From Tistrella mobilis (GTDB lineage: Bacteria; Pseudomonadota; Alphaproteobacteria; Tistrellales; Tistrellaceae): a DNA stretch of 64,000 bases. Position 1 is the stretch's first letter; each line of letters begins with the position of its first letter. The notes under the pieces were generated by a model. That model saw only the letters and a list, made by a program, of their open reading frames with translations. It made no database searches and was not told the origin of the DNA. Of this stretch, positions 1-64,000 are shown one piece after another. The stretch is from positions 62,001-126,000 of the forward strand of contig NZ_JBBIAB010000001.1 of NCBI RefSeq assembly GCF_039634785.1, read 5' to 3'. A program made the position numbers and the translations under genes.

Positions 1-329
1 CGGTCGCGGCCAACCCGAGCGCGATCGTGTTCTCGGGCGTGTTCGAGGGCGCGCCCTCGGCCGGTGGCGCCTCGCGGCCGATGATCCAGCACGAGGATGA
101 CGAGGGCGAGGAACTGATCGCGGGCGACGGTGCCCGCTGGCTGGCCGTGGTCGCGGTGGACCGAAGCCGCGGGCGGCTGGCGCTCAGCCGGGTGGTGGAA
201 CGCGGCGGGCGCCCGACGGTGGTGCCGCCTGCAGGCGACGACGACCTCGATGCCTTCCACGACCTGATCGACTGGCTGGCCGGCTGGGCCGGCTGGACGC
301 CGGTCGGCACCCGCACCCTCGACTCCTGA
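1..329 (+). CDS. C-terminal part of an unrecognised protein (5' end outside the window)
   Basis: The reading frame that ends with TGA at 327-329 is already open at the first bases (codons run from base 3), so only the last 108 or so residues are present. A GTG at 27 could serve as a start, but no Shine-Dalgarno sequence is seen before it and the frame continues upstream. The visible part is acidic in the middle (HEDDEGEE) and rich in Trp near the end (DWLAGWAGWTP). No signal peptide, membrane segment or catalytic motif is recognisable. I do not recognise the family and assign no function. Confidence 0.55.
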   Translation, partial: VAANPSAIVFSGVFEGAPSAGGASRPMIQHEDDEGEELIAGDGARWLAVVAVDRSRGRLALSRVVERGGRPTVVPPAGDDDLDAFHDLIDWLAGWAGWTPVGTRTLDS

Positions 330-545
330 CCGCCGGCCTCACGCCGCGCGATGGCTTCGGCCCTGATCCGGCAACCGGGCGCCCGCCTGCGGCGCGACCC
401 GGCCGTCGCGGGGTGACCCGCGGGTCGGCCGGGCTTGACCCCTGCCGCTGAATGGCGGATCAATGCCCGGCGATGGGGAGAATTCCGGAGGTCGCCGCCC
501 CGCGCCCCGGCCCCGCAGCGACAGCGATCGAGGAGACCAGGACCC

Positions 546-1310
546 ATGCAGATCAACGGTGTTGCCGCAGTCGTGACCGGTGGTGCCTCCGGCCTGGGCG
601 CCGGCACGGCCCGGGCGCTCGCCGCCGCCGGCGCCAAGGTGACCGTCGTCGACCTGAACGAGCAGGCGATCGAAGAGCTGGCGCGCGAGATCGGCGGCCT
701 CTCGATCAAGCTGGATGTGACCGACCCGGCTGCCGCCGAGGCCGCCTTCGAAACGGCCGCCGCCGCCCATGGCCCGGTCCGCATCCTGGTCAACTGCGCC
801 GGTATCGCGCCCGCCTTCAAGGTGCTCGGCAAGGACGGCCCGGCCTCGCTCGACGCCTTCTCGAAGGTGGTGAACGTCAACCTGATCGGCACCTTCAACA
901 TGATCCGCCTTGCCGCCGCCCAGATGGCGAAGGCCGATCCGGTGACCCAGGACGGCGAGCGCGGCGTGATCATCAACACCGCCTCGATCGCGGCTTTTGA
1001 AGGCCAGGTCGGCCAGTCGGCCTATTCGGCGTCGAAGGGCGGTGTGGTCGGCCTGCTGCTGCCGGTTGCGCGTGAACTGGCCCAGCACGGCATCCGCATG
1101 TGCACCATCGCCCCGGGCATCTTCGGCACGCCGATGCTCTTCGGCCTGCCGCAGCAGGTTCAGGACAGCCTGGGCGCCAGCGTGCCCTTCCCCTCGCGCC
1201 TCGGCCGGCCCGAGGAATATGCGGCGCTCGCCCGCCACATCGTCGAGAACAGCATGCTGAACGGCGAGGTCATCCGCCTGGACGGCGCCATCCGCATGTC
1301 GGCGCGCTGA
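546..1310 (+). CDS. SDR dehydrogenase, type-2 3-hydroxyacyl-CoA dehydrogenase-like
   Basis: A 254-residue short-chain dehydrogenase/reductase. The N-terminal Rossmann motif TGGASGLG lies at residues 11-18, NCAG at about 83-86, and the catalytic triad is Ser147, Tyr160 and Lys164 in YSASK. Asp37 after the second beta strand (VVDL) favours NAD(H) over NADP(H). The overall sequence resembles the HSD17B10/type-2 3-hydroxyacyl-CoA dehydrogenase branch, which oxidises 3-hydroxyacyl-CoA in fatty-acid or isoleucine breakdown; the exact substrate is inferred. The ATG at 546 is chosen because GAGGAG precedes it at about 529. It is monocistronic, with a strong hairpin terminator just downstream, and the following gene converges on it. 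Confidence 0.88.
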
Positions 1311-1343
1311 ACCGCCGCCGGACCCGGCAGGGCCGCAAAAACG

Positions 1344-1391
1344 ACAGGGAAAGGGCCGCTGCCCCGCGACGGGGAGCGGCCCTTTCCCTGT
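1344..1391. terminator. Bidirectional hairpin terminator
   Basis: A perfect 17-bp inverted repeat pairs 1344-1360 with 1375-1391. An inner ccccg/cgggg stem closes on a CGA loop. It sits between the convergent SDR and pterin dehydratase genes, so it can end both transcripts. Confidence 0.85.
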
Positions 1392-1397
1392 GACCGG

Positions 1398-1706
1398 TCA
1401 GGTGGACAGGCCGCTGCCGGCTGCCGCCTCTTCGATCACCCGGGCGAGCTTTGCGTCGCGCGCCGACAGGCCGTCGGCATCATGGGTGGTCAACAGGATC
1501 GTGACCCGGTTGTAGACGTTCGACCATTCGGGATGATGGTCCTGTCCGTCGGCCGCAATGGCGACCCGGGTCATGAAGCCGAAGGCGGCCTTGAAGTCGG
1601 TGAAGCGGAAGGTCTTCTCGATCGCGTCACGGCCTTCCACCTCGGTCCAGCCGGAGAGCGAGGCAAGAAGTTCGGCACGGGCGGCGGGGTCGAGCTTTTC
1701 GACCAT
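1398..1706 (-). CDS. phhB: 4a-hydroxytetrahydrobiopterin dehydratase (pterin-4a-carbinolamine dehydratase)
   Basis: A 102-residue protein of the PCD/DCoH family, a normal length for it. The signature is visible: DHHPEW at 56-61 with the two active-site histidines, YNRVTI, then His75 and Asp84. The family dehydrates 4a-hydroxytetrahydrobiopterin made by aromatic amino-acid hydroxylases; bacterial homologues without a hydroxylase neighbour may have other pterin roles, for example in molybdopterin metabolism. No phenylalanine hydroxylase is nearby. The ATG at 1706 is preferred over an upstream in-frame ATG at 1721 because GGGGAG lies 7 nt before it. It is divergent from the zincin gene, with a shared upstream region at 1707-1832. 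Confidence 0.9.
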
Positions 1707-1832
1707 GTCGGGGCTCCCCATATCGCGTCCACGGGCCTCTGGCGCCCGCGGATCCCTGACCACCAGAAGGGCCAGCAGGCGCAGGGCCTGTCAACCCGAG
1801 AGACGTGACATCCCAACGGAGACGCAAGCCCG

Positions 1833-2270
1833 ATGACCGCTGCCGAGGACGATCCGGCCCGCCGCTATGGCAATCTCGTGGCGCCCGGCCTCGATGTGTT
1901 CGATGCGATCGCCGATCAGGCCTTCGGCAGCCTGCCGGCCGCCTTCCGCGAGGCGATCGGCCCGGTCGCCATCCGGGTCGAGGATTTTCCCGACGACGAG
2001 ACCCTGGCCGAGATGGGCATCGAAGACCCGTTCGGCCTGCTCGGCCTCTATCGTGGCGTGCCGCTGACCGAGCGGTCACTGACACAGCCGCAGGCCTGGC
2101 CGGACATGGTCTTCCTCTACCGCCGCCCGCTGCTCGACGCCTGGGCCGAGACCGAGGGCGAGGCCGCCGGCTCGACGCTCTACGAGCTGATCCGCCATGT
2201 GCTGATCCATGAAATCGGCCATCATTACGGCTTTTCGGACGAGGATATGGAGCGGATCGAGGCGGATTGA
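1833..2270 (+). CDS. Minimal zincin-like metallopeptidase family protein (COG3824 type)
   Basis: A 145-residue protein with the zinc-binding motif HEIGHHYG at residues 126-133 near the C-terminus, followed by an acidic DEDMERIE stretch. The layout matches the small single-domain metallopeptidase-family proteins (DUF1025/COG3824) common in alphaproteobacteria and actinobacteria: His-Glu-x-x-His, then another His, then a conserved Gly-x-Ser/Asp turn. The physiological substrate of this family is not established. No signal peptide is present, so it is cytoplasmic. It is divergent from phhB and convergent with the downstream thioesterase. Confidence 0.8.
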   Translation: MTAAEDDPARRYGNLVAPGLDVFDAIADQAFGSLPAAFREAIGPVAIRVEDFPDDETLAEMGIEDPFGLLGLYRGVPLTERSLTQPQAWPDMVFLYRRPLLDAWAETEGEAAGSTLYELIRHVLIHEIGHHYGFSDEDMERIEAD

Positions 2271-2322
2271 CCGCCGCCTCGCCCCCGCGCCGCGAGCAGA
2301 TCCCCCGAGGTCTCCGCAGCCG

Positions 2323-2748
2323 TCAGGCGCCCTGCCAGCCCATGCGCTCCAGGAACCAGCCCGGCACGGGCGCCGAGCGGCCGGCCTTCATATCGGTATA
2401 GACCCAGATGATCTCGCCGGTGGAGAGCAGCGCGTCCTCGCCCTTGGGATGGATTTCGATCGCGAAGGTCACGCTCGACCGGCCGGCCGCGCCGATGCGC
2501 ACGCAGACATCGATCTCGTCGTCGAACCGGATCGGCCGCTTGTATTCGACGGTCGCCTTGACCAGGTGGAAGTCGAAAGTGTCGGGCGAGAAGTGATCAT
2601 TATAGCCGATCTCGCGCGAGCGCAGAAATTCCGTGATCGCGGTGTCGAAATAGGTCAGATAATGCGCGTTGAACACCACGCGCTGACCATCCACCTCGGA
2701 ATAGCGGATGCGGAAGGGGAAATGGAACGCGAAATCCGAACGGGCCAT
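2323..2748 (-). CDS. Acyl-CoA thioesterase, hot-dog (4HBT/YbgC-FadM) family
   Basis: A 141-residue single hot-dog domain protein. The N-terminal strand-helix signature IRYSEVDGQRVVFNAHYLTY is the 4HBT pattern, with Asp18-type catalytic acid followed by an Asn/His-Tyr helix cap. Members hydrolyse acyl-CoA thioesters such as 4-hydroxybenzoyl-CoA or medium/long acyl-CoA; the substrate here cannot be read from sequence. The ATG at 2748 is chosen because the family homology starts there; an AGGAG lies about 12 nt upstream, a little far, so the start is moderately certain. It is divergent from the leader region that begins at 2900. Confidence 0.8.
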   Translation of the reverse strand: MARSDFAFHFPFRIRYSEVDGQRVVFNAHYLTYFDTAITEFLRSREIGYNDHFSPDTFDFHLVKATVEYKRPIRFDDEIDVCVRIGAAGRSSVTFAIEIHPKGEDALLSTGEIIWVYTDMKAGRSAPVPGWFLERMGWQGA

Positions 2749-2899
2749 GGGGGAGGGCGTCTCCTGGGTGCGGGCGCCTCGCGGGATGCGGGCGCCTCTC
2801 TTTGATCTGCCGCCGCCCAAACGGGCCGGGGCATGCGGTGCCTATCCTAGACGGACCGGCAACGGCCGGCCAGATCCCGTGGTGCAACGCCCGTAGGGC

Positions 2900-2927
2900 T
2901 TGACAGCCCGGCGCATCGGTATACCAT
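2900..2927 (+). promoter_or_regulatory. Sigma-70-type promoter for the leader/ACT-gene transcript
   Basis: TTGACA at 2900-2905 and TACCAT at 2922-2927 with a 16-nt spacer. The predicted start point is around 2934-2935, directly on the ATG of the first small leader ORF, which would make that ORF leaderless. Confidence 0.6.
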
Positions 2928-2934
2928 CGCGGAC

Positions 2935-3000
2935 ATGAGCATGATCGGACATCGCCATACGCGCGGTTTTGCGCGAATTACGGGCCCGGCCCTCTTCTGA
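2935..3000 (+). CDS. Possible leader peptide A (21 residues)
   Basis: A 21-codon ORF from ATG 2935 (a second ATG is at 2941) to TGA 2998-3000. The C-terminus reads RITGPALF. The stop codon and the last codons lie inside the hairpin at 2985-3010, an arrangement typical of attenuation leaders. The promoter places the transcript start at or next to the ATG, so translation may be leaderless, as known for rhizobial trpL. The peptide shares a C-terminal pattern (R-I-x-G-P-x-L-x-stop) with leader B exactly 200 bp downstream. It does not contain an obvious run of one amino acid, so what it might sense is unknown. That it is translated is an inference. Confidence 0.4.
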   Translation: MSMIGHRHTRGFARITGPALF

Positions 3001-3016
3001 GGGGGCCGGGGGTTTT
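2985..3016 (+). terminator. Rho-independent terminator/attenuator at leader A
   Basis: CCCGGCC at 2985-2991 pairs with GGCCGGG at 3004-3010, extended inward by CTC/GAG. It is followed by GGTTTT at 3011-3016. The stop codon of leader A lies in the loop region. As an attenuator it would cut the transcript before the ACT-domain gene. Confidence 0.6.
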
Positions 3017-3089
3017 CCCGTCTTGCGATGAGGGTCGCTGCCGGCTTGCGGCGCCTGCGGCCCGCCACCAGATCGATGCGTTGGTCCCG

Positions 3090-3200
3090 ATGACCGTTTC
3101 TGTCTTCGTCTCCCCCCGCAGCTGCGTCTCTGTCCGACACCGCCGGCGTCACACTGCATGCTGGACCGGTCTTCGAATTATCGGCCCGGTTCTCCGCTGA
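3090..3200 (+). CDS. Possible leader peptide B (36 residues)
   Basis: An ORF from ATG 3090 to TGA 3198-3200. Its end reads WTGLRIIGPVLR, matching leader A in the pattern R-I-x-G-P-x-L-x-stop and in an upstream RHT. It contains several Val, Leu and Ile codons (five Val in the first 15 residues), which would fit control by branched-chain amino acids, but this is only suggestive. No good Shine-Dalgarno sequence precedes ATG 3090, so the true start could lie elsewhere. The last codons form the left arm of the hairpin at 3185-3208. Confidence 0.3.
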   Translation: MTVSVFVSPRSCVSVRHRRRHTACWTGLRIIGPVLR

Positions 3201-3208
3201 GGACCGGG
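3185..3208 (+). promoter_or_regulatory. Hairpin overlapping the end of leader B
   Basis: CCCGGTTCTC at 3185-3194 pairs with GAGGACCGGG at 3199-3208 (one G-T/U pair), with loop CGCT. There is no T tract after it, so it may act as a pause or antiterminator-type structure rather than a terminator. Confidence 0.45.
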
Positions 3209-3346
3209 AGACCAGATGACGGCATGCGATGTCCCCCTGCCCGCCCGTGACGGTTGCGGCAGGCGGATGTCGGGACAGAGACCGTGACCGGAAAACGGCC
3301 CCCGACAATGGCAGGGCCCCGGTTACCGACGACGAGGACCGCCCCC

Positions 3347-3667
3347 ATGTTGACCGCCACCCTCAGCACCACCACCGCCCATCTCGCCCCGGCCGCCGAA
3401 GCGGTAGCGCCTGCCACCGCCTGCTTCTTCGTGGTCGCCGCCGCCGAGGTCGGCACCATGTCGCGGGTGCTGGAAGTCTTCGCCCTGCGCAGCCTGCTGC
3501 CGTCGCGCTGGCACAGCCAGCGGGTCGGTGGCCGTGCGGACGAGGTTCATATCGACGTTCAGCTCGACGACGTTGCACCGGGCGAGGCCGAAAAGCTGGC
3601 GCGCAAGCTCCGCCAGCTGGTCGAGGTCCGCCAGGTGCTGATCACCTTCAAGGCGGTGGCCGACTAG
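3347..3667 (+). CDS. ACT-domain protein resembling the small regulatory subunit of acetolactate synthase
   Basis: A 106-residue protein with one ACT-like domain at about residues 25-104. It shows the beta-alpha-beta start CFFVVAAAEVGTMSRVLEVFALRSL, a second strand around EVHIDVQLDDV, and helix-strand ARKLRQLVEVRQVLITF. This is the IlvH/IlvM/IlvN pattern (Gly-x-hydrophobic-Arg-Val then a long helix), but no large subunit gene is adjacent. Its partner and ligand are unknown; branched-chain amino-acid sensing is an inference. ATG 3347 is chosen because GAGGA lies 8 nt before it. The 5' region from 2900 carries two attenuator-like units, so expression is probably controlled by premature termination. 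A terminator follows at 3809. Confidence 0.7.
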   Translation: MLTATLSTTTAHLAPAAEAVAPATACFFVVAAAEVGTMSRVLEVFALRSLLPSRWHSQRVGGRADEVHIDVQLDDVAPGEAEKLARKLRQLVEVRQVLITFKAVAD

Positions 3668-3808
3668 GCCCCGCCCTCCCCGCACCCGTCCCGACCGGCA
3701 TCCGCCCCTCCGATGATGCCCCGGGACGGCGGCGGCATGTCTCCGCCTGCGATCCACGCCCCCTTCCCCCGGATCGTGCGCGCTGATCCCCATGACATGC
3801 CGGCCCCG

Positions 3809-3846
3809 AAGCCCGGCCCGCGGCGCCCCACCGCGCGGCCGGGCTT
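3809..3846 (+). terminator. Rho-independent terminator after the ACT-domain gene
   Basis: AAGCCCGGCC(c)GCGG pairs with CCGCGCGGCCGGGCTT (one mismatch/bulge), ending in CTTTT. It lies between the ACT gene and the convergent gluQ, and may serve both. Confidence 0.75.
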
Positions 3847-3867
3847 TTCCGTCCGGGGCGGCCGGGC

Positions 3868-4800
3868 TCAATCGGCGGCAGCCAGCCCCAGCCGCCGGCG
3901 GATGTCGGCCGGCGTGACACCCGCCTCGCGCAGATCGGCAAGCCGCACGCCGGGCGTGCGCTTGGCCAGCCGTCGCCCCTGATCGTCGGTCAACAGGCGA
4001 TGATGCCGCCAGACCGGCACCGGCCAGCCCGTCAGCGCCTGAAGCAGACGGTGGAGATGGGTCGCCGCCTCCAGGTCGCGGCCGCGGATGATGTGGGTGA
4101 TGCCCTGCAATGCGTCGTCATGCGTGACCGCCAGGTGATAGCTGGCCGGCACGTCCTTGCGCGCCAGCACCACGTCGCCGTGAATGGCCGGCGTCGCCTT
4201 CACCGGCCCCGCATCCATATCGGTCCAGCTGAGGCCGGCGGCGTCGGTCCGGCTGAGGCTGGCGGCGCCTGGTCCCAGGGCGGCCAGCGCTGCCGCCATG
4301 TCCAGCCTGAGGGCGTGCGGGTGCCCCGCCGCCAGCCTGGTCGCACGCGCGGCAGGCGTCAGCCTGCGGCAGGTGCCGGGATAGAGCGGGCCATCGGGTC
4401 CCGCAGGCGGCGGGCCGTGGGGCGCCGAGGCACTGGCCGCAATCTCGGCCTCGATCTCCGACCGGGTGCAGAAGCAGGGATAGACCAGGTCCCGCGCCGT
4501 CAACGCGTCCAGCACGGTGCGATAGTCGTCGAAATGCTCCGATTGCCGGCGCACCTCGCCATCCCAGCTCACCCCCAGCCAGTCCAGGTCCCGGAAGATC
4601 GCCTCGACGAATTCAGGGCGGCATCGGGTGGTGTCGATATCTTCGATCCGCAGGATGAAACGTCCGCCATGCGCCCGGGCGTAATCGTGAGACAGGATCG
4701 CCGACAATGCGTGGCCCAGATGCAAGAGCCCCGTGGGGCTCGGCGCGAAGCGGGTGACCGGCATCACGGCCGGCGGCGCGGGATCGATGGTCTGGCTCAT
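3868..4800 (-). CDS. gluQ: Glutamyl-queuosine tRNA(Asp) synthetase
   Basis: A 310-residue truncated glutamyl-tRNA synthetase paralogue that charges glutamate onto the queuosine base at position 34 of tRNA-Asp. Visible signs are RFAPSPTGLLHLGHA near the N-terminus (HIGH-type motif), the IEDID motif, zinc-ligand cysteines in YPCFC and the later YPGTCR, and a C-terminal RLAKR replacing KMSKS. The length and the missing anticodon-binding domain separate it from GltX. It starts at ATG 4800. It converges with the ACT gene, and upstream of it lies the AT-rich region that also precedes the enzyme cluster on the other strand. Confidence 0.92.
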   Translation of the reverse strand: MSQTIDPAPPAVMPVTRFAPSPTGLLHLGHALSAILSHDYARAHGGRFILRIEDIDTTRCRPEFVEAIFRDLDWLGVSWDGEVRRQSEHFDDYRTVLDALTARDLVYPCFCTRSEIEAEIAASASAPHGPPPAGPDGPLYPGTCRRLTPAARATRLAAGHPHALRLDMAAALAALGPGAASLSRTDAAGLSWTDMDAGPVKATPAIHGDVVLARKDVPASYHLAVTHDDALQGITHIIRGRDLEAATHLHRLLQALTGWPVPVWRHHRLLTDDQGRRLAKRTPGVRLADLREAGVTPADIRRRLGLAAAD

Positions 4801-5103
4801 CCGGCCTTCTCCGGGTCTTTCAGGTGCATATGCAACCTTGGGACGATTAACGAAAACGATAATTGACTCTCGGTCCTGTCCTGACAGAGGATATCAACCA
4901 GAGGTCGTTATGGGTTTGGTTTCATACTGCAATAAAGCTGCAAAGGGACTGTAGCGAAGACCATGAAACCCCCAGGCGACGCGGAATGTCCATCACGGGC
5001 GACGCGGGCGGCGCGCGCCCCGCCTTCAGGATTTGCCGGTCTCAGGGCGGGATCGGGTCATTCGGGGGCAGGCAAGGCTGGCGCCAGCTTGAGGAGTGGT
5101 ATC
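4801..5103 (+). promoter_or_regulatory. AT-rich upstream region of the five-enzyme cluster
   Basis: This 303-bp gap between divergent gluQ and the aldolase gene contains, at about 4838-4950, the most AT-rich stretch of the first 10 kb, so promoters are likely here. A TTGACT at 4863-4868 is a possible -35 element, but no convincing -10 box lies 16-18 nt downstream. A 14-codon ORF (ATG 4910 to TAG 4954) has AGAGG five nt before it and might be a leader peptide. Nothing else is recognisable. Confidence 0.35.
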
Positions 5104-6090
5104 ATGACGATCAGGGTCATCGACGTGACACTCCGCGACGGCGGATATGTCAACGATCACGGCTTTACGCCACAACAGGCCGCAGCACTGGTGGCGGGCC
5201 TCGCGGCATCCGGCCTCGACTATGTGGAGATCGGCTATTACCGGCCCCATGACGAGGCCCTGTACGACGGCCGGCCGGCAGCGTGCTGCCCGGCCTGGTA
5301 TATCGATCAGATGCGCCGGGTGTCGGACCGCACCGGTCTGACGGTGATGGCGCATGTCCATCAGGTGATGCTGGACGACTATGCCCGCCTCGCCGATCAG
5401 GGCGTGCGGCTGGTGCGCATGCCGGCGACGCCGGCCCGGCTCGATGCCGCGCTCACCCATGCAGAGCGCATCCGCTCTCTGGGCATGGAAGCGGCGATCA
5501 ATCTGATCCGGGCATCGGAACAACCGCTGGATCTGGCGCCCGACGTGGCACGGCGTGCCCGGGATGCCGGTGCCAACTGGTTCTACATCGCCGACAGCAA
5601 TGGCGGGCTCTACCCGCACGAGGTGTCGCGCCGCATTGCCGACATCGCGGAAGCGGCAGGCCCCGGCGGACCGGGCATCGGTTTTCATGCCCATGACGGG
5701 CTCCGCCTCGGCTTCGCCAACACATTGGCTGCCATCGAGGCCGGCGCCGTCATCGTCGACGGGTCGCTGGGCGGCATGGGCAAGGGCGGCGGCAACTGCC
5801 AGACCGAGGCGCTGGCCGTGCATCTGCATCGTGGCCAGGGCCGGGCCTTCGCCCATGAGCGGCTGGCGCGGCTGATCTCGGAGCATCTGCTCGACTGGGT
5901 CGACCGGCGGGCCTTCGCGCTCTACGAGAACTGCCTGGCCGCATCCATGAACCTCAATCTCGACGATCTTCGGGCGCTGCGCGAAGACGCGGCCCGCGAC
6001 GGCCGTGCTTTCCTGGATGTGCTTGCCGGCCGGCTGGCCGGTCTGATGCAGCCGGCGGAAGCAGGCGCCCTGGCCCGCGGCGCGGCCTGA
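5104..6090 (+). CDS. DRE-TIM metallolyase family aldolase (HMG-CoA lyase / 4-hydroxy-2-oxovalerate aldolase-like)
   Basis: A 328-residue TIM-barrel protein. VTLRDGG at 8-14 carries the Arg-Asp pair of DRE-TIM lyases, VEIGYY follows, and the metal-binding His-x-His is His195/His197 in GFHAHDG, with a Gly-rich [19 protein letters not shown] loop after it. The family includes 4-hydroxy-2-oxovalerate aldolase, HMG-CoA lyase and homocitrate/isopropylmalate synthases; the short length without a C-terminal LeuA dimer domain favours an aldolase or lyase. ATG 5104 is chosen because GAGGAG precedes it. It is the first gene of a five-gene same-strand run to 10182, and is probably co-expressed with the oxidase, aminotransferase, ATP-grasp and RraA-like genes. 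The substrate is unknown. Confidence 0.8.
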
Positions 6091-6160
6091 ACCGCGACCG
6101 CCCCGGCTCATTCCCGTTCTCACCAAACGATCCACCCACGCGACGACTGGAAGGTTCGAC

Positions 6161-6925
6161 ATGACGGACTTCGTCGAAACGCTCGACCGCATGATTGCCG
6201 AGCGCAAGAAGATGACCAGCCCGCTCTATCAGCTGATCATGAGCGGCAAGGCGACGCAGCGGCTGCTGCAGAACTTCGTCATCCACCGCTGGCCGATCAA
6301 GAACTTCTGGACCCGCAACATCCTGGGCATCGCCTCGCGGATCGACGACTACGAGCTGCGCATCTCGCTGGTCGAGAACATCTACGAGGAAGAGACCGGC
6401 CGGCTGACCGACAGCCGCCGCCACCTGCTCTCCTTCGTCGATTTCGGCAACTCGGTCGGCGTCACCATGGATGACATTCAGGCCGCACCGCTGCTGCCCG
6501 AGACCCAGGCGGTGATCGACCACAATGTCGGCGTCTGCAACAACACCGCCGTCCATTTCACGGCCGGCGTCGCCTCGGTGCTGCTGCTGATGGAAGGCCA
6601 GCCGCCGATCGTGAACCCGCAGAAGCGTTCGATGCTCGACGTGATGCGCGACGTCTATCAGCTGCCGCCCGAGGGCTATGACTACTTCGTCCATCATGCG
6701 TCGTCGACCGAGGGCGACGATCATGTGAGCGAGCTCGAGGACGAGCATGCCTCGGTCGCGCGTGAGCTGCTGCGCCGCTACGCCAACACTCCCGAGCTGC
6801 AGGACCAGTGCGTGCGCATGCTGGGCCGGGCGCTGGATCTGCGCCACGCCCATTTCGACGCCATGCTGCGCAACTTCTACGATCCGGCCGAAGCGCCGTT
6901 CCGTTACCAGGACGTCGCCGCCTGA
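6161..6925 (+). CDS. Haem-oxygenase-like di-iron oxidase (iron-containing redox enzyme family, PqqC/TenA fold)
   Basis: A 254-residue all-helical protein. The first metal helix is seen as [20 protein letters not shown] (Glu72-79 region, His88). The later stretch [21 protein letters not shown] (from about residue 177) offers His178/179, Glu184, Asp186/187 and His188 as further ligands. Members of this fold perform oxidative decarboxylation, C-C cleavage or N-oxygenation of amino-acid-like substrates (UndA, BesC, SznF, PqqC). Which chemistry applies here cannot be read. It starts at ATG 6161 with GGAAGG before it, 70 nt after the aldolase gene. The setting beside an aminotransferase and an ATP-grasp enzyme points to oxidation of an amino or keto acid. 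Confidence 0.8.
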
Positions 6926-6932
6926 GCTGACC

Positions 6933-6970
6933 GGGTCCGGGGCCGCCGTACATGCGACGGACCCGGACCC
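6933..6970 (+). terminator. Intercistronic hairpin in the enzyme cluster
   Basis: GGGTCCGGG at 6933-6941 pairs perfectly with CCCGGACCC at 6962-6970, with an inner CCGT/ACGG stem. No T tract follows. It may attenuate transcription or stabilise the upstream mRNA rather than end the operon. Confidence 0.4.
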
Positions 6971-7017
6971 GTCACTCCTGACGCCCCCCTCCGACGCCCC
7001 GCCCCGGAAGCCGCGCC

Positions 7018-7971
7018 ATGCCCACACCCGTGCGTTCACCGAAGACCTTCCCGCTCTGCCATCACGACGGTGCCCTGGTGCCCTGGGAAACCGCGACCCT
7101 GCATGCCGCCAGCCTTGCGCTGCGCTATGCGGTCTCGGTCTTCGAGGGCATCCGCATCTACCGCACGGCCGATGGCCGCGGGCTGAAGGTGCTGGAACTG
7201 CACCCGCATCTCGACCGGCTGGCGGCGTCGGCCGGCATGATGTGGCTGCCGGATCCCGGGATCGACCGCATCCCCGACATCATCGCCGAACTGGTGGCGC
7301 AGAACGGCGTCACCGACGACGCCTATATCCGCCCCTCGATCTCGGCCGGCAATCCGGGGGAGCTGGGCCAGGCGGCCCAGCCGCTGCTGACCGTCACCAT
7401 CACCGCCCAGGGGCGCAAGACCTGGCTCGCCGACGACAAGCGGATGAAGGTCAAGCTCTCCGCCTGGCAGCGCGCCCATGATCTGGCCTTCCCGTCGGCG
7501 GCGAAGAACATCTCCAATTATGCGGGCGCGCGCATCGCGATGCTGGAGGCGAAGTCTCAGGGCTTCGACAACGTCGTGCTCGCCAATGCCGACGGCTATC
7601 TGTCCGAGGCGCCGACCGCGATCCTGTTCCTGGTGAAGAACGGCCGGCTGATGACCCCGGCACTGTCGGAAGGCGTGCTGCCCAGCATCACCCGGGCGCT
7701 GACCCTGGACATTGCCGCCGAACTCGGCATTCCCGCGGTCGAAACCCGGCTGACCCGCGCCGATGCCTGGACGGCGGACGAAGCCTTCCTCTGCGGCACC
7801 GGGCTTGAATACGCGCTGATCGGCCAGATCGACGGCCATGTGCTGAAGCGGGCCGATGCGGCCCCGATCTCGCAGCAGATCATTGCGCGCTATTTCGAGC
7901 GCGCGCGCGACATCCGGGCCGCCGCGGGCGATCTGATCCTGCCGCTTCCCGATGCGGCCGCCGTCGCCTGA
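7018..7971 (+). CDS. Class IV (branched-chain-type) PLP aminotransferase
   Basis: A 317-residue fold-type IV aminotransferase. Marks are ALRYAVSVFEGIRIY (38-48), the Arg contact YIRPSIS, the PLP lysine Lys163 in AAKNISNYAG, then EAPTAILFLVKNG and GVLPSITR (phosphate-cup region). It resembles IlvE/D-amino-acid transaminases. A second, more divergent class IV aminotransferase is encoded at 33385, so this one is likely dedicated to its cluster, interconverting a 2-oxo acid from the aldolase step with an amino acid. That role is an inference. The ATG at 7018 has GGAAG some 8 nt upstream. Confidence 0.85.
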   Translation: MPTPVRSPKTFPLCHHDGALVPWETATLHAASLALRYAVSVFEGIRIYRTADGRGLKVLELHPHLDRLAASAGMMWLPDPGIDRIPDIIAELVAQNGVTDDAYIRPSISAGNPGELGQAAQPLLTVTITAQGRKTWLADDKRMKVKLSAWQRAHDLAFPSAAKNISNYAGARIAMLEAKSQGFDNVVLANADGYLSEAPTAILFLVKNGRLMTPALSEGVLPSITRALTLDIAAELGIPAVETRLTRADAWTADEAFLCGTGLEYALIGQIDGHVLKRADAAPISQQIIARYFERARDIRAAAGDLILPLPDAAAVA

Positions 7972-8020
7972 CCGCCGCACGCCTCGTCAGGGATACATCC
8001 CCGAAAAAGGGTCCAGAGCC

Positions 8021-9409
8021 ATGATCGACTGGCATGCCGCCGCCACCGTCCTCGCCGGGCTGACCGCCGAGGGGGCCGGCCTCGCCCGGCGCGTCTCCGC
8101 CGCCGTCGCCGCAGCTCCCCGTTTCCAGAACAAGGCCTTCGACCTGGCCCCGGCGCCGCTGATGGTGCGCGCCGACCGGGTAGAGGCCCATGCCCGCGAC
8201 CTGGAGGCCTATGTGGCGCTGCTGGAATCGGCGGTCGAAGCCTATCGCGCCGACCCCGATGTCCGGGCCTATATCGCGCTCGATCCCGCGGAAGAAGCCG
8301 CATCGCTGGCCCCCCATCATCTGCCCTCCACCGTTCGGGTCTGCCGGATCGACGGCTATCCCGCCCTGCCCGACGGCCGGGTGGTGGTGCTGGAGAACAA
8401 TGCCGACAGCCCGGCCGGCACCATGTTCACCGGCCGGATCAACGCCGTGATCGACGATCTGGTCGAGGCGCCCCTCGCTGCCGCCGGACTCGGCATCTGC
8501 AAGCTGCCGCTCGACAAGGGCGCCCCCCTGCTCGAACGCTTTCTGGAAGACTACCGGCTCTGGGGCGGCACCAATCCGGATCCGGTGCTGGCCGTGCTGC
8601 AGGAAGACGGCAAGGCCAATGTCGAATCGGTTGAAATGGCGGCCGCCTATACGGCGCTCGGCACAAGGACCCTGGTGGTCGACCCGCGCGCGGTCGTGTT
8701 CCGCGACGGCGCCACCTGGGCGGGCGATACCCGCATCGATCTCTGCTGGAACAAGATCAACACCGTCTACTGGCGCCGGCTGACCGCGGACCATCCCGAT
8801 CTGCTGCCGCGCTGGGTGGCGGCGATCGAGGCGCGCGCCATCCTGCACCTCAACCCCTTCCCGGCCCGCTATGTGGCCGAAAGCAAGCGCACCCTGGCGC
8901 TGGTGCGCGAGCCGCGCTTCGCCCATCACTTCACCGAGGATGAACGCGCGCTGGCCGAGCGTCTGCTCCCCTGGGCCTCGAAGCTGGAGCCGGGCAAGCA
9001 GGTGCTGTTCGATGGCGCCGCGCGCGATCTGCGCGACCTGCTGATGGAACGCCCGCAGGACTGGGTGCTGAAAGAGCCTTACGACATCCGCGGCGACGGC
9101 GTCACCATCGGCCGCGACACCGATCACGCCACCTGGATCGCGAAGATCGAACAGGGCTTCGCCGAGGGCAATATCGCCCAGCGCTATGTGCCGCCGCTGA
9201 CCTATCCGATCCTGACCGACCCGGCGACGGGCGCCTGCGTGCCGATGAAGGTCAGCCTCGACACCTTCGTCTTCGGTGGCCGTTTCATCGGCTTCGGCGC
9301 CAAGGCCAGCAACAACGAGCGGGTCAACGTGTTCCAGGGCGGCCGCAAGCTTGCGGTCCGGGTGGCGGAGCCGCGCCAGGCCGCCGGCCTCGCCTCCGAC
9401 GCCGCCTGA
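8021..9409 (+). CDS. ATP-grasp-like ligase (circularly permuted type)
   Basis: A 462-residue cytoplasmic protein. ATP-grasp features are VVVLENNADSPAGTMF (about residues 123-138), DLCWNKINTVYW near the middle, and DWVLKEPYDIRGDGVTIG with Lys351 and Glu352, followed by AQRYVPP and a C-terminal FGAKASNNERVNVFQGG that resembles the metal and phosphate-binding end of circularly permuted ATP-grasp proteins (CP_ATPgrasp_1/2, glutathionylspermidine-synthase-like). Such enzymes join a carboxylate to an amine through an acyl-phosphate. The substrates are unknown. ATG 8021 is the start that leaves a clean N-terminus (MIDWHAA); the RBS (AGGG/CAGAG) is weak. It lies 49 nt after the aminotransferase. Confidence 0.7.
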   Translation: MIDWHAAATVLAGLTAEGAGLARRVSAAVAAAPRFQNKAFDLAPAPLMVRADRVEAHARDLEAYVALLESAVEAYRADPDVRAYIALDPAEEAASLAPHHLPSTVRVCRIDGYPALPDGRVVVLENNADSPAGTMFTGRINAVIDDLVEAPLAAAGLGICKLPLDKGAPLLERFLEDYRLWGGTNPDPVLAVLQEDGKANVESVEMAAAYTALGTRTLVVDPRAVVFRDGATWAGDTRIDLCWNKINTVYWRRLTADHPDLLPRWVAAIEARAILHLNPFPARYVAESKRTLALVREPRFAHHFTEDERALAERLLPWASKLEPGKQVLFDGAARDLRDLLMERPQDWVLKEPYDIRGDGVTIGRDTDHATWIAKIEQGFAEGNIAQRYVPPLTYPILTDPATGACVPMKVSLDTFVFGGRFIGFGAKASNNERVNVFQGGRKLAVRVAEPRQAAGLASDAA

Positions 9410-9471
9410 TCGGCCGTCCCCGGCCTCCGTCCCCGCACCCCCGCGCCCGACGACAACGGAAGAACCATCCC

Positions 9472-10182
9472 ATGACCGACCAGAGCCCCGCCGCCGCTGC
9501 CGAAACCCTGCCGCTCGACGATGCCGGCGTCCTCGCCGTGCTCTCGCGCGCCTCGACCGCCGCGGTTTCCGATGTGCTCGACATGCTGGGCTACAATAAC
9601 GGGCTGCTCGGCATCCGCCCGCTGAAGCCCGGCCATCGGGTCTGCGGCCCGGCCTTCACCGTGGCCTTCGAGCCGGTGGCCCCGGGCGAGCCGGCGCCGG
9701 CTGCCGACTATATCGAACAGGTGCCGCCGGGCCATGTGGTGGCGCTGGCCAATGACGGCCGCACCTGGTGCACCGTCTGGGGCGACATCCTGTCGGCGCT
9801 GGCCCAGAGCCGTGGCATCGCCGGTACCGTCATCGACGGCGCCTGCCGCGATGCGACCGAGATCATGGCGCTCGACTATCCGATGTTCTCGCTGACCGCC
9901 TATATGAAGTCGGGCAAGAACCGGGTGCGCATGGTGGCGACCCAGGTGCCGGTAACCATGGGCGGCACGCATGTGGAGCCGGGCGACTGGCTGGTCGGCG
10001 ACGATTCGGGCGTGGTCGCCGTGCCGGCGGCCCGGCGCGCGGAAGTGGCCGGGCTGGTGCGCGAGGTGGAGGCGATGGAGGCGCGGGTGATCGCCGATGT
10101 CCGCGCCGGCATCCCTCTGGCCGAGGCACGCCGCCGCCACGGCTATAACCGCTTCGCCCTCAAGGTCGAGCCCCGGCCCTGA
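9472..10182 (+). CDS. RraA-like / 4-hydroxy-4-methyl-2-oxoglutarate aldolase family protein
   Basis: A 236-residue protein of the RraA/HMG-aldolase superfamily. Core signs are AVSDVLDMLG, GPAFTV, WGDILSALAQSRGIAGTVIDG, the G-x-x-R-D metal/substrate motif GACRDATEI, and GDWLVGDDSGVVAVP. Family members act as class II pyruvate aldolases or as regulators of RNase E; the cluster context favours an aldolase or decarboxylase. It is the last gene of the five-enzyme run and starts at ATG 9472, 62 nt after the ATP-grasp gene. The presence of two unrelated aldolase-type enzymes in one cluster is unusual. Confidence 0.78.
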   Translation: MTDQSPAAAAETLPLDDAGVLAVLSRASTAAVSDVLDMLGYNNGLLGIRPLKPGHRVCGPAFTVAFEPVAPGEPAPAADYIEQVPPGHVVALANDGRTWCTVWGDILSALAQSRGIAGTVIDGACRDATEIMALDYPMFSLTAYMKSGKNRVRMVATQVPVTMGGTHVEPGDWLVGDDSGVVAVPAARRAEVAGLVREVEAMEARVIADVRAGIPLAEARRRHGYNRFALKVEPRP

Positions 10183-10241
10183 CCGATCGGCCCGACCTGC
10201 GCCGTTCCCTGCCTGCTTTGCGCGGTTTCCACCGGTCCCGA

Positions 10242-10272
10242 TTGACTTTCGATCCCCGGCTGTCGCCATGAT
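10242..10272 (+). promoter_or_regulatory. Weak candidate promoter for the histidine kinase gene
   Basis: TTGACT at 10242-10247 and CATGAT at 10267-10272 with a 19-nt spacer. The spacing is long, so the call is tentative; it would fit the ATG at 10310. Confidence 0.25.
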
Positions 10273-10309
10273 GTACGCACCTGATCATGGCGGTGGACGA
10301 CGGAGACGG

Positions 10310-11719
10310 ATGGGAGAGCGGGACATACGCGACGGCCTGCGCAACGCCCGGGTGGCGATGGAGGCCGAACTCTCGAGGCGCGCCGCGATCGCCACCTTCC
10401 CGGGGGCGGCTGCGGCCGCGGCCTTGATGTGGCCTCATATCGATCATCTCTGGACGATCGGCTGGGTTATCCTGATGTGGGCGATTTCAGCGATCCGCAT
10501 CCCAAGTGCCGTTCTTGCCCTGCGTGCGGCAGAGGCCGATGCGGTGAGCGAATCTCAGCGGATCATGGTCGCCGGCGGCATCGCCGTTGCCTCCTTCGGC
10601 TGGGGGTTGGGCGTTGCGATTGGTCTGACGCTCGACAACCCCGGCGCAACGATGATCGCCGTCTCGGTGCTGCTGGCCATCTCGTCGGTCGGTATCGCTT
10701 ACGTCATGGACCGGGCGATGCTGATGGCCTTCATGGTGCCGCTCGCCATTCCACCCATTGCCCTTCTGCTTCTCCGACACGAGGGGCAGGATGTACCGAT
10801 GGCGATCTGCTATCTCCTCTATCTCATTGTTTTCGGAAATTTCGCCGGCCGCCATCACCGCTGGATCGCGGACATGCTGCGGCTCAACATCGAAAACCGG
10901 CAGCTGCTGGAACGCCAGGCCCGCGATGCCGGACGGATCCGGGCCCTGGTCGATGAATTGACCGTCACCAATGCCCGGCTGGAACGCTCGCTGCACGATG
11001 CCCAGGCGGCCAACGACGCCAAAAGCCGCTTCCTGGCCCAGGTCAGCCACGAGCTGCGGACACCGCTGAACGCGATCCTCGGCTATTCCGAAATCATCCG
11101 CGACCAGATGTTCGGGTCGGATGCCGCCACCTTCCGCCGCTATTCCGAACAGGCCGGCTATATTCACCAGTCCGGGCAGATGCTGAAGGCGCTGATCGAG
11201 GATCTGCTCGATGTCGCCCGGATCGAGAGCGGCCGCACCGAGGTCGAGATCGGCAGGGTGGATCTCTCACGGGCGATCGAGGGTGCGCTGACGGCCATTC
11301 GTCCGCAGGCAGCCGCCAAACGGCAGTCGCTGCTGGTCGACCTGCCCCCGGACCTGCCGCCCGTGGCGGCCGATCATCGTGCCCTCGGCCAGATCCTGAA
11401 CAATCTTCTCGGCAACGCCGTCAAGTTCACGCCCGAGGACGGGCATATCACCATCGCCGCACACCGGACGTCCGGACCGGGCCGTCAGATGGTCGCGATC
11501 ACCGTCACCGATGACGGCATCGGCATTCCTCCCGAGGCGATCGACCGGGTGTTCGAGCCCTTCGAGCGCGGCGGCAACGTCATCCGGCGGAGCATCGAAG
11601 GCACCGGCCTCGGCCTCGCGATCAGCCGCCGTCTGGCCGAAGCCATGGAGGGGAGCGTGACGATCGAACGCCAGCGCCGCATCGGCACCGCGATCACCCT
11701 CAGACTACCCGTCGCCTGA
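10310..11719 (+). CDS. Membrane-bound hybrid-less sensor histidine kinase
   Basis: About 469 residues. The N-terminal third has five or six hydrophobic segments (from TIGWVILMWAISAI to AICYLLYLIVFGNF), then a short coiled-coil linker with LERQARDAG and LERSLHDAQ. The HisKA dimerisation domain follows with phospho-acceptor His247 in FLAQVSHELRTPLNAI, then the ATPase domain with N box NNLLGNAVKF, G1 box VTDDGIGIP, F box FEPFERG and G2 GTGLGLAI. No receiver domain and no adjacent response regulator are present, so its partner is elsewhere. ATG 10310 has GGAG 4 nt before it; in-frame ATGs at 10268 and 10271 lack one. The signal is unknown. Confidence 0.88.
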   Translation: MGERDIRDGLRNARVAMEAELSRRAAIATFPGAAAAAALMWPHIDHLWTIGWVILMWAISAIRIPSAVLALRAAEADAVSESQRIMVAGGIAVASFGWGLGVAIGLTLDNPGATMIAVSVLLAISSVGIAYVMDRAMLMAFMVPLAIPPIALLLLRHEGQDVPMAICYLLYLIVFGNFAGRHHRWIADMLRLNIENRQLLERQARDAGRIRALVDELTVTNARLERSLHDAQAANDAKSRFLAQVSHELRTPLNAILGYSEIIRDQMFGSDAATFRRYSEQAGYIHQSGQMLKALIEDLLDVARIESGRTEVEIGRVDLSRAIEGALTAIRPQAAAKRQSLLVDLPPDLPPVAADHRALGQILNNLLGNAVKFTPEDGHITIAAHRTSGPGRQMVAITVTDDGIGIPPEAIDRVFEPFERGGNVIRRSIEGTGLGLAISRRLAEAMEGSVTIERQRRIGTAITLRLPVA

Positions 11720-11858
11720 GCCGATATTCCCCCGGTCAACGACCGGACTGCATCCCCCTGCAGTTGAAACCGTGCCGTACCGGCCCCAGTCCGGCCCGCG
11801 CACAGGCTCTTGATCTTTCATGCAAGCATCACAAATCATTGATACCATATGGTCGCGA

Positions 11859-11881
11859 GGCGGGCGTCCTCCACGCCCGCC
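11859..11881 (+). promoter_or_regulatory. Hairpin upstream of the HNH gene
   Basis: GGCGGGCGT at 11859-11867 pairs perfectly with ACGCCCGCC at 11873-11881 around the loop CCTCC. It sits 24 nt before the GTG start, and could be the terminator of the kinase gene or a leader structure. An AT-rich stretch just upstream (11815-11850) may hold the HNH promoter. Confidence 0.4.
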
Positions 11882-11904
11882 CGGTTCAGGGGGAGACGGA
11901 GCCT

Positions 11905-12603
11905 GTGGGCCTATCCGCGAGCACCTGTCCGGCGCTGGTACTGAACGCCGACTACCGACCACTCAGCTACTTCCCGCTGTCCCTGTGGTCGTGGCAGGAC
12001 GCGATCAAGGCAGTATTCCTCGATCGCGTGAACATCCTTTCCGAATACGACTCCGTGGTGCACAGCCCGCGCCTGGAGATGCGTCTGCCCAGCGTGATCT
12101 CGCTGCGCAGCTATGTGCCGGTGAACCGTCGCCCGGCCTTTACCCGCTTCAACGTCTTCCTGCGCGACCGTTTCCGCTGCCAGTATTGCGGCCGGCGCTT
12201 CGCCACGGAAGAACTGACCTTCGACCATGTGGTCCCCCGCGCCCGCGGCGGCACCACCACCTGGCAGAACGTCGTCACCGCCTGCACGGCCTGCAACACC
12301 GCCAAGGGTGCCCGAACGCCCGAGCAGTGCGGTCTGACCCTCAGGTCGGTGCCCAAAGCCCCGGACCTGACCGAACTCCAGGAAGCCGGGCGCCACTTTC
12401 CGCCCGGCAATTTGCATCCAAGCTGGCGGGACTATCTGAACTTCGCCGGCCTGTCCGAGATCCGCTCGGACGAGGATGCGGTGGATGGGGCGCTGGCCGC
12501 CCATACCACCTTGCGCGCCATCCAGAGCGAGGCCCAGGGCCGCGCCTTCCCGCGGGACATGACCGAGGGTGAATACTGGGGGGTCCAGCTGGAAGACGAC
12601 TGA
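11905..12603 (+). CDS. HNH endonuclease family protein
   Basis: About 232 residues. The N-terminal half (LVLNADYRPLSYFPLSLWSW) is the conserved extension seen in many alphaproteobacterial HNH proteins. The nuclease core has CQYCGRRF (first zinc CxxC), FDHVVPRARGGTTTWQN (the HNH histidines and Asn) and CTACNTAKG (second CxxC). Its cellular role is not established; the neighbours give no restriction or phage context. The GTG at 11905 is preferred because GGAG lies about 9 nt before it; the frame extends upstream to an ATG at 11764 but that part has no family resemblance. Confidence 0.82.
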   Translation: MGLSASTCPALVLNADYRPLSYFPLSLWSWQDAIKAVFLDRVNILSEYDSVVHSPRLEMRLPSVISLRSYVPVNRRPAFTRFNVFLRDRFRCQYCGRRFATEELTFDHVVPRARGGTTTWQNVVTACTACNTAKGARTPEQCGLTLRSVPKAPDLTELQEAGRHFPPGNLHPSWRDYLNFAGLSEIRSDEDAVDGALAAHTTLRAIQSEAQGRAFPRDMTEGEYWGVQLEDD

Positions 12604-12676
12604 TCGCCCGTTGCGTTCATGCCCGCGATCCGCGAGGATCGGCACCCTGAGACGGTGTCGACAGATGTGGGGCGTC

Positions 12677-13885
12677 ATGAGCGGGCATGAGAGCGGGGCG
12701 AATACGGGCGTGGCCGGCAGGCTGGGGTTGTCGGCGCGGGTGGCCGCCATGCCGACCAACCAGATCGCCGATATCGCCGACCTGGCCCGCGAGGATCCGT
12801 CGGTGATCCGGCTGTGGATCGGCGAAGGCGACCTGCCGACCCCGGATTTCATCCGTGTGGCCGCCGAACAGGCCATGCAGGCCGGGCAGACCCGCTACAC
12901 CTACGCCCATGGCCTGCCGGCGCTGCGCCGGGCGCTCGCCGACTATCACGCCCGTCATTGGGGCGTGGCCGTCGATCCCGGGCGGTTCAGCGTTACGGCC
13001 GGCGGCGTTCAGGCGATGATGCAAGCCTTCCAGGCGATCCTGGAGCCGGGGGACGAGGTGATCGCCCCGGTGCCGACCTGGCCCAACCTGGACGCGATCG
13101 TGCGCATCAATCACGGCAAGATGGTGCCGGTGCCCTTCCGGGTGAACGATGGCTGCTTCTCGCTCGACCTCGACGATCTGGTGGCGGCGATCGGCCCGCG
13201 GACCCGGGCGATCGCGATCAACTCCCCCTCCAACCCGACCGGCTGGGTGATGCCCAGGGAGCAGATGGCCGAGCTGGTGCGCATCGCCCGCGCCCGCGGA
13301 CTCTGGATCTTCTCGGACGAGGTCTACGGCCTGTTCGTCGACGGCGACCGGCCGGCACCTTCCTTCCTCGAGGTGACGGAGCCCGATGACCGTCTGCTGG
13401 TCACCAACACCTTCTCCAAGAACTGGTGCATGACCGGCTGGCGTGCCGGCTGGGTGATTTTCCCCGACGGCATGTCGCGGGTGTTCGAGAACCTGTCCCA
13501 GTACAACACCACCGGCGTCGCCACCTTCATTCAGCAGGCCGCCATCTCGGCCCTGAACGAGGGCGATCCCGGCGTCAGGGCGCTGGTCGCCCGCACCATG
13601 GCCGCCCGCGACGTGCTGCTCGATGCGCTGGCCGGCATCCCCGAGATCACGGTGGTGAAGCCCGAGGGCGGCTTCTACCTGTTCTTCGGCGTGCGCGGCA
13701 TGAACGACGCCTTCTCCACCGCCGTGCGCATCCTGCGCGAAGCGGGCGTCGGGCTCGCCCCCGGCTCCGCCTTCGGCCCCGGCGGCAGCGGCTATCTGCG
13801 CCTGTGCTTCGCCATCGATCCGGCGCTCGCCGCCGAGGCGGCCCGGCGGCTCGACGCCTTCTTTGCCGGCACCCGGGAGACTTAG
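12677..13885 (+). CDS. Class I/II PLP-dependent aminotransferase
   Basis: About 402 residues of fold-type I. Visible motifs are GEGDLPTPDFI near the N-terminus, YTYAHGLPALRRALADY, SPSNPTGWVMP, the SDEVY strand and the PLP-lysine segment NTFSKNWCMTGWRAGW, with a terminal YLRLCFAI Arg contact. It belongs to the broad aspartate/aromatic aminotransferase subfamily; the substrate is not determinable. ATG 12677 is chosen over ATG 12665 for alignment length; neither has a strong Shine-Dalgarno. Its TAG stop lies inside an 18-bp tandem duplication shared with the end of convergent thiE. Confidence 0.85.
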   Translation: MSGHESGANTGVAGRLGLSARVAAMPTNQIADIADLAREDPSVIRLWIGEGDLPTPDFIRVAAEQAMQAGQTRYTYAHGLPALRRALADYHARHWGVAVDPGRFSVTAGGVQAMMQAFQAILEPGDEVIAPVPTWPNLDAIVRINHGKMVPVPFRVNDGCFSLDLDDLVAAIGPRTRAIAINSPSNPTGWVMPREQMAELVRIARARGLWIFSDEVYGLFVDGDRPAPSFLEVTEPDDRLLVTNTFSKNWCMTGWRAGWVIFPDGMSRVFENLSQYNTTGVATFIQQAAISALNEGDPGVRALVARTMAARDVLLDALAGIPEITVVKPEGGFYLFFGVRGMNDAFSTAVRILREAGVGLAPGSAFGPGGSGYLRLCFAIDPALAAEAARRLDAFFAGTRET

Positions 13886-13917
13886 TCCCGGCGACAGGGT
13901 TAGCCCCGGCGACAGTC
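13882..13917. repeat. Two-copy 18-bp tandem duplication covering two convergent stop codons
   Basis: TTAG(T/C)CCCGGCGACAG plus two bases occurs at 13882-13899 and 13900-13917. The first TTAG supplies the aminotransferase stop (TAG), the second the thiE stop (TAA on the minus strand). Because the unit is 18 bp, each gene meets the same stop twice in frame. Confidence 0.75.
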
Positions 13918-14538
13918 CCGGATGGCGTCGGCGATCAGCCGGGCCGCGGCCTCGGGATCGGGCTGGCCGCAGATGGCCGAGACCACCGCCAGCCCCTCGG
14001 CGCCCGACGCCAGCACCGGCGCCACATGCTCCGCCTTCAGCCCGCCGATGGCCACCGCCGGCACGGGCGACAGCGCCACCAGCCGGGCAAGGCCGTCGAA
14101 ACCGGTCGGCGGCTCGTGATCCGGCTTGGTCTGGGTCGCAAAGACGGGCCCCGCCCCCACATAGTTGACCACCGCCGGATCGACCGCCCGTACCGCCGCC
14201 TCGGTCTCGACCGACAGGCCCAGGATCATCCGGGGCCCGACCCGGCGGCGGGCCTCTGCCGCGGGCATGTCGCCCTGGCCGACATGCAGCCCATGGGCAC
14301 CGATCGCCACCGCGGCCTCGACATCGTCGTTCACGATCAGCGGCACGCCGGTTCCTTCCAGCACCGACATGAGCGCCCGGCCGGTCTCGACCAGCCCGGC
14401 CGTGCCGGCTGCCTTGTCGCGCAGCTGAACGATCGTGGCCCCGCCGGCAACGGCGGCGCGGGTGGTCTCCACCATCGATCGCGCCCGGCAGAGATCGGGG
14501 TCGAGAACAAGATAGAGCGAGAGATCGAAACGCTTCAT
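13900..14538 (-). CDS. thiE: Thiamine-phosphate synthase
   Basis: A 212-residue TIM-barrel enzyme that joins HMP-PP and thiazole phosphate to thiamine phosphate. Marks are YLVLDPDLC at the N-terminus, ATIVQLRDK (32-42), LIVNDDVEAA, GLHVGQGDMP, GAGPVFATQTKPDH and AIGGLKAEHV, all in family order and at normal length. The ATG overlaps the stop of thiM by 4 nt (14535-14538), indicating translational coupling. It is controlled together with thiM by the TPP riboswitch upstream of thiM. Its 3' end converges on the aminotransferase gene through the 18-bp duplication. Confidence 0.95.
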   Translation of the reverse strand: MKRFDLSLYLVLDPDLCRARSMVETTRAAVAGGATIVQLRDKAAGTAGLVETGRALMSVLEGTGVPLIVNDDVEAAVAIGAHGLHVGQGDMPAAEARRRVGPRMILGLSVETEAAVRAVDPAVVNYVGAGPVFATQTKPDHEPPTGFDGLARLVALSPVPAVAIGGLKAEHVAPVLASGAEGLAVVSAICGQPDPEAAARLIADAIRDCRRG

Positions 14539-15344
14539 GCCGGCCGGATCCTTTCCCCCGCCTCGAGCGCCGGGGCTTCGAGACCATGGAGCGCATCCAG
14601 GAAGCGCATGGCGAAGGAGCCGGGGCCATCTGCCCCCCGTTCCGCCGCCTCTCCCGCCGCCGCGAAGGTGGCGAGCGCCGCAACCGTCGCCTCGAACGGG
14701 GCGTCGGAGGCCACGGCCGTGAAGGCGCCGACCAGGCAGGTGAGCGAGCAGCCGAGCGCCGTCACCTTCGGCATCAGCGCCGAGCCGCCCGAGACCCGCG
14801 CCGCCCGCGTGCCGTCGGTCACGAAATCGACCGGGCCGGTCACCGCCACCACCGCGCCATGGGCCCGCGACAGCCGCCGGGCCGCCTCTTCCGCCTGTTC
14901 CACCGGGTCGCCGGCATCCGCCCCCTGGCCGGCACTGACCCCGCCGTCGAGCGCGATGATCTCGGACGCATTGCCGCGCACCACCGTCGGCCGCAACGCC
15001 AGCAGCTCGGCGGCCACACGCCGCCGGTAACCGGTCGCGAAATGGGCGACGGGGTCCAGCACCCAGGGTCGCCCGGCGGCCATGGCGCCCGCAATCGCCG
15101 CCTTCATGCCGCCGACCCAGCCGGGGGAAAGGGTACCGATATTGACGGTCAGTGCGCCGGCAAGGCCCGCGAACTCACCCGCCTCTTCCTCGGCATGGAC
15201 CATGGCCGGAGAGGCGCCGGCGGCGAGCAGCACATTGGCCGCCACGTTCATCGCGACGTAATTGGTGATGCAATGCACCAGCGGTGCGCGCTGCCGCATG
15301 CGGTCATGGAGTTCAGCGGCACCGACGGTCCTGTGCTGGGTCAT
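14535..15344 (-). CDS. thiM: Hydroxyethylthiazole kinase
   Basis: A 269-residue ribokinase-like kinase that phosphorylates the thiazole alcohol for salvage into thiamine. Signs are HCITNYVAMNVAANVLLAAG near residues 20-40, ALTVNIGTLSP, WVLDPVA, TVVRGNASEI and the C-terminal anion-hole loop GCSLTCLVGAF. ATG 15344 is chosen: GGAGGA precedes it within a run (15352-15361 on this strand) that can be sequestered by the leader. It is the first gene of thiM-thiE, a salvage pair; de novo thiC or thiG genes are not in the window. Confidence 0.94.
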   Translation of the reverse strand: MTQHRTVGAAELHDRMRQRAPLVHCITNYVAMNVAANVLLAAGASPAMVHAEEEAGEFAGLAGALTVNIGTLSPGWVGGMKAAIAGAMAAGRPWVLDPVAHFATGYRRRVAAELLALRPTVVRGNASEIIALDGGVSAGQGADAGDPVEQAEEAARRLSRAHGAVVAVTGPVDFVTDGTRAARVSGGSALMPKVTALGCSLTCLVGAFTAVASDAPFEATVAALATFAAAGEAAERGADGPGSFAMRFLDALHGLEAPALEAGERIRPA

Positions 15345-15463
15345 TCCGGTTCCTCCCTCTCGGGTCTTGATCGACCCGGCCCGGACCGGCAGAGAGGGAA
15401 GAGGTTCCGAAACGCCGTCTCCCCTGCACCGCATGGGTTGCAGGGGCCGGCCATCCGCACCAT
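15345..15463 (-). promoter_or_regulatory. Expression platform of the TPP riboswitch
   Basis: Between the aptamer and thiM a stem CCCCTGCA/TGCAGGGG (15421-15446) can form. In addition, CCCTCTC (complement of 15391-15400) can pair with GAGAGGGAGG (complement of 15352-15361), which includes the thiM Shine-Dalgarno. This suggests control of translation initiation rather than termination. Confidence 0.5.
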
Positions 15464-15557
15464 CCCTCCGCCAGTATGAACTGGATCAGGTTCTTCGGGT
15501 CCCTGCGCTGCCTTGCGGCCCGGCAGAATCTCAGCCCCTTGTCGGGACACCCCTGGT
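15464..15557 (-). ncRNA. TPP riboswitch (THI element)
   Basis: On the minus strand the conserved parts are in order: GGGGTGTC near 15549-15556, GGGGCTGAGA at 15529-15538, ACCCGAAGAACCTGATCCAG at 15481-15500 and the closing GGCGGAGGGATGG at about 15464-15472. This is the classic THI box that binds thiamine pyrophosphate and shuts off thiamine genes. A TTGACA (complement of 15591-15596) with a poor -10 region places a transcript start near 15560. Confidence 0.93.
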
Positions 15558-15605
15558 GAGGTCTTCAGACTGCGCGCCGCCCGGGCGCGGTGTCAACAGT
15601 GCCGA

Positions 15606-16184
15606 TCAGACCCGCGTCGACAGCCAGATCGCAAGCCGGGAGCCTGCGCCGATCAGCGCCTTCATCGCCTTGTAGCCGGTCGCCTGTTCGGCGCCATGGG
15701 CGAGGCCGGTATCGCGATGCTCCAGCTCTTCCGCGCGAAAACGCTCGATCGTGTCGCGGAGCGGCGCTTCGTCGGGGCCAAGTGCGGCAGACTGGGCGCG
15801 GTAGTGGCGGTCGATCTCTTCCTCGACCGCAACCGTGCAGGCCATGGCCGCCCGCGGCCCCATGGCCGCGGTCACCGCCCCCAGCGCGAAACCCGCGGCA
15901 TGCCAGACCGGTGACAGCAGGGTCGGGCGCGCCCGGCGGTCGACCATCATCCGGTTGAAGGTCTCCAGATGCACCCGTTCCTGATCTGCCATATGGCGGA
16001 TGGTGGCGCCATGCGGACCCTTGCCCATCACCGCCAGCTGGCCGGCATAGATCCGGGCGGCACCATATTCCCCCGCCTGATCGACCCGGATCATCCGTTC
16101 GACCAGGGTGCGGGGATCGGGATCGCCGGGCAGGATACGCGCGGCGGTGGGGCGACTGTCTGTCGGGCGGGGCTCGTCGGTCAT
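15606..16184 (-). CDS. coq7: Demethoxyubiquinone hydroxylase, COQ7-type di-iron monooxygenase
   Basis: About 192 residues. The two halves of the di-iron four-helix bundle are visible: RVDQAGEYGA (first Glu), DQERVHLETF (E-x-x-H), then VEEEIDRHY (Glu) and EELEHRD (second E-x-x-H). COQ7 hydroxylates the C6 position of demethoxyubiquinone at the membrane; a hydrophobic stretch AGFALGAVTAAMG fits membrane association. ATG 16184 has GGAG about 11 nt upstream. An in-frame ATG at 16247 would overlap the dsbB stop (ATGGCTGA) and give 213 residues with a low-complexity extension; coupling to dsbB makes that start possible. Confidence 0.88.
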   Translation of the reverse strand: MTDEPRPTDSRPTAARILPGDPDPRTLVERMIRVDQAGEYGAARIYAGQLAVMGKGPHGATIRHMADQERVHLETFNRMMVDRRARPTLLSPVWHAAGFALGAVTAAMGPRAAMACTVAVEEEIDRHYRAQSAALGPDEAPLRDTIERFRAEELEHRDTGLAHGAEQATGYKAMKALIGAGSRLAIWLSTRV

Positions 16185-16239
16185 GTCAGGGCGGTCTCCG
16201 GTCGGGGATGATCCGGCGAAGGATCCTCCGGTCGGCTTG

Positions 16240-16785
16240 TCAGCCATGCCTGAAGATACGCCGCGCGCCGCCCGCGGCAATCCCCGCCAGCAGAACCGAC
16301 AGCAGCGCATTCCACCCCGCCATGCTGATCCCCAGCAGCGACCAGACGATATCGGTGCAGGCGGCACGCGGTGCGCCGGCAATGGCGGCCCGCAGCGCGG
16401 CCAGATCCTGGGCACCGCCGCCTTGGGCCGTGCTCATCGTGCAGGCGGCGCTTGCCTCCACCCAGCCCTGCTCGACGCCCACATGGTAGAGGCCGATGCC
16501 GCCGGTCACCAGCAGCAGCACCGTGATCAGCAGCAGCCCCCAGCCCTGCACCCGCCGCGAGGGCCCGAGCGCCGTCAGCGCACCTGCCGCCACCACCACG
16601 CCCAGATGCGGCCAGCGCTGCTGCAGGCAGAGCACGCAGGGCTCCAGCCCGCCCAGGACCTGAAAACCGAGGGCGCCCGCCAGCAGGGCAAGGCTGGCGG
16701 CCCCCAGAAAGGGCAGCAGCGGATCGATCCCACGGGCACGCAGGCGTGCCGCCATCAGGTCGACGGGCTTGGTGAGCAGAGACAT
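16240..16785 (-). CDS. dsbB: Disulfide bond formation protein B
   Basis: A 181-residue inner-membrane protein with four hydrophobic segments. The first periplasmic redox pair is Cys50/Cys53 in LEPCVLCLQQRW, which contacts quinone; the second pair is Cys115 and Cys143 in the large periplasmic loop (AACTM and AACTD). DsbB reoxidises DsbA with ubiquinone. No dsbA is in the window. ATG 16785 has GGAGAG upstream. The stop overlaps or adjoins coq7, so the two form an operon linking quinone supply and quinone-dependent oxidation. Confidence 0.88.
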   Translation of the reverse strand: MSLLTKPVDLMAARLRARGIDPLLPFLGAASLALLAGALGFQVLGGLEPCVLCLQQRWPHLGVVVAAGALTALGPSRRVQGWGLLLITVLLLVTGGIGLYHVGVEQGWVEASAACTMSTAQGGGAQDLAALRAAIAGAPRAACTDIVWSLLGISMAGWNALLSVLLAGIAAGGARRIFRHG

Positions 16786-17088
16786 GGGGCGCGTTCTCTC
16801 CGGCATGTCGGACGGCGGCACGGGCAGCCGGGCGGGCCATCCTGCGGCGGGGCCTGCGACCGTTCCGTGACGTGTGTCACGGCGGCTCGACGGATGCCGC
16901 GAGTGTGGCTAGGATCGACCGGACAAGCAAGTCGCACACCGCACACACCGGACAAGGGTGCTGTGGCCCCTGCGACGCCTCGTCTCGCCAGCGGAGATCC
17001 GTGCATCATGGCCCGCAGCACCCGGACCGCCGTGTCCGCCTGTCCCGTCCCCGCCCCGGACTTCATACAGATTATCTACCTGGGGTTG
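16786..17088. promoter_or_regulatory. Divergent intergenic region with CRP/FNR-like palindrome
   Basis: At 16865-16882 CCGTGAC-GTGT-GTCACGG is a perfect inverted repeat. Its core GTGA-N6-TCAC has the spacing of CRP/FNR-family sites. It lies between divergent dsbB and the TAXI receptor gene. No clear sigma-70 promoter is recognised in the remaining sequence. Confidence 0.5.
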
Positions 17089-18288
17089 ATGAGACTGGTG
17101 GCGCTGCGACGATGGGCCGCTGCAACCGTCGTCGCGGGCCTGCTCTCGGCATCGGGTCAGGCCGCCGCCCAGGAAGAGGCGATGCGCTTCTTCCGCATCG
17201 GCACGGGATCGACCGGCGGGACCTATTTCCCGATCGGCGGCATCATCGCCAATGCGGTCAGCAACCCGCCCGGCTCCCGCCCCTGCGAGGATGGCGGCGC
17301 CTGCGGCATTCCGAACCTGGTCGCCGTGGCGGTCACCACCCGCGGGTCGGTCGACAATCTCAACCTGCTGAACGACGGCCAGGTCGACAGCGGCCTCTCC
17401 CAGGCCGATATCGCGGTTCTGGCCGAGGCGGGTCGCGGCGCCGAAATCGGCGCACCCTCGATGCCGGATCTGCGCGCCATCGCAAGCCTCTACCCTGAAA
17501 GCCTGCATGTGGTGGCAAGGGTTGGGGCCGGCATCACCGATCTCAAGGATCTGGTGGGCAAGCGGGTATCGCTCGACCGCACCGGCTCGGGCACCCTGGT
17601 CGATGCCCGGCTGGTGCTGGCCGCGGCGGGGATTCCGCTCGACAGGATCAAGGTCGAAAACCTCGATCCCGAGGTGGCCGTCGACCATCTGCGCGACGGC
17701 TCGCTCGACGCCATGTTCTTCATGAGCGGCTATCCCGCGGTCTCGATCGGGGCCGCGATCCGCGACGGGGTCGCGAACCTGGTGCCGCTGGCACCCGAAC
17801 TGCGCGGCGCCCTGGTCGAAAAACACCCCTTCTTCGTGGAAGACGTCATCCCCCGCGATGCCTATGACCTGGCAGCCCCTGTGGGCACGGTCAGCGTGCG
17901 TGCACTCTGGGTGGTGCGCGAGGGGCTGGATGCCGAACTGGTCTATGGCCTGACAAGGGCGCTCTGGAGCACGCCCACCCGCGGCCTGCTGGATGCCGGC
18001 CATGCCAAGGGACGGCTGATCCGGCCCGAGACCGCCACGCTCGGCGTCGGCATCCCGCTTCATCCGGGGGCGGAGCGCTTCTATGCCGAATGGCGGGCGG
18101 CCCGCGACAAGGCGGCCGCCGAGGGCAAGCCGGCCGATGCCGATGCGGCCCCGGATGCCCCATCCGGCAGCCCGCCCGAAGCGGCACCGCTGGATGATCT
18201 GGGCAGCGAGCCCGCGGCCACGCCCGAGGCACCGGCGACACCGGATGCACCGATGCCGGAACCCAAGCCCGGCACCCCCGCCAGCTGA
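17089..18288 (+). CDS. TAXI-type TRAP transporter solute receptor
   Basis: About 399 residues. A signal peptide (RRW, then hydrophobic AAATVVAGLLS, cleavage near GQAAA at 27) is followed by RIGTGSTGGTYFPIGGIIANAVS, the diagnostic start of TAXI receptors. Later come GSVDNLNLLNDGQVDSGLSQADIA, LVGKRVSLDRTGSGT and MFFMSGYPA. The last 55 or so residues are a Pro/Ala/Glu-rich tail, longer than usual. Receptors of this family deliver organic acids or glutamate to a TRAP permease, but no permease genes are adjacent, so the partner is elsewhere or absent. ATG 17089 gives the clean signal peptide; ATG 17008 has a better RBS but makes an unlikely leader. Confidence 0.83.
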   Translation: MRLVALRRWAAATVVAGLLSASGQAAAQEEAMRFFRIGTGSTGGTYFPIGGIIANAVSNPPGSRPCEDGGACGIPNLVAVAVTTRGSVDNLNLLNDGQVDSGLSQADIAVLAEAGRGAEIGAPSMPDLRAIASLYPESLHVVARVGAGITDLKDLVGKRVSLDRTGSGTLVDARLVLAAAGIPLDRIKVENLDPEVAVDHLRDGSLDAMFFMSGYPAVSIGAAIRDGVANLVPLAPELRGALVEKHPFFVEDVIPRDAYDLAAPVGTVSVRALWVVREGLDAELVYGLTRALWSTPTRGLLDAGHAKGRLIRPETATLGVGIPLHPGAERFYAEWRAARDKAAAEGKPADADAAPDAPSGSPPEAAPLDDLGSEPAATPEAPATPDAPMPEPKPGTPAS

Positions 18289-18408
18289 GCCGCATCATCA
18301 CACGGTACCGGATGATGATCCCCCGGGCTTGACGGCGGCGCCCCGGGCGCTGACCTTGTCGATTGGCGCGATTTTCCGCATCCATCGATCGAGGAGCCCC
18401 GCACGTCC

Positions 18409-19815
18409 ATGGCCGAGATCCCGAGCCTGTCGCGTGACCGCGACGCCGCCGCCCTGCCGCTGACCCTGGTGACCGAGCGCGATTTCGCCGCCTGGCGCGA
18501 TGCTGCCGAGCCCCGGATCGCGGCCTGGCTTTCGGCGCAGGGCTTCAAGCCGCGGCCGGGTGCCCATGCGCTGCTGCCCGATGCCGAGGGCGGCATCGCC
18601 GGCGCCGTGATGGTGACCGCAGCGGAACCGGGCCCCTGGGCCATCGGCGATCTGGCGCAGAAGCTGCCCGAGGGCCGCTGGCGGCTGGATCCGGAACCGA
18701 CCGATCCCCGGCTCGTCACGAACCTCGCCATGGGCTGGGCGCTGGGCGCCTATCGGTTCGACCGCTATCTGGGTCGCACCGAGGATCGCCGGGCCCCGGC
18801 CACCCTGGTGGTACCGGCCGCGGCCGATCAGGTGCGGCTGGCCGCCCTGGTCCAGGCGATTTCCCATGGCCGCGACCTGATCAACACCCCCGCCGAGGAT
18901 ATGGGCCCGCACGAGCTGGCGCTTGCAGCCCGGCGGATCGCCGAGAATGCCGGCGGCCGCTATGACGAGATCGTCGGCGACAATCTGGTCCAGCGGAATT
19001 TCCCGGCGATCCATGCCGTCGGCCGGGCCAGCACCCGGCCGCCGCGGCTGATCGATTTCAGCTGGGGCGACGAAAGCCATCCCAGGGTCACCCTGGTCGG
19101 CAAAGGGGTCTGCTTCGACAGTGGCGGGCTCGACATCAAGCCGGCCTCGGCCATGCGGCTGATGAAGAAGGATATGGGCGGCGCCGCCCATGTGCTGGCG
19201 CTGGCGCGGATGATCATCGACACCAACCTGCCGGTGCGGCTGAGAGTGCTGATCCCGACGGTGGACAACGTCATAGCCGGCGATGCCTTCCGCCCCGGCG
19301 ACGTGCTCAAGACCCGCGCCGGCATCTCGGTCGAGGTCGGCGACACCGATGCCGAGGGACGGCTGATCCTGGCCGACGCCCTGGCCGAGGCGGCGCGTGA
19401 CATGCCCGAACTGCTGATCGACGTCGCCACCCTGACCGGCGCCGCCCGGGTGGCGGTCGGCACCGAAATCGCCGCCTTCTTCGCCGAAGACGACGCACTG
19501 GCCGCGGCCCTGGAAAGTGCTGCCCGTGCCGAAGACGATCCGGTCTGGCGCCTGCCGCTGCATCGCGCCTATCGCCACATGCTCGACAGCAAGATCGCCG
19601 ATATCTGCAATGTCAGCGGCGGCGGTTTCGCCGGGGCGACCACGGCCGCCCTGTTCCTCGACGCCTTTGCGGGCGAGGCGCGCAAGGGCTGGCTGCATCT
19701 GGACCTGATGGCCTGGAACACGCGCAATCGCCCGGGCCGGCCGGAAGGTGGCGAAATCATGGGCGTGCGGGCGCTCTACCGGATGATCGCCGACCGCTGG
19801 GCGCCTTCGGCCTGA
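18409..19815 (+). CDS. M17 leucyl aminopeptidase family protein
   Basis: A 468-residue cytosolic aminopeptidase. The catalytic C-terminal domain shows LVGKGVCFDSGGLDIKP with the metal Lys and Asp, MKKDMGGAAH, a PTVDNVIAGDAFRPGDV segment and DTDAEGRLIL, in which the usual Asn of NTDAEGRL is replaced by Asp. The final FAGATTAALFL, HLDLMAWN and GVRAL match the PepB/PepA family. It removes N-terminal residues from peptides using two metal ions. It is monocistronic; the N-terminal domain is variable as usual. ATG 18409 follows GAGGAG at a long spacing. Confidence 0.88.
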   Translation: MAEIPSLSRDRDAAALPLTLVTERDFAAWRDAAEPRIAAWLSAQGFKPRPGAHALLPDAEGGIAGAVMVTAAEPGPWAIGDLAQKLPEGRWRLDPEPTDPRLVTNLAMGWALGAYRFDRYLGRTEDRRAPATLVVPAAADQVRLAALVQAISHGRDLINTPAEDMGPHELALAARRIAENAGGRYDEIVGDNLVQRNFPAIHAVGRASTRPPRLIDFSWGDESHPRVTLVGKGVCFDSGGLDIKPASAMRLMKKDMGGAAHVLALARMIIDTNLPVRLRVLIPTVDNVIAGDAFRPGDVLKTRAGISVEVGDTDAEGRLILADALAEAARDMPELLIDVATLTGAARVAVGTEIAAFFAEDDALAAALESAARAEDDPVWRLPLHRAYRHMLDSKIADICNVSGGGFAGATTAALFLDAFAGEARKGWLHLDLMAWNTRNRPGRPEGGEIMGVRALYRMIADRWAPSA

Positions 19816-19947
19816 CATCCGGAGCGCGGGCCTGATCGGCAATCAACAACCGCAAAGCGGAATTTGCCCAATCTTCGCAAGGCGCCCTGCGTCGGTTCTG
19901 GCAGACTTTGATCTGCAAGAAGAACCAGCGCAGGGAGACGCCCCCCG

Positions 19948-21204
19948 ATGTCACGTACAGCCCTTACCCGGCGCGGCCTCGCCGCACCGCTTGCGGCACT
20001 CGCCGCCCTGGCGGCCATCGCCGCCACGCCGGTCACCGCCGCCGAGATGCCCCGCCCGAATGCCGCCCAGGGCGACGGCGGGGTCTCGGCCTTCTACGAC
20101 TGGACCGGCAGCATCCCGGATCAGGCCGGCCTGCTGCTCCGGACCGAGCCCCTGCCCGCAAAGCTGGGCCTGCCCGGGGCCGGGCAGCAGATGCGCATCC
20201 TCTACACCTCGACCGACGGCGTTTCGGGTGACGGACCCGTGGTGGTCTCAGGTGCGCTGTTCGTGCCCAAGGGCCGGCCGCCGGCCGGCGGCTGGCCGCT
20301 GCTCGCCTGGGCGCATGGCACGGTCGGCGTGGCCGATGCCTGCGCGCCCTCGTGGACCGGGCGGTCCAAGCGCGATGTCGACTATCTGGGCCGCTGGCTG
20401 CGCGAAGGCTTCGCGATCGTCGCCACCGATTATCAGGGCCTGGGCGTCGCCGGCCCGCACCCCTATCTCGCCACCCGGCCCGAAGCCTACAGCACGCTCG
20501 ATTCGGTCCGCGCCGTGCAGTCGGGCCAGAAAGAGCTGGGGGTCGCCCTTGCCGACCGGGTGGTGCTGATCGGCCAGTCCCAGGGCGGCGGCGCCGCCTT
20601 TGCGACCGCCGCCTTCGCGCCGGACTATGCCCCCGATATCGACATCCGCGGCACGGTCTCGACCGGCATTCCCTATCTGACACCGCAGCTGATGACCGCG
20701 GTCGCCAAGGCCAATCCCGACAAGGTCGACCCGACCATCGCCTATCTGCTCTATATCGGCCTGCTGGCCGAACAGGCCCCGACCAAAGCCGATGTCAGCC
20801 AGATGTTCACGCCCAAGGCGATGCCGGTGCTGAACCAGGCCCGCACCGGCTGCGTGATGCCGATCTTCAAGGCGGTCACCGATGCCGGCCTCACCCGCGG
20901 CAACGCCATGACCCCCAAGGCCATCGAGGTGATCACCGGCCTTGCGCCGTCGCTCGCCTATCCGACCGTCAAGCTGGCCCATCCGCTGTTCGTCGGCACC
21001 GGTGCCGAAGATCATGACGTGCCGCCGGCGATGCAGAAGGCGGTGGTCGATGCCGCCTGCGCCGCGGGCACCGTGGTCCAGGCCCATGTCTATCCGGGGC
21101 TCGACCATTCGGGGGCCGTCAACGGCTCGCTCAAGGACAGCGTGCCCTTCGTGCGCCAGGTGATGGCGGGCAAGCCGGTCAGCTCGACCTGCGGCGCATC
21201 CTGA
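19948..21204 (+). CDS. Secreted alpha/beta hydrolase, secretory-lipase-like
   Basis: A 418-residue protein with an N-terminal signal (TRRGLAAPLAALAALAAIAATPVTA, a Tat-like twin Arg start, cleavage after about residue 32). The hydrolase core shows WAHGTVGVADACAPS (oxyanion region), nucleophile elbow GQSQGG, acid in GTGAEDHDVPP and His in YPGLDHSG. The order and the long insertion match the LIP/secretory-lipase family. The substrate is unknown, probably a lipid or ester outside the cytoplasm. ATG 19948 has GGGAG upstream. Its 3' end overlaps the convergent ada gene by 26 nt. Confidence 0.8.
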   Translation: MSRTALTRRGLAAPLAALAALAAIAATPVTAAEMPRPNAAQGDGGVSAFYDWTGSIPDQAGLLLRTEPLPAKLGLPGAGQQMRILYTSTDGVSGDGPVVVSGALFVPKGRPPAGGWPLLAWAHGTVGVADACAPSWTGRSKRDVDYLGRWLREGFAIVATDYQGLGVAGPHPYLATRPEAYSTLDSVRAVQSGQKELGVALADRVVLIGQSQGGGAAFATAAFAPDYAPDIDIRGTVSTGIPYLTPQLMTAVAKANPDKVDPTIAYLLYIGLLAEQAPTKADVSQMFTPKAMPVLNQARTGCVMPIFKAVTDAGLTRGNAMTPKAIEVITGLAPSLAYPTVKLAHPLFVGTGAEDHDVPPAMQKAVVDAACAAGTVVQAHVYPGLDHSGAVNGSLKDSVPFVRQVMAGKPVSSTCGAS

Positions 21205-22417
21205 GCGGGGCTTCCGCCACCTCCTCCCGCGGCTCTGTCGCCGCCCGTGCCGCCGCATCCGCGGTGGCACGGTCCGGGTGGATCTCGGCATGCTCGGCCT
21301 CGAGCAGGGCCCGCTTCACCCGCTCTCCCCAGCGATAGCCGGCGAAGCCGCCCTGTTCGGGCAGCACCCGATGGCAGGGGACCAGCAGAGAGATCTTATT
21401 GGTGGCGCAGGCCCGCCCCACCGCCCGTGCCGCCCCGGGATTGCCCAGCGCCCGGGCGAGCGCCCCATAGGTGGTGACGGTGCCGGCCGGCAGCCGGCGC
21501 AACGCCTCCCAGACCCTGAGGGTAAAGGCGCCCGCCCGCAGATCCAGCGGCAGGCCGTGATCATCCAGCCGGGCGGCATCGCGGGTCAGCCCGTCCAGCA
21601 CCACTTGGGCGGCGCGGCCGATCAGCGGATGGTCGGCTGCGGCCTCCACCCGGAGGGCCGCGGGAAAATCGACCGCAAGCCCCCTGAGCAGGGCCGCATC
21701 GTCGGGATCGATCGCGATCATCGCGATCCCGCGTTCGGTCGCAGCAATCAGCAGCCGGCCATGCGGGCAGTCGAAGATCCGCCACGACACCACCTCGCCG
21801 GCGCCGCCGGCCGCAAAGCGCCCGGGCGCCATGCCCAGCCCCGCCGCCCCGCCGTCATAGACCCGGGCGGGGCCGCCGAAGCCGGCGGTATAGACCGCCT
21901 CGGTGACGCTTTCCCCCGCCTTCAGGGCCGCGCGGAACCGGCGGCGCTTCAGCCCGCGCAGCATCTCGGCCGGCGCCACCCCCAGCACCCGGCCGAAGGC
22001 ACGCGCCAGCCGCCGGGTCTCTACCCCCAGCAGGCTGGCGAGTTCCGTCGCCCCCGGCACCTCTTCGCGCCGGTCGATGGCACCCATCGCCGACAGGACC
22101 AGCTTCTGTTCAGGCCCCAGCGCCTGCGCCTCTGGCGCACAGCGCTTGCAGGCGCGGAAACCGGCCGCCTCGGCGGCATGGGCGTCGGGATAGAAGCGGA
22201 CATTCTCGCGATTGGGCAGCCGGGCCGGGCAACCCGGCCGGCAGTAGATGCCGGTGGTGATCACGCCCAGCCGGAAGGCATCGGCAAAGCGGCGGTCCCG
22301 GTCGGCGACGATGCGCCAGAGCCGGTCGTCGCCGACCTGATCGCCGGCAAGCGCCAGCACGTCGGCCGGCGCCGCAAGGTCGACGGGTCCAGAGCGTTCG
22401 ATGGGATCAGAGGCCAT
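21179..22417 (-). CDS. ada: Ada-type methylated-DNA repair protein and transcription activator
   Basis: 412 residues with all Ada parts: the N-terminal methyl-phosphotriester domain with zinc cysteines (GIYCRPGCPAR, then FRACKRCAPEA), an AraC-type DNA-binding region (about 130-220), and the C-terminal O6-alkylguanine transferase with the acceptor Cys in the PCHRV motif, preceded by VTTYGALA and followed by GGFAGYRWG. It repairs alkylated DNA by irreversible transfer and, once methylated, activates the adaptive response. The ATG at 22417 has GGAGG upstream. It converges with the lipase gene. The alkA-like gene at 52910 is far away. Confidence 0.93.
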   Translation of the reverse strand: MASDPIERSGPVDLAAPADVLALAGDQVGDDRLWRIVADRDRRFADAFRLGVITTGIYCRPGCPARLPNRENVRFYPDAHAAEAAGFRACKRCAPEAQALGPEQKLVLSAMGAIDRREEVPGATELASLLGVETRRLARAFGRVLGVAPAEMLRGLKRRRFRAALKAGESVTEAVYTAGFGGPARVYDGGAAGLGMAPGRFAAGGAGEVVSWRIFDCPHGRLLIAATERGIAMIAIDPDDAALLRGLAVDFPAALRVEAAADHPLIGRAAQVVLDGLTRDAARLDDHGLPLDLRAGAFTLRVWEALRRLPAGTVTTYGALARALGNPGAARAVGRACATNKISLLVPCHRVLPEQGGFAGYRWGERVKRALLEAEHAEIHPDRATADAAARAATEPREEVAEAPLRMRRRSS

Positions 22418-22528
22418 GGGTCGGGTTTCCTCCCGGCAGATCAAGGGGATCGATTGCCCCCATCCTGCACCCATGGCCCCCGCCGCACCATCCGCGACCG
22501 GACAGGGATTTCCCAAGCCCGATCGCGC

Positions 22529-24166
22529 TCAGGACAGGCCGTCGGGGAAAGCCGCACGGATCAGCGCCCGGGTATAGTCGGTCTCGGGCGCGGCCATCAC
22601 CGAGGCCGCCTCGCCCTGCTCCATCACCCGGCCCTGGCGCAGCACGATCAGCTTGTGGGCCAGCGCCCGCACCACCGCCAGGTCATGGGAAATCAGCACA
22701 TAGGCCAGTTGCCGCCGCCGTTGCAGCCCGCGCAGCAGCTCGACGATCTGCGCCTGGATCGAGACGTCGAGCGCCGAGGTCGGCTCGTCGAGCACGATCA
22801 GCTCGGGCTCCAGGATCAGCGCCCGGGCAATGGCGATGCGCTGGCGCTGCCCGCCCGAGAATTCATGCGGGAAGCGATCCTGCATCGCCGCATCCAGTCC
22901 CACTTCGGCCAGTGCCGCACCGATCCGGTCCCGACGCGCCGCCCGGTCGGCGATGGGTGCATGCACATCCAGCCCTTCGGCCACGATATCGCCCACGGTC
23001 ATGCGAGGGCTCAGCGCGCCGAACGGGTCCTGGAACACGATCTGGAAGCGGTTGCGCAACGGCCGGAGGCGCTTCTGATCCAGCCTGGCGAGGTCGGTGC
23101 CGGCAAAATCGACCACCCCTTCGGCGGTGGTCAGCCGGACGAGAGCGGCGGCGACGGAACTCTTGCCCGAGCCGCTCTCCCCCACCAGCCCCAGGGTCTC
23201 GCCGGGGCGAAGGGTGAAATTCACCCCCGCCGCCGCCTCGACATGAGACACCACCCGGCGCAGCAGCCCGCCCTTCACCGGATAGCGCACCGCCAGATCC
23301 CGCACGGACAGCAGCGGAGCCGCCCCGGCCGGGACCGGATCGGGCAGACCGCGCGGGCGCGAGGCGATCAGCATGCGGGTATAGTCGTTGCGCGGCGCGC
23401 GAAAGATCTCCTCGGCGGTGCCCGCCTCCATCATCTCGCCGCGGCGCATCACCACCACCCGGTCGGCGGTGCGGCGGACGATGGCGAGGTCATGGGTGAT
23501 CAGGATCAGCGCCATGCCGCGCTCGCGCCGGATGCGGGCGAGCAGGCCCAGAATCTCTTCCTGGACGGTGACGTCCAGCGCCGTGGTCGGCTCGTCCGCG
23601 ATCAGGATCTCGGGCTCGTTCGCCAAGGCCATGGCGATCATCGCCCGCTGGCGCTGGCCGCCCGACAGCTCGTGCGGGAAGGACCGCCGGATGCGGGCGG
23701 TGGAGCCTTCGGCGTCGACCAGCGCCACCTCGCGCAGCAGCGCATCGATCCGCGCCGCGGCCGCAGCCCCCTCGAGGCCGCGATGCAGGGCAAGCGTCTC
23801 GGCGATCTGCCGCTCCACCCGGTGCAGCGGATTGAGCGCGGTCATCGGTTCCTGAAAGATCATCGCGATGCGGTTGCCGCGCACCTGGCGCAGGGACCGC
23901 TCGGATGCGCCGACGAGTTCCGCCTCGCCCAGACGGGCGCTGCCGCCGACGGCGACATCGGCGCTGCGCGGCAGCAGCCCCAGAATGCCCAGCGCCGTCA
24001 CCGACTTGCCGGAGCCGCTTTCGCCCACGATCGCCAGCGTCTCGCCGGCCCCCACCGTGAACGACACCCCCGCCACCGCCCTGGTCTCGCCGGTCTCGTG
24101 CCGGAAGGTGACCGACAGATCGCGGACGGACAGGACGGGAGGATTTGCCTGACGGGCGCCGCTCAC
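22529..24166 (-). CDS. yejF: Peptide (YejABEF-type) ABC transporter, double ATPase subunit
   Basis: 545 residues with two fused ABC domains. Walker A motifs are [11 protein letters not shown] (N half) and [11 protein letters not shown] (C half), each with LSGGQRQR or FSGGQRQR signatures and Walker [11 protein letters not shown] / [10 protein letters not shown]. The tandem arrangement matches YejF/DppDF fusion. It powers uptake of oligopeptides or microcin C-like compounds by the adjacent permeases. The start is GTG at 24166, overlapping the yejE stop by 4 nt (GTGA), showing coupling. It is the last gene of yejA-B-E-F. Confidence 0.92.
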
Positions 24167-25215
24167 GAGAACACCTTGCGCGGATCGAAGGCGTCGCGGA
24201 TCGCTTCGCCGATGAAGATCAGCAGCGACAGCATCACCGCCAGCGTCACGAAGCCCGAAATGCCGAGCCAGGGGGCCTGAAGATTGTTCTTGCCCTGATT
24301 GAGCAGCTCACCCAGCGAGGGGGAGCCCGCCGGCAGACCCAGCCCCAGGAAGTCGAGCGAGGTCAGCGCGGTGATCCCGCCCGACAGGATGAAGGGCAGG
24401 AAGGTGAGGGTCGAGACCATGGCATTGGGCAGGATATGGCGGCGCATGATGCCGATATCCCCCACCCCCATGGCCCGGGCGGCGCGGACATAGTCGAAAT
24501 TGCGGGTGCGCAGGAATTCGGCCCGCACCAGCCCGACCAGCCCCGTCCACGAGAACAGGGTGAGCAGCCCCAGCAGCAGCCAGACCGTCGGCTCGAACAG
24601 GGCCGAGAGGATCAGCAGCACATAAAGCTGCGGCAGCCCCGCCCAGATCTCGATCAGCCGCTGGAAGATCAGGTCGGTGACGCCACCGAAATAGCCCTGG
24701 ATTGCGCCCGCGATCACCCCGATCACCGAGCTTGCGATGGTGAGCCCCAGCCCGAAGAGCACCGAGAGCCTGAAGCCGTAGATCAGCCGGGCCAGCACGT
24801 CACGCCCCTGATCATCGGTCCCCAGCCAGTTCTCGGCCGAGGGGGGCGCCGGCGCCGGCCGGTCGAGGTTGAAGTTGATCGTGTCGTAGGAGAAGCGGAT
24901 CGGCGGCCAGATCGCCCAGCCTTCGGCGTCGATCGTCTCCTGCGTGATCTGGTCGCGATAATTGGCCGGGGTCGGCAGGAAGCCGCCGAATTCGGTGTCG
25001 GGATAGTCGAACAGCACCGGGGCATAGAGATGCCCCTGATACGAGACCAGGATGGGCCGGTCATTGGCGACGAATTCGGCACCGAGCGAGATCAGGAACA
25101 GGACCAGGAAGATCCAGAACGACCAGAAGCCCCGGCGATTGCGGCGGAAATTGCGCAGCCGTCGGCGGTTCAGCGGCCCGAGCGGTCGAAAGCCGAGGCG
25201 TGCAGCGATGCCCAT
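24163..25215 (-). CDS. yejE: Peptide ABC transporter permease (YejE-type)
   Basis: 350 residues. An N-terminal membrane segment (WSFWIFLVLFLISLGAEFVAN) is followed by a periplasmic domain containing WPPIRFSYDTINFN and the YejE hallmark WLGTDDQGRDVLARLIYGFR, then five hydrophobic segments with the EAA-loop RAARAMGVGDIGIMRRHILPNA. It is one of the two pore subunits. It starts at ATG 25215, three bases after yejB ends on the same strand. Confidence 0.92.
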   Translation of the reverse strand: MGIAARLGFRPLGPLNRRRLRNFRRNRRGFWSFWIFLVLFLISLGAEFVANDRPILVSYQGHLYAPVLFDYPDTEFGGFLPTPANYRDQITQETIDAEGWAIWPPIRFSYDTINFNLDRPAPAPPSAENWLGTDDQGRDVLARLIYGFRLSVLFGLGLTIASSVIGVIAGAIQGYFGGVTDLIFQRLIEIWAGLPQLYVLLILSALFEPTVWLLLGLLTLFSWTGLVGLVRAEFLRTRNFDYVRAARAMGVGDIGIMRRHILPNAMVSTLTFLPFILSGGITALTSLDFLGLGLPAGSPSLGELLNQGKNNLQAPWLGISGFVTLAVMLSLLIFIGEAIRDAFDPRKVFS

Positions 25216-25218
25216 GGC

Positions 25219-26304
25219 TCAGCCTCCCCTGGCTTCGAAATCGATCCGCGGATCGATCGCCACATACATCAGGTCGCCGATCAGGTTCAGCAGCAGCCCG
25301 ATCAGGGTGAAGATGAACAGCGAGGCGAAGACCACCGGATAGTCGCGGTTGAGCACCGCCTCGTAGGACAGCAGCCCCAGCCCGTCGAGCGAGAAGATCA
25401 CCTCGATCAGCAGCGAGCCGGTGAACAGCAGCCCGACGATGGTGGCGGGCAGGCCGGCGACCACGATCAGCATGGCGTTGCGGAAGACATGGCCATAGAG
25501 CACGCGGTTCTCGCTCAACCCCTTGGCCCGGGCGGTGATCACGTATTGTTTGCCGATCTCGTCCAGGAAGGAATTCTTGGTGAGCAGGGTCAGCGTGGCG
25601 AAGCCGCCGATCACCAGCGAGGCCACCGGCAGCGCCAGATGCCAGAAATAGTCGAGGATCTGCTGCCACCAGGGCAATTCGGCCCAGTTGTCCGAGACGA
25701 GCCCGCGCAGCGGAAACCACGACACCACCGAGCCGCCGGCGAAGATCACCACCAGCAGGATGGCGAACAGAAAGCCCGGCACGGCATAACCCACGATCAC
25801 CAGACCGCTGGTCCAGACATCGAAGGGCGTGCCGTCGCGCACCGCCTTGGCGATGCCGAGCGGAATGGAGACCAGATAGATGATCAGCGTGCTCCACAGC
25901 CCGAGCGAGGCCGAGACCGGCAGCTTGTCGAGGATCAGGTCCACCACCGGTGCGTTGCGGAAGAAGCTGTCGCCGAAATCGAAGGCCAGATAGCTGCCCA
26001 TCATGTCGAGGAAGCGTTCGACCGGCGGCTTGTCGAAGCCGTAAAGGGTGCGGATTTCCTCGACCAGCCCGTCCGGCAGGCCGCGGGCGCCGCGATAATC
26101 GCTGCCCGACATGGAGGGGGCGGCGACCTCTCGGCCCCCTCCGGAAAACCCCGAGGTGGCGTCGGCCTGGGCCCCGCTCAGCGTCGCCAGCATCTGTTCG
26201 ACCGGTCCGCCGGGGGCGAACTGGACGACGGCGAAGTTGATCACCATGATGCCGAACAATGTGAGCGGAATAAGGGCCAGGCGGCGCAGGACGTAAGCGA
26301 ACAT
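25219..26304 (-). CDS. yejB: Peptide ABC transporter permease (YejB-type)
   Basis: 361 residues. It opens with [34 protein letters not shown], the DppB/YejB start, then a Gly-rich periplasmic stretch and six hydrophobic segments. The EAA-loop [21 protein letters not shown] is in its usual place near residue 260. It is the partner pore subunit of YejE. ATG 26304 lies 18 nt after the yejA stop, so the two are co-transcribed. Confidence 0.92.
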
Positions 26305-26322
26305 CCGGAACCGGGCCCCCTG

Positions 26323-28188
26323 TCAGCGCAGGCCGTAGCGGGCGGCGAGCGCGTCGTCGACCCACCAGGTGTAAAGATCGATGCCGTAATCGGGCAGCAC
26401 CGGCGGGCGACCGAACTTATTCCAGTGGACGATCCGGAAGGCCGGGAGGTGAAATTGCGGGATGACGTAGTCGCCCCAGAGCAGCACCCGGTCCAGCGCT
26501 TTCACGGCCGTCACCAGGCTCTGCCGGTCCTCGGCATCGATCACCTTCTGGATCAGCGCATCGACCACGGGGTTCCTGATCCCGGCATAATTGCGGCTGC
26601 CGGGCCGGTCGGCAGCTTCGCTGCCCCAGAATTCGCGCTGCTCGTTGCCGGGCGATTGAGACTGCGGCCAGATTTCGGTGATGATGTCGAAATCGAAGGT
26701 CTGCAGCCGGTTCTCGTACTGCGCCGCATCCACCTGACGAACCGTCGCCTCGATGCCCAACCGGCCCAGACTGCGGGTGATCGGCATCACGATGCGTTCC
26801 TCGGCGGCATCCTGGATCAGGAATTCCATCCGCACCGGGGCATCGGCATCGGGGGCGAACAGCTTGCCGTTCTTCACCTCGTAGCCGGCCTTGGCCAGGA
26901 TGTCGTAGGCGGTCTTCAGCCCCGCGCGATTGGCGCCGCTGCCATCGGTCTTGGGCACGGTATAGGGCCTGGTGAACAGATCCGCCGGCAGCTGGTCGCG
27001 ATAGGGCTCCAGCAGCGCCAGTTCCGCCCCCTCGGGAATGCCCGAGGATGCCATGTTCGAGTTCTCGAAATAGCTGTCGGTGCGGGTATAGGCGCCGTAG
27101 AACAGGGTCTTGTTCGACCATTCGAAATCGAACACATACTGCATCGCCCGGCGCATCGCCGGGTCCTGGAAGACCGGACGGCGGGTGTTCATCACCAGCC
27201 CCTGCATGCCGGTCGACAGCCGGTGCGGGATGGTGTCGAGCTTCAGCTTGCCGCTTTCGACCTCGGGCATGTTGTAGGCGGTGGCCCAGCGCCGGGCGCT
27301 GTTCTCGACCCGAAGATCGTACTGGCCGGCCTTGAACGCCTCTACCGAGACCTCGTCGTCGCGGTAATAGTCGGTGACGATGCGGTCGAAATTGTACCGG
27401 CCGACATTCACCGGCAGATCCCTGGCCCAATAGTCCTTCACCCGCTCCATCACCAGCGTGCGGCCGGGCTCGGCGCGGGCCACCCTGTAGGGCCCGCTGC
27501 CGGGGATCGGCTCCAGCGTGCCCGCCCCCAGATCATGGGCATCGAGCCAGGCCTTGGGCAGCACCGGCAGCTGACCCAGGATCAGCGCCAGTTCACGGTT
27601 CTTCGTGTTGGCGAAGCGGAAGCGGACGGTGCGGTCGTCCAGCACGTCGACGCCCGCCACCTCGGCATAATAGATCCGATAGGTCGGGTGGCCCTTCTCG
27701 CGCAGCTGATCGAAGGTCGCCGCCACATCGGCGGCGGTGATCGGCGTCCCGTCGTGGAAACGCGCCTCGGGACGGATGGTGAAGGTCACCGAGGAATTGT
27801 CCGGCGCCTTGTCGATGGTCCTGGCGATCAGCCCGTATTCCGAGAAGGGTTCGTCCAGGCTCTGCACCGTCAGTGTGTCGAAGGCAAGGCTGACCGGTGC
27901 GGAGATGCCCCGCAGCGCAAACGGGTTGAGACTGTCGAAAGTGCCCCGGGCGGCGCTTCTCAGCGTGCCGCCCTTGGGTGCTTCGGGATAGGCATAGGCG
28001 AAGTGATCGAAATCGGCGGGATATTTCAGATCCCCATACATCGATATGCCATGCGACAGCTCCGCCAGAGCCTGGCCCGAAAGAACCGGCGTGAAGGCGG
28101 CGATGCTTCCGGCCAAGAGGCCGCCCAGCATCAGTACCACCCGGGCGGGGCGACGCCATCCGCGTCCCCGCATCCGTTGTTCGGCCAT
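26323..28188 (-). CDS. yejA: Periplasmic peptide-binding protein (YejA-type)
   Basis: About 621 residues of SBP family 5. A signal peptide (ARVVLMLGGLLAGSIAAFTPVLSGQALA) precedes HGISMYGDLKYPADFDHFAYAYPEAPKGG, a strong YejA hallmark. Later motifs are TFTIRPEARFHDGTPITAADV, a typical peptide-binder segment, and NEQREFWGSEAADRPGSRNYAGI. It captures oligopeptides or peptidyl nucleotides such as microcin C for YejBEF. ATG 28188 is chosen; a GTG immediately before it (28191) is equally possible. GGAGGG lies about 11-14 nt upstream. It is the first gene of the operon. Confidence 0.92.
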   Translation of the reverse strand: MAEQRMRGRGWRRPARVVLMLGGLLAGSIAAFTPVLSGQALAELSHGISMYGDLKYPADFDHFAYAYPEAPKGGTLRSAARGTFDSLNPFALRGISAPVSLAFDTLTVQSLDEPFSEYGLIARTIDKAPDNSSVTFTIRPEARFHDGTPITAADVAATFDQLREKGHPTYRIYYAEVAGVDVLDDRTVRFRFANTKNRELALILGQLPVLPKAWLDAHDLGAGTLEPIPGSGPYRVARAEPGRTLVMERVKDYWARDLPVNVGRYNFDRIVTDYYRDDEVSVEAFKAGQYDLRVENSARRWATAYNMPEVESGKLKLDTIPHRLSTGMQGLVMNTRRPVFQDPAMRRAMQYVFDFEWSNKTLFYGAYTRTDSYFENSNMASSGIPEGAELALLEPYRDQLPADLFTRPYTVPKTDGSGANRAGLKTAYDILAKAGYEVKNGKLFAPDADAPVRMEFLIQDAAEERIVMPITRSLGRLGIEATVRQVDAAQYENRLQTFDFDIITEIWPQSQSPGNEQREFWGSEAADRPGSRNYAGIRNPVVDALIQKVIDAEDRQSLVTAVKALDRVLLWGDYVIPQFHLPAFRIVHWNKFGRPPVLPDYGIDLYTWWVDDALAARYGLR

Positions 28189-28249
28189 CACCTGTCGTCA
28201 TCCCTCCGGTCGGTGACGCTATCCCTCCATCCGCGATGATAGGGCAAGT

Positions 28250-29044
28250 TCAGGCCAAGGCCAGCATTTCCAGTGCAATCCGATGCGCGCGCGGGTCGCC
28301 GGCGGCCAGCACGCGACCATCGCCCTCCAGCCCCAGCTTCTGCCCCGACCAGTCGGTCACCACCCCGCCCGCGCCCTCGATCACCGGCACAAGTGCGCAC
28401 CAGTCGTATGGTTTCAGATCCACTTCCGCAACGAGATCGATCAGCCCGAGGGCGAGCAGGCCGTAATTGTAGCAATCCCCCCCCCAGAGCACGTCGGTGA
28501 CCCGCCCGGCCAGGCGGTCGAACCGGGCTCGGTCGTCGGGTCCGAACATGGCGGGAGAGGTGGCGGCAAGCCGGGCCAGCGCCGGATCCGCGCAGGCGCG
28601 GGTGCGGATCGGCCGGCCGTCGAAACAGCTCTGTCCGCCGGTAATCCCCCACCAGCGCTCCCCCGTGCCGCCGGCATCGATCACCCCCAGCACGGGGTGA
28701 CCGCGAAAGCACAGCCCGACCAGCGAGCCGAAGGTGGGGCGGCCGGTGATGAACGAGCGGGTGCCGTCGATCGGGTCCAGCACCCATTGCCAGTCCGCCG
28801 CCTCGCGCACCCGGCCATGCTCCTCACCGAAGATGCCGTGCGCGGGCAGCTCCGCCTCGAGAATGCGGCGCATGGCGGCCTCCGCCTCGCGATCGGCCAA
28901 GGTCACCGGGCTCTGATCGGGCTTCACGTCGACCGGCACGGCGGTGCGGAAATAGCGCCGGGCCTCTGCCCGGGCGGCATCGGCCAGCCGGAAGGCGACG
29001 GGCAGGAAAGCGGCGGCGTCTTCGGCAAGACGGGTCGGGGTCAT
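28250..29044 (-). CDS. hisN: Inositol-monophosphatase-family phosphatase, probably histidinol-phosphatase
   Basis: 264 residues of the lithium-sensitive phosphatase fold. Metal-site motifs are SPVTLADREAE, GEEHG, LDPIDGTRSFITGRP (WxDPIDGT equivalent) and the distal KPYDWCALVPVIEGAGG. The HisN subgroup removes phosphate from histidinol phosphate; similar enzymes act on inositol phosphate or PAP, so the substrate is inferred from similarity in the FITGRPTFGSLVGL region. ATG 29044 gives MTPTRLAED. It is downstream of, and separated from, the cytochrome gene by a strong hairpin. Confidence 0.83.
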   Translation of the reverse strand: MTPTRLAEDAAAFLPVAFRLADAARAEARRYFRTAVPVDVKPDQSPVTLADREAEAAMRRILEAELPAHGIFGEEHGRVREAADWQWVLDPIDGTRSFITGRPTFGSLVGLCFRGHPVLGVIDAGGTGERWWGITGGQSCFDGRPIRTRACADPALARLAATSPAMFGPDDRARFDRLAGRVTDVLWGGDCYNYGLLALGLIDLVAEVDLKPYDWCALVPVIEGAGGVVTDWSGQKLGLEGDGRVLAAGDPRAHRIALEMLALA

Positions 29045-29096
29045 GTGGCGCACAGGGCTCCGAGAGGATGGCCCCGGTAGACGGGGGCCGGAACGA

Positions 29097-29134
29097 CGAC
29101 GCCCGCCGGGTCCGCATGGGACCGGCGGGCGTCG
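29097..29134 (-). terminator. Hairpin terminator after the cytochrome c gene
   Basis: CGACGCCCGCCGG at 29097-29109 pairs perfectly (13 bp) with CCGGCGGGCGTCG at 29122-29134. It stands between the cytochrome c stop and the hisN start. The T tract is weak. Confidence 0.65.
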
Positions 29135-29208
29135 CGAAAGATGACCGGGCCGGGCAGGGGATGCAACCCGGCGACGGCATCGCCGGAAATCCGCCGCCTG
29201 GTCTGACC

Positions 29209-29826
29209 TCAGCCGGCGTTCTGCTGGGCGGCGGGCTGCTCGCCGGCCGGCTGTTCGGCAGCGGGCTGCTCGCCACCTTCGGCCGTACCCTCGGCGGGCG
29301 CCGCCGGGATCTCCTTGGGGGCATCCGACTGGCTGTTGAGATAGGCGATGACCGCGGCGCGATCCTCGACCTTCGACAGGCCGGCGAAGGACATCTTGGT
29401 GCCCGGCGCAAACGAGGCCGGCTTGGTCAGGAAGTGGTCGAGCTTCTCGAAGGTCCACTCGCCGCCGATGCCCTTCAGGGCGTCGGAATAGGCGAAGCCG
29501 TCGGCCGAGGCCACCGGGCGGCCGACCACGCTCCACAGCTCGGGGCCGACCTTGTTCGGGCCACCCTTCGAGTCGTCGTGGCAGGCGGTGCAGCGGGCGA
29601 AGACCTTGGCACCGGCCTTGGGATCGGCACTGGCCAGCGCCACCTCGAACGGCACTTCCTTCGGCGCCTCGGCGGCGGCGTCGGTGGCGACGCCTTCGAT
29701 CGCGTAGGCGTTCTTCTCCAGGTGTTCAGGCTCGTACACCATGTCGGAGATGACACCCACGACCATGGCGAACAATGCCGCCGTCAGGAACGCGGCCATC
29801 AGCTTGTTGAATTCGAAGCCTGACAT
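29209..29826 (-). CDS. Membrane-anchored class I cytochrome c
   Basis: 205 residues. An uncleaved N-terminal anchor (LMAAFLTAALFAMVVGVISDMVY) is followed by a c-type haem domain: FARCTACHDD is the haem-binding CxxCH, and the Met ligand is in GTKMSFAGL. The domain ends with a YLNSQSD helix. The C-terminus is a repetitive Ala/Pro/Glu/Gln tail (EQPAAEQPAGEQPAAQ). It resembles CycM/cytochrome c552 of alphaproteobacteria, which carries electrons between the bc1 complex and terminal oxidases. ATG 29826 has GAGGA 6-7 nt upstream. It is divergent from kdsB, a conserved arrangement. Confidence 0.9.
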   Translation of the reverse strand: MSGFEFNKLMAAFLTAALFAMVVGVISDMVYEPEHLEKNAYAIEGVATDAAAEAPKEVPFEVALASADPKAGAKVFARCTACHDDSKGGPNKVGPELWSVVGRPVASADGFAYSDALKGIGGEWTFEKLDHFLTKPASFAPGTKMSFAGLSKVEDRAAVIAYLNSQSDAPKEIPAAPAEGTAEGGEQPAAEQPAGEQPAAQQNAG

Positions 29827-30272
29827 GCCCAATCCTCTTCCACACGACGCCCGACGGCCCTTGACATGCATTCCGGACAGCAGGGCACGGGTCGACACGG
29901 ATCCGGCCGTGCCGCAGGTTCTTGATGAGCGCCGCACTCTCCGGAGCGGTCCCGGCGGAGCCCGCGGCCGACGGATGACATGCCCGTCGATCTGCGGATC
30001 CGGCCCGTCCCAGCGGAGGGAATTCCGTCAGGCGGCAGCCGCACTTGCGGGAGCGTCCGGACACCTTCGGGAAGCGTTACGGCACGGGTTTATGGGTCAC
30101 ACCGCAGATGCGGTCATGACGGGCGAAGATTAGCCACTTCCCCCGCTTCTGTCCAATCCCTATAAGGGTTCCAGGGGCTCCGGTTCCATACGAGAGGTCG
30201 AGCCTGCGTCACATGGTCGCAACCTCCGGTCCGGAATATGGACGCCCGATTGTTCCATCGCCGAGGCAGAGA
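29827..30272. promoter_or_regulatory. Divergent region between cytochrome c and kdsB
   Basis: 446 bp without a gene. On the minus strand TTGGAC (complement of 30151-30156) and TAATCT (complement of 30127-30132) with an 18-nt spacer form a candidate promoter for the cytochrome gene, leaving a leader of nearly 300 nt. ACCGCA-GA-TGCGGT at 30101-30114 is a perfect small palindrome inside that leader. No RNA gene is recognised. Confidence 0.4.
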
Positions 30273-31007
30273 ATGAACCCCCTGGTCGTGATCCCCACCC
30301 GTCTGGCTGCCACCCGCCTGCCGCGCAAGCCGCTGGCGGACATCAACGGCCGGCCGATGATCCTGCATTGCCTCGACCATGCCCTTGCCGCCGGCGTCGG
30401 CCCGGTGGTGGTGGCGGCGGGCGATCAGGAGATCGTGGACGTGGTGGAAGCGGCCGGCGGCACGGCGGTGCTGACCGATCCGGCCCTGCCGTCGGGGTCC
30501 GACCGCGTCCAGGCGGCGGCCGAGATCTTCGATCCCGACCGGCGCCATGACGTGATCATCAACTTCCAGGGCGACATGCCCGCGCTGGACCCGGCCCTGC
30601 CGCGTGCGGCGCTGGAAGCGCTGGGCGATCAGGCCGATATCGCGACGCTCGTGGTCGAGACTTCGGATCCGGCGGTCCGCGCCAACCCCAATGCCGCCAA
30701 GGCGGTGCTGTCGATGGCGCCGGGCAGCCGGATCGGCCGGGCGCTCTATTTCACCCGCGCCAACGCCCCCTGGGGGGACGGGCCGGTTCACCATCATATC
30801 GGCTTCTATGCCTTCCGGCGCGGCGCGCTCGACCGCTTCGTCTCGCTGCCGCCCAGCCCGCTGGAGCTGCGCGAGCGGCTGGAGCAGCTGCGCGCCCTTG
30901 AAGCGGGGCTGCGCATCGACGCCGCCATCGTCGACACCGTGCCCTTCGAGGTGAACGCGCCCGAGGATCTGGAAGTGGCCCGCCGGCTGCTGAAGCCCGC
31001 CGGCTGA
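30273..31007 (+). CDS. kdsB: 3-deoxy-manno-octulosonate cytidylyltransferase (CMP-KDO synthetase)
   Basis: 244 residues. The N-terminal nucleotide loop VVIPTRLAATRLPRKPLADINGRPMI is the family signature, followed by DPALPSGSDRVQAA, NFQGDMPALDP (metal-binding Asp) and HHHIGFYAFRRGAL. It activates KDO for lipopolysaccharide core synthesis, so the organism makes LPS. ATG 30273 (MNPLVVIP) fits the family; GAGGC lies about 7 nt upstream, whereas an in-frame ATG at 30213 adds an unlikely leader. It is followed after 116 nt by pheA. Confidence 0.94.
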   Translation: MNPLVVIPTRLAATRLPRKPLADINGRPMILHCLDHALAAGVGPVVVAAGDQEIVDVVEAAGGTAVLTDPALPSGSDRVQAAAEIFDPDRRHDVIINFQGDMPALDPALPRAALEALGDQADIATLVVETSDPAVRANPNAAKAVLSMAPGSRIGRALYFTRANAPWGDGPVHHHIGFYAFRRGALDRFVSLPPSPLELRERLEQLRALEAGLRIDAAIVDTVPFEVNAPEDLEVARRLLKPAG

Positions 31008-31123
31008 CCTGGGGCATCGACGGCGCCCGGCATCGACGGCGTCCGCGACATGCGGGGGCGATGGACAGATGCAGCGGGCGGGCGCAAGATGCCGGCCCCT
31101 GCCATTCCAGCCGGAACCCATCG

Positions 31124-32011
31124 ATGCCCGCCGCCCAGGACATGCCCGTCACGCCAGCCCGCTCCATCGCTTTCCAGGGCCAGCCCGGTGCCTATTCCCA
31201 CATGGCGTGCCTGGAGATGTTTCCCGAGCTGGTCCCCCTGCCCTGCCCGACCTTCGCCGATGCGATCGAGGCGGTGCGCGAGGGCAAGGCCGACCGGGCG
31301 ATGATCCCGATCGACAACACCCTGGCCGGCCGGGTCGCGGATGTGCACCGGCTGCTGCCGACCTCAGGCCTCCATCTGACCGGCGAACATTTCATGCGGG
31401 TCAGCCACTGCCTGCTGGGCGCCCCCGGCGCGCGTCTGGATCAGGTAAAGACGGCACTCAGCCACGTCCACGCCCTTGGCCAGTGCCACCGCTTCATGGA
31501 AGCGCACGGCATCCGGCCGGTGATCCATTCCGACACCGCCAGTGCCGCCGCCCGGGTGGCGGAGCTGCGTGACCCGGCGGTCGCCGCCATCGCCTCGCGG
31601 CTGTCGGCCGACATCTACGGCCTGGACGTGCTGGCCGAGGCGATCGAGGATGCCGAGCACAACACCACCCGCTTCGTGGTGATGATGCGCGAACCGGTGA
31701 TCCCGGCGCCGGATAACGGGCTGGTGGTGACCAGTTTCCTGTTCCAGGTGCGCAATGTGCCGGCGGCGCTCTACAAGGCGCTGGGCGGCTTCGCCACCAA
31801 CGGCGTCAACATGACCAAGCTCGAGAATTATCTGATCGACGGCGCCTTCACGCCGGCGGTGTTCTATGCCGAGATCGAGGGCCACCCGGAAGACCGGGCC
31901 GTGGCGCTGGCGATGGAGGAGCTGGGCTTCTTCTCGACCGATGTCCGCATCCTGGGCGTCTATCCGGCAAGCCCGCGCCGGCAGCAGGATCCGGACGCCA
32001 CCGCCCGCTGA
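31124..32011 (+). CDS. pheA: Prephenate dehydratase
   Basis: About 295 residues, monofunctional (no chorismate mutase domain). The catalytic domain begins with AFQGQPGAYSHMAC, contains PIDNTLAGRVADVH and ends with the TTRFVVM motif whose Thr is catalytic. A C-terminal ACT domain follows with FLFQVRNVPAALYKALGGFATNGVNMTKLENYL; the classical ESRP phenylalanine-site sequence is replaced by LENYL, as in other alphaproteobacterial homologues. It converts prephenate to phenylpyruvate. ATG 31124 is chosen; ATG 31142 is an alternative and neither has a strong RBS. Confidence 0.92.
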   Translation: MPAAQDMPVTPARSIAFQGQPGAYSHMACLEMFPELVPLPCPTFADAIEAVREGKADRAMIPIDNTLAGRVADVHRLLPTSGLHLTGEHFMRVSHCLLGAPGARLDQVKTALSHVHALGQCHRFMEAHGIRPVIHSDTASAAARVAELRDPAVAAIASRLSADIYGLDVLAEAIEDAEHNTTRFVVMMREPVIPAPDNGLVVTSFLFQVRNVPAALYKALGGFATNGVNMTKLENYLIDGAFTPAVFYAEIEGHPEDRAVALAMEELGFFSTDVRILGVYPASPRRQQDPDATAR

Positions 32012-32017
32012 CCGGCC

Positions 32018-32071
32018 CGTCACGTTACATTCGTCACGGTTACACCCGTCACACTCACACGCGGAGATCTG
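32018..32071 (+). repeat. Three imperfect CGTCAC-type direct repeats
   Basis: CGTCAC starts at 32018, 32032 and 32047, each followed by a related (g/gg)TTACA or aCTCACA tail, giving a period of 14-15 bp. They sit between pheA and the SMR gene, just before its RBS, and could be an operator array. Confidence 0.5.
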
Positions 32072-32077
32072 CAGGCC

Positions 32078-32425
32078 ATGGGTGGCAGCGGAATGGGTGC
32101 GGGCCTCGCCTGGGTGCTGCTTGCCGGCGCCATCATGGCTGAAATCGTCGCCACCACCTCGATGAAGATGTCGGCCGGCCTCACCCGGCTCGGGCCGACG
32201 GCGGTGATGGTGGTCGGCTATCTGATCGCCTTCGGCCTGCTTGCGGTCGCGCTCAAGCGGATCGAGATCGGTGTCGCCTATGCCATCTGGTCGGGGGTGG
32301 GTACGGCGGCCATCGCTACCATCGGCGTGCTGGCCTTCGGCGAGAGCATGAACACGATCAAACTGGTCTCTCTGGGGTTGATCGTGCTGGGCGTGATCGG
32401 CCTGAACCTGTCGGGCGGCCACTGA
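32078..32425 (+). CDS. Small multidrug resistance (SMR/EmrE-family) transporter
   Basis: 115 residues with four hydrophobic segments. The essential membrane carboxylate is Glu22 in AIMAEIVATTSMKMSAGLTRL, the EmrE signature, and the third helix has VAYAIWSGVGTAAIATIG. It works as a proton-coupled antiparallel dimer exporting cationic compounds or guanidinium. ATG 32078 is taken with GGAG upstream; ATG 32093 is an alternative. It is preceded by three CGTCAC repeats, possibly regulatory, and terminated by the hairpin at 32435. Confidence 0.88.
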   Translation: MGGSGMGAGLAWVLLAGAIMAEIVATTSMKMSAGLTRLGPTAVMVVGYLIAFGLLAVALKRIEIGVAYAIWSGVGTAAIATIGVLAFGESMNTIKLVSLGLIVLGVIGLNLSGGH

Positions 32426-32434
32426 GCCCACCTC

Positions 32435-32491
32435 GCCTGCCAGGCCCCCGCCCCCCGGCGTGTCGCGCGCCGCCGGGGAAAGCGGGCAGGC
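32435..32491. terminator. Bidirectional terminator hairpin
   Basis: GCCTGCC at 32435-32441 pairs with GGCAGGC at 32485-32491, with an inner CCCCGGCG / CGCCGCCGGGG stem. It separates the convergent SMR and XRE-cupin genes. Confidence 0.7.
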
Positions 32492-33136
32492 TCAATCCCG
32501 GCCGTCGCGCAGATCGCGGATGTCGCCGATCACCACCAGGGCCACGGCAGGGCCCTCGCCCAGATTGGCGTATTGATGCGCGACATGGGCCTGATAGAAG
32601 ATCGCATCGCCGCGCTGAAGCACGTGGTTGATACCGCCGACGGTGACGCCCAGCCGGCCTTCCACCACCACCAGATATTCCTCGACGCCATAGCGATGGC
32701 CGACGAAGGGCCCCGCCGTCGCCCCCTGGGGCACGGTCACCTGAACCAGGTCCAGCCCGCGCGAGGGGAAGATCGGCGACATCGACCGGCGCTCGAAACC
32801 GGTCTCGGGGTCGACGAAGGCCGCCTGATCGGCACGGCGCAACACCAGCACGTCGTGGCGGTCATGCTCGCCCAGCAGGCTTGAGATGGTGACGCCCAGC
32901 CCGGCGGCCAGCCGCGCCACGGTCGCCGCCGAAGGGCTGGCCTCGCCGCGTTCGACCTTGGAGATCATCGACTTCGAGACGCCGGCCTTCTCGGCCAGCG
33001 TCTGCAGCGTCATGCCGCGGTCGCGGCGAAGCTCGCGGATGCGCCGGGAGACACGGCTCTCGATCTGGCCTGCCTCGCCTGGTGCAACGCCGTCCTCGTC
33101 GTCTTCGGGTACAGACCCGGTGTCGTCGATGCTCAT
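32492..33136 (-). CDS. XRE-family regulator with C-terminal cupin domain
   Basis: 214 residues. A helix-turn-helix of the Cro/CI type is at about 30-85 (IRELRRDRGMTLQTLAEKAGVSKSMISKVERGEASPS). A cupin barrel follows at about 135-205 (VEEYLVVVEGRLGVTVGG, GDAIFYQAHVAHQYANLG). Such regulators sense small metabolites through the cupin and often control amino-acid or polyamine catabolism. The first 25 residues are acidic. ATG 33136 is the start with a clean family match. It lies downstream of the aminotransferase gene on the same strand and might regulate that gene or the convergent SMR transporter; this is inference. Confidence 0.87.
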   Translation of the reverse strand: MSIDDTGSVPEDDEDGVAPGEAGQIESRVSRRIRELRRDRGMTLQTLAEKAGVSKSMISKVERGEASPSAATVARLAAGLGVTISSLLGEHDRHDVLVLRRADQAAFVDPETGFERRSMSPIFPSRGLDLVQVTVPQGATAGPFVGHRYGVEEYLVVVEGRLGVTVGGINHVLQRGDAIFYQAHVAHQYANLGEGPAVALVVIGDIRDLRDGRD

Positions 33137-33297
33137 GATGTTCCTCGGGGTCGCTGACGCTGATCCGGTCGTCGCCAGCGCGTTCGGGGGCGCGCCGCCG
33201 GAAGTGGCCCGAGAATAACCGCGGGCACCGGTCCCGGTCCAGGTACCGTGAGGGGGCGGGTGGAATTCTGTCCAATGGCGGCAGGCGCCCGCGGCCG

Positions 33298-33371
33298 GTC
33301 GTCGTTTTTCATCTCCCGAAACGACGACGGCGGCCGCAGAGCTGTCCGCTCCACGGCCGCCGCCGGATCGT
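33298..33371 (-). terminator. Hairpins after the branched-chain aminotransferase gene
   Basis: GTCGTCGTTT at 33298-33307 pairs perfectly with AAACGACGAC at 33319-33328. A second stem GGCGGCCG/CGGCCGCC lies at about 33329-33360. On the minus strand the second stem is followed by GTCGTCGTTT, a plausible terminator for the aminotransferase transcript. Confidence 0.5.
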
Positions 33372-33384
33372 CGGATACGCCGGA

Positions 33385-34254
33385 TCAATAGGCCTGATCG
33401 CGCGCCCAGGCGAAGTACAGATCCCAGGCCTTGCGGGCGATCGGGCCGGGCTGAAGATTGCGATCCTCGATCCGGTTGACGCTCGCCACCTTGTTGAAGT
33501 TGCCGGTCGAGAACAGCTCGTCGGCATCCTTCAGCTCGTCATAGGTGATCGAGCGCTCGACCACCTCGATGCCGTCGGCAGCGAACAGCTCCATCACCCG
33601 CTTGCGGGTAACGCCGGCCAGGAAAGTCCCGTTCAGCTTCGGGGTGTGGACCACGCCGTCCTTGACCATGAACAGATTGGCCGAGGCGAATTCGGCGACA
33701 TTGCCCTCGGGGTCGAGCATGACCGGGTTGTCGATGCCGCGGCGCGCGCCTTCGTTCAGCGCCCGGCCGGTCATCGGATAAAGGCAGGCCGCCTTGGCGT
33801 CGGTGGGCGCCATGTCGGGCCCGGGCCGGCGATAGGGGCTGAGCCCGGTCGAGAAGCTGCCCATCTCGTTCGAGAACGGGATGGCGAACACCGTCATCAC
33901 GAATTTCGTGCTGTCGGGATTGACCTGAACCATGCCGTCATCGGCGTACATCACCGGACGGATATAGGTCGCCACCTCGCGCGGGAAGCGCTTCACGCCG
34001 TCGATCGCCGTGCCGATCACGGTGTCGAGATCGACCTTGGGTTCAAGTTCGAACGACCTGGCCGAGCGGAGCAGGCGGGCGCAATGCCCCTCGAGATCGG
34101 GCACCACGCCATCGAAGGAGCGGGCGCCGTCGAAGACCATCGAGGCGAACTGGTAGCCCTGGGACATCGGTCCCATGATCGGCGGATTGCCTTCGACCCA
34201 GCGGCCGTCGATATACGACCAGGCCGCCAGGCTCGACAGATTGGCGAAAGCCAT
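33385..34254 (-). CDS. Branched-chain amino-acid aminotransferase family protein
   Basis: 289 residues, fold-type IV. Marks are GYQFASMVFDGARSFDG, ATYIRPVMYADDG, the PLP lysine Lys154 in TDAKAACLYP, EFASANLFMVKDG and GVTRKRVMEL. It is a BCAT-like protein from the more divergent group often annotated as branched-chain aminotransferase in alphaproteobacteria; it may act in valine/leucine/isoleucine turnover or on D-amino acids. ATG 34254 has AGGAG 9 nt upstream. A good promoter lies at 34455-34482, giving a leader of about 190 nt. The XRE-cupin gene follows on the same strand. Confidence 0.83.
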   Translation of the reverse strand: MAFANLSSLAAWSYIDGRWVEGNPPIMGPMSQGYQFASMVFDGARSFDGVVPDLEGHCARLLRSARSFELEPKVDLDTVIGTAIDGVKRFPREVATYIRPVMYADDGMVQVNPDSTKFVMTVFAIPFSNEMGSFSTGLSPYRRPGPDMAPTDAKAACLYPMTGRALNEGARRGIDNPVMLDPEGNVAEFASANLFMVKDGVVHTPKLNGTFLAGVTRKRVMELFAADGIEVVERSITYDELKDADELFSTGNFNKVASVNRIEDRNLQPGPIARKAWDLYFAWARDQAY

Positions 34255-34454
34255 GGGGTGCTGCTCCTGCAAGCGATGCCGCTGCCGGTCACGATCCTGC
34301 ACGAAAGCGGCGGGCCCGCGAGGCTAGGCCCGGATTGAAACCGGGGTCTCGGGAGGGTCCGGAGGCTCGGGCGCCGGTGGCGGGGCAACGGGACGTCGAG
34401 ATGCCGCTCCTGCCCTCCGTTCCGAGGGCAGGCAGCCGGCATGTTCTGGATGAA

Positions 34455-34482
34455 AGCATACTCCCTTGCCGCCCACTGTCAA
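34455..34482 (-). promoter_or_regulatory. Sigma-70 promoter of the aminotransferase gene
   Basis: TTGACA (complement of 34477-34482), a 16-nt spacer and TATGCT (complement of 34455-34460). The start point is expected near 34448. The roughly 190-nt leader contains a CTGCCCTC/GAGGGCAG hairpin close to its 5' end. Confidence 0.65.
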
Positions 34483-34531
34483 AGCGAAGCAGTCGGCGTT
34501 TCATCGCGCATAACGTTCTTTTTATGCCAGC

Positions 34532-34585
34532 CCGGCCCAACCTCAGAAACCGGCCCAACCTCAGAGACCGGCCCAACCTCAGAGG
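34532..34585. repeat. Three-copy 18-bp tandem repeat over a stop codon
   Basis: CCGGCCCAACCTCAGA(A/G)(A/G) occurs at 34532, 34550 and 34568. On the minus strand the third-listed copy supplies the TGA stop of the permease gene, and each further copy repeats an in-frame TGA because the period is 18 bp. Confidence 0.85.
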
Positions 34586-37215
34586 CCAGCACGTTCGCGC
34601 AGGATCCGCGCCGGTGGCACGCGCAGCGCGCCGGCCACCGCCGCCAGCCCCACAGCCAGGGCAAGGCCGATGCCCGCCAGGGCCGATGCCGCCACCGGCA
34701 GCACCGAGAAGGCGAAATCGATCTCCAGCAGCCAACGGGTGATCGCCCAGGCGGCCAGCGTGCCGCCGGCCGCCCCGATCAGCCCCACCACCACCGCCAC
34801 GATCAGGAATTCGATCGCAAGTCCGGCGGCGATGGTCCGACGCGAGGCACCGACCACCTTCATCATCACCGCATCGAAGCGCCGCTTGGACTGGGCGGCC
34901 AGCACCGCCGCCGCCAGCACCAGGGCGCCCGCCGCCAGCACGGCGATCGCGGTGATCCGCACCGCCCCCGCCACCCCCTCGATCAGCGCGCCGGCCTGGC
35001 GCACGGCATCGCCGACGCTGACCGCCGAGACATTGGGGAAGCGGTCGGTAACCTCGACCATCAGCCCCTCGGCTGCAGCCGGATCGCCCGAAATGGTGGC
35101 GATATGTGTGGCCGGCGCCCCGGCAAGGGCGCCCGGCGACAGCACCATCACGAAGTTGAGCGACAGATCCAGCCATTCGATCCGCCTGAGATTGGCGATC
35201 TCCACCGTGATGGTCCGGCCCAGAACCAGCACATCCAGCCGGTCGCCGATCTTCGCACCCATGCCCCGGGCCAGCTCGTCATCGATCGAGACCAGCGGCG
35301 GCCCGGCATAATCGGCCGGCCACCAGCTGCCTTCGGTCAGCCGGGTACCCTCGGGCATCTCTGCCGACCAGGACATGCCGACCTCGCCGCGGATCGCCCA
35401 GCGCTCGCGCTCCACCACATCCGCCTCGTCGATCACCTGGCCGTTCAGCGCCCGGATCCGGCCACGCAGCGTCGGCATGCGGGCAAGGTTCTCAGGCCCC
35501 ACCGCCTCGGCCGCCAGGCGATCGAAGACCGGCACCTGGTCCGGCTGGATGTCCAGGAAGAAGTATTGCGGCGCCCGCGCGGGCAGGCTGCGATCGATCA
35601 GCCGGGTCAGATTGTCCTGCACCAGGGCAAGGGCGGTCAGCACCATCAGCCCGGCACCCAGCGCGGCTGCAATCTCGGCCGTGGGCGCCCCGGGGCGGCG
35701 CAGCCCGGCGACGCCCAGGCGCAGCGCCGGCCGCCCCGGCACCCGCACCCGCCGCGCCACCGCCGCAATCCCGATCGAGGCCGCACGGAAGACCAGCAGC
35801 GCCACCGCGATCGACAGGATGGCGACCCCGGCCAGGATCGGATCCGCAGCACCGCCCACCACCAGGGCCACGACCAGCGTGCCCGCGGCAAGACCGGTCA
35901 GAATCCCCCGGCGGCCGGTGCGGGCGGCCAGCGGCACCACCGCCGCCCGCAGCAGATCTGCGGGCCGCACGCCCGAGGCACGCCCCAGGGCCGGGGCGGT
36001 GAAGGCAATCGCCACCCCGGCGCCGATCAGCGCGGCACGCGCCAGAGGCAGCAGGTAAAGATCGGGCAGGATGGGTGTCGGCAGCAGCCCGTCGGCGAAG
36101 CCGGCGGCGATCCAGGGCACCGTCGCTCCCGCCACGACACCGATCAGGATGCCGAGCGCCGCCACCACGGCCATCTGCATCATGTAGACCAGGAAAACCG
36201 CCGCCGGGCCCAGCGCCAGCGCCTTCAGCACCGCAACCGTGCGGGCCCGCGCCTCGAGATGCGCCCGGGCGGCGCCGGCGACACCGATACCGCCGATGGC
36301 GAGGGCAGCCAGCGCCACCAGTTCCAGATGGGTCGCCAGCCGGTCGACGAAGCCCGCCAGGCCGGGATTGGCCCGGTCGAGGGTGCGGGCGCGCCAGCTC
36401 TCGGCCGGCCAGGCCGTCTCCAGCGCCGCCACCGTGGCGGTGGGCGAGACACCGGGCGCCAGCAAAGCACGGGTCATGTGGCGCGAGATCGTGCCCGGCG
36501 CATCCAGCCCCGCCCGGGCCAGCCCGGCCTGGGCGATCACCACCCGCGGTCCGAGCGCGAACCCGAACCCGCCCTGATCGGGCTGGGCGATCAGCCGGCC
36601 GCGGATGGTGAAATCGGCACCGCCCAGTTGCACGACATCACCCGGGGCAAGCCGCAACCGCGCAAGCAGGGTGCCCTCGGCCAGCAGCCCGTCGGCCCCC
36701 AACGCCGCAGCCGGTGACCCTGCGATCGGCGGCTCCGTCTCCATCCGGCCCACCAGCGGATAGGCCGCATCCACCGCCAGCACCTGGACCAGGGCGCGGT
36801 CGTTGACCGGCGCACCCGGCGCCGCCCCCCGTACCGCACCCCGGGCCCGGACCTCGTCCGGCGTCAGGCGGACCATGCCGCGCAGGTCGACCACGGCCGA
36901 GATCGCCGCGGACCGCGCCGCCAGATCGGCCCGGACCGCATCGGGCAGCGGCCGGCCGGTGGTGGCGAGTTCCAGATCACCGCCCAGCAGGGCGCGGGCA
37001 TCGCGGGCCTGGCCGGCGACCACCGCGGCATCCAGCGCCCCGATGCCGGCCATCGCCGCCACGCCCAGCGCCAGAGAGGCGAGCACGATGGCGAACCCGC
37101 CGACCCCCCGGCGCAGATCGCGCAGGGCGAAGCGGATCAGCGCCCGCCAGGGCAGGCCGCGCGCAGACGGCACGGCATGCCCGGCGCGGCCGGCGACCGT
37201 TTCGCCCGCGCTCAT
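34579..37215 (-). CDS. FtsX/MacB-family ABC transporter permease (YbbP-like)
   Basis: 878 residues with two FtsX-type halves and about ten hydrophobic segments. The start FALRDLRRGVGGFAIVLASLALGVAAMAGIGAL is typical of YbbP; central segments around 320-430 and 460-560 and the C-terminal trio (ITAIAVLAAGALVLAAAVLAA to ALAGIGLALAVGLAAVAGALRV) complete the pattern. With the adjacent ATPase it forms a mechanotransmitting or lipid/lysophospholipase-linked system; the function of YbbAP is not firmly established. ATG 37215 overlaps the ATPase stop by 4 nt, showing coupling. Its stop codon lies in an 18-bp triplicated sequence. Confidence 0.88.
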   Translation of the reverse strand: MSAGETVAGRAGHAVPSARGLPWRALIRFALRDLRRGVGGFAIVLASLALGVAAMAGIGALDAAVVAGQARDARALLGGDLELATTGRPLPDAVRADLAARSAAISAVVDLRGMVRLTPDEVRARGAVRGAAPGAPVNDRALVQVLAVDAAYPLVGRMETEPPIAGSPAAALGADGLLAEGTLLARLRLAPGDVVQLGGADFTIRGRLIAQPDQGGFGFALGPRVVIAQAGLARAGLDAPGTISRHMTRALLAPGVSPTATVAALETAWPAESWRARTLDRANPGLAGFVDRLATHLELVALAALAIGGIGVAGAARAHLEARARTVAVLKALALGPAAVFLVYMMQMAVVAALGILIGVVAGATVPWIAAGFADGLLPTPILPDLYLLPLARAALIGAGVAIAFTAPALGRASGVRPADLLRAAVVPLAARTGRRGILTGLAAGTLVVALVVGGAADPILAGVAILSIAVALLVFRAASIGIAAVARRVRVPGRPALRLGVAGLRRPGAPTAEIAAALGAGLMVLTALALVQDNLTRLIDRSLPARAPQYFFLDIQPDQVPVFDRLAAEAVGPENLARMPTLRGRIRALNGQVIDEADVVERERWAIRGEVGMSWSAEMPEGTRLTEGSWWPADYAGPPLVSIDDELARGMGAKIGDRLDVLVLGRTITVEIANLRRIEWLDLSLNFVMVLSPGALAGAPATHIATISGDPAAAEGLMVEVTDRFPNVSAVSVGDAVRQAGALIEGVAGAVRITAIAVLAAGALVLAAAVLAAQSKRRFDAVMMKVVGASRRTIAAGLAIEFLIVAVVVGLIGAAGGTLAAWAITRWLLEIDFAFSVLPVAASALAGIGLALAVGLAAVAGALRVPPARILRERAGL

Positions 37216-37901
37216 GGCCGAACCTCGGCCGGAAGCCCCGCCGCTTCGGACAGGCGGCCGTCTTCGATCCGCACCACCCGGTCGGCGCGGCGGGCGAGGG
37301 CCTCGTCATGGGTGATGACCATCACCGCGGCCCCGGTCTCGTCGCGATAGCCGAACAGCGCATCGGAAATCAGCCGCGCCGTCGCCCGGTCCAGATTGCC
37401 GGTCGGCTCGTCGGCGAGCAGCAGCGACGGGCGATGCACCACCGCCCGGGCAAAGGCCACCCGCTGCTGTTCACCCCCCGACAGGGCTGCCGGATAATGA
37501 TCGAGACGAGGCCCCAGCCCCACCTGTTCCAGCGCGACCCGGGCGCGATCGTCGGCATCGGCCGCCCCGGCCAGTTCCAGCGGCAGGGCGACGTTCTCGC
37601 GCGCGGTCAGCGTCGGAATCAGGTGGAAAGCCTGGAAGACGATCCCGATATGTCGGGCGCGGAGCCGGGCCAGGCCATCCTCGTCGAGCCGGCCCAGATC
37701 CTGGCCCGCGATCTCCACCCGGCCGGCGCTCGCCCGCTCCAGCCCCGCAACGATCGCGAGCAGTGTCGATTTGCCCGCGCCCGAGGGCCCCAGCACCGCC
37801 AGCGTGCGCCCGGCTTCGAGATCGAGATCGACCGATTTCAGCACGTCGACCGCGGCGGATCCGCGGCCGAACGACACCGACACCTGTTGCAGCCGGATCA
37901 T
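37212..37901 (-). CDS. ABC transporter ATP-binding protein (YbbA/LolD-like)
   Basis: 229 residues. Walker [11 protein letters not shown]-loop [16 protein letters not shown], signature [14 protein letters not shown] and Walker [13 protein letters not shown] with the switch His in THDEA. The sequence type is the MacB/LolD/YbbA group that works with FtsX-like permeases, here the YbbP-like protein encoded immediately downstream with a 4-nt overlap. ATG 37901 is within TCATGA, so the first bases of the divergent esterase frame overlap. No RBS closer than GAGG at about 14 nt is visible, so the start could be slightly different. Confidence 0.88.
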
Positions 37902-38076
37902 GAGATTGAGGAGCCTCCCAGACGTGACCCTGTTCCGACCGACCGATGCCGGCCCCTGCGACCATTCCCGCCATGCCCCGGGCACGGACAATGCCCGTCG
38001 CGCGCATGGATCTCCGTCGCCATATGGCGCCGCGACGGGCGGGATCAAACCGGAAGCCCGTTCCGACGGATCGGCG

Positions 38077-38793
38077 GTGTCGGTTTCACCACACACCCTT
38101 CCTTCACGGGCAGACTGCGGATCTCCGACGCGGCGGGCGGTGCTGGGGCTGATCGGCCTCGGCCTCACCGCCCTTCTTGTCCGCCCCGGACCCCTCGGCG
38201 CCGCAGAGAACCAGCCGCTGATCCTGGCGCTCGGCGACAGCCTGACCGCCGGCTATGGCCTGCCGGAAGGCGAGGGCCTGGTGCCACAGCTTGAAGCCGC
38301 CCTGGAAGCCGCCGGCCGGCCGGCACAGGTGGAGAATGCCGGGGTTTCGGGCGACACCACCGCCGGCGGTCGGGCCCGGCTCGACTGGGCCCTGGGGGGC
38401 CTGCCCCGCCAGCCGGACCTGGTGATCGTGGCACTCGGCGCCAACGATGCCCTGCGCGGCATCGCACCCGACGAGGCCAAAGCCAATCTGGACGCCATTC
38501 TGGACACGCTCGGCCGCAAGGGCCTGCCGGTGCTGCTGGTCGGCATGCTGGCCCCGACCAATTGGGGCCCGGACTATCGCAAGGCCTTCGATGCGATCTA
38601 TCCGGCCCTGGCCCGGGCCCATGACGTGCCGCTCGACCCCTTCATTCTTGAGGGCGTGGCGCTGGAGCCGTCACTCGTTCAGCCCGACGGGCTGCACCCG
38701 AATGCGGCGGGGGTCAAGAAGATGGCGGCACGGCTGGCGCCCGTGGTGATCGGGGCACTTGATGCCCGGAAGGTGCCGAAGGTGCGTGACTGA
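38077..38793 (+). CDS. GDSL-type arylesterase / lysophospholipase (TesA-like)
   Basis: About 238 residues from GTG 38077. A Tat-like export signal is visible (PTRRAVLGLIGLGLTALLVRPGPLGAA). The SGNH hydrolase blocks follow: ALGDSLTAGYGLP (Ser), VSGDTTAGGRARL (Gly), ALGANDALRG (Asn) and QPDGLHPNAAG (Asp and His). It hydrolyses acyl esters in the periplasm. The gene is divergent from the YbbA/YbbP-like pair, the same grouping as E. coli tesA-ybbA-ybbP. The frame is open back to ATG 37900, so the start is uncertain; the chosen one keeps the signal peptide near the N-terminus. Confidence 0.85.
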   Translation: MSVSPHTLPSRADCGSPTRRAVLGLIGLGLTALLVRPGPLGAAENQPLILALGDSLTAGYGLPEGEGLVPQLEAALEAAGRPAQVENAGVSGDTTAGGRARLDWALGGLPRQPDLVIVALGANDALRGIAPDEAKANLDAILDTLGRKGLPVLLVGMLAPTNWGPDYRKAFDAIYPALARAHDVPLDPFILEGVALEPSLVQPDGLHPNAAGVKKMAARLAPVVIGALDARKVPKVRD

Positions 38794-38915
38794 TTGCACA
38801 CAATGAAGCGCAGGCTGTCCCCCGTCCGCAGGAATGCTAGGATCGCATCAGGAATGCCCCACGCCGGCAGCCTGTTCCGACCGGCGGCAGACGATACGGA
38901 AGGACGAGGAAACCC

Positions 38916-39659
38916 ATGGAGCTTTCGGGCGAATACCGCATCCCCGCCGCCCCTGAGACGGTCTGGGCAAAGCTGGTCGATCCGGCAGCGCTCAAGGACT
39001 GCATTCCAGGCTGCCAGTCGGTCGAGCAGACCGGCGAAAACCAGTATGCCGCCGTCGTCACCGCGAAGATCGGCCCGGTGAAGGCCACCTTCAACGGCCA
39101 GGTGACCCTGTCGGATTTCGATCCGCCGAAGAGCTACCGCATTGCGGGCGAGGGCAAGGGCGGTGCCGCCGGCTTCGGCAAGGGCACCGCCGATGTGACG
39201 CTGGAGCCCGACGGCGCGGGCGGCACCATCCTGCGCTACACGGCCGATGCCCAGGTCGGCGGCAAGATGGCCCAGCTCGGCGCCCGGCTGATTCAGGGCA
39301 CGGTGCAGAAGCTGGCCGACGAATTCTTCGCCAAATTCGCCGAACTCGCCGCGGCAAGTGAACCGGCCACCCCGGCGGCCGCACCTGCCGCAGCGCCCGC
39401 AACGGCAGACACCCCTCAGCCGACACCGCAGCCCGATCGCGGGGCCCCGGTCTCGCCCGCCGCCGCCGGCATGAGCGCGGGCATCTCGCCGGCCGCCGCG
39501 GCGATGGATATCGCCGGCCATAACGGCCATGGCCACGACGATCACGGCCATGACGATCATGGTCACGGCCATGGCAGCCACGGCAAGGGCGCGAACCCCG
39601 TGGTCTGGCTCGGCGCGCTGGTGGTCGTCTCGCTGGTGATGGTGCTGCTGTTCGGCTGA
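38916..39659 (+). CDS. CoxG-like (SRPBCC) protein with His/Asp-rich linker and C-terminal membrane anchor
   Basis: 247 residues. Residues 1-145 are a CO-dehydrogenase-subunit-G-type lipid-binding domain (MELSGEYRIPAAPETVWAKL, LKDCIPGCQSVEQ, GGKMAQLGARLIQGTVQKLADEFF). An Ala/Pro-rich linker leads to a stretch of alternating Gly, His and Asp (GHNGHGHDDHGHDDHGHG) at about 201-222, then a single membrane segment (VVWLGALVVVSLVMVLLFG). CoxG helps anchor CO dehydrogenase to the membrane. No coxLMS genes are in the window, so the partner is unknown. The His/Asp tract may bind nickel, zinc or copper. Confidence 0.85.
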   Translation: MELSGEYRIPAAPETVWAKLVDPAALKDCIPGCQSVEQTGENQYAAVVTAKIGPVKATFNGQVTLSDFDPPKSYRIAGEGKGGAAGFGKGTADVTLEPDGAGGTILRYTADAQVGGKMAQLGARLIQGTVQKLADEFFAKFAELAAASEPATPAAAPAAAPATADTPQPTPQPDRGAPVSPAAAGMSAGISPAAAAMDIAGHNGHGHDDHGHDDHGHGHGSHGKGANPVVWLGALVVVSLVMVLLFG

Positions 39660-39668
39660 AGGCCGGAC

Positions 39669-39710
39669 GGCTGATGACGCGGTCTCCCGACGGGACCGCG
39701 TCGGTCAGCC
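39669..39710. terminator. Bidirectional terminator hairpin
   Basis: GGCTGA-t-GACGCGGTC pairs with GACCGCGTC-gg-TCAGCC around TCCCGACGG. It lies between the convergent CoxG-like and gamma-carbonic-anhydrase genes and includes the stop codon of the latter. Confidence 0.8.
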
Positions 39711-40235
39711 GATGACGCGCAACCCCGTCCGGAATCGTGCCGCATTGCGGACATAGCCCTCGGCCGAGCCTTTCAGCATCGCAAGCGCTGCCGCGTCGAG
39801 CGGCCGGACCGCCTTTGCGGGGGAGCCCAGGATCAGGCTGCCCTCGGGGAAGTCCTTGCCTTCGGTCACCAGCGCATGGGCGCCGACCAGGCAGTTGGCG
39901 CCGATCCGGGCGCCGTTCAGGATGGTGGCGCCGATGCCGATCAGGGCGTTGTCGCCGATGGTGCAGCCATGGACCATGGCGTGGTGGCCGATGGTGACGC
40001 CGGTGCCGATGGTGAGCGGCACGCCCCGGTCGGTATGGAGCGTGGCGCCGTCCTGAACATTGGTCCGGTCGCCGACCGCGATCAGGTCGTTGTCGCCGCG
40101 CAGCACCGCGCCGAACCAGATGCCGACATCCAGCCCCAGCCGTACCCGTCCGATGACATGGGCATCGGGGGCGATCCAGATCCGGGCGGGATCGGCGATC
40201 TCGGGTTCCAGATCGTCCAGGGCATAGAGCGGCAT
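39705..40235 (-). CDS. Gamma-class carbonic anhydrase family protein (YrdA/PaaY-like)
   Basis: 176 residues forming a left-handed beta helix with hexapeptide repeats ([45 protein letters not shown]). The three zinc histidines are His67 in TLHTDRG, and His84 and His89 in GHHAMVHG. This group includes carbonic anhydrases and CoA-thioesterases such as PaaY. The adjacent CoA-transferase on the same strand hints at a thioesterase-like role, but that is inference. ATG 40235 has GGAG upstream. Confidence 0.88.
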
Positions 40236-40272
40236 CGGCAGGGTCTCCTCTGGCGGGTGGCGGGCGGCCCGG

Positions 40273-41532
40273 TCAGTCGGCCGCCTTGGATGGGGGCGCC
40301 GTCACGACGCCCGCTGCCAGGATATCGCCGATCTCGGTCTCCGACAGTCCCGCCTCGCGCAGAAGTTCGATACCATGCTCACCCGCCGCGGGCGGCTGGC
40401 GGCGCAGACCCGGCCGCCCGCCGGGCAGATGCACCGGCAGGGCCGGAATGCCGGCCCGTGCGGCCGCAGGCCCCCCGGCCCGACCTTCCGAGGCCGCGAG
40501 ATCCACATCCAGCAGCCCGCCCGAGGCCAGAAGATGCGGGTCGTCGAACAGGTCCGACGGCTTGGCGATCGGCGCGAAAGGCACGCCCAACCGCTCCAGC
40601 CGCGCCATCGCCTCGGCCTTGGTCACCCGCCGGAAGGCGTCGGCCACCCGGGGCAGAAAGGCCGGCCGCGCCGCCGCAAGCCGCGGCACGCTGTCCAGCG
40701 CCGGATCGGCCAGCAGATCCTCCAGCCCGAAGGCGCCGCAGAAGGCACGCCACTGCCCCATGCTCACCACCCCGGCAAAGACCTGCTCGCCGGGCCGGGC
40801 CGTGTCGAACACGTCATAGACCGGCCAGGGCTTGCGCATGCCCGGATCCCCGAAGGGTTCCGGATCGGCCGCCTCGATGGCCGCGCGCGCCATGTGCTGG
40901 GCGACCAGGATCATGTTGGTCTCGAACAGGCCCGACTGGACCAGCCCGCCGCGGCCGGTGCTCTCGCGCTCGCGCAGCGCCGCCAGGATCGCGATCACCC
41001 CGAACATGCCGCCCATGATGTCGTTGACCGAAGATCCGGCACGCAGCGGCCGGCCGCGCGGCCCGGTCATATAGGCAAGCCCGCCCATCATCTGCACCAC
41101 CTCGTCGAGCGCGGTGCGGTGCTCGTAAGGCCCGGGCAGAAAACCCTTCAGCGCGCAATAGACCAGCCTGGGGTTGATCTCGGCCATGGCAGCCGGGCCC
41201 AGCCCCAGCGCCTCCATGGCGCCGGGACGGAAATTCTCGATCAGCACATCGGCATCTTCCGCCAGCCGGCGGACCAGGGCCACGCCCTCGGGCCGCTTCA
41301 GATCGATGCACAGGCTGCGCTTGTTGCGGTTGAAGGTCGGGAAGAAGCCGATCGCCGCCCCGGTCAGCCGGCGGGTGGCATCCCCCGCCGGCCCGGGTTC
41401 GATCTTCACCACATCGGCGCCCAGATCCGCCAGGATCATGCCGCAGGACGGCCCCATGACCATGTGGGTGAATTCAAGCACGCGCAGACCGGCAAGCGGC
41501 AGGGCGGGCGTCTCCGGGGAGGGGTCGGACAA
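40273..41532 (-). CDS. CaiB/BaiF (class III) CoA-transferase
   Basis: 419 residues. It begins [44 protein letters not shown], the family signature. The catalytic aspartate is in [11 protein letters not shown] at about residue 143, followed by [26 protein letters not shown]. These enzymes move CoA between carboxylic acids. The neighbouring HMG-CoA lyase suggests activation of 3-hydroxy-3-methylglutarate or a similar branched dicarboxylate (compare SUGCT). It starts at TTG 41532 with AAGGA 7-8 nt upstream; no nearby ATG fits. Confidence 0.88.
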
Positions 41533-41578
41533 GGCGGGATCCTTTTAAGATAGCGGGGGCCAGACGACGAAGCCGGGA

Positions 41579-42526
41579 TCAATCGGTCTTCCCCCAGGTC
41601 GGCGGAATGCCGGCAGCGGCAACCCGGCCGTGCAGGGCCTCGCCGGGCAGGCCGGCCGACAGCAGCTCCCGCGCCCGGATCAGCCGGTCCAGATCGATGC
41701 CGGTGTCGAAGCCCTCGGATTCCAACAGATAGACCAGATCCTCGGTCGTCACGTTACCGACAGAGCCCGGTGCGAAGGGGCAGCCGCCAAGGCCGCCATG
41801 GGCGGCGTCGAAGCCGCGCACCCCCTCTTCCAGCCCGGCCAGCACATTGGCGAGGCCGGTGCCGAGCGTGTCGTGCAGATGCAGATTGCCGAGCGGCACC
41901 GCCCCCAGTTCGGCGCGCACCGCCCGCACCAGCCGGCGGACCTGACCGGGGGTCGCATAGCCCAGCGTATCGGCCAGCGCCACCGCATCGGCCCCGGCGC
42001 GGGCCAGCGCGACGGCGGTGTCGATCACGTCCCGCTCCGGCACCACGCCCTGGCGGGAACAGCCGAAGGCGGTGGAGATGCCCGCCTCGATCCGCGGCCG
42101 GCCGGGCCCGCCATTGTGCAGGCGGGCCACGATCTCCGCGACCGCCGCCACCTGTTCGGCACGGCTGCGGCGGACATTGGCCTGGCTGTGCGCCTCGCTG
42201 GCCGAGACCGGCAGGATGATCGTGGTGGCGCCGGCCGCGATCGCGGCTTCGACGCCCTTCATATTGGGGGCAAGCACCACGGCATGCAGGTCGGGATGGG
42301 CGGCGCGCACCCGGGCGTTGACCTCGGCGGCATCCGCCATCTGCGGCATCAGGGCGGGCGGCACGAAGCTCGCCACCTCCATCTCGCGAAGGCCGGCCGC
42401 CACCAGGGCGGCGATCCAGGCAAGCTTGTCGGCTGTGGCCATCACCGCGCGGGCGTTCTGCAACCCGTCGCGCGGGCCGACCTCGCGCACGATCACCGCC
42501 GGGCGGCCGCTCGTTTTCTGCGTCAT
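41579..42526 (-). CDS. Hydroxymethylglutaryl-CoA lyase family protein
   Basis: 315 residues of a DRE-TIM lyase. REVGPRDGLQN at 14-24 holds the metal and catalytic residues, MEVASFVPP and AGISTAFGCSRQG follow, the His-x-His is in LGNLHLHDTLGTG, and the active-site Cys loop is HGGLGGCPFAPGSVGN. HMG-CoA lyase splits HMG-CoA into acetyl-CoA and acetoacetate in leucine breakdown. It is encoded upstream of the CoA-transferase (46-nt gap) and under the LysR gene, forming a small catabolic unit. ATG 42526 has GGAGGA upstream. Confidence 0.9.
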   Translation of the reverse strand: MTQKTSGRPAVIVREVGPRDGLQNARAVMATADKLAWIAALVAAGLREMEVASFVPPALMPQMADAAEVNARVRAAHPDLHAVVLAPNMKGVEAAIAAGATTIILPVSASEAHSQANVRRSRAEQVAAVAEIVARLHNGGPGRPRIEAGISTAFGCSRQGVVPERDVIDTAVALARAGADAVALADTLGYATPGQVRRLVRAVRAELGAVPLGNLHLHDTLGTGLANVLAGLEEGVRGFDAAHGGLGGCPFAPGSVGNVTTEDLVYLLESEGFDTGIDLDRLIRARELLSAGLPGEALHGRVAAAGIPPTWGKTD

Positions 42527-42541
42527 CTCCTGATCCTCCCA

Positions 42542-42557
42542 TGCACCTGCGGGTGCA
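42542..42557. promoter_or_regulatory. Palindrome upstream of the HMG-CoA lyase gene
   Basis: TGCACC-TGCG-GGTGCA at 42542-42557 is a perfect inverted repeat between the LysR gene and the lyase gene it precedes. It could be an operator or the 3' hairpin of the LysR message. Confidence 0.35.
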
Positions 42558-42640
42558 GGCCGTCCGCATGCGGTTTTCAGGAAGAGTGACTCCGCGGAAT
42601 ACGAAGGAGAATCGCAAAATCGCGCAGGATGCCTCCGCGA

Positions 42641-43606
42641 TCAGCGGATGCTCACCCGGTCTCGCCCAGGCCGCGAGGTGTCAGACCGGCGAGGTGCCAG
42701 ATCGGCGAGGTGGTCGTGCAGCAGCCGCGCCGCCGGCGACAGCACCGCCGCCGGGCGCCCGACCAGCCGCAGGCGCCGATGTGCCCAGGGCTCGGCGATC
42801 GCCACCCCCACCAGGCCCAGCGCCGGCGAGAAGATGTCGAACATGCCGTCGGGGATGACCGCAACGCCCTGGCCGGCCGCCACCATGCGGATGGCGCTGT
42901 CCACCGTCGCCACCCGAAAGGCGGCGCGCGGGTTCAGACCGGCCCGTTCGGCCATGTCGTTCAGCAGCAGGGTGATGGCGCCGCCCTCGATGATCTCGAT
43001 CAGCGGCTCGCGCAGCAGCTCCCCCAGACCGATGCCCTCTCCGCCGGGCCCGCCTCTGCCGGCAAGCGGGTGACCATCCGGCAGCACCGCCAGCAGCCGG
43101 TCGCGCCCCCAGGGCTGGCCCGTCAGCCCTTCGGGCAGGGCGGTCCCGATGGTGATGATCCCCAGATCCGCCCGCCCCTCGACCAGCTCGCTCAGAATGG
43201 TCAGGCTGGTGCTCTCGATCAGCTCGACCTCGATGCCGGGCCGGGCGTGGGCAAAGGCGGCCAGGGCCTGGGGCAGCGGATGGCCGGCGACCACCGACAT
43301 GGTCGCCGCCAGCCGCACCCGGCCGAGCCCGCCGCCCGCCACCGCCCGCAGATCATCGGCCAGCCGGTCTCCGAAGGCGAACATCGCCCGGGCATGGCGG
43401 GCCAGCACCTCTCCCTCGGGGGTGGGGGTAACCCCACGGGCGGCCCGGTCGAGCAGCCGCACCCCAAGTTCCGCCTCCAGCTCCTGGATGCGCTTGGCCG
43501 CGGCCGAAACCGCGATGCCGCAGCGCCCGGCGGCACGGGTGACGCTGCCACAATCGATCGCCGCCAGCAGGATCTGCAGGCTCCGCCAGTCCGGGGGCAG
43601 GGTCAT
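42641..43606 (-). CDS. LysR-family transcriptional regulator
   Basis: 321 residues. The N-terminal winged helix-turn-helix (SLQILLAAIDCGSVTRAAGRCGIAVSAAAKRIQELEAELG) is followed by a long co-inducer domain (RVRLAATMSVVAG, LVEGRADLGIITIG, VAAGQGVAVIPDGMF). It is encoded immediately upstream of, and on the same strand as, the lyase and CoA-transferase genes and likely controls them, although divergent placement is more usual for this family. ATG 43606 overlaps the DUF427 stop by 4 nt. The ligand is unknown; a branched acyl acid would fit the neighbours. Confidence 0.9.
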   Translation of the reverse strand: MTLPPDWRSLQILLAAIDCGSVTRAAGRCGIAVSAAAKRIQELEAELGVRLLDRAARGVTPTPEGEVLARHARAMFAFGDRLADDLRAVAGGGLGRVRLAATMSVVAGHPLPQALAAFAHARPGIEVELIESTSLTILSELVEGRADLGIITIGTALPEGLTGQPWGRDRLLAVLPDGHPLAGRGGPGGEGIGLGELLREPLIEIIEGGAITLLLNDMAERAGLNPRAAFRVATVDSAIRMVAAGQGVAVIPDGMFDIFSPALGLVGVAIAEPWAHRRLRLVGRPAAVLSPAARLLHDHLADLAPRRSDTSRPGRDRVSIR

Positions 43607-44028
43607 GCCGGCCCGTCGCCATCGTCTCCGCGACCATCGGTTGCCGGCGCATCATCGGTCTCGATCGCATCCACCCGGTCCGGGTAGAAGGCGACCCGGC
43701 CGCAGATCGATGCCATCGCCGGCAGCGGATCCTCGTAACTCCAGACGGCGTTCTCCCCACGCGCACCGGCCGCGGGGATCGAGAAATAGGCCGCCTCGCC
43801 CTTATAGGGGCACCAGCTGGTGTGGCTGGTGCGGGCAAGCGCGCCCATCGCCACATCGGCGCGCGGCAGGTAGAAGACCGGCGGATAGTCGGCCTCCTTC
43901 AGCACCACCGCCTTGCGACTGTCGGCGATCACCCGGCCGCCGGCGCGCACCCGGACCCGGCCGGGCCAGGCGGTGACGGTGATCGGATGGTCGGGCCCGG
44001 GAACCCGGACCGTGCGTGTTCCGGTCAT
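43603..44028 (-). CDS. DUF427 family protein
   Basis: 141 residues. The DUF427 beta-fold is recognised by RVRVRAGGRVIADSRKAVVLKEADYPPVFYLPRADV, then TSHTSWCPYKGEAAYFS (the CPYKG motif) and VWSYEDPLPAM. The family has no established function; the fold is small, with a possible ligand cavity. Its stop overlaps the LysR start by 4 nt, so the two are co-translated. ATG 44028. The C-terminal 20 residues are an Asp/Gly-rich tail. Confidence 0.85.
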   Translation of the reverse strand: MTGTRTVRVPGPDHPITVTAWPGRVRVRAGGRVIADSRKAVVLKEADYPPVFYLPRADVAMGALARTSHTSWCPYKGEAAYFSIPAAGARGENAVWSYEDPLPAMASICGRVAFYPDRVDAIETDDAPATDGRGDDGDGPA

Positions 44029-44234
44029 GGTCTGTCGCTCCTTTGGCTGGCAGGGGCAGACGCCCTCGACGGCGCCCGATCAGATCTGGCAGATCTGGGC
44101 ATGACCAGGGCGGGTCGGCAAGGGGCGGGGGGCCGGATCATCCCCTCTGCCCGGCGGCTGATCATCCTGCGGGTGATCAATCCCGCCCGCAGGGCTATGC
44201 TAGCGGCCATGCCCCGAAAAAGCCCGGACCGGAC

Positions 44235-45077
44235 ATGACCGAGATCGCCTCCGCCAAACCTGCCGCCCCGACCGCCCCCGTGGCGCAGGAACATCTGATC
44301 CCGACGCCCAGGGGCCGGCTCTTCGCCCGCAGCTGGACGCCGCCCGCTTCGGAGGAACGGGTGGGGGGCGGCGGGGTGCCCGTTCTGCTCTTCCATGATT
44401 CGCTCGGCTGCGTCGCGCTCTGGCGCAGCTTTCCGGAACGGCTCGCCGCCGCCACCGGCCGGCGGGTGATCGCCTATGACCGGCTGGGTTTCGGCCGTTC
44501 CGATCCCTATCCCGGCCTGCTGCCGATCGATTTCGTCGCCGCCGAAGCGCACGAAGCGGTGCCGGCAATCTGTGACGCGCTCGGTATCGACGGCTTCATC
44601 GCCTGCGGCCATAGTGTCGGCGGCGGCATGGGCATCCACACCGCCGCCGCCCTTCCCGAGCGCTGCCGGGCGCTGGTGACCATTGCCGCACAAGCCTTCG
44701 TCGAGGACCGCACCATCGCCGGGATCGAGGTTGCCAAGGCCGGCTTCCAGCGGCCTGAAGACCTGGCCAGGCTCGCCCGCTATCATGGCGACAAGGCGCG
44801 CTGGGTGGTCGATGCCTGGACCGAGACCTGGCTGTCACCCGTCTTCGCCGACTGGACGGTGGATGCGGCCCGCGCCCGGGTGCGCTGCCCGGTGCTCGCG
44901 ATCCATGGCGAGCTTGATGAATACGGCTCGCCCGAACATCCCCGCCGCATTGCCGGCACCACCGGCACCGCGCGCATCCTGGCCGGCATCGGCCATGTGC
45001 CCCACCGCGAATGCGAGGACGACCTGGTGGAGCTGATCAGCGGCTTCCTGGCCGGGGCCGTGCCGGCGGCGGACTGA
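44235..45077 (+). CDS. Alpha/beta-fold hydrolase
   Basis: 280 residues. Key parts are LLFHDSLGCVALWRSFPERLA (oxyanion strand), VIAYDRLGFGRSDP, nucleophile elbow ACGHSVGGGMG, acid HGELDEYGSP and His in AGIGHVPHREC. No signal peptide is seen, so it is cytosolic. The family covers esterases, epoxide hydrolases, haloperoxidase-like and C-C hydrolases; the substrate is not predictable. ATG 44235 is the chosen start. Its end overlaps the convergent HXXEE gene by 41 nt. A doubled AGATCTGG lies upstream at about 44090. Confidence 0.82.
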   Translation: MTEIASAKPAAPTAPVAQEHLIPTPRGRLFARSWTPPASEERVGGGGVPVLLFHDSLGCVALWRSFPERLAAATGRRVIAYDRLGFGRSDPYPGLLPIDFVAAEAHEAVPAICDALGIDGFIACGHSVGGGMGIHTAAALPERCRALVTIAAQAFVEDRTIAGIEVAKAGFQRPEDLARLARYHGDKARWVVDAWTETWLSPVFADWTVDAARARVRCPVLAIHGELDEYGSPEHPRRIAGTTGTARILAGIGHVPHRECEDDLVELISGFLAGAVPAAD

Positions 45078-45795
45078 TCTGCCGCCCGGCCGTGACCCGC
45101 GCAACCAGTGCCGGCGGGATCACCGGATTGACGATCTGGATCAGCACCAGCAGGGCCGTTCCGATCCGCCCCGCCAGAAAGGCGAGCAGAGAGCCCATCA
45201 GCACGGCGTGCAGCAGCACCCCGCCCGCAACCGTGCCGGCAACCGCCCGCCGGCCCAGATCGGGCCGGCCCAGCGCCATGCGGAAACTCCACGCCGACAG
45301 CGGCAGGAACAGGACCAGCGCGGTCACCAGACCGGGGTTATAGGCCCCCTCCACCACGGCCGGCACCAGATGGGCCATGGTATTCACCGCCGGCACCCCC
45401 AGCCAGGCCAGCGCCAGCGCCGGCCGCCGCCGCCCCAGCAGCGCACAGACGGGCCCCGCCAGCCAGACCACCGGGATGTTCACGGCGGTGATGAAGGCCT
45501 CAGGGATCGGACAGGCGGCGGGATCCGGAAAGCCGAAGGTGGCGCACAGCATGCCCCGGAAGGCATAGGGCACTCCCAGCGCATCGACGCCGTGCTCCTC
45601 CACCTGATGGAACAGATAGGCCAGCGTCCCCGCCCAGCACAGCCAGACCGGATCCCGCCAGCGCGTGACGGAACGGTCTCCCCGCAATCCCCCACCGGCC
45701 AGCGCGATCGCCAGCGGCACCGCCAGCACCAGCCCGATCCAGGGCCAGAGGTGCGAGAAGCTCATCGACGGGGGGAAGAGATCGGCGACGGGCAT
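45037..45795 (-). CDS. HXXEE-domain integral membrane protein
   Basis: About 252 residues with six or seven hydrophobic segments. The family motif His-x-x-Glu-Glu appears as LFHQVEEHGVDALG at about residues 62-75, and a second conserved stretch NTMAHLVPAVVEGAYNPGLVTAL lies near the middle. Function is not established for this family. ATG 45795 has GGAG 9 nt upstream; an ATG at 45816 is less likely. It is divergent from the tacA-like gene and convergent with the hydrolase, overlapping it. Confidence 0.8.
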   Translation of the reverse strand: MPVADLFPPSMSFSHLWPWIGLVLAVPLAIALAGGGLRGDRSVTRWRDPVWLCWAGTLAYLFHQVEEHGVDALGVPYAFRGMLCATFGFPDPAACPIPEAFITAVNIPVVWLAGPVCALLGRRRPALALAWLGVPAVNTMAHLVPAVVEGAYNPGLVTALVLFLPLSAWSFRMALGRPDLGRRAVAGTVAGGVLLHAVLMGSLLAFLAGRIGTALLVLIQIVNPVIPPALVARVTAGRQISPPPARPRPGSR

Positions 45796-45935
45796 GGGGG
45801 CATCTCCGCTCGGCATGATCCTCGACAGCATCATAGGCCGGGTCACCGACCATGACGATAGCCGCCACAGCATCCTTCATCGTCGGGCAATCAGACGTAT
45901 AATCGACCCGCCACCACTTTGGCCGGAGCATCCCC

Positions 45936-46241
45936 ATGGCGAACAAGCAGCCCCGCCCCGAGCGAAAGGTGCCAGGCCGGGTCGAACGTCTCGGCTTCCG
46001 GCTGGACGAAGAGACCAAGGAACTGATCGAGCGGGCCGCCCATCTGTCGCGGCGCAAGGTGAGTGATTTCTGCGTCACCGCCCTCGTCGAGACCGCCCGC
46101 CGAACGATCGCCGAACATGAGACCCTCGCTCTGTCCGACCGGGATCGTACAGCCTTCTTCGATGCCCTGATCGCGCCCCCCGAACCGAACGACCGGCTCC
46201 GCCGCGCCTTCACGGAACACGGGCGGCGCGTGGTTTCCTGA
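45936..46241 (+). CDS. tacA: TacA-type antitoxin (DUF1778, ribbon-helix-helix)
   Basis: 101 residues. The N-terminal ribbon-helix-helix (ERLGFRLDEETKELIERAAHLSRRKVSDFCVTALVETARR) is typical of DUF1778 antitoxins, followed by the toxin-binding tail (LSDRDRTAFFDALIAPPEPNDRLRRAF). TacA binds its own promoter and neutralises the acetyltransferase toxin TacT, which blocks translation by acetylating charged tRNAs. The cognate toxin ORF starts 2 nt downstream but is frameshifted. The antitoxin itself is intact. ATG 45936 follows GGAG at about 10 nt. Confidence 0.9.
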   Translation: MANKQPRPERKVPGRVERLGFRLDEETKELIERAAHLSRRKVSDFCVTALVETARRTIAEHETLALSDRDRTAFFDALIAPPEPNDRLRRAFTEHGRRVVS

Positions 46242-46243
46242 AG

Positions 46244-46781
46244 ATGGCGGCGACGGATCCGGATTTGCGGATCGACGCTCTTGCACCGCATCACGATCGG
46301 GCCGGCTTCTCCTGCGGTATCGACGACCTGGATCGCTATCTTGCGACGCAAGGCCGGGCAGGATGTGCGGCGCAAGGCCAATGGCGTCTTCGTGGTAACG
46401 GCCTCCGCCCGGCCCGAAACCGTGCTCGGCTATTACACGCTGTGCGCCACCGCGCTTGAGCCGGGAGCGGTCCCCGCTGCCGCCCGGAAGCACATCCCAC
46501 GCTATCCCCTGGTCAGCGCCACCCTGCTCGGCCGGCTCGCCGTCTCGACGACCTGCCAGGGCACGGGTCTCGGCGCCATCCTCCTCGCCGACGCCCTGCG
46601 CCGCGCCTACGCCTCCGCTACGACAATCGGTTCCTGCATGGTGGTTGTTGATGCCCTGAACACACGGGCCGCGGCCTTCTATGCCGCCCATGGCTTCATG
46701 CAGCTGCCGGACTCGATGCGGCTGGTGTTGCCTATGGTGGTGGTGGGGAAGATGGTAGGACCGCCAACCGAAAAGCGGTAG
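46244..46781 (+). pseudogene. tacT: Frameshifted TacT-type GNAT acetyltransferase toxin
   Basis: The first frame gives a normal TacT start (IDALAPHHDRAGFSCGIDDLDRYLATQ). The rest of the toxin continues in another frame (AGQDVRRKANGVFVV, then LGYYTLCATALEPG, the acetyl-CoA loop CQGTGLGAILLADALRRA and FYAAHGF). Removing one G near 46351-46354 (acgcaaGgccggg) restores a single toxin of about 178 residues. Thus the gene is either inactivated by a one-base insertion or the sequence holds an error there. The antitoxin is 2 nt upstream. Apart from the shift, the catalytic domain looks complete. Confidence 0.87.
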
Positions 46782-46954
46782 CTTTAGCGCTACATCTCTC
46801 TCACGAGGTCACTGTGGCCTGCTATCGAGCGGGAGGCAGATAATCATCTCCTGGGACATGCCGCAACGCTAACCAAATATTAGACAGCGAAAAACAGAAG
46901 TATAATCCAAATTTTCTCGCCGTCGATCCAAGTATCTTAATAACGAACACAATT

Positions 46955-48166
46955 CTATATCGTCATCAGCCGCTGAGCCAACACCGACCTACCCAACATG
47001 CGCGCACCTTTTTGCAAGCACATAAGAAGATTGGTCTTTTCAAGAAGATGCCGAATTTTCTCGTGCAAACCACCGATATTAGCATAATCTGCTTGCTTCA
47101 TTTTCACATTCTGCAAATAATATTCTGAAAATACATTATCCCGGGCCATATAAAATATGACTTCAAGATCAGCTATGGCGTCAGATGATAATCTTTCGTT
47201 TATTTCATTGGTTATGTCGTTATATATCTTAGAAATTTTATTTTCATATTCCATGAACTTATCAAAAGACCACATCATCCCCAAATCTTCATCACCATTG
47301 TCACGTTCAGGCCGACATGGATGGATGCGACGCCACTGTTCGACAACCCATATCAATTCATCATCCGTAATATGAAGCAGATTGCTCTCAATGCCGACAA
47401 TGGCAGACATTTCACGATTATTTCGAATTAAATTTATTGCATCCGACAACTTTCCACTACTTAATTGGAAGCGCGCCTTCACTTCCTCCTTCTGATCCTT
47501 AAAAGCTTGAGTCGACCAATCTTTGTACGGTGGTATCATGCGCGCGATCTCCAATAGATCACTCCGTGAGCACCGTCTAGTACAGGCCCCGGTTGCTAAC
47601 TCGTTAACGAAATCCACGCTGCGATGCTTGAGATCTCTGAGAAGCCCCTCCAGGTCACGAAGGCTTTCCTGGATGAGTGTCAGATTGACTACCGAATATT
47701 TTGAAAGACTAGGCTCGTTGTTGCGATTGCGATGGTATCGCAGCTCCTGGCCATCGGCATCGATACGGGACACACTTTCAACGAATGGCTTCAGCCCGGC
47801 AATCACCGTCCGCAATTTCTCATCGCCGATATCCGCCTCATGCAGACGGTTCCAATAGGTACCAATGTCGTGATCCCGTCTAATTCCACTATTATTTAAT
47901 ACGGAGCACTCAACCAGACGATCTGTCGCGAACTTCAGCGCCAGCTCCATCGCGTGCCGCGCGTTATATAAGATGGGCAGCACCAGCGTATCCCGCTTGG
48001 CGAACAGCTTCTTCTCAATGATGGCATCGACAAGCTCAATCGCAGCCTCGATATAGCCATCGAGATAGTGCTCTTCTTCTCCCTGGCGACCGATGCAGGC
48101 ATTCCATCTCCCATCGAAAACACGCCTGAAAAAAGGGTCATCTGCATAAGGATCGGGTTCGGTCAT
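46955..48166 (-). CDS. AT-rich accessory gene, HEPN-like protein of unknown function
   Basis: 403 residues, cytosolic, without signal peptide or membrane segment. Residues 55-82 ([24 protein letters not shown]) carry the R-H-x-x-E-L-x-L-K helix seen in HEPN-related proteins. [14 protein letters not shown] and [14 protein letters not shown] follow in the order seen in a family of uncharacterised HEPN-like proteins. The C-terminal half ([39 protein letters not shown]) is helical and unrecognised. Base composition is visibly more AT-rich than any neighbour, and the gene lies next to a tRNA-Arg gene, both signs of horizontal transfer. A defence role is possible but unproved. ATG 48166 has a weak RBS. 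Confidence 0.75.
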
Positions 48167-48264
48167 ACGAAGCCATCATCCGGGTTGCACTGCGCCGAAT
48201 CACAAAGGCGATAAAGTTATAGATTACTCTATGGCAAAATTACTAGAAAGCGATCGGGGAAAAA

Positions 48265-48341
48265 TGGCGCACTCGACAGGATTCGAACCTGTGACCTCCG
48301 CCTTCGGAGGGCGGCGCTCTATCCAACTGAGCTACGAGTGC
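48265..48341 (-). tRNA. tRNA-Arg (anticodon CCG)
   Basis: On the minus strand the cloverleaf reads GCACTCG/CGAGTGC acceptor, D arm GCTC...GAGC, anticodon stem CCGCC/GGCGG around loop CTCCGAA, and T arm ACAGG-TTCGAAT-CCTGT. The anticodon is CCG. Discriminator G and an encoded CCA (complement of 48265-48267) are present. Confidence 0.95.
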
Positions 48342-48398
48342 GTGGCCGGGGCGAACCTGCGGCGGACGGCGGGGGTGGCCCCCGGCGTCGAGGCCTGG

Positions 48399-48427
48399 AC
48401 ATTAGCCGAAGGCGGCGGCGGCGTAAA
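48399..48427 (-). promoter_or_regulatory. Promoter of tRNA-Arg
   Basis: TTTACG (complement of 48422-48427), a 17-nt spacer and TAATGT (complement of 48399-48404), about 50 nt before the tRNA 5' end. Confidence 0.5.
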
Positions 48428-48476
48428 GTGTTTCGCGCGGGGTTTTGACAGGGGGTGAGGGCCGGGGGGACGCCGG

Positions 48477-49457
48477 TCAGGCCGCCGCCTCTCTGGCCGC
48501 GTCGGATTCGCGGGTCAGGCGCAGGAACAGGTCTTCCAGGTCGGGTTCGCGGGTGGTGATGTCGGCGACCGTCAGCCCCGCGGCGGTCACGGCGGCCAGC
48601 AGGCGGCCGACGGGGGTTTCGCTCGGGCGGAAGCGGAAGCAGACGGTGCCGGCCTCGGCATCGACCGCGGCGCCGAAGGCGGCGAGCGGTGCCGGCACCT
48701 GGCCCGGGGCCAGGGCCTCGGCCACCCGCACCACCAGTTCCTTGGCGTCCAGCTGCGAGAGCAGGGCGTCGGTGCGGTCGCAGGCGATCAGCCGGCCGTG
48801 ATTGATGATCGCGATCCGGTCGCAGAGTTCCTGCGCCTCTTCCAGATAATGGGTGGTCAGCACCACCGTCGTGCCGGCGGCGTTCAGCTCGCGGACATAA
48901 TCCCAGAGCTTGCGGCGCAGTTCGATATCGACACCCGCCGTCGGCTCGTCCAGCACCAGCACCGGCGGGTTGTGGACCATCGCCTTGGCGACCAGCAGCC
49001 GGCGGCGCATGCCGCCCGAAAGCGTGCGGGCATAGGCATCGGCCTTGTCGTCCAGCCCCACCGCCCTCAGCAGTTCCATGGTCCGGCGTTCGGATTTGGG
49101 AACGCCGTAAAACCCGGCCTGCAGCTCCAGCGCCTCGCGCGGGGTGAAGAAGGGGTCGAGCACCAGTTCCTGGGGCACGATGCCGATGGCCAGCCGGGCA
49201 TCGCGCTGGCGGCGATCGAGATCGCGGCCCCAGATTTCCACCGTACCCGAGGTCTTGTGGACCATGCCCGCCAGAATGTTGATGAAGGTCGACTTGCCGG
49301 CGCCATTGGGGCCGAGCAGGGCGAACATCGATCCGCGCGGCACCTCGAGCGTCACCCCGTGCAGCGCGGTCTTGCCGCCGGCATAGGTCTTGCGCAGCTC
49401 GCGGGCCGAGATGGCGAGGTCGGGAGCGGTGGCAGAGGCGGTACGGGTCGGGGACAT
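48477..49457 (-). CDS. ABC transporter ATP-binding protein (ABC-2 export type, NodI/DrrA-like)
   Basis: 326 residues. Walker A GPNGAGKST, Q-loop IVPQELVLDPFFTPREALELQ, signature LSGGMRRRLLVAKA, Walker B VLVLDEPTAGVD and His in TTHYLEEAQELCD. The C-terminal 90 residues form the extra domain of DrrA/NodI-like exporters. It usually pairs with an ABC-2 permease, but none is adjacent in this window, so the partner must be elsewhere. ATG 49457 has AGGAAAG upstream. It is divergent from the zinc-finger gene. Confidence 0.87.
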   Translation of the reverse strand: MSPTRTASATAPDLAISARELRKTYAGGKTALHGVTLEVPRGSMFALLGPNGAGKSTFINILAGMVHKTSGTVEIWGRDLDRRQRDARLAIGIVPQELVLDPFFTPREALELQAGFYGVPKSERRTMELLRAVGLDDKADAYARTLSGGMRRRLLVAKAMVHNPPVLVLDEPTAGVDIELRRKLWDYVRELNAAGTTVVLTTHYLEEAQELCDRIAIINHGRLIACDRTDALLSQLDAKELVVRVAEALAPGQVPAPLAAFGAAVDAEAGTVCFRFRPSETPVGRLLAAVTAAGLTVADITTREPDLEDLFLRLTRESDAAREAAA

Positions 49458-49685
49458 CGGCGGGGCTTTCCTGGCGGCGGTCACCGGCAGCCGGGCTTCA
49501 GGCCCGGCCGGAGGCCGCGGGACGCACTTGCGCATGGGCCGACCTTGGGTATCATCGGGCCACCGTCCGGTCAACGCCGGCCGGCCGGGCGGCGTCATCC
49601 GGGCGATGCGCGCGCCGGGCCAGGGCCCTGATCAGACCGGTCCCAAAACAGATATCGTGTTCAGGCGACATCCGAGGCGAGAAAC

Positions 49686-49865
49686 ATGGAACCCGTTGAG
49701 ACCATCATCGTCGAGCAGACCCAGCTCGCATGCGACGGCGGCGTCGGCGCCCTCGGCCATCCGCGGGTCTTTCTGAACATGGAAGGCAAGGGCTATGTCG
49801 ACTGCCCCTATTGCGGGCGTCACTATGTGCTGAAGCCCGGCGCCAAGGCCTCGCACGGCCACTGA
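49686..49865 (+). CDS. Small zinc-finger domain protein (zf-CHCC / NDUFS6-like)
   Basis: 59 residues. Zinc ligands are Cys16 (LACDGG), His25 (GALGHPRV), and the pair in YVDCPYCGRHYVL, with a His-rich end (KASHGH). This is the bacterial counterpart of the zf-CHCC domain of mitochondrial complex I subunit NDUFS6 and is widespread in alphaproteobacteria. It may assist complex I assembly, but that is inferred. ATG 49686 follows GAGGCGAGA. A terminator at 49909 makes it monocistronic. Confidence 0.85.
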   Translation: MEPVETIIVEQTQLACDGGVGALGHPRVFLNMEGKGYVDCPYCGRHYVLKPGAKASHGH

Positions 49866-49908
49866 GCCGGCACGGGCCCCGATTATCCGGGGCCCCCAGA
49901 GACATCCG

Positions 49909-49938
49909 GAACCCGGGTCGCCGCCGCGGCCCGGGTTC
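49909..49938 (+). terminator. Terminator after the zinc-finger gene
   Basis: GAACCCGGG at 49909-49917 pairs perfectly with CCCGGGTTC at 49930-49938, followed by TTCG. An additional GGGCCCC/GGGGCCC stem lies just upstream at about 49875-49895. Confidence 0.7.
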
Positions 49939-50084
49939 TTCGTGCTGGCGGCCATGGCCGGCAGGCCGGGGCCTTGTTCCGTGTCCGTTCGCGGATGGGT
50001 TCCGCGCGACTTTCGTGCCATACTGCCCGCCGCGATGACCGCGGCCTTCCTGTACCCAGACTTCCCGGAGCCGAGACGGTAGAG

Positions 50085-52904
50085 ATGAGCGACCAGACCC
50101 CGAGCCCCCAGAGCCCCCTCTACCTCGTCGACGGATCGGGCTACATCTTCCGGGCCTTCCACGCCCTGCCGCCGCTGAACCGCCCCGACGGCACGCCGGT
50201 CAACGCGGTCTACGGCTTCTGTTCGATGCTGCTGAAGCTGATCGAGGATCTGAAGGCCGAACGGCTGGCGGTGATTTTCGATGCCGGCCGGCTGAGCTTC
50301 CGCAACGAGATCTACCCCGATTACAAGGCCCATCGCCCCGAGCCGCCGGAAGAGCTGGTCCCCCAGTTCCCGCTGATCCGCGACGCCACCCGCGCCTTCG
50401 CCCTGCCCTGCATCGAGCTGCCCGGCTTTGAGGCCGACGACCTGATCGCGAGCTATGCGAAAGCGGCGCGCGAGGCCGGCCAGGAGGTGGTGATCGTCTC
50501 GGCCGACAAGGACCTCATGCAGCTGATCCAGGACGGCGTGTCGCTGATGGATCCGATGAAGGCCAAGAAGATCGGCCTTGAAGAGGTGATGGCCAAATTC
50601 GGCGTCGCCCCCGACAAGGTGGTCGACGTTCAGGCGCTGGCGGGTGATTCCACCGACAACGTGCCGGGCGTGCCCGGCATCGGGGTCAAGACCGCCGCCC
50701 AGCTGATCGGCGAATATGGCGATCTGGACACGCTGCTCGCCCGCGCGGGTGAGATCAAGCAGCCCAAGCGTCGCCAGACCCTGATCGAAAATGCCGACAA
50801 GGCGCGGGTCTCTCGTGAGCTGGTCCGGCTGCGCGACGATGTCGACCTGCCCGATCCGCTGGACAGCCTGCATGTCGGCCAGATGAGCGCCGAGGTCGTG
50901 CTTTCCTTCCTGGAGCAGCAGGGCTTCACCTCGCTGGTGGCCAAGCTGCGGCCGCATCTGGGCGCCTCGAAACCCGCCCATGGCGGCAGCGCCGGCTCGG
51001 CTGCCGCGGCGGCGGCCGAGGATGTGCGTGCGGCGGTGCGCGATTACGAGCTGATCCAGGATGAACCCGCCCTCACCCGCTGGATCGAGATGGCGACCGA
51101 GGCGGGCATCGTCGGTTTCGACACCGAGACCACCAGCCTCGACGCCCATCGCGCCGTGCTGGTCGGCTTTTCGCTGGCGGTGGCGCCGGGCCGGGCCTGC
51201 TATGTGCCGCTTCGCCATGTGGCGCCCCGCAAGGCCCGGCAGGGTGCGCTCGATCTGGGGGCGGCCGGCGGCGAGGCCGGGGCGGATGAGGGGGCACCCG
51301 AGCAGATCCCGGTCGACCGGGCGATCACCCTGCTCCGCCCGCTGCTGGAAGCGCCGGGCGTGCTGAAGGTCGGCCAGAACATCAAATACGACATGATCGT
51401 CATGGCGCGCGAAGGCATCGAGATCGCGCCGATCGACGACACCATGGTCATGTCCTACGCGCTCGACGGCACCCGCCACGGCCATGGCATGGACGAACTG
51501 GCCCAGATCCATCTGGGGGTGACGCCGATTTCCTATGACGAGGTCACCGGCAAGGGCCGCGACCGGATCGGCTTCGACGAGGTGCCGCTGGACCGCGCCC
51601 GCGACTATGCCGCCGAGGACGCCGACGTCACGCTGAACCTGCACCGGCTGCTGAAACCCCGCCTCGGCCCCGAAGGCGTGCGGGCGCTGTACGAGCGCAC
51701 CGACCGGGCGCTGGTGCCGGTGCTGGCGCGGATGGAACGGCGCGGCATCCGCATCGACCGCGACATGCTGGGCAAGGCCTCGCGGGAATTCGCCGACGGC
51801 ATGGCGGCACTGGAAACGCGCATCCACGAACTGGCCGGCGAGAGTTTCAACGTCGGCAGCCCCAAGCAGCTGGGCGAGATTCTGTTCGACAAGCTGAGCC
51901 TGCCCGGGGGCAAGAAGGGCAAGACCGGCGCCTATGCCACCGGCGCCGACATCCTGCAGAAGCTGGCCGCCGACGGCCATGAACTGCCGGCAAAGGTGCT
52001 GGACTGGCGTCAGCTCGCCAAGCTCAAGAACACCTATGCCGATGCGCTGGCCGAGGCGGTGAACCCGGAAACCGGCCGCATCCACACCAGCTTCGCACTG
52101 ACCGTCACCACCACCGGCCGGCTGTCGTCGAACGACCCCAATCTTCAGAACATTCCCGTGCGCACCGAGGAAGGCCGGCGGATCCGCCGCGCCTTCGTGC
52201 CCGAGGCGGGCCATGTGCTGATGTCGGCCGACTACAGCCAGATCGAGCTGCGCCTGCTGGCCGACATCGCCAACATCCAGGCCCTGCGCCAGGCCTTCCG
52301 CGAGGGCATCGACATCCATGCGCTGACCGCCTCTCAGGTCTTCGGCGTGCCGGTGCAGGGGATGGATCCGATCACCCGCCGGCGGGCCAAGGCGATCAAT
52401 TTCGGCATCATCTACGGCATCAGCGCCTTCGGTCTGGCCCAGCAGCTGGACATCCCGCAATCCGAGGCCAAGCGCTATATCGAGGCCTATTTCGAGCGCT
52501 ATCCCGGCATCCGCGACTATATGGAACGGGCCAAGGCCGATGCCCGCGCCCATGGCTTCGTGACCACGATCTTCGGCCGCAAATGCTGGACGCCCGACAT
52601 CGCCGCCAAGAACCCGGCGCTCAGGGCCTTTGCCGAACGCGCCGCGATCAACGCGCCGCTTCAGGGGTCGGCCGCCGATATCGTCCGGCTCGCCATGGTG
52701 GCGCTGGATGAGGCGCTGGAGGCAAGCCCGCTCGGCGCGCGCATGCTGCTCCAGGTCCATGACGAAATCCTGCTGGAGGTGCCCGAGGCCGAGGTCGAAG
52801 AGACCGCCGCCCTGGTCAAGCGGGTGATGGAAGATGTGGTGTCGCGGCCGGTGCCCTATGTCGTCGAGGTCGGCACCGGGCTCGACTGGGATGCCGCACA
52901 TTGA
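50085..52904 (+). CDS. polA: DNA polymerase I
   Basis: 939 residues with all three parts. The 5' nuclease domain (about 1-300) shows LVDGSGYIFRAFHALPPL, DYKAHRP and GDSTDNVPGVPGIGVKTAAQL. The 3'-5' exonuclease (about 330-540) keeps its acidic site in GFDTETTSLDAH and YAAEDADVTL, so proofreading is likely active. The polymerase domain has motif A SADYSQIELRLLADI, the O helix RRRAKAINFGIIYGIS and motif C LLQVHDEILLEV. It fills gaps in replication and repair. ATG 50085. The alkA-like start lies at its end with an overlapping TTGA, and osmC follows, so the three form a repair/stress operon. Confidence 0.96.
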   Translation: MSDQTPSPQSPLYLVDGSGYIFRAFHALPPLNRPDGTPVNAVYGFCSMLLKLIEDLKAERLAVIFDAGRLSFRNEIYPDYKAHRPEPPEELVPQFPLIRDATRAFALPCIELPGFEADDLIASYAKAAREAGQEVVIVSADKDLMQLIQDGVSLMDPMKAKKIGLEEVMAKFGVAPDKVVDVQALAGDSTDNVPGVPGIGVKTAAQLIGEYGDLDTLLARAGEIKQPKRRQTLIENADKARVSRELVRLRDDVDLPDPLDSLHVGQMSAEVVLSFLEQQGFTSLVAKLRPHLGASKPAHGGSAGSAAAAAAEDVRAAVRDYELIQDEPALTRWIEMATEAGIVGFDTETTSLDAHRAVLVGFSLAVAPGRACYVPLRHVAPRKARQGALDLGAAGGEAGADEGAPEQIPVDRAITLLRPLLEAPGVLKVGQNIKYDMIVMAREGIEIAPIDDTMVMSYALDGTRHGHGMDELAQIHLGVTPISYDEVTGKGRDRIGFDEVPLDRARDYAAEDADVTLNLHRLLKPRLGPEGVRALYERTDRALVPVLARMERRGIRIDRDMLGKASREFADGMAALETRIHELAGESFNVGSPKQLGEILFDKLSLPGGKKGKTGAYATGADILQKLAADGHELPAKVLDWRQLAKLKNTYADALAEAVNPETGRIHTSFALTVTTTGRLSSNDPNLQNIPVRTEEGRRIRRAFVPEAGHVLMSADYSQIELRLLADIANIQALRQAFREGIDIHALTASQVFGVPVQGMDPITRRRAKAINFGIIYGISAFGLAQQLDIPQSEAKRYIEAYFERYPGIRDYMERAKADARAHGFVTTIFGRKCWTPDIAAKNPALRAFAERAAINAPLQGSAADIVRLAMVALDEALEASPLGARMLLQVHDEILLEVPEAEVEETAALVKRVMEDVVSRPVPYVVEVGTGLDWDAAH

Positions 52905-52909
52905 CGGCG

Positions 52910-53893
52910 ATGCCTGCAGACAGCGGAGCCGTCGAGGCGGTCGCCCCCGGCCGGATCCGGCTGCCGGCCGGCATCGATCTGGTCACCGCCTTCGCGGGCC
53001 TCGCAGCCCATGGCGATGACGGGCTGGTGCGGCTCGACGGTGACCGGCTCTATACGATCGAGCGGATCGAACGCGCGCCGGTGGCGGTGGAAACCATCCT
53101 CACCGCCGATGCCCGGGGCGATTTGCAGGTGACGGTGGAAACCGGCGCCGTCGACCTGCTGGAGATCGCGACCCGCGCCATGGCCGCCCGTCTGCATCTG
53201 CCGGGTGCGGCCTTCGCGGCGCTCGCCACCGAGGATCCGGTGATCGGCCGGATCGCCGCCGCCCAGGGGGTGCGCCCCACCCTGCTCTACCCCGAGCCGA
53301 TGGTGGTGATGCTGCGCACGATCAGCGCCCAGCTGGTCAACCTCGCCTGGGCCGCGACCACCCGCCGTCGCCTGGCCGAGGCCTTCGGCATCCGCCGGCC
53401 GGTGGGCAGCGGCTGGGTGATCGATATCGATCCGGCCCGGATCGCGGCGATCGACCCCGACGACATCAAGGCCCTGCAGTTCACCGGCGCCAAGGCCCGG
53501 GCGATCGTGAGCGTGGCCCGGGCGATCGTCGACGGCCGGCTGGATGCAGCCGCCATGGCCGCGGCCGACACGCCGGAAATCCGCCGCCGGCTGACCGCCA
53601 TCCCGGGCATCGGCGACTGGACCGCAGACTGGGTTCTGGCCCGCGGCCTGGGCCGGCCGGTGGTGGCGACCGGCGATCTGGGCGTGCGCAAGGCGGTGGC
53701 CCGCGCCTATCACGATGCCGAAATCATTTCCGCCGCCGAGGTCGCCCGCACCACCGCCCATTGGGGGGAAGCCGCCCTCGACGCCCAGACGCTGCTGCTC
53801 TCCACCCTGGGTGCCGCCGGGGCCGAGGGCGCCACCCCGCGGCTTGCCCGCAAGCGGGCCGCCGCCACCCCGCCGGAGGAGAAACGCCCATGA
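52910..53893 (+). CDS. DNA-3-methyladenine glycosylase II family protein (AlkA-like)
   Basis: About 327 residues. The HhH-GPD motif is IPGIGDWTADWVLARGLGRPVVATGDLGVRKAV, where the second Asp (in ATGDLG) is the catalytic residue. The N-terminal part resembles the AlkA beta domain. It removes alkylated bases from DNA. It directly follows polA; a TTG at 52901 overlaps the polA stop and could be the true start, ATG 52910 being the alternative used here. The stop overlaps the osmC-like ATG by 4 nt. Confidence 0.85.
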   Translation: MPADSGAVEAVAPGRIRLPAGIDLVTAFAGLAAHGDDGLVRLDGDRLYTIERIERAPVAVETILTADARGDLQVTVETGAVDLLEIATRAMAARLHLPGAAFAALATEDPVIGRIAAAQGVRPTLLYPEPMVVMLRTISAQLVNLAWAATTRRRLAEAFGIRRPVGSGWVIDIDPARIAAIDPDDIKALQFTGAKARAIVSVARAIVDGRLDAAAMAAADTPEIRRRLTAIPGIGDWTADWVLARGLGRPVVATGDLGVRKAVARAYHDAEIISAAEVARTTAHWGEAALDAQTLLLSTLGAAGAEGATPRLARKRAAATPPEEKRP

Positions 53894-54366
53894 GCGGCCG
53901 CATCCACCGCTACACCGCCGAAACCGTCTGGACCGGCGATACCGGCCAGGGCACCGCCGGCTATCGCAGCTATTCCCGCGATCACGACCTCAAGATCGCG
54001 GGCAAGCCGGTCATCGCCGGCTCTTCGGACCCGGCCTTCCGCGGCGACACGACGCGCCACAACCCGGAAGACCTGCTGGTCGCCTCGGCCTCTGCCTGCC
54101 ACATGCTCTGGTATCTGCATCTGGCCAGCACCCGGGGCATCGTCGTGCGCAGCTATACCGATACCGCCGAGGGCGAGATGACCGAACGCGCCGATGGCGG
54201 CGGCGCCTTCACCCGCATCCGGCTCAGGCCGCGGGTGACCATTTCCGCCGGCGATCCGGCCGTGGCGCAGTCCCTGCATGGCGAAGCGCATCATCTCTGC
54301 TTCATCGCCAACAGCCTCAACTGCCCGATCGAGATCGAGGATACGGTCGAGGTCGTCAGCGCCTGA
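53890..54366 (+). CDS. OsmC-family peroxiredoxin-like protein
   Basis: 158 residues. The two redox cysteines are Cys70 in LVASASACHML and Cys145 in NSLNCPIEIE, in the usual positions; Arg at 55-57 (TTRHNPE) helps to activate the peroxidatic Cys. Members reduce organic hydroperoxides; the type here is nearer to the general OsmC than to Ohr. Its ATG overlaps the alkA-like stop (ATGA), so translation is coupled to DNA repair genes. Confidence 0.88.
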   Translation: MSGRIHRYTAETVWTGDTGQGTAGYRSYSRDHDLKIAGKPVIAGSSDPAFRGDTTRHNPEDLLVASASACHMLWYLHLASTRGIVVRSYTDTAEGEMTERADGGGAFTRIRLRPRVTISAGDPAVAQSLHGEAHHLCFIANSLNCPIEIEDTVEVVSA

Positions 54367-54397
54367 GCACGAGCCGAGCCCTCTTGCGGAGCACGTC

Positions 54398-55813
54398 TTG
54401 AAGATCCGGATCGATATCGACAGTCTGCTCGACGAGATCGCCCCTTCGATCGTCAGCCGGGGTGAGCGCTACCACCACGATGGCCGCGTGACCATCCTCG
54501 ACGCCGATCCGCACCGGGTGCTGGCCAGGGTGGAGGGCACGGAGCCCTACATCACCCGCCTGTTCATCGACCGGGATGGCCATGTCGATGGCGACTGCAG
54601 CTGCCCGGCCTATGAAAATTACGGGCCGTGCAAGCATATGGTCGCGGTGGGGCTGACCATCCTGAAGACGGGGCTTCAGCCCGATCCCGAGATCGCCCGG
54701 ACCCGGGCGCGGATCCGCACCCATCTGAAAAGCCTGGACGTCGACACCCTGGTGGGAATCGTGCTCGACTGCGCGCTTACCGATCCGGAGCTTTATCGCA
54801 GGCTCGATCTGACCGCCTTGCCTGGCGATGAGAGTGACGACGACGCCTTCACGCGCCTCGCCAGGGCGATCGACGCTGCGCTGCCCGACGTGGAGGATGA
54901 TGGCTGGCTCGATGCGGATATGGCCGAGGGCTGGACACTCTCGATCGACCCGATCCTGACCGCCCTGCTGACAATGATCGAGACCGGCCGCGCTGAGCTG
55001 GCCCGACGCCTGATCGATCATATCCGGGCCGCCGCCTGCCGGCTGATTATCGGCATGGATGGCGACAACACGCCGGTCATCGAGCTGTTCTCCAGGTTGG
55101 ACCAGCTGCATCTGGCCGCCTGCCGGGCAGCACCGCCACCGCCCCTCACGCTGGCGGAGCGGCTTTTCGCACGCGATATCATCGCACCGGAAGAGATCGG
55201 CAGCCGTACGATCGCGGATTACACAGATCTCCTCGGACCCGAAGGCCTTGCGAGCTGGCGCCGGCTGGTCTTCGATGCCTGGGCTGCCGAACCGGTGATT
55301 GCACCCAGGCCTGATAGTGGCACGTTCCCGGAGGTATCGGCGCGGCGCCTCGCGCTGGCGCGGATCATGGACCAGATCGCGGAGGCTGATGGCGATGTCG
55401 AGGCCCGGATTGCCATCCGGGCCAGAACCCTGACCTCACCCGCCGACTATCGGAAACTGGTGGAGTTCTGCCTGGAAGCCGACCGGCCCGATGCTGCCCG
55501 GCACTGGCTGGACGAGGGGATCTGGCTGTTTGAGGGCAGGAAGCAACTGGTCCGGGATCTGATCATTCTCAAGACCAGGCTGGAGACGCCGGCCAAGGCG
55601 CCGTCCCCCCCTGCGGATACGGAGATCCGGGCACGTACGGATCGGATCGAAGCGCTGATCGCGACCGGGGGCAGGCCGGCCTATGAACAGGCCTGCCAGC
55701 TGCTGAAGCAGCTGGCAGCGCTGAGGAGTCCCGCCGCGCATGCAACGCATCTGGACGAGATCAGACGGCGCTATCGCAGCCGTCGGGTACTGATGAGCCT
55801 GCTCGACGCCTGA
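54398..55813 (+). CDS. SWIM zinc-finger domain protein
   Basis: About 471 residues. The SWIM finger is CSCPAYENYGPCKH: Cys67, Cys69, Cys78, His80. It is preceded by a beta-rich N-terminal piece with SIVSRGERYHHDGRV. The remaining 390 residues are helical and repetitive in character (LTDPELYRRLDL, ARHWLDEGIWLFEGRKQLVRDL) without a recognised catalytic motif. Such proteins are encoded with or without a SNF2 helicase; none is adjacent. TTG 54398 is chosen because GGAG lies 6 nt before it; an upstream in-frame ATG at 54278 would lie in the osmC-like gene. Codon composition looks slightly less GC-rich than its neighbours. Confidence 0.8.
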   Translation: MKIRIDIDSLLDEIAPSIVSRGERYHHDGRVTILDADPHRVLARVEGTEPYITRLFIDRDGHVDGDCSCPAYENYGPCKHMVAVGLTILKTGLQPDPEIARTRARIRTHLKSLDVDTLVGIVLDCALTDPELYRRLDLTALPGDESDDDAFTRLARAIDAALPDVEDDGWLDADMAEGWTLSIDPILTALLTMIETGRAELARRLIDHIRAAACRLIIGMDGDNTPVIELFSRLDQLHLAACRAAPPPPLTLAERLFARDIIAPEEIGSRTIADYTDLLGPEGLASWRRLVFDAWAAEPVIAPRPDSGTFPEVSARRLALARIMDQIAEADGDVEARIAIRARTLTSPADYRKLVEFCLEADRPDAARHWLDEGIWLFEGRKQLVRDLIILKTRLETPAKAPSPPADTEIRARTDRIEALIATGGRPAYEQACQLLKQLAALRSPAAHATHLDEIRRRYRSRRVLMSLLDA

Positions 55814-55819
55814 ACCGCC

Positions 55820-56107
55820 TCAGCCGCCGTAGATCTGCCCCTGCGCGACAGAGATCCAGTCGATGCCGGCACCGCCGGTCACGCGCTCCAGTGCCGTGTC
55901 GTCGATCGCGCCGTCGGGGCCGACCGCATCCCGCGCCGCCTCGATCCGCGCCAGCACCTCGGGGGCCAGGGCAAAGCCGTGGGCATCGGCCGCCGCGGTC
56001 AGCAGGGCGTCGCGGGCGGCCGGCGTCGCCGCATCGGCCAGGGCCGCCGCAAGCCCCGGATCAGCGGCAAGCAGATCGACGAGAAGACGGGCGCTGTCAT
56101 CGGACAT
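55820..56107 (-). CDS. Orphan Nif11-like leader peptide with double-glycine site (candidate RiPP precursor)
   Basis: 95 residues. The first 75 are helical and acidic with a Nif11-like layout (LLVDLLAADPGLAAALADA, then AAADAHGFALAPEVLARI). Then comes ALERVTGG, a double-glycine processing site at 78-79, followed by a 16-residue end AGIDWISVAQGQIYGG. This is the organisation of Nif11/NHLP-type precursor peptides. No modifying enzyme, peptidase-containing transporter or radical SAM gene is next to it, so the maturation system, if any, lies elsewhere. The end has no Cys, but contains Ser, Trp, Tyr and Gln. ATG 56107 follows GGAA at 9 nt. Confidence 0.6.
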   Translation of the reverse strand: MSDDSARLLVDLLAADPGLAAALADAATPAARDALLTAAADAHGFALAPEVLARIEAARDAVGPDGAIDDTALERVTGGAGIDWISVAQGQIYGG

Positions 56108-56228
56108 GGGGGCGTTCCTGCAAGCTGGGTTGCGACCCGACGGGGCTGCCCGGCGGGGGCCGCCGGGGCATGGGCGTCGGCTGATGGCATCCTAGCATCA
56201 TGCATGGCGCCCGGCCGCCAGACGCGAC

Positions 56229-56289
56229 CGGCCGGTCGACATTCGTCAACCGGCCGGGAAAGCTCGTGGGGCAAAAGCTCGTGGGGCAG
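56229..56289 (-). terminator. Inverted repeat and 15-bp tandem duplication after DUF1150
   Basis: CCGGCCGGT at 56229-56237 pairs with ACCGGCCGG at 56250-56258, plausibly terminating the hsp20-DUF1150 transcript. AAAGCTCGTGGGGCA is duplicated at 56260-56274 and 56275-56289. Confidence 0.5.
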
Positions 56290-56307
56290 GATCGCAGGCG
56301 ACGGCGA

Positions 56308-56574
56308 TCAATGGATCGTCGCCGGCACCATCTCGTGCTGCAGGATGGCGCCGATCGCAGAGGCGCTGTCGGCCATCACGGCGACGCGTTCACCGCTTGC
56401 TGAAAATACGCCGAACATCACGCCGCCGGCAGTGGTCACCGGGCGAACATAGGCCACCTGCTCAAGCCCCAGCGCCGCGAAGGCTTCGGGGGTCATCCGG
56501 CGGATGGCGGCGCGGGCCGCCTCGGCCACATCGGCAGGGGAACGGGTCGTCTCTTCCAGGTTGAAGCGGGGCAT
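56308..56574 (-). CDS. DUF1150 family protein
   Basis: 88 residues. Conserved features of DUF1150 are visible: MTPEAFAALGLEQVAYVRPV, GVMFGVFSASGERVAVM and the C-terminal AIGAILQHEMVPATIH. The family is restricted mostly to alphaproteobacteria, and its gene often adjoins small heat-shock protein genes, as here. The function is unknown. ATG 56574 has GGAGG 8 nt upstream. It probably belongs to the hsp20 transcript. Confidence 0.87.
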   Translation of the reverse strand: MPRFNLEETTRSPADVAEAARAAIRRMTPEAFAALGLEQVAYVRPVTTAGGVMFGVFSASGERVAVMADSASAIGAILQHEMVPATIH

Positions 56575-56665
56575 GGGATCAGCCTCCTTCGTCCGCGGCC
56601 GTGCCGGGCACCGGATCGGTCGCCCTGTCGCCCGCGATGGGTCCACGTCTCTTGGGGATAAGCGG

Positions 56666-57124
56666 TCAGCGCTCGTCGAGCAGGCTGCCCGACTGGCGTC
56701 CGTCCGGCTGGGTCTTGCGGATCGAGATCGTCCGCACCGAGGATTGCGGCAGCGGTTGCTCCAGATCTATATGAAGCAGGCCGTTGTCCAGCGAGGCGTC
56801 CATCACCTGGATGCCGTCGGCGAGCAGGAAGGTGCGCTGGAACTGCCGGGCCGCGATGCCGCGATGGATGAACTCCCGGCCGTCATTGGCGTCGTCGTGC
56901 TGCCGCCCGCGGATCACCAGCTGGTTGTCTTCCAGCGTGACCGTCAGGTCGTCCATGGTGAAACCCGCAACCGCAAGCGTGATGCGCAGCCGCCGCTCGC
57001 CGAGTTTCTCGATGTTGTAGGGCGGGTATCCGTCGGAGCCGGTCTTGGCCAGACGGTCCAGCATGCGCTCCATGTGGTCGAAGCCCAGCATCATCGGGTG
57101 ATTGAAAGCGGTGAACCGCGACAT
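56666..57124 (-). CDS. Small heat-shock protein Hsp20/IbpA family
   Basis: 152 residues. The alpha-crystallin domain runs from about 38 to 130: PPYNIEKLGERRLRITLAVAGFTMDDLTVTLEDNQLVIRGRQ, GIAARQFQRTFLLADGIQV and the ASLDNGLLHIDLEQPLP strand. The N-terminal MSRFTAFNHPMMLGFDHMERMLDRLAK matches the alphaproteobacterial IbpA type. It holds unfolding proteins in a refoldable state. ATG 57124 has GGAGGAG 9 nt upstream. No ROSE-type thermometer is recognised in the leader, although the class is often so controlled. Confidence 0.92.
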   Translation of the reverse strand: MSRFTAFNHPMMLGFDHMERMLDRLAKTGSDGYPPYNIEKLGERRLRITLAVAGFTMDDLTVTLEDNQLVIRGRQHDDANDGREFIHRGIAARQFQRTFLLADGIQVMDASLDNGLLHIDLEQPLPQSSVRTISIRKTQPDGRQSGSLLDER

Positions 57125-57414
57125 CCCTGACATCTCCTCCGCGACAGACGAGCGAGATCCGGATCCGGCTGCCGTGGCGGCGACCTCCTTGGGGAGCATC
57201 CACCGCGCCCGGCCGGCGCGCCGGCAGGTCCGTCCGACGGGTGGTCTCCGGTCGCTTTCTCCGCCCGCATTCCGGGCCGGAGACGGCGTTCACCGGCCGT
57301 TCCATCGGTTATCTGGAGATAGGGAAGCCGAGAGGTCCGTTCAAGACCGGGCAGGCCCGGCCCGGGGCAGGCGACACGCGCCCCCTGGGCAACAACCACC
57401 CCAGGGCAACAACG

Positions 57415-57446
57415 AAAAAGCCCGGTACCGAAGCACCGGGCTTTTT
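57415..57446 (-). terminator. Terminator after tRNA-Ala
   Basis: AAAAAGCCCGGT at 57415-57426 pairs perfectly with ACCGGGCTTTTT at 57435-57446, leaving T tracts on both strands. It lies a few bases beyond the tRNA 3' end. Confidence 0.9.
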
Positions 57447-57452
57447 CGAAGA

Positions 57453-57528
<76 letters not shown>

Positions 57529-57624
57529 GAAACCTGTCTGATGCCGTTGGCTGCGTGCGACCGGGATCCCGATTTCCGCTGCCCTGCGCCGTTTGGGGCG
57601 GCGCGCCGTGCGTCAGCGGAGCGG

Positions 57625-57653
57625 AACATAGTGGCCGCGGCCGGGCTTGGCAA
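57625..57653 (-). promoter_or_regulatory. Promoter of tRNA-Ala
   Basis: TTGCCA (complement of 57648-57653), a 17-nt spacer and TATGTT (complement of 57625-57630). The start point is expected near 57618, about 90 nt before the tRNA. It lies in the gap between the tRNA and the TIGR02300 gene, in which no other gene is seen. Confidence 0.65.
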
Positions 57654-57749
57654 GCGGTTTTTTTCACGCCACCGTCATCTTCGACGACGGCGGCAGGAAC
57701 TGCGACGCAAGCCCCTGTTTTTATTCAAGAACTGTCGTCTGAAACCGAA

Positions 57750-57779
57750 ACCGGCGCCCCTGGGTCGAGGGGCGCCGGT
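57750..57779 (-). terminator. Terminator after the TIGR02300 gene
   Basis: ACCGGCGCCCCT at 57750-57761 pairs with AGGGGCGCCGGT at 57768-57779, followed on the minus strand by TTCGGTTTC. Confidence 0.7.
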
Positions 57780-57786
57780 CGCGGGA

Positions 57787-58140
57787 TCAGTTCTCGTCGT
57801 CCTCGTCGCCGAGACGGACGTCACCGACGTCGTCGTCTCCCAGCTCCGAGGCATCTTCGATGCCGACATCATCCTCGTCGTCATCGTCGAAGGCTTCGTC
57901 GAAGCCTTCCTCGTCGACATCCTCCACCTCTGCCGGCACGGCCTTGGCCTTGCGGGCCTGGGCCGCACGCTCACGGGCCAGCTCGTCGGCCTCCCGTGCA
58001 GCGCGGCGGGAACGGGTCTCTTCGATCTGCGGCTGCTCGGCACCGCATTTGGGGCATGTCACCGGCGTGCGGCGCATATCGTAGAAGCGCGCACCGCAGC
58101 TGCGGCAGGTGTGCTTCTGCCCCCACTCCTCCTTCGCCAC
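57787..58140 (-). CDS. TIGR02300 family protein (zinc ribbon with acidic tail)
   Basis: 117 residues. The N-terminal zinc ribbon HTCRSCGARFYDMRRTPVTCPKCGAEQP has two CxxC knuckles. A charged helix (EADELARERAAQARKAKAV) follows, then a strongly acidic C-terminus (DEAFDDDDEDDVGIED, GDEDDEN). This is the layout of the alphaproteobacterial TIGR02300 family, of unknown function; the acidic tail suggests binding to a basic partner. It starts at GTG 58140 with AGGGTGG upstream. It is divergent from aroA, with 291 bp between them. Confidence 0.9.
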   Translation of the reverse strand: MAKEEWGQKHTCRSCGARFYDMRRTPVTCPKCGAEQPQIEETRSRRAAREADELARERAAQARKAKAVPAEVEDVDEEGFDEAFDDDDEDDVGIEDASELGDDDVGDVRLGDEDDEN

Positions 58141-58431
58141 GCGACCACCCTTGATAGCTGTTGGACGTGTACAGGAACGAATTCACGGGAACGGGTCGCC
58201 GGCACAAGGGGCCGGCCATGGTGATGACGCAATCCGGTGCGCCACCCCGTCGGCTGCGTTTGCCACGAAGCGCCGGGGCTGTCAAACCGCTAAATGCGTC
58301 CGGGCAGGGTTGCATCGCCGACATCGCCATTCCGTGGGGGGCCTGCGATGATGCACAGGGGCCCATGCTGTGATAGACCAGCCCCGAACCTTTCCCGCTT
58401 CCGCCCCGCCTTTCCGGACAAGGGCCCCGTC

Positions 58432-59799
58432 ATGACCCATGCCGCGCCACATCCCGCCACCGCCCGCCTCTCCCGCGGGCTTTCGGGCGACGTCACCGTC
58501 CCCGGCGACAAGTCGATCTCGCATCGGGCGCTGATGCTGTCGGCGCTGGCGGTGGGGCGCTCCACCGTCGACGGCCTGCTGGAAGGCGAAGACGTGCTCG
58601 CGACCGCGGCCGCGATGCGCGCGCTCGGCGCCGGCATCACCCGCGAAGAGACCGCCGGTCCCGACGGCGCGCCGGCCATCCGCTGGGTGATCGACGGCGT
58701 GGGTGTCGGCGGCCTGGCCGAACCGGCCGATGTGCTCGACATGGGCAATTCGGGCACGGCGGCGCGGCTGCTGATGGGCCTGCTCGCCACCCATCCGCTG
58801 GTGGCGGTGATGACCGGCGATGCCAGTCTGCGCAAGCGGCCCATGGCCCGGGTCGCCACCCCGCTCGAAAAAATGGGCGCGAAGATCGTCACCCGCGCCG
58901 GCGGCCGTCTGCCGGCCACCGTCATCGGCACCCGCAGCCCGGTGCCGATCCGCTACCGCCTGCCGGTGCCCTCGGCCCAGGTGAAGTCGGCCATCCTGCT
59001 GGCCGGGCTCAACACCCCCGGCCGGACCGTGGTGGTGGAACCGGAAGCGACGCGCGACCACACCGAACGCATGCTGGGGGCCATGGGCGCCCGGATCACG
59101 GTCGAAACCGAAGCCGACGGCGCCCGGGTCATCACCCTCGACGGCCAGCCGGAGCTCAGCGCCCGCGACATGACGGTGCCGGGCGATCCGTCCTCGGCCG
59201 CCTTCCCGCTGGTCGCGGGGCTGATCACCGAAGGCTCGGCCGTCACCGTGCGCAATGTCTGCCTCAACCCCGGCCGGGACGGGCTGATCCGCACCCTGGC
59301 CGAGATGGGCGCCGATCTGACGGTCACCGATCCGCGTGATGTGGGCGGCGAGCCGGTGGGCGATCTGGTGGCGCGCTCTTCCGCGCTCAGGGCCGTGACC
59401 GTGCCGGCGGATCGCGCGCCGTCGATGATCGACGAATTCCCGGTGCTCGCCGCCGCCGCCGCCACTGCCCACGGCACCAGCCGTTTCGAGGGGCTGGCGG
59501 AACTCAGGGTGAAGGAAAGCGACCGGCTGCAGGCGGTGGCAGACGGCCTGGCCCGTGCCGGCGTCACCGTGCGCACCGGCGAGGACTGGCTGGAAGTAGA
59601 CGGCTGCGGCGGCCCGGTTCCGGGCGGCACCGACGCGGTCGTCACGCATCTGGACCATCGCATCGCCATGGCCTTCCTGGTGCTGGGCCTGGCTGCACGC
59701 AACGGCATGGTGGTCGACGACGATCGGATGATCGCCACCAGCTTCCCCGGCTTCCGCGCCCTGATGACCGGGCTCGGTTGCGACATCACCGATCTCTGA
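58432..59799 (+). CDS. aroA: 3-phosphoshikimate 1-carboxyvinyltransferase (EPSP synthase)
   Basis: 455 residues, the class II-like bacterial type. Active-site motifs are GDKSISHRALMLSALA near the N-terminus, GNSGTAARLLMGLL, SLRKRPMARV, QVKSAILLAGL, LRVKESDRLQAV and the C-terminal DHRIAMAF. It condenses shikimate-3-phosphate with phosphoenolpyruvate, the target of glyphosate; the Gly-Asn-Ala/Ser region reads DMGNSGTAAR. The gene is followed after 24 nt by cmk and then rpsA, a conserved order in proteobacteria. Confidence 0.95.
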   Translation: MTHAAPHPATARLSRGLSGDVTVPGDKSISHRALMLSALAVGRSTVDGLLEGEDVLATAAAMRALGAGITREETAGPDGAPAIRWVIDGVGVGGLAEPADVLDMGNSGTAARLLMGLLATHPLVAVMTGDASLRKRPMARVATPLEKMGAKIVTRAGGRLPATVIGTRSPVPIRYRLPVPSAQVKSAILLAGLNTPGRTVVVEPEATRDHTERMLGAMGARITVETEADGARVITLDGQPELSARDMTVPGDPSSAAFPLVAGLITEGSAVTVRNVCLNPGRDGLIRTLAEMGADLTVTDPRDVGGEPVGDLVARSSALRAVTVPADRAPSMIDEFPVLAAAAATAHGTSRFEGLAELRVKESDRLQAVADGLARAGVTVRTGEDWLEVDGCGGPVPGGTDAVVTHLDHRIAMAFLVLGLAARNGMVVDDDRMIATSFPGFRALMTGLGCDITDL

Positions 59800-59823
59800 G
59801 CCTGCCGGAGCCCGCCGCGCATC

Positions 59824-60468
59824 ATGACCCAGACCCTCATCCATCCGCCGGTGATCGCCATCGACGGCCCGGCCGCAGCCGGCAAGGGCACGCTCGCCCG
59901 CAGGCTCGCCGCCGAACTGGGGCTGCGCCATCTCGACACCGGCATGATCTATCGGGCGGCGGCAAGCCGGCTGCTCGCCGGCGGCGGCGATCCGGACGAC
60001 CCGGCCGCGGCCGCCCTGGCGGCACAGACCCTTGGTGCCGACGATCTCGTCCGCACCGATCTGCGGGCCGAGCGCACCGGCGAAACCGCGTCGAAAATCG
60101 CGGCACTCGGCCCCGTCCGTGCCGCCCTGCTCGACTTCCAGCGCAGCTTCGGCCGCACCGCTCCGGGCGCCGTGCTCGACGGCCGCGACATCGGCACCGT
60201 GGTCTTTCCCGACGCGCGCGCGAAGATCTTCGTGACCGCCTCGCCCGAAGCGCGTGCACTCAGGCGACACGAAGAGTTGCGGGGCAAGGGGGTTGCCAGT
60301 ATATTCGCCGACGTTCTGGAAGAGATGCGGCTGCGAGACCGTCGCGACCGGGAACGAGCGGTGGCCCCGCTGCGTCCCGCGGACGACGCGGTCATCCTCG
60401 ACACCACCGACATGTCGGCGGACGAGGTTTTCGCGGCAGCGCTCGCGCATGTCACCAGCCGGCTCTGA
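59824..60468 (+). CDS. cmk: Cytidylate kinase
   Basis: 214 residues. The P-loop is IDGPAAAGKGTLARRLA near residue 13, followed by LGLRHLDTGMIYRAAA, DGRDIGTVVFPDA (CMP-binding Arg-Asp), FVTASPEARALRRHEEL and RDRRDRERAVAPLRPADDAVILDTT, all diagnostic. It phosphorylates CMP and dCMP. It starts at ATG 59824, 24 nt after aroA, so the two share a transcript. The conserved rpsA gene follows after a 395-nt leader. Confidence 0.95.
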   Translation: MTQTLIHPPVIAIDGPAAAGKGTLARRLAAELGLRHLDTGMIYRAAASRLLAGGGDPDDPAAAALAAQTLGADDLVRTDLRAERTGETASKIAALGPVRAALLDFQRSFGRTAPGAVLDGRDIGTVVFPDARAKIFVTASPEARALRRHEELRGKGVASIFADVLEEMRLRDRRDRERAVAPLRPADDAVILDTTDMSADEVFAAALAHVTSRL

Positions 60469-60863
60469 CCGGCCGGGGCAGGGCACGGGCCGGATCGTCA
60501 CCGGATCGAGGTTTCGCCGGTCGTCGCCCACCCCCACCCGGGGGAGGAGCGGCGTTTCGGCGCATTGACGACTGAAGCCCGCGGCGGCCGGACGGCCGGG
60601 CGTCGCGATCCTGTAAACCAGCAACCGGCGGGGATGCCCGCCGTATCCGAACCCCCGTCGGTCGGAACCCGCCCCACCCGGCAGCGCCGGTCAAGGAACC
60701 GCGGCGTTCAGACGTCCACGACGGCCCCGACCCGAAGCGGCAGGATCCGCAACGGCCGGAGCCTCGGCGGGTGCCGGAGCCTCTCCCCAGGCCAGCCACC
60801 GACGCCCGGATGGCCCTGGAGCCGAGGTTCCCCGGCAGGACGGGTGGAGAGGTAGGAGAACCC
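60469..60863 (+). promoter_or_regulatory. Long leader of rpsA
   Basis: 395 nt without a gene between cmk and rpsA, GC-rich and full of short inverted repeats. CCGGAGCCTC occurs at 60756-60765 and 60774-60783, 18 nt apart. No known leader motif or clear promoter is recognised. S1 often controls its own mRNA in other bacteria, so a regulatory structure is plausible. Confidence 0.35.
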
Positions 60864-62588
60864 ATGATCAACACCAGCCCCGCGCCCGAGAAGGACGTCA
60901 TGTCGGACGAGAATTTCGAAGCCCTGCTGGCCGACAGCTTCATTGCCCAGGATGGCCTGGAGGGAAGCGTCGTTAAGGGTCGGATCACCGCCATCGAGGG
61001 CGACCAGGTCCTCATCGACGTCGGCCTGAAGTCCGACGGGCGCATCGCGCTCAAGGAATTCGCCCAGCCCGGTCAGGAGACCGAGCTTGCGGTCGGCGAC
61101 GAGGTCGAGGTCTATATCGACCGGATGGAGAACGCCCAGGGCGAGGTCGTCATCAGCCGCGAGCGTGCGCGCCGCGAAGAGGCCTGGACCCAGCTCGAGC
61201 AGGCGTTCAAGAACGCCGAGCGCGTCAACGGCGTGATCTTCGGGCGCGTGAAGGGCGGCTGCACCGTCGACCTTCAGGGTGCCGTGGCCTTCCTGCCGGG
61301 CAGCCAGATCGACATCCGTCCGGTGCGTGACATCACGCCCCTGATCGGCACGACCCAGCCCTTCCAGATCCTCAAGATGGACAAGCGCCGCGGCAATATC
61401 GTCGTCTCGCGCCGTGCCGTCCTCGAGGAGAGCCGCGCCGAAGCCCGCAAGGAACTGATCGAGAACCTCAAGGAAGGTCAGATCCTGGAAGGCGTGGTCA
61501 AGAACATCACCGATTACGGTGCGTTCGTGGACCTGGGTGGCGTCGACGGCCTGCTGCACGTCACCGACATCTCCTGGCGCCGCATCAACCACCCGACCGA
61601 AGCCCTGACCATCGGTCAGTCGGTCCGCGTGGTGGTGACCCGCTTCAACCGCGAGACCCAGCGTATCAGCCTCGGCATGAAGCAGCTCGAGGCGGATCCG
61701 TGGGAAGGCGTCGAGGTGAAGTACCCGGTGGGCGTGAAGTTCGCCGGTCGCGTCACCAACATCACCGACTACGGTGCCTTCGTGGAGCTGGAGCCGGGCG
61801 TCGAGGGTCTGGTCCATGTCTCCGAGATGAGCTGGACCAAGAAGAACGTGCACCCGGGCAAGATCGTTTCGACCTCGCAGGAGATCGAAGTGATGGTGCT
61901 CGACGTCGACTCGCAGAAGCGCCGCATCAGCCTGGGCCTGAAGCAGGTTGCCGACAACCCGTGGGAGACCTTCCTGGATCGTCACCCGGTGGGTTCGGCG
62001 ATCGAGGGCGAGGTCAAGAACATCACCGAGTTCGGTCTGTTCGTTGGTCTCGACGGCGACATCGACGGCCTGGTGCACCTGTCGGATCTCGACTGGAGCC
62101 GCCCCGGCGAAGAGGCGCTCAAGGACTTCCGCAAGGGCGACATGGTCAAGGCCGTGGTGCTGGATGTGGACGTCGAGAAGGAGCGCATCTCCCTCGGCAT
62201 CAAGCAGCTCGACAAGGATCCCTTCACCGAGGCGACCCAGGACCTGCGTCGCGGCCAGACCGTCACCTGCACGGTCACCAAGGTCGTCGAGAATGGTCTG
62301 GAGATCTCCACGGCCGATGGCGCCAAGGGCTTCATCCGCAAGTCGGAAATCGCCCGTGACCGCCAGGATCAGCGTACCGACCGCTACAGCGAGGGCGACA
62401 AGTTCGACGCCCTGATCACCAACATCGACCGGTCGAGCCGCAAGCTCACCCTGTCGATCAAGGCGCTGGAGATGGCGGAAGAGAAGAAGGCCATGGCCGA
62501 GTTCGGTTCGTCCGACAGCGGCGCCAGCCTCGGCGACATCCTGGGTGCCGCGCTCCGCGAGCGCGAGCGGACCCAGGCGGACGATTGA
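60864..62588 (+). CDS. rpsA: 30S ribosomal protein S1
   Basis: 574 residues with six S1 RNA-binding repeats, at about 33-101, 119-184, 205-273, 290-360, 377-447 and 464-533. The repeats show GVVKNITDYGAFVDLGGVDG and GRVTNITDYGAFVELEPG, typical of the central domains; the first two (binding the 30S through S2) are more divergent. S1 recruits and unfolds mRNA on the ribosome. ATG 60864 has GGAG 7 nt upstream; ATG 60900 (MSDENFEALL) is an alternative. A strong terminator follows. Confidence 0.96.
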   Translation: MINTSPAPEKDVMSDENFEALLADSFIAQDGLEGSVVKGRITAIEGDQVLIDVGLKSDGRIALKEFAQPGQETELAVGDEVEVYIDRMENAQGEVVISRERARREEAWTQLEQAFKNAERVNGVIFGRVKGGCTVDLQGAVAFLPGSQIDIRPVRDITPLIGTTQPFQILKMDKRRGNIVVSRRAVLEESRAEARKELIENLKEGQILEGVVKNITDYGAFVDLGGVDGLLHVTDISWRRINHPTEALTIGQSVRVVVTRFNRETQRISLGMKQLEADPWEGVEVKYPVGVKFAGRVTNITDYGAFVELEPGVEGLVHVSEMSWTKKNVHPGKIVSTSQEIEVMVLDVDSQKRRISLGLKQVADNPWETFLDRHPVGSAIEGEVKNITEFGLFVGLDGDIDGLVHLSDLDWSRPGEEALKDFRKGDMVKAVVLDVDVEKERISLGIKQLDKDPFTEATQDLRRGQTVTCTVTKVVENGLEISTADGAKGFIRKSEIARDRQDQRTDRYSEGDKFDALITNIDRSSRKLTLSIKALEMAEEKKAMAEFGSSDSGASLGDILGAALRERERTQADD

Positions 62589-62634
62589 TCCGATCCCGCG
62601 CCCCGGGCATCTGCCCGGCGGATCGATGAGCGTC

Positions 62635-62670
62635 CTGCGGCCGGCCCGGAGCAATCCGGGCCGGCCGCAG
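62635..62670 (+). terminator. Terminator of rpsA
   Basis: CTGCGGCCGGCCCGGA at 62635-62650 pairs perfectly with TCCGGGCCGGCCGCAG at 62655-62670 around the loop GCAA, then CCGTTT. This is one of the strongest hairpins in the window. Confidence 0.88.
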
Positions 62671-62718
62671 CCGTTTCAGGGGGCAGATCTGTCGGCGACG
62701 ACAGCTGCCGTCACAGGA

Positions 62719-62776
62719 TTGACATCAATCCATATTATATAAGTCTCCACATCATTAATTTTCTCTATGTGGAGAC
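62719..62776 (+). promoter_or_regulatory. AT-rich promoter and SD-covering hairpin of the phosphonate genes
   Basis: TTGACA lies at 62719-62724, followed by TATTATATAAG. The -35/-10 spacing for TATAAG at 62738 is only 13 nt, so the exact -10 is uncertain. GTCTCCACAT at 62743-62752 pairs perfectly with ATGTGGAGAC at 62767-62776. The right arm contains the GGAG before the ATG at 62783, so the hairpin could block translation; as DNA it is also a good operator. Confidence 0.6.
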
Positions 62777-62782
62777 AATCCC

Positions 62783-63358
62783 ATGTCGGATCCCCGCCGC
62801 CCTCGTGATGCCGCCGCCCGACTGGACGAGATCTTCGGCATCTTCGCGGCCCGCGGCGACGACAGCTATGGCGAAGCGGTGAGCCAGATCGAGCATGCCG
62901 TCCAGTCCGCCGAGATTGCCGAGGCGCAGGGCGCCGCCGAGACGCTGATCGCCGCGGCCCTGCTGCATGACATCGGCCACATGATCCACCGCGATGCCGC
63001 AGCCGCCTTTCATGACGGCCGGGACGACGCCCATGAACGCCTGGCCGGCAAATATCTGGCCGGGCTGTTTCCGCCGGCGGTGATCCGGCCGATCGAGATG
63101 CATGTGGACGCCAAGCGCTGCCTGGTCACCACCGAACCCGCCTATGCCGCCGCCCTCTCCCCCGTCTCGCGCCGGACCCTGGAGCTGCAGGGCGGCCCGA
63201 TGACCGGGGCCGAGGCCGCGGCTTTCCTGGCCGATCCTCATGCCGCCGACGCCATTGCGCTGCGGCGTATCGACGAAGCGGCCAAGATCGAGGGTGCCGG
63301 CCGCGACGGCGTCGCGCGTTTCCGGCCGCTGCTGGAACGGCTGGCCCTCGGCCTCTGA
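62783..63358 (+). CDS. phnZ: PhnZ-like HD-domain oxygenase for phosphonate breakdown
   Basis: 191 residues of the TIGR03276 type. The HD core is IAAALLHDIGHMIH, with other iron ligands probably in the preceding VSQIEHAVQSAEIAE, in GRDDAHERLAGKYL and in IEMHVDAKRCLV. The signature LELQGGPMTGAEAAAFLADP near residue 133 is that of PhnZ. PhnZ is a mixed-valence di-iron enzyme that cleaves 1-hydroxy-2-aminoethylphosphonate to glycine and phosphate, following PhnY. No phnY is in the window. ATG 62783 follows GGAG at 8 nt. It is preceded by a strong operator-like hairpin and followed after 55 nt by the phosphonate monoester hydrolase gene. Confidence 0.88.
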   Translation: MSDPRRPRDAAARLDEIFGIFAARGDDSYGEAVSQIEHAVQSAEIAEAQGAAETLIAAALLHDIGHMIHRDAAAAFHDGRDDAHERLAGKYLAGLFPPAVIRPIEMHVDAKRCLVTTEPAYAAALSPVSRRTLELQGGPMTGAEAAAFLADPHAADAIALRRIDEAAKIEGAGRDGVARFRPLLERLALGL

Positions 63359-63413
63359 CCCCATCCGGGCAACGCCCTGTCTCCGACCAATACCCTGTCC
63401 GGGAGCGACACCG

Positions 63414-64000
63414 ATGGCCCGCAATGTTCTGCTGATCATGGTCGACCAGTGGCGCTGGGATCTCTCTCCCGGCCTCGGCAATCCGCTGGTCGCGACACCG
63501 GCGCTCGACCGGCTGGCCGCGCGCGGCGCGGTCTTCACCCGCCATTTCGCCCAGAGCGCGCCCTGCGGGCCGGCCCGGGCGAGTTTCGCCAGCGGCCAGT
63601 ATGTCTTCAACCACCGGGTCTTCGCCAATCCGGTGCCGATGGCGGCGGGGCGCCGGCTGTTGCAGCACCATCTGCGCACCGCCGGCATCACCCCCTATAT
63701 GATCGGCTACACCACGGCCGTGCCGGATCCACGCGGCCGCGATCCGCAGGAGCCGGTCTTCCACGGCCCCTCGGTCGCCGAAGGCTGGCAGATCCTGCGC
63801 GAGATGGACGAGGACAAGGCGCGCTATACCGCCTGGGCCCGCGGTCAGGGGGCCGATCTCGATCCCGACTATGATGCCGGCTTCGCGCATCATCTCCGCG
63901 CCGGTGCGCCGGTCGAAACCTCTCCCCAGCCCGACGGGCTGCATGACAGCCGCTGGCTGGCCGATGCGGCGATCGCGTTCCTCGATACCGCACCCGAGCG
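63414..64000 (+). CDS. Phosphonate monoester hydrolase / arylsulfatase family protein (3'-truncated)
   Basis: The first 195 codons are present; the gene runs off the window. The start MARNVLLIMVDQWRWD with Asp11 is the metal-binding beginning of alkaline-phosphatase-superfamily sulfatases. The formylglycine precursor is Cys51 in APCGPARAS (C-x-P-x-R), the nucleophile after maturation. The sequence GYTTAVPDPRGRDPQEP resembles Rhizobium phosphonate monoester hydrolase more than classical sulfatases. It hydrolyses phosphonate, phosphate or sulfate esters. ATG 63414 follows GGGAG. It is co-oriented with phnZ and 55 nt after it, so they likely form an operon. Confidence 0.83.
   Translation, partial: MARNVLLIMVDQWRWDLSPGLGNPLVATPALDRLAARGAVFTRHFAQSAPCGPARASFASGQYVFNHRVFANPVPMAAGRRLLQHHLRTAGITPYMIGYTTAVPDPRGRDPQEPVFHGPSVAEGWQILREMDEDKARYTAWARGQGADLDPDYDAGFAHHLRAGAPVETSPQPDGLHDSRWLADAAIAFLDTAPE

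Follow-up and report, generated by a model that had tools for sequence, protein, structure and literature searches.

The gene for a small ACT-domain protein in Tistrella mobilis is very probably controlled by two ribosome-mediated attenuators in tandem, which would respond to the supply of charged isoleucyl-tRNA, and the element from which both are built apparently represents an undescribed family of RNA switches found across Alphaproteobacteria. The case comes from comparative sequence analysis of a 64,000-nucleotide stretch of DNA, called here the window, and of related genomes. It is carried by the parts of the element and their conservation, the match between one sensor codon and the gene behind it, the leaderless reading frame, and the accumulation of rare cognate codons; from these we infer stalling of the leader ribosome, masking of the hairpin, and the direction of the response. 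Two tandem leader-peptide attenuators before the ACT gene had been proposed in an earlier reading of the window alone (the sequence-only reading), and the comparison supports them.

The tandem units and the ACT gene of Tistrella

A sigma-70-type promoter, TTGACA-16-TACCAT, lies on the plus strand at positions 2900 to 2927 of the window, with its -35 box at 2900-2905 and its -10 box at 2922-2927, where shuffles of the region predict 0.1 such promoters. Seven nucleotides past the -10 box, the ATG at 2935 opens leader ORF 1 (2935-3000, plus strand), which encodes the 21-codon peptide MSMIGHRHTRGFARITGPALF followed by a stop codon, closes with R-I-T-G-P-A-L-F-stop, and has the same frame in the three Tistrella genomes compared. 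The TTGACA promoter and the 21-codon ORF at the predicted transcript start had been named in the sequence-only reading, and both hold, here and in the frame test on relatives described below. Over the end of this ORF lies the first copy of the element, CGA-ATT-A-NNNN-CCCGG...CCGGG (2974-3010, plus strand; model match with an E value of 2.5e-6), whose hairpin at 2985-3010 spans the stop codon, has a stability z of -2.4 against shuffles, and is followed by TTTT at 3013-3016.

Leader ORF 2 (3090-3200, plus strand) ends in GLRIIGPVLR-stop and has its sole in-frame ATG at 3090. The second copy of the element, of the same form, occupies 3174-3208 on the plus strand (E value of 2.8e-10), and its hairpin at 3185-3208 also spans the stop codon, without a U-tract. 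Its CGA at 3174 lies exactly 200 nt 3' of that of element 1, which together with the stop at 3198-3200 and the separate hairpin confirms the earlier description of this unit. No good promoter of its own was recognized for unit 2 (window 3090-3200), and this unit is therefore not taken to be leaderless; the proposal of leaderless attenuators holds for unit 1 and not for unit 2. Both units are retained in all three Tistrella genomes, the spacing in one of them (G001) being 182 nt through an in-frame 18-nt deletion within ORF 2.

The target gene (3347-3667, plus strand) encodes a 106-residue ACT-domain protein of the acetolactate-synthase small-subunit type. In its AlphaFold model (pLDDT of 89), the beta-alpha-beta-beta-alpha-beta order of the fold is predicted, and the top PDB match of the model is E. 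coli IlvN with bound valine (5ypp), so that the target gene fits an ACT fold nearest to IlvN/IlvH. The nearest sequence profiles are likewise those of small subunits of acetohydroxyacid synthase (AHAS), with weak matches below the curated cut-offs, and membership in the IlvN/IlvH type therefore rests on the predicted fold together with these profile matches. A 99% identical ACT protein is found in T. mobilis (L019), and homologues elsewhere likewise have a CGA-ATT element 5' of their genes. Because the operons behind the element join the ACT gene to ileS (three genomes), ilvA (one genome), or cimA (two genomes), we infer that the ACT protein is an isoleucine-responsive regulatory subunit. A Nudix-like gene (MSYLxHIRxCNxxDLxxFRP...) often follows the ACT gene, at seven loci noted individually and at others. 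Convergent to the ACT gene in the window (3871-4800, minus strand) is a glutamyl-tRNA-synthetase-like gene without the anticodon-binding part (gluQ type); a gene of this type also occurs near the ACT pair in another genome (G150), and the neighborhood is possibly conserved. Farther along the window, a TPP riboswitch is present at 15445-15564 on the minus strand (Rfam RF00059, 64 bits).

Distribution and conservation of the element

The sequence-only reading had called for a search of alphaproteobacterial genomes for the peptide motif with an overlapping hairpin. When 387 such genomes were searched with the amino-acid pattern R-I-x-G-P-[VA]-L-x-stop, leaving the codons free, element-like matches were obtained from about 10 further families, all of them with CGA-ATT and GGC/GGG-CCG and all with a hairpin around the stop codon. 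A 40-nt covariance model (R1), run on the same 387 genomes without gene information, gave matches in 142 genomes at E<=1. Sorted by downstream gene, the best 90 R1 matches comprised 50 before ileS, one of which precedes ribF-ileS, 36 before an ACT homologue, one before leuA, and one 5' of a Tistrella operon encoding a kinase and an aminoglycoside nucleotidyltransferase; the other two scored low and look like chance hairpins. A codon-agnostic model (R2), run on 79 genomes, added two ilvA loci, more ACT loci, an ileS locus, and a leuA locus, with no further amino-acid gene class behind the element in these genomes; 13 other R2 matches look like chance hairpins. The motif with its hairpin was thus found as proposed, mostly before ileS as well as ACT, and, as both the peptide frame and the hairpin are conserved in relatives, the reading was not refuted on that count.

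Of the 387 genomes sampled, at least 86, from roughly 45 families, carry verified elements; these counts depend on models that grew out of the copies found first and are biased toward CGAATTA, with the codon-free search as a check. In one genus, 55 of 61 genomes have the element, and 11 of 12 loci among those listed there are ileS leaders that keep codons and frame. In a wider phylum sample of 299 genomes, whose non-alphaproteobacterial share is not shown, all 23 genomes with matches are alphaproteobacterial. Tistrella itself carries a third CGA-ATT element (L108, G000:C38:11123-11162, minus strand, with L210 and L211), kept in all three genomes; its leader encodes MWMMCGTRRISCPA before the stop codon, and the next genes are a small kinase-like gene and a gene of the ANT(9)-type aminoglycoside nucleotidyltransferases.

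A promoter of a kind comparable to that of Tistrella unit 1 scored 5' of all 105 related elements. With the best promoter for each element picked regardless of start codons, an ATG fell 3 to 12 nt past the -10 box in 93 of the 105, compared with about 10% in control windows, and this leaderless ATG was in frame with the CGA in 92 of the 93. About 11 to 12 codons precede the CGA, and whole leaders have median lengths of 21 codons (ileS class), 18 to 19 codons (leuA class), and 41 codons (ACT class). On the conservation of frame, and with ribosome profiling in Caulobacter (PMC4117421), the leaders are probably translated.

Their codon use follows the downstream gene. In leuA leaders, Leu makes up 25% of the codons before the CGA and occupies position -1 in 16 of 18, and in ACT-class leaders Ile peaks at positions -2 and -3. 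Of the 42 Ile codons in ileS leaders, 22 are the rare ATA, whose share in coding sequence is 3.4%; leuA leaders likewise use the rare CTA (2% in coding sequence) for 16 of their 47 Leu codons. A leader ORF with cognate codons adjoining a hairpin, one mark of a ribosome-mediated attenuator, is found here.

Sensor codon, hairpin, and read-out

The genes downstream belong to the amino acid of the codon after CGA. Where this codon is ATT, the targets are ileS, ilvA, cimA, and the ACT gene; the first CTT case was a low-scoring CGA-CTT match 5' of leuA. When the core was searched for with A barred from the first position of this codon, 25 matches were obtained, and CGA-CTT with a proper hairpin was found at some 17 to 18 distinct loci, all before leuA except for tandem Leu/Val copies before ACT. 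In these tandem copies, present in two genomes (G030 and G148), CTT and GTT elements share one leader ORF, CGA-CTT coming before CGA-GTT and the two lying 48 nt apart in G148, and they would act as a Leu sensor and a Val sensor in series. Between classes the core varies at the very base that decides which amino acid is encoded, and this base goes with the target gene. Most likely, then, the codon after CGA names the amino acid, and the specificity can be swapped among Ile, Leu, and Val by a single base. The earlier suggestion of a branched-chain amino acid signal is borne out and narrowed for Tistrella to isoleucine, from the conserved ATT and from the ileS, ilvA, cimA, and ACT genes behind the element.

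The same comparison bears on whether the peptide itself could be the signal, by a SecM- or TnaC-like arrest in which R-I-x-G-P-x-L, triggered by a ligand or by force, stalls the ribosome from within the exit tunnel. Positions 1 and 5 hardly ever depart from R and P, and V or A is common at position 6 and L at position 7, which speaks for arrest; however, R and P translate invariant nucleotides (CGA and CCG) that also build the element, and the residues upstream show no conservation between families. Both Tistrella ends do read R-I-x-G-P-x-L, as the sequence-only reading stated, but the conserved entity is the nucleotide motif CGAATTA-NNNN-CCCGG...CCGGG, and only 50 of 105 relatives have the G of G-P. 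Moreover, the second residue becomes Leu before leuA and Val in the tandem copy, which a fixed motif does not predict. With the peptide conserved only where the nucleotides force it, and with this key residue changing before leuA, the SecM-like stall that had been offered as an alternative signal is abandoned as highly improbable.

It is only slightly easier to credit an operator bound at the hairpin by a repressor, such as the ACT protein or IleS, with the small ORF incidental or secondary. The invariance of CGA-N-TTA and CCCGG/CCGGG is greater than a codon sensor needs, and the element adjoins the gene of a putative binder, an arrangement that has its precedent in E. coli thrS, where a protein operator lies before the binder's own gene. 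An operator nevertheless does not account for a class-variable core base that amounts to one changing amino acid and follows the target gene, for a frame and leaderless start retained in 92 of 93, or for rare cognate codons gathered just 5' of the sensor, and leuA is implausible as a target of IleS; we regard it as very improbable. Attenuation by tRNA charging is preferred over both the arrest peptide and the protein operator chiefly because the sensor codon and the rare cognate codons match the gene.

Covariation speaks for the hairpin, with 17 double-changed cells compared to 4.0 in shuffles, although its base, CCCGG/CCGGG, hardly varies and so adds little on this point. In the copies read, the C of CGA precedes the start of this hairpin base by 11 nt. 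A ribosome footprint reaches about 15 nt beyond the start of the P site. When CGA occupies the P site and the sensor codon the A site, the footprint of a stalled ribosome would overlap the base of the hairpin, which supports masking without proving it.

In a classical trp-type attenuator the hairpin would be an intrinsic terminator, and in its favor the hairpin lies over the stop codon, as in trpL, with TTTT following in Tistrella unit 1. Yet terminator-like sites at +20 to +220 were found in 0 of 52 ileS copies, 2 of 35 ACT copies, and 3 of 18 leuA copies, and U-tracts are rare among relatives, unit 1 being an exception. The earlier call of a terminator over the stop of ORF 1 thus holds for the hairpin and four U of that unit and fails for unit 2 and nearly all relatives. 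For want of an intrinsic terminator with a U-tract, the element is kept apart from the classical trp-type attenuators, and we judge that reading improbable. No antiterminator was recognized by eye or in single-sequence folds. The stretch 3' of the hairpin is pyrimidine-rich, with a C/G ratio of 1.3 to 1.4 and 25 to 28% T, compared to 0.9 to 1.05 and 18% T upstream, a composition weakly compatible with Rho.

Alternatively, the same sensor could be read out in translation, the leader ribosome coupling to or interfering with initiation of the next gene, especially ACT. In about half of the 35 ACT copies, the leader ORF passes the hairpin without a stop and crosses the ACT start, whose median position is +79; in these long forms (e.g., L068, L083, L087, and L100) the stop codon falls 10 to 30 nt inside the ACT gene, at +90 to +111. 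An outer stem, CGAAU:AUUCG, is exact in 19 of 35 ACT copies, compared to 10% expected, and tight spacing is likewise confined to the ACT class. Against this read-out, ileS and leuA lie anywhere between 77 and about 350 nt away, mostly 200 to 350 nt for leuA, and the Tistrella ACT start is about 150 nt away. In folding predictions, masking the first 16 nt left the accessibility of the target start unchanged, which argues against a simple translational switch. Overall, a translational read-out is unlikely, although the overrunning ORFs and the outer stem would suit translational coupling for ACT.

Three simpler accounts of these features were rejected. Simple sequestration of the ribosome-binding site does not fit, since the predicted accessibility is the same on masking the 5' arm. 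Pairing of CGAAU with AUUCG as the cause of CGAAU conservation holds for the ACT class only, the stem being exact in 9 of 52 ileS copies (7% expected) and 1 of 18 leuA copies. Programmed frameshifting, suggested by the stem 5 nt past the sensor codon, does not fit the ACT starts, since these fall in each of the three frames when counted from the leader, so that no fusion product is implied.

The attenuator that we favor would operate as follows. Transcription would start on the leader ATG or right beside it, and a ribosome would read about 12 codons up to the sensor CGA-AUU. With ample Ile-tRNA, it would enter the hairpin, reach the stop codon, and leave; CCCGG...CCGGG would then form, and downstream expression would be low. 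With scarce Ile-tRNA, it would halt with AUU in the A site, and the hairpin would be blocked because its base, 11 nt past the start of CGA, falls within the footprint, so that expression would rise. The codon after CGA would set the specificity, AUU for ileS, ilvA, and ACT, CUU for leuA, and GUU in the tandem copy. As a guess, the off state might be reached by factor-dependent (Rho) termination for ileS and leuA and possibly by translational coupling for ACT.

Some features count against this scheme, namely that the invariant CGA, the A after the sensor codon, and the CCCGG/CCGGG base exceed what attenuation needs, that no terminator-like site was found in the ileS class, that no antiterminator was identified, that about half of the ACT leaders overrun the hairpin, and that Tistrella ileS has no element upstream. 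CGA is read by a tRNA with inosine-34 through a weak I:A pair, and slow decoding by this wobble may, as a conjecture, underlie its invariance. In a bolder reading, less likely than not, the element would be a class-wide modular ruler, in which CGA in the P site sensitizes the ribosome to the next codon, the hairpin stands at a fixed 11 nt, and the read-out is terminator-less and factor-dependent; ileS, ilvA, cimA/ACT, leuA, and the aminoglycoside nucleotidyltransferase operon of Tistrella would have acquired it as a module passed from one to another.

If the proposal is true, Alphaproteobacteria would have a tRNA-charging switch for the essential gene ileS, for leuA and ilvA, and for a small ACT regulator. 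The one-base swap among Ile, Leu, and Val codons would be a natural experiment by which the mechanism is directly testable, the missing U-tract poses the problem of how an entire bacterial class carries out attenuation, and the element could be annotated in many genomes at once.

Comparison with known systems

Leader-peptide attenuation is classical. In Alphaproteobacteria, leaderless leaders are known from rhizobial trpL (PMC10117765) and ilvBN/ilvIH attenuators from Caulobacter (PMC4117421), and an ilvB leader peptide is attributed to Vitreschak et al. 2004 (FEMS Lett.) as cited by PMC1273637. Within the literature covered, which left older attenuator catalogues in subscription journals outside its scope, the one published trace of the ileS element was the Caulobacter crescentus "ileS leader CDS" CCNA_03934, translated according to ribosome profiling and used as a negative control (PMC4117421). 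It resembles the leaders described here in being a small, translated alphaproteobacterial CDS 5' of ileS, and it is very likely a member of the family, likened by description rather than by sequence; motif, hairpin, regulation, and family are absent from that account. In Methylorubrum, a start mapped 150 nt before ileS and 7 nt past TAGAAG (PMC9320726) fits a leaderless leader.

The T-boxes of ileS in Firmicutes and Actinobacteria likewise sense the charging of tRNA-Ile in cis at the ileS leader, but T-box RNAs bind the tRNA directly, without translation, whereas in our proposal the leader is translated. No family in Rfam 15, T-box included, matches the elements at the loci tested. The LEU element of actinobacterial leuA (PMC1262725) shares a leader peptide with Leu codons, a conserved RNA structure, and no obvious terminator. 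It is, however, a pseudoknot in which Leu codons pair with the leuA Shine-Dalgarno sequence; here a single hairpin lies mostly 200 to 350 nt before leuA, a distance that makes a pseudoknot of that type unlikely. The closest likeness is to the trp-type leaders, including rhizobial trpL and Caulobacter ilvBN/ilvIH, which also have a leaderless short ORF, cognate codons by a hairpin overlapping the stop codon, and amino-acid genes 3'. In contrast to these, the present element replaces the codon run by a single conserved sensor codon that follows an invariant CGA; the base of its hairpin is likewise invariant and stands at a fixed distance of 11 nt, with no U-tract or recognized antiterminator, and its core is reused for Ile, Leu, and Val by the change of one base.
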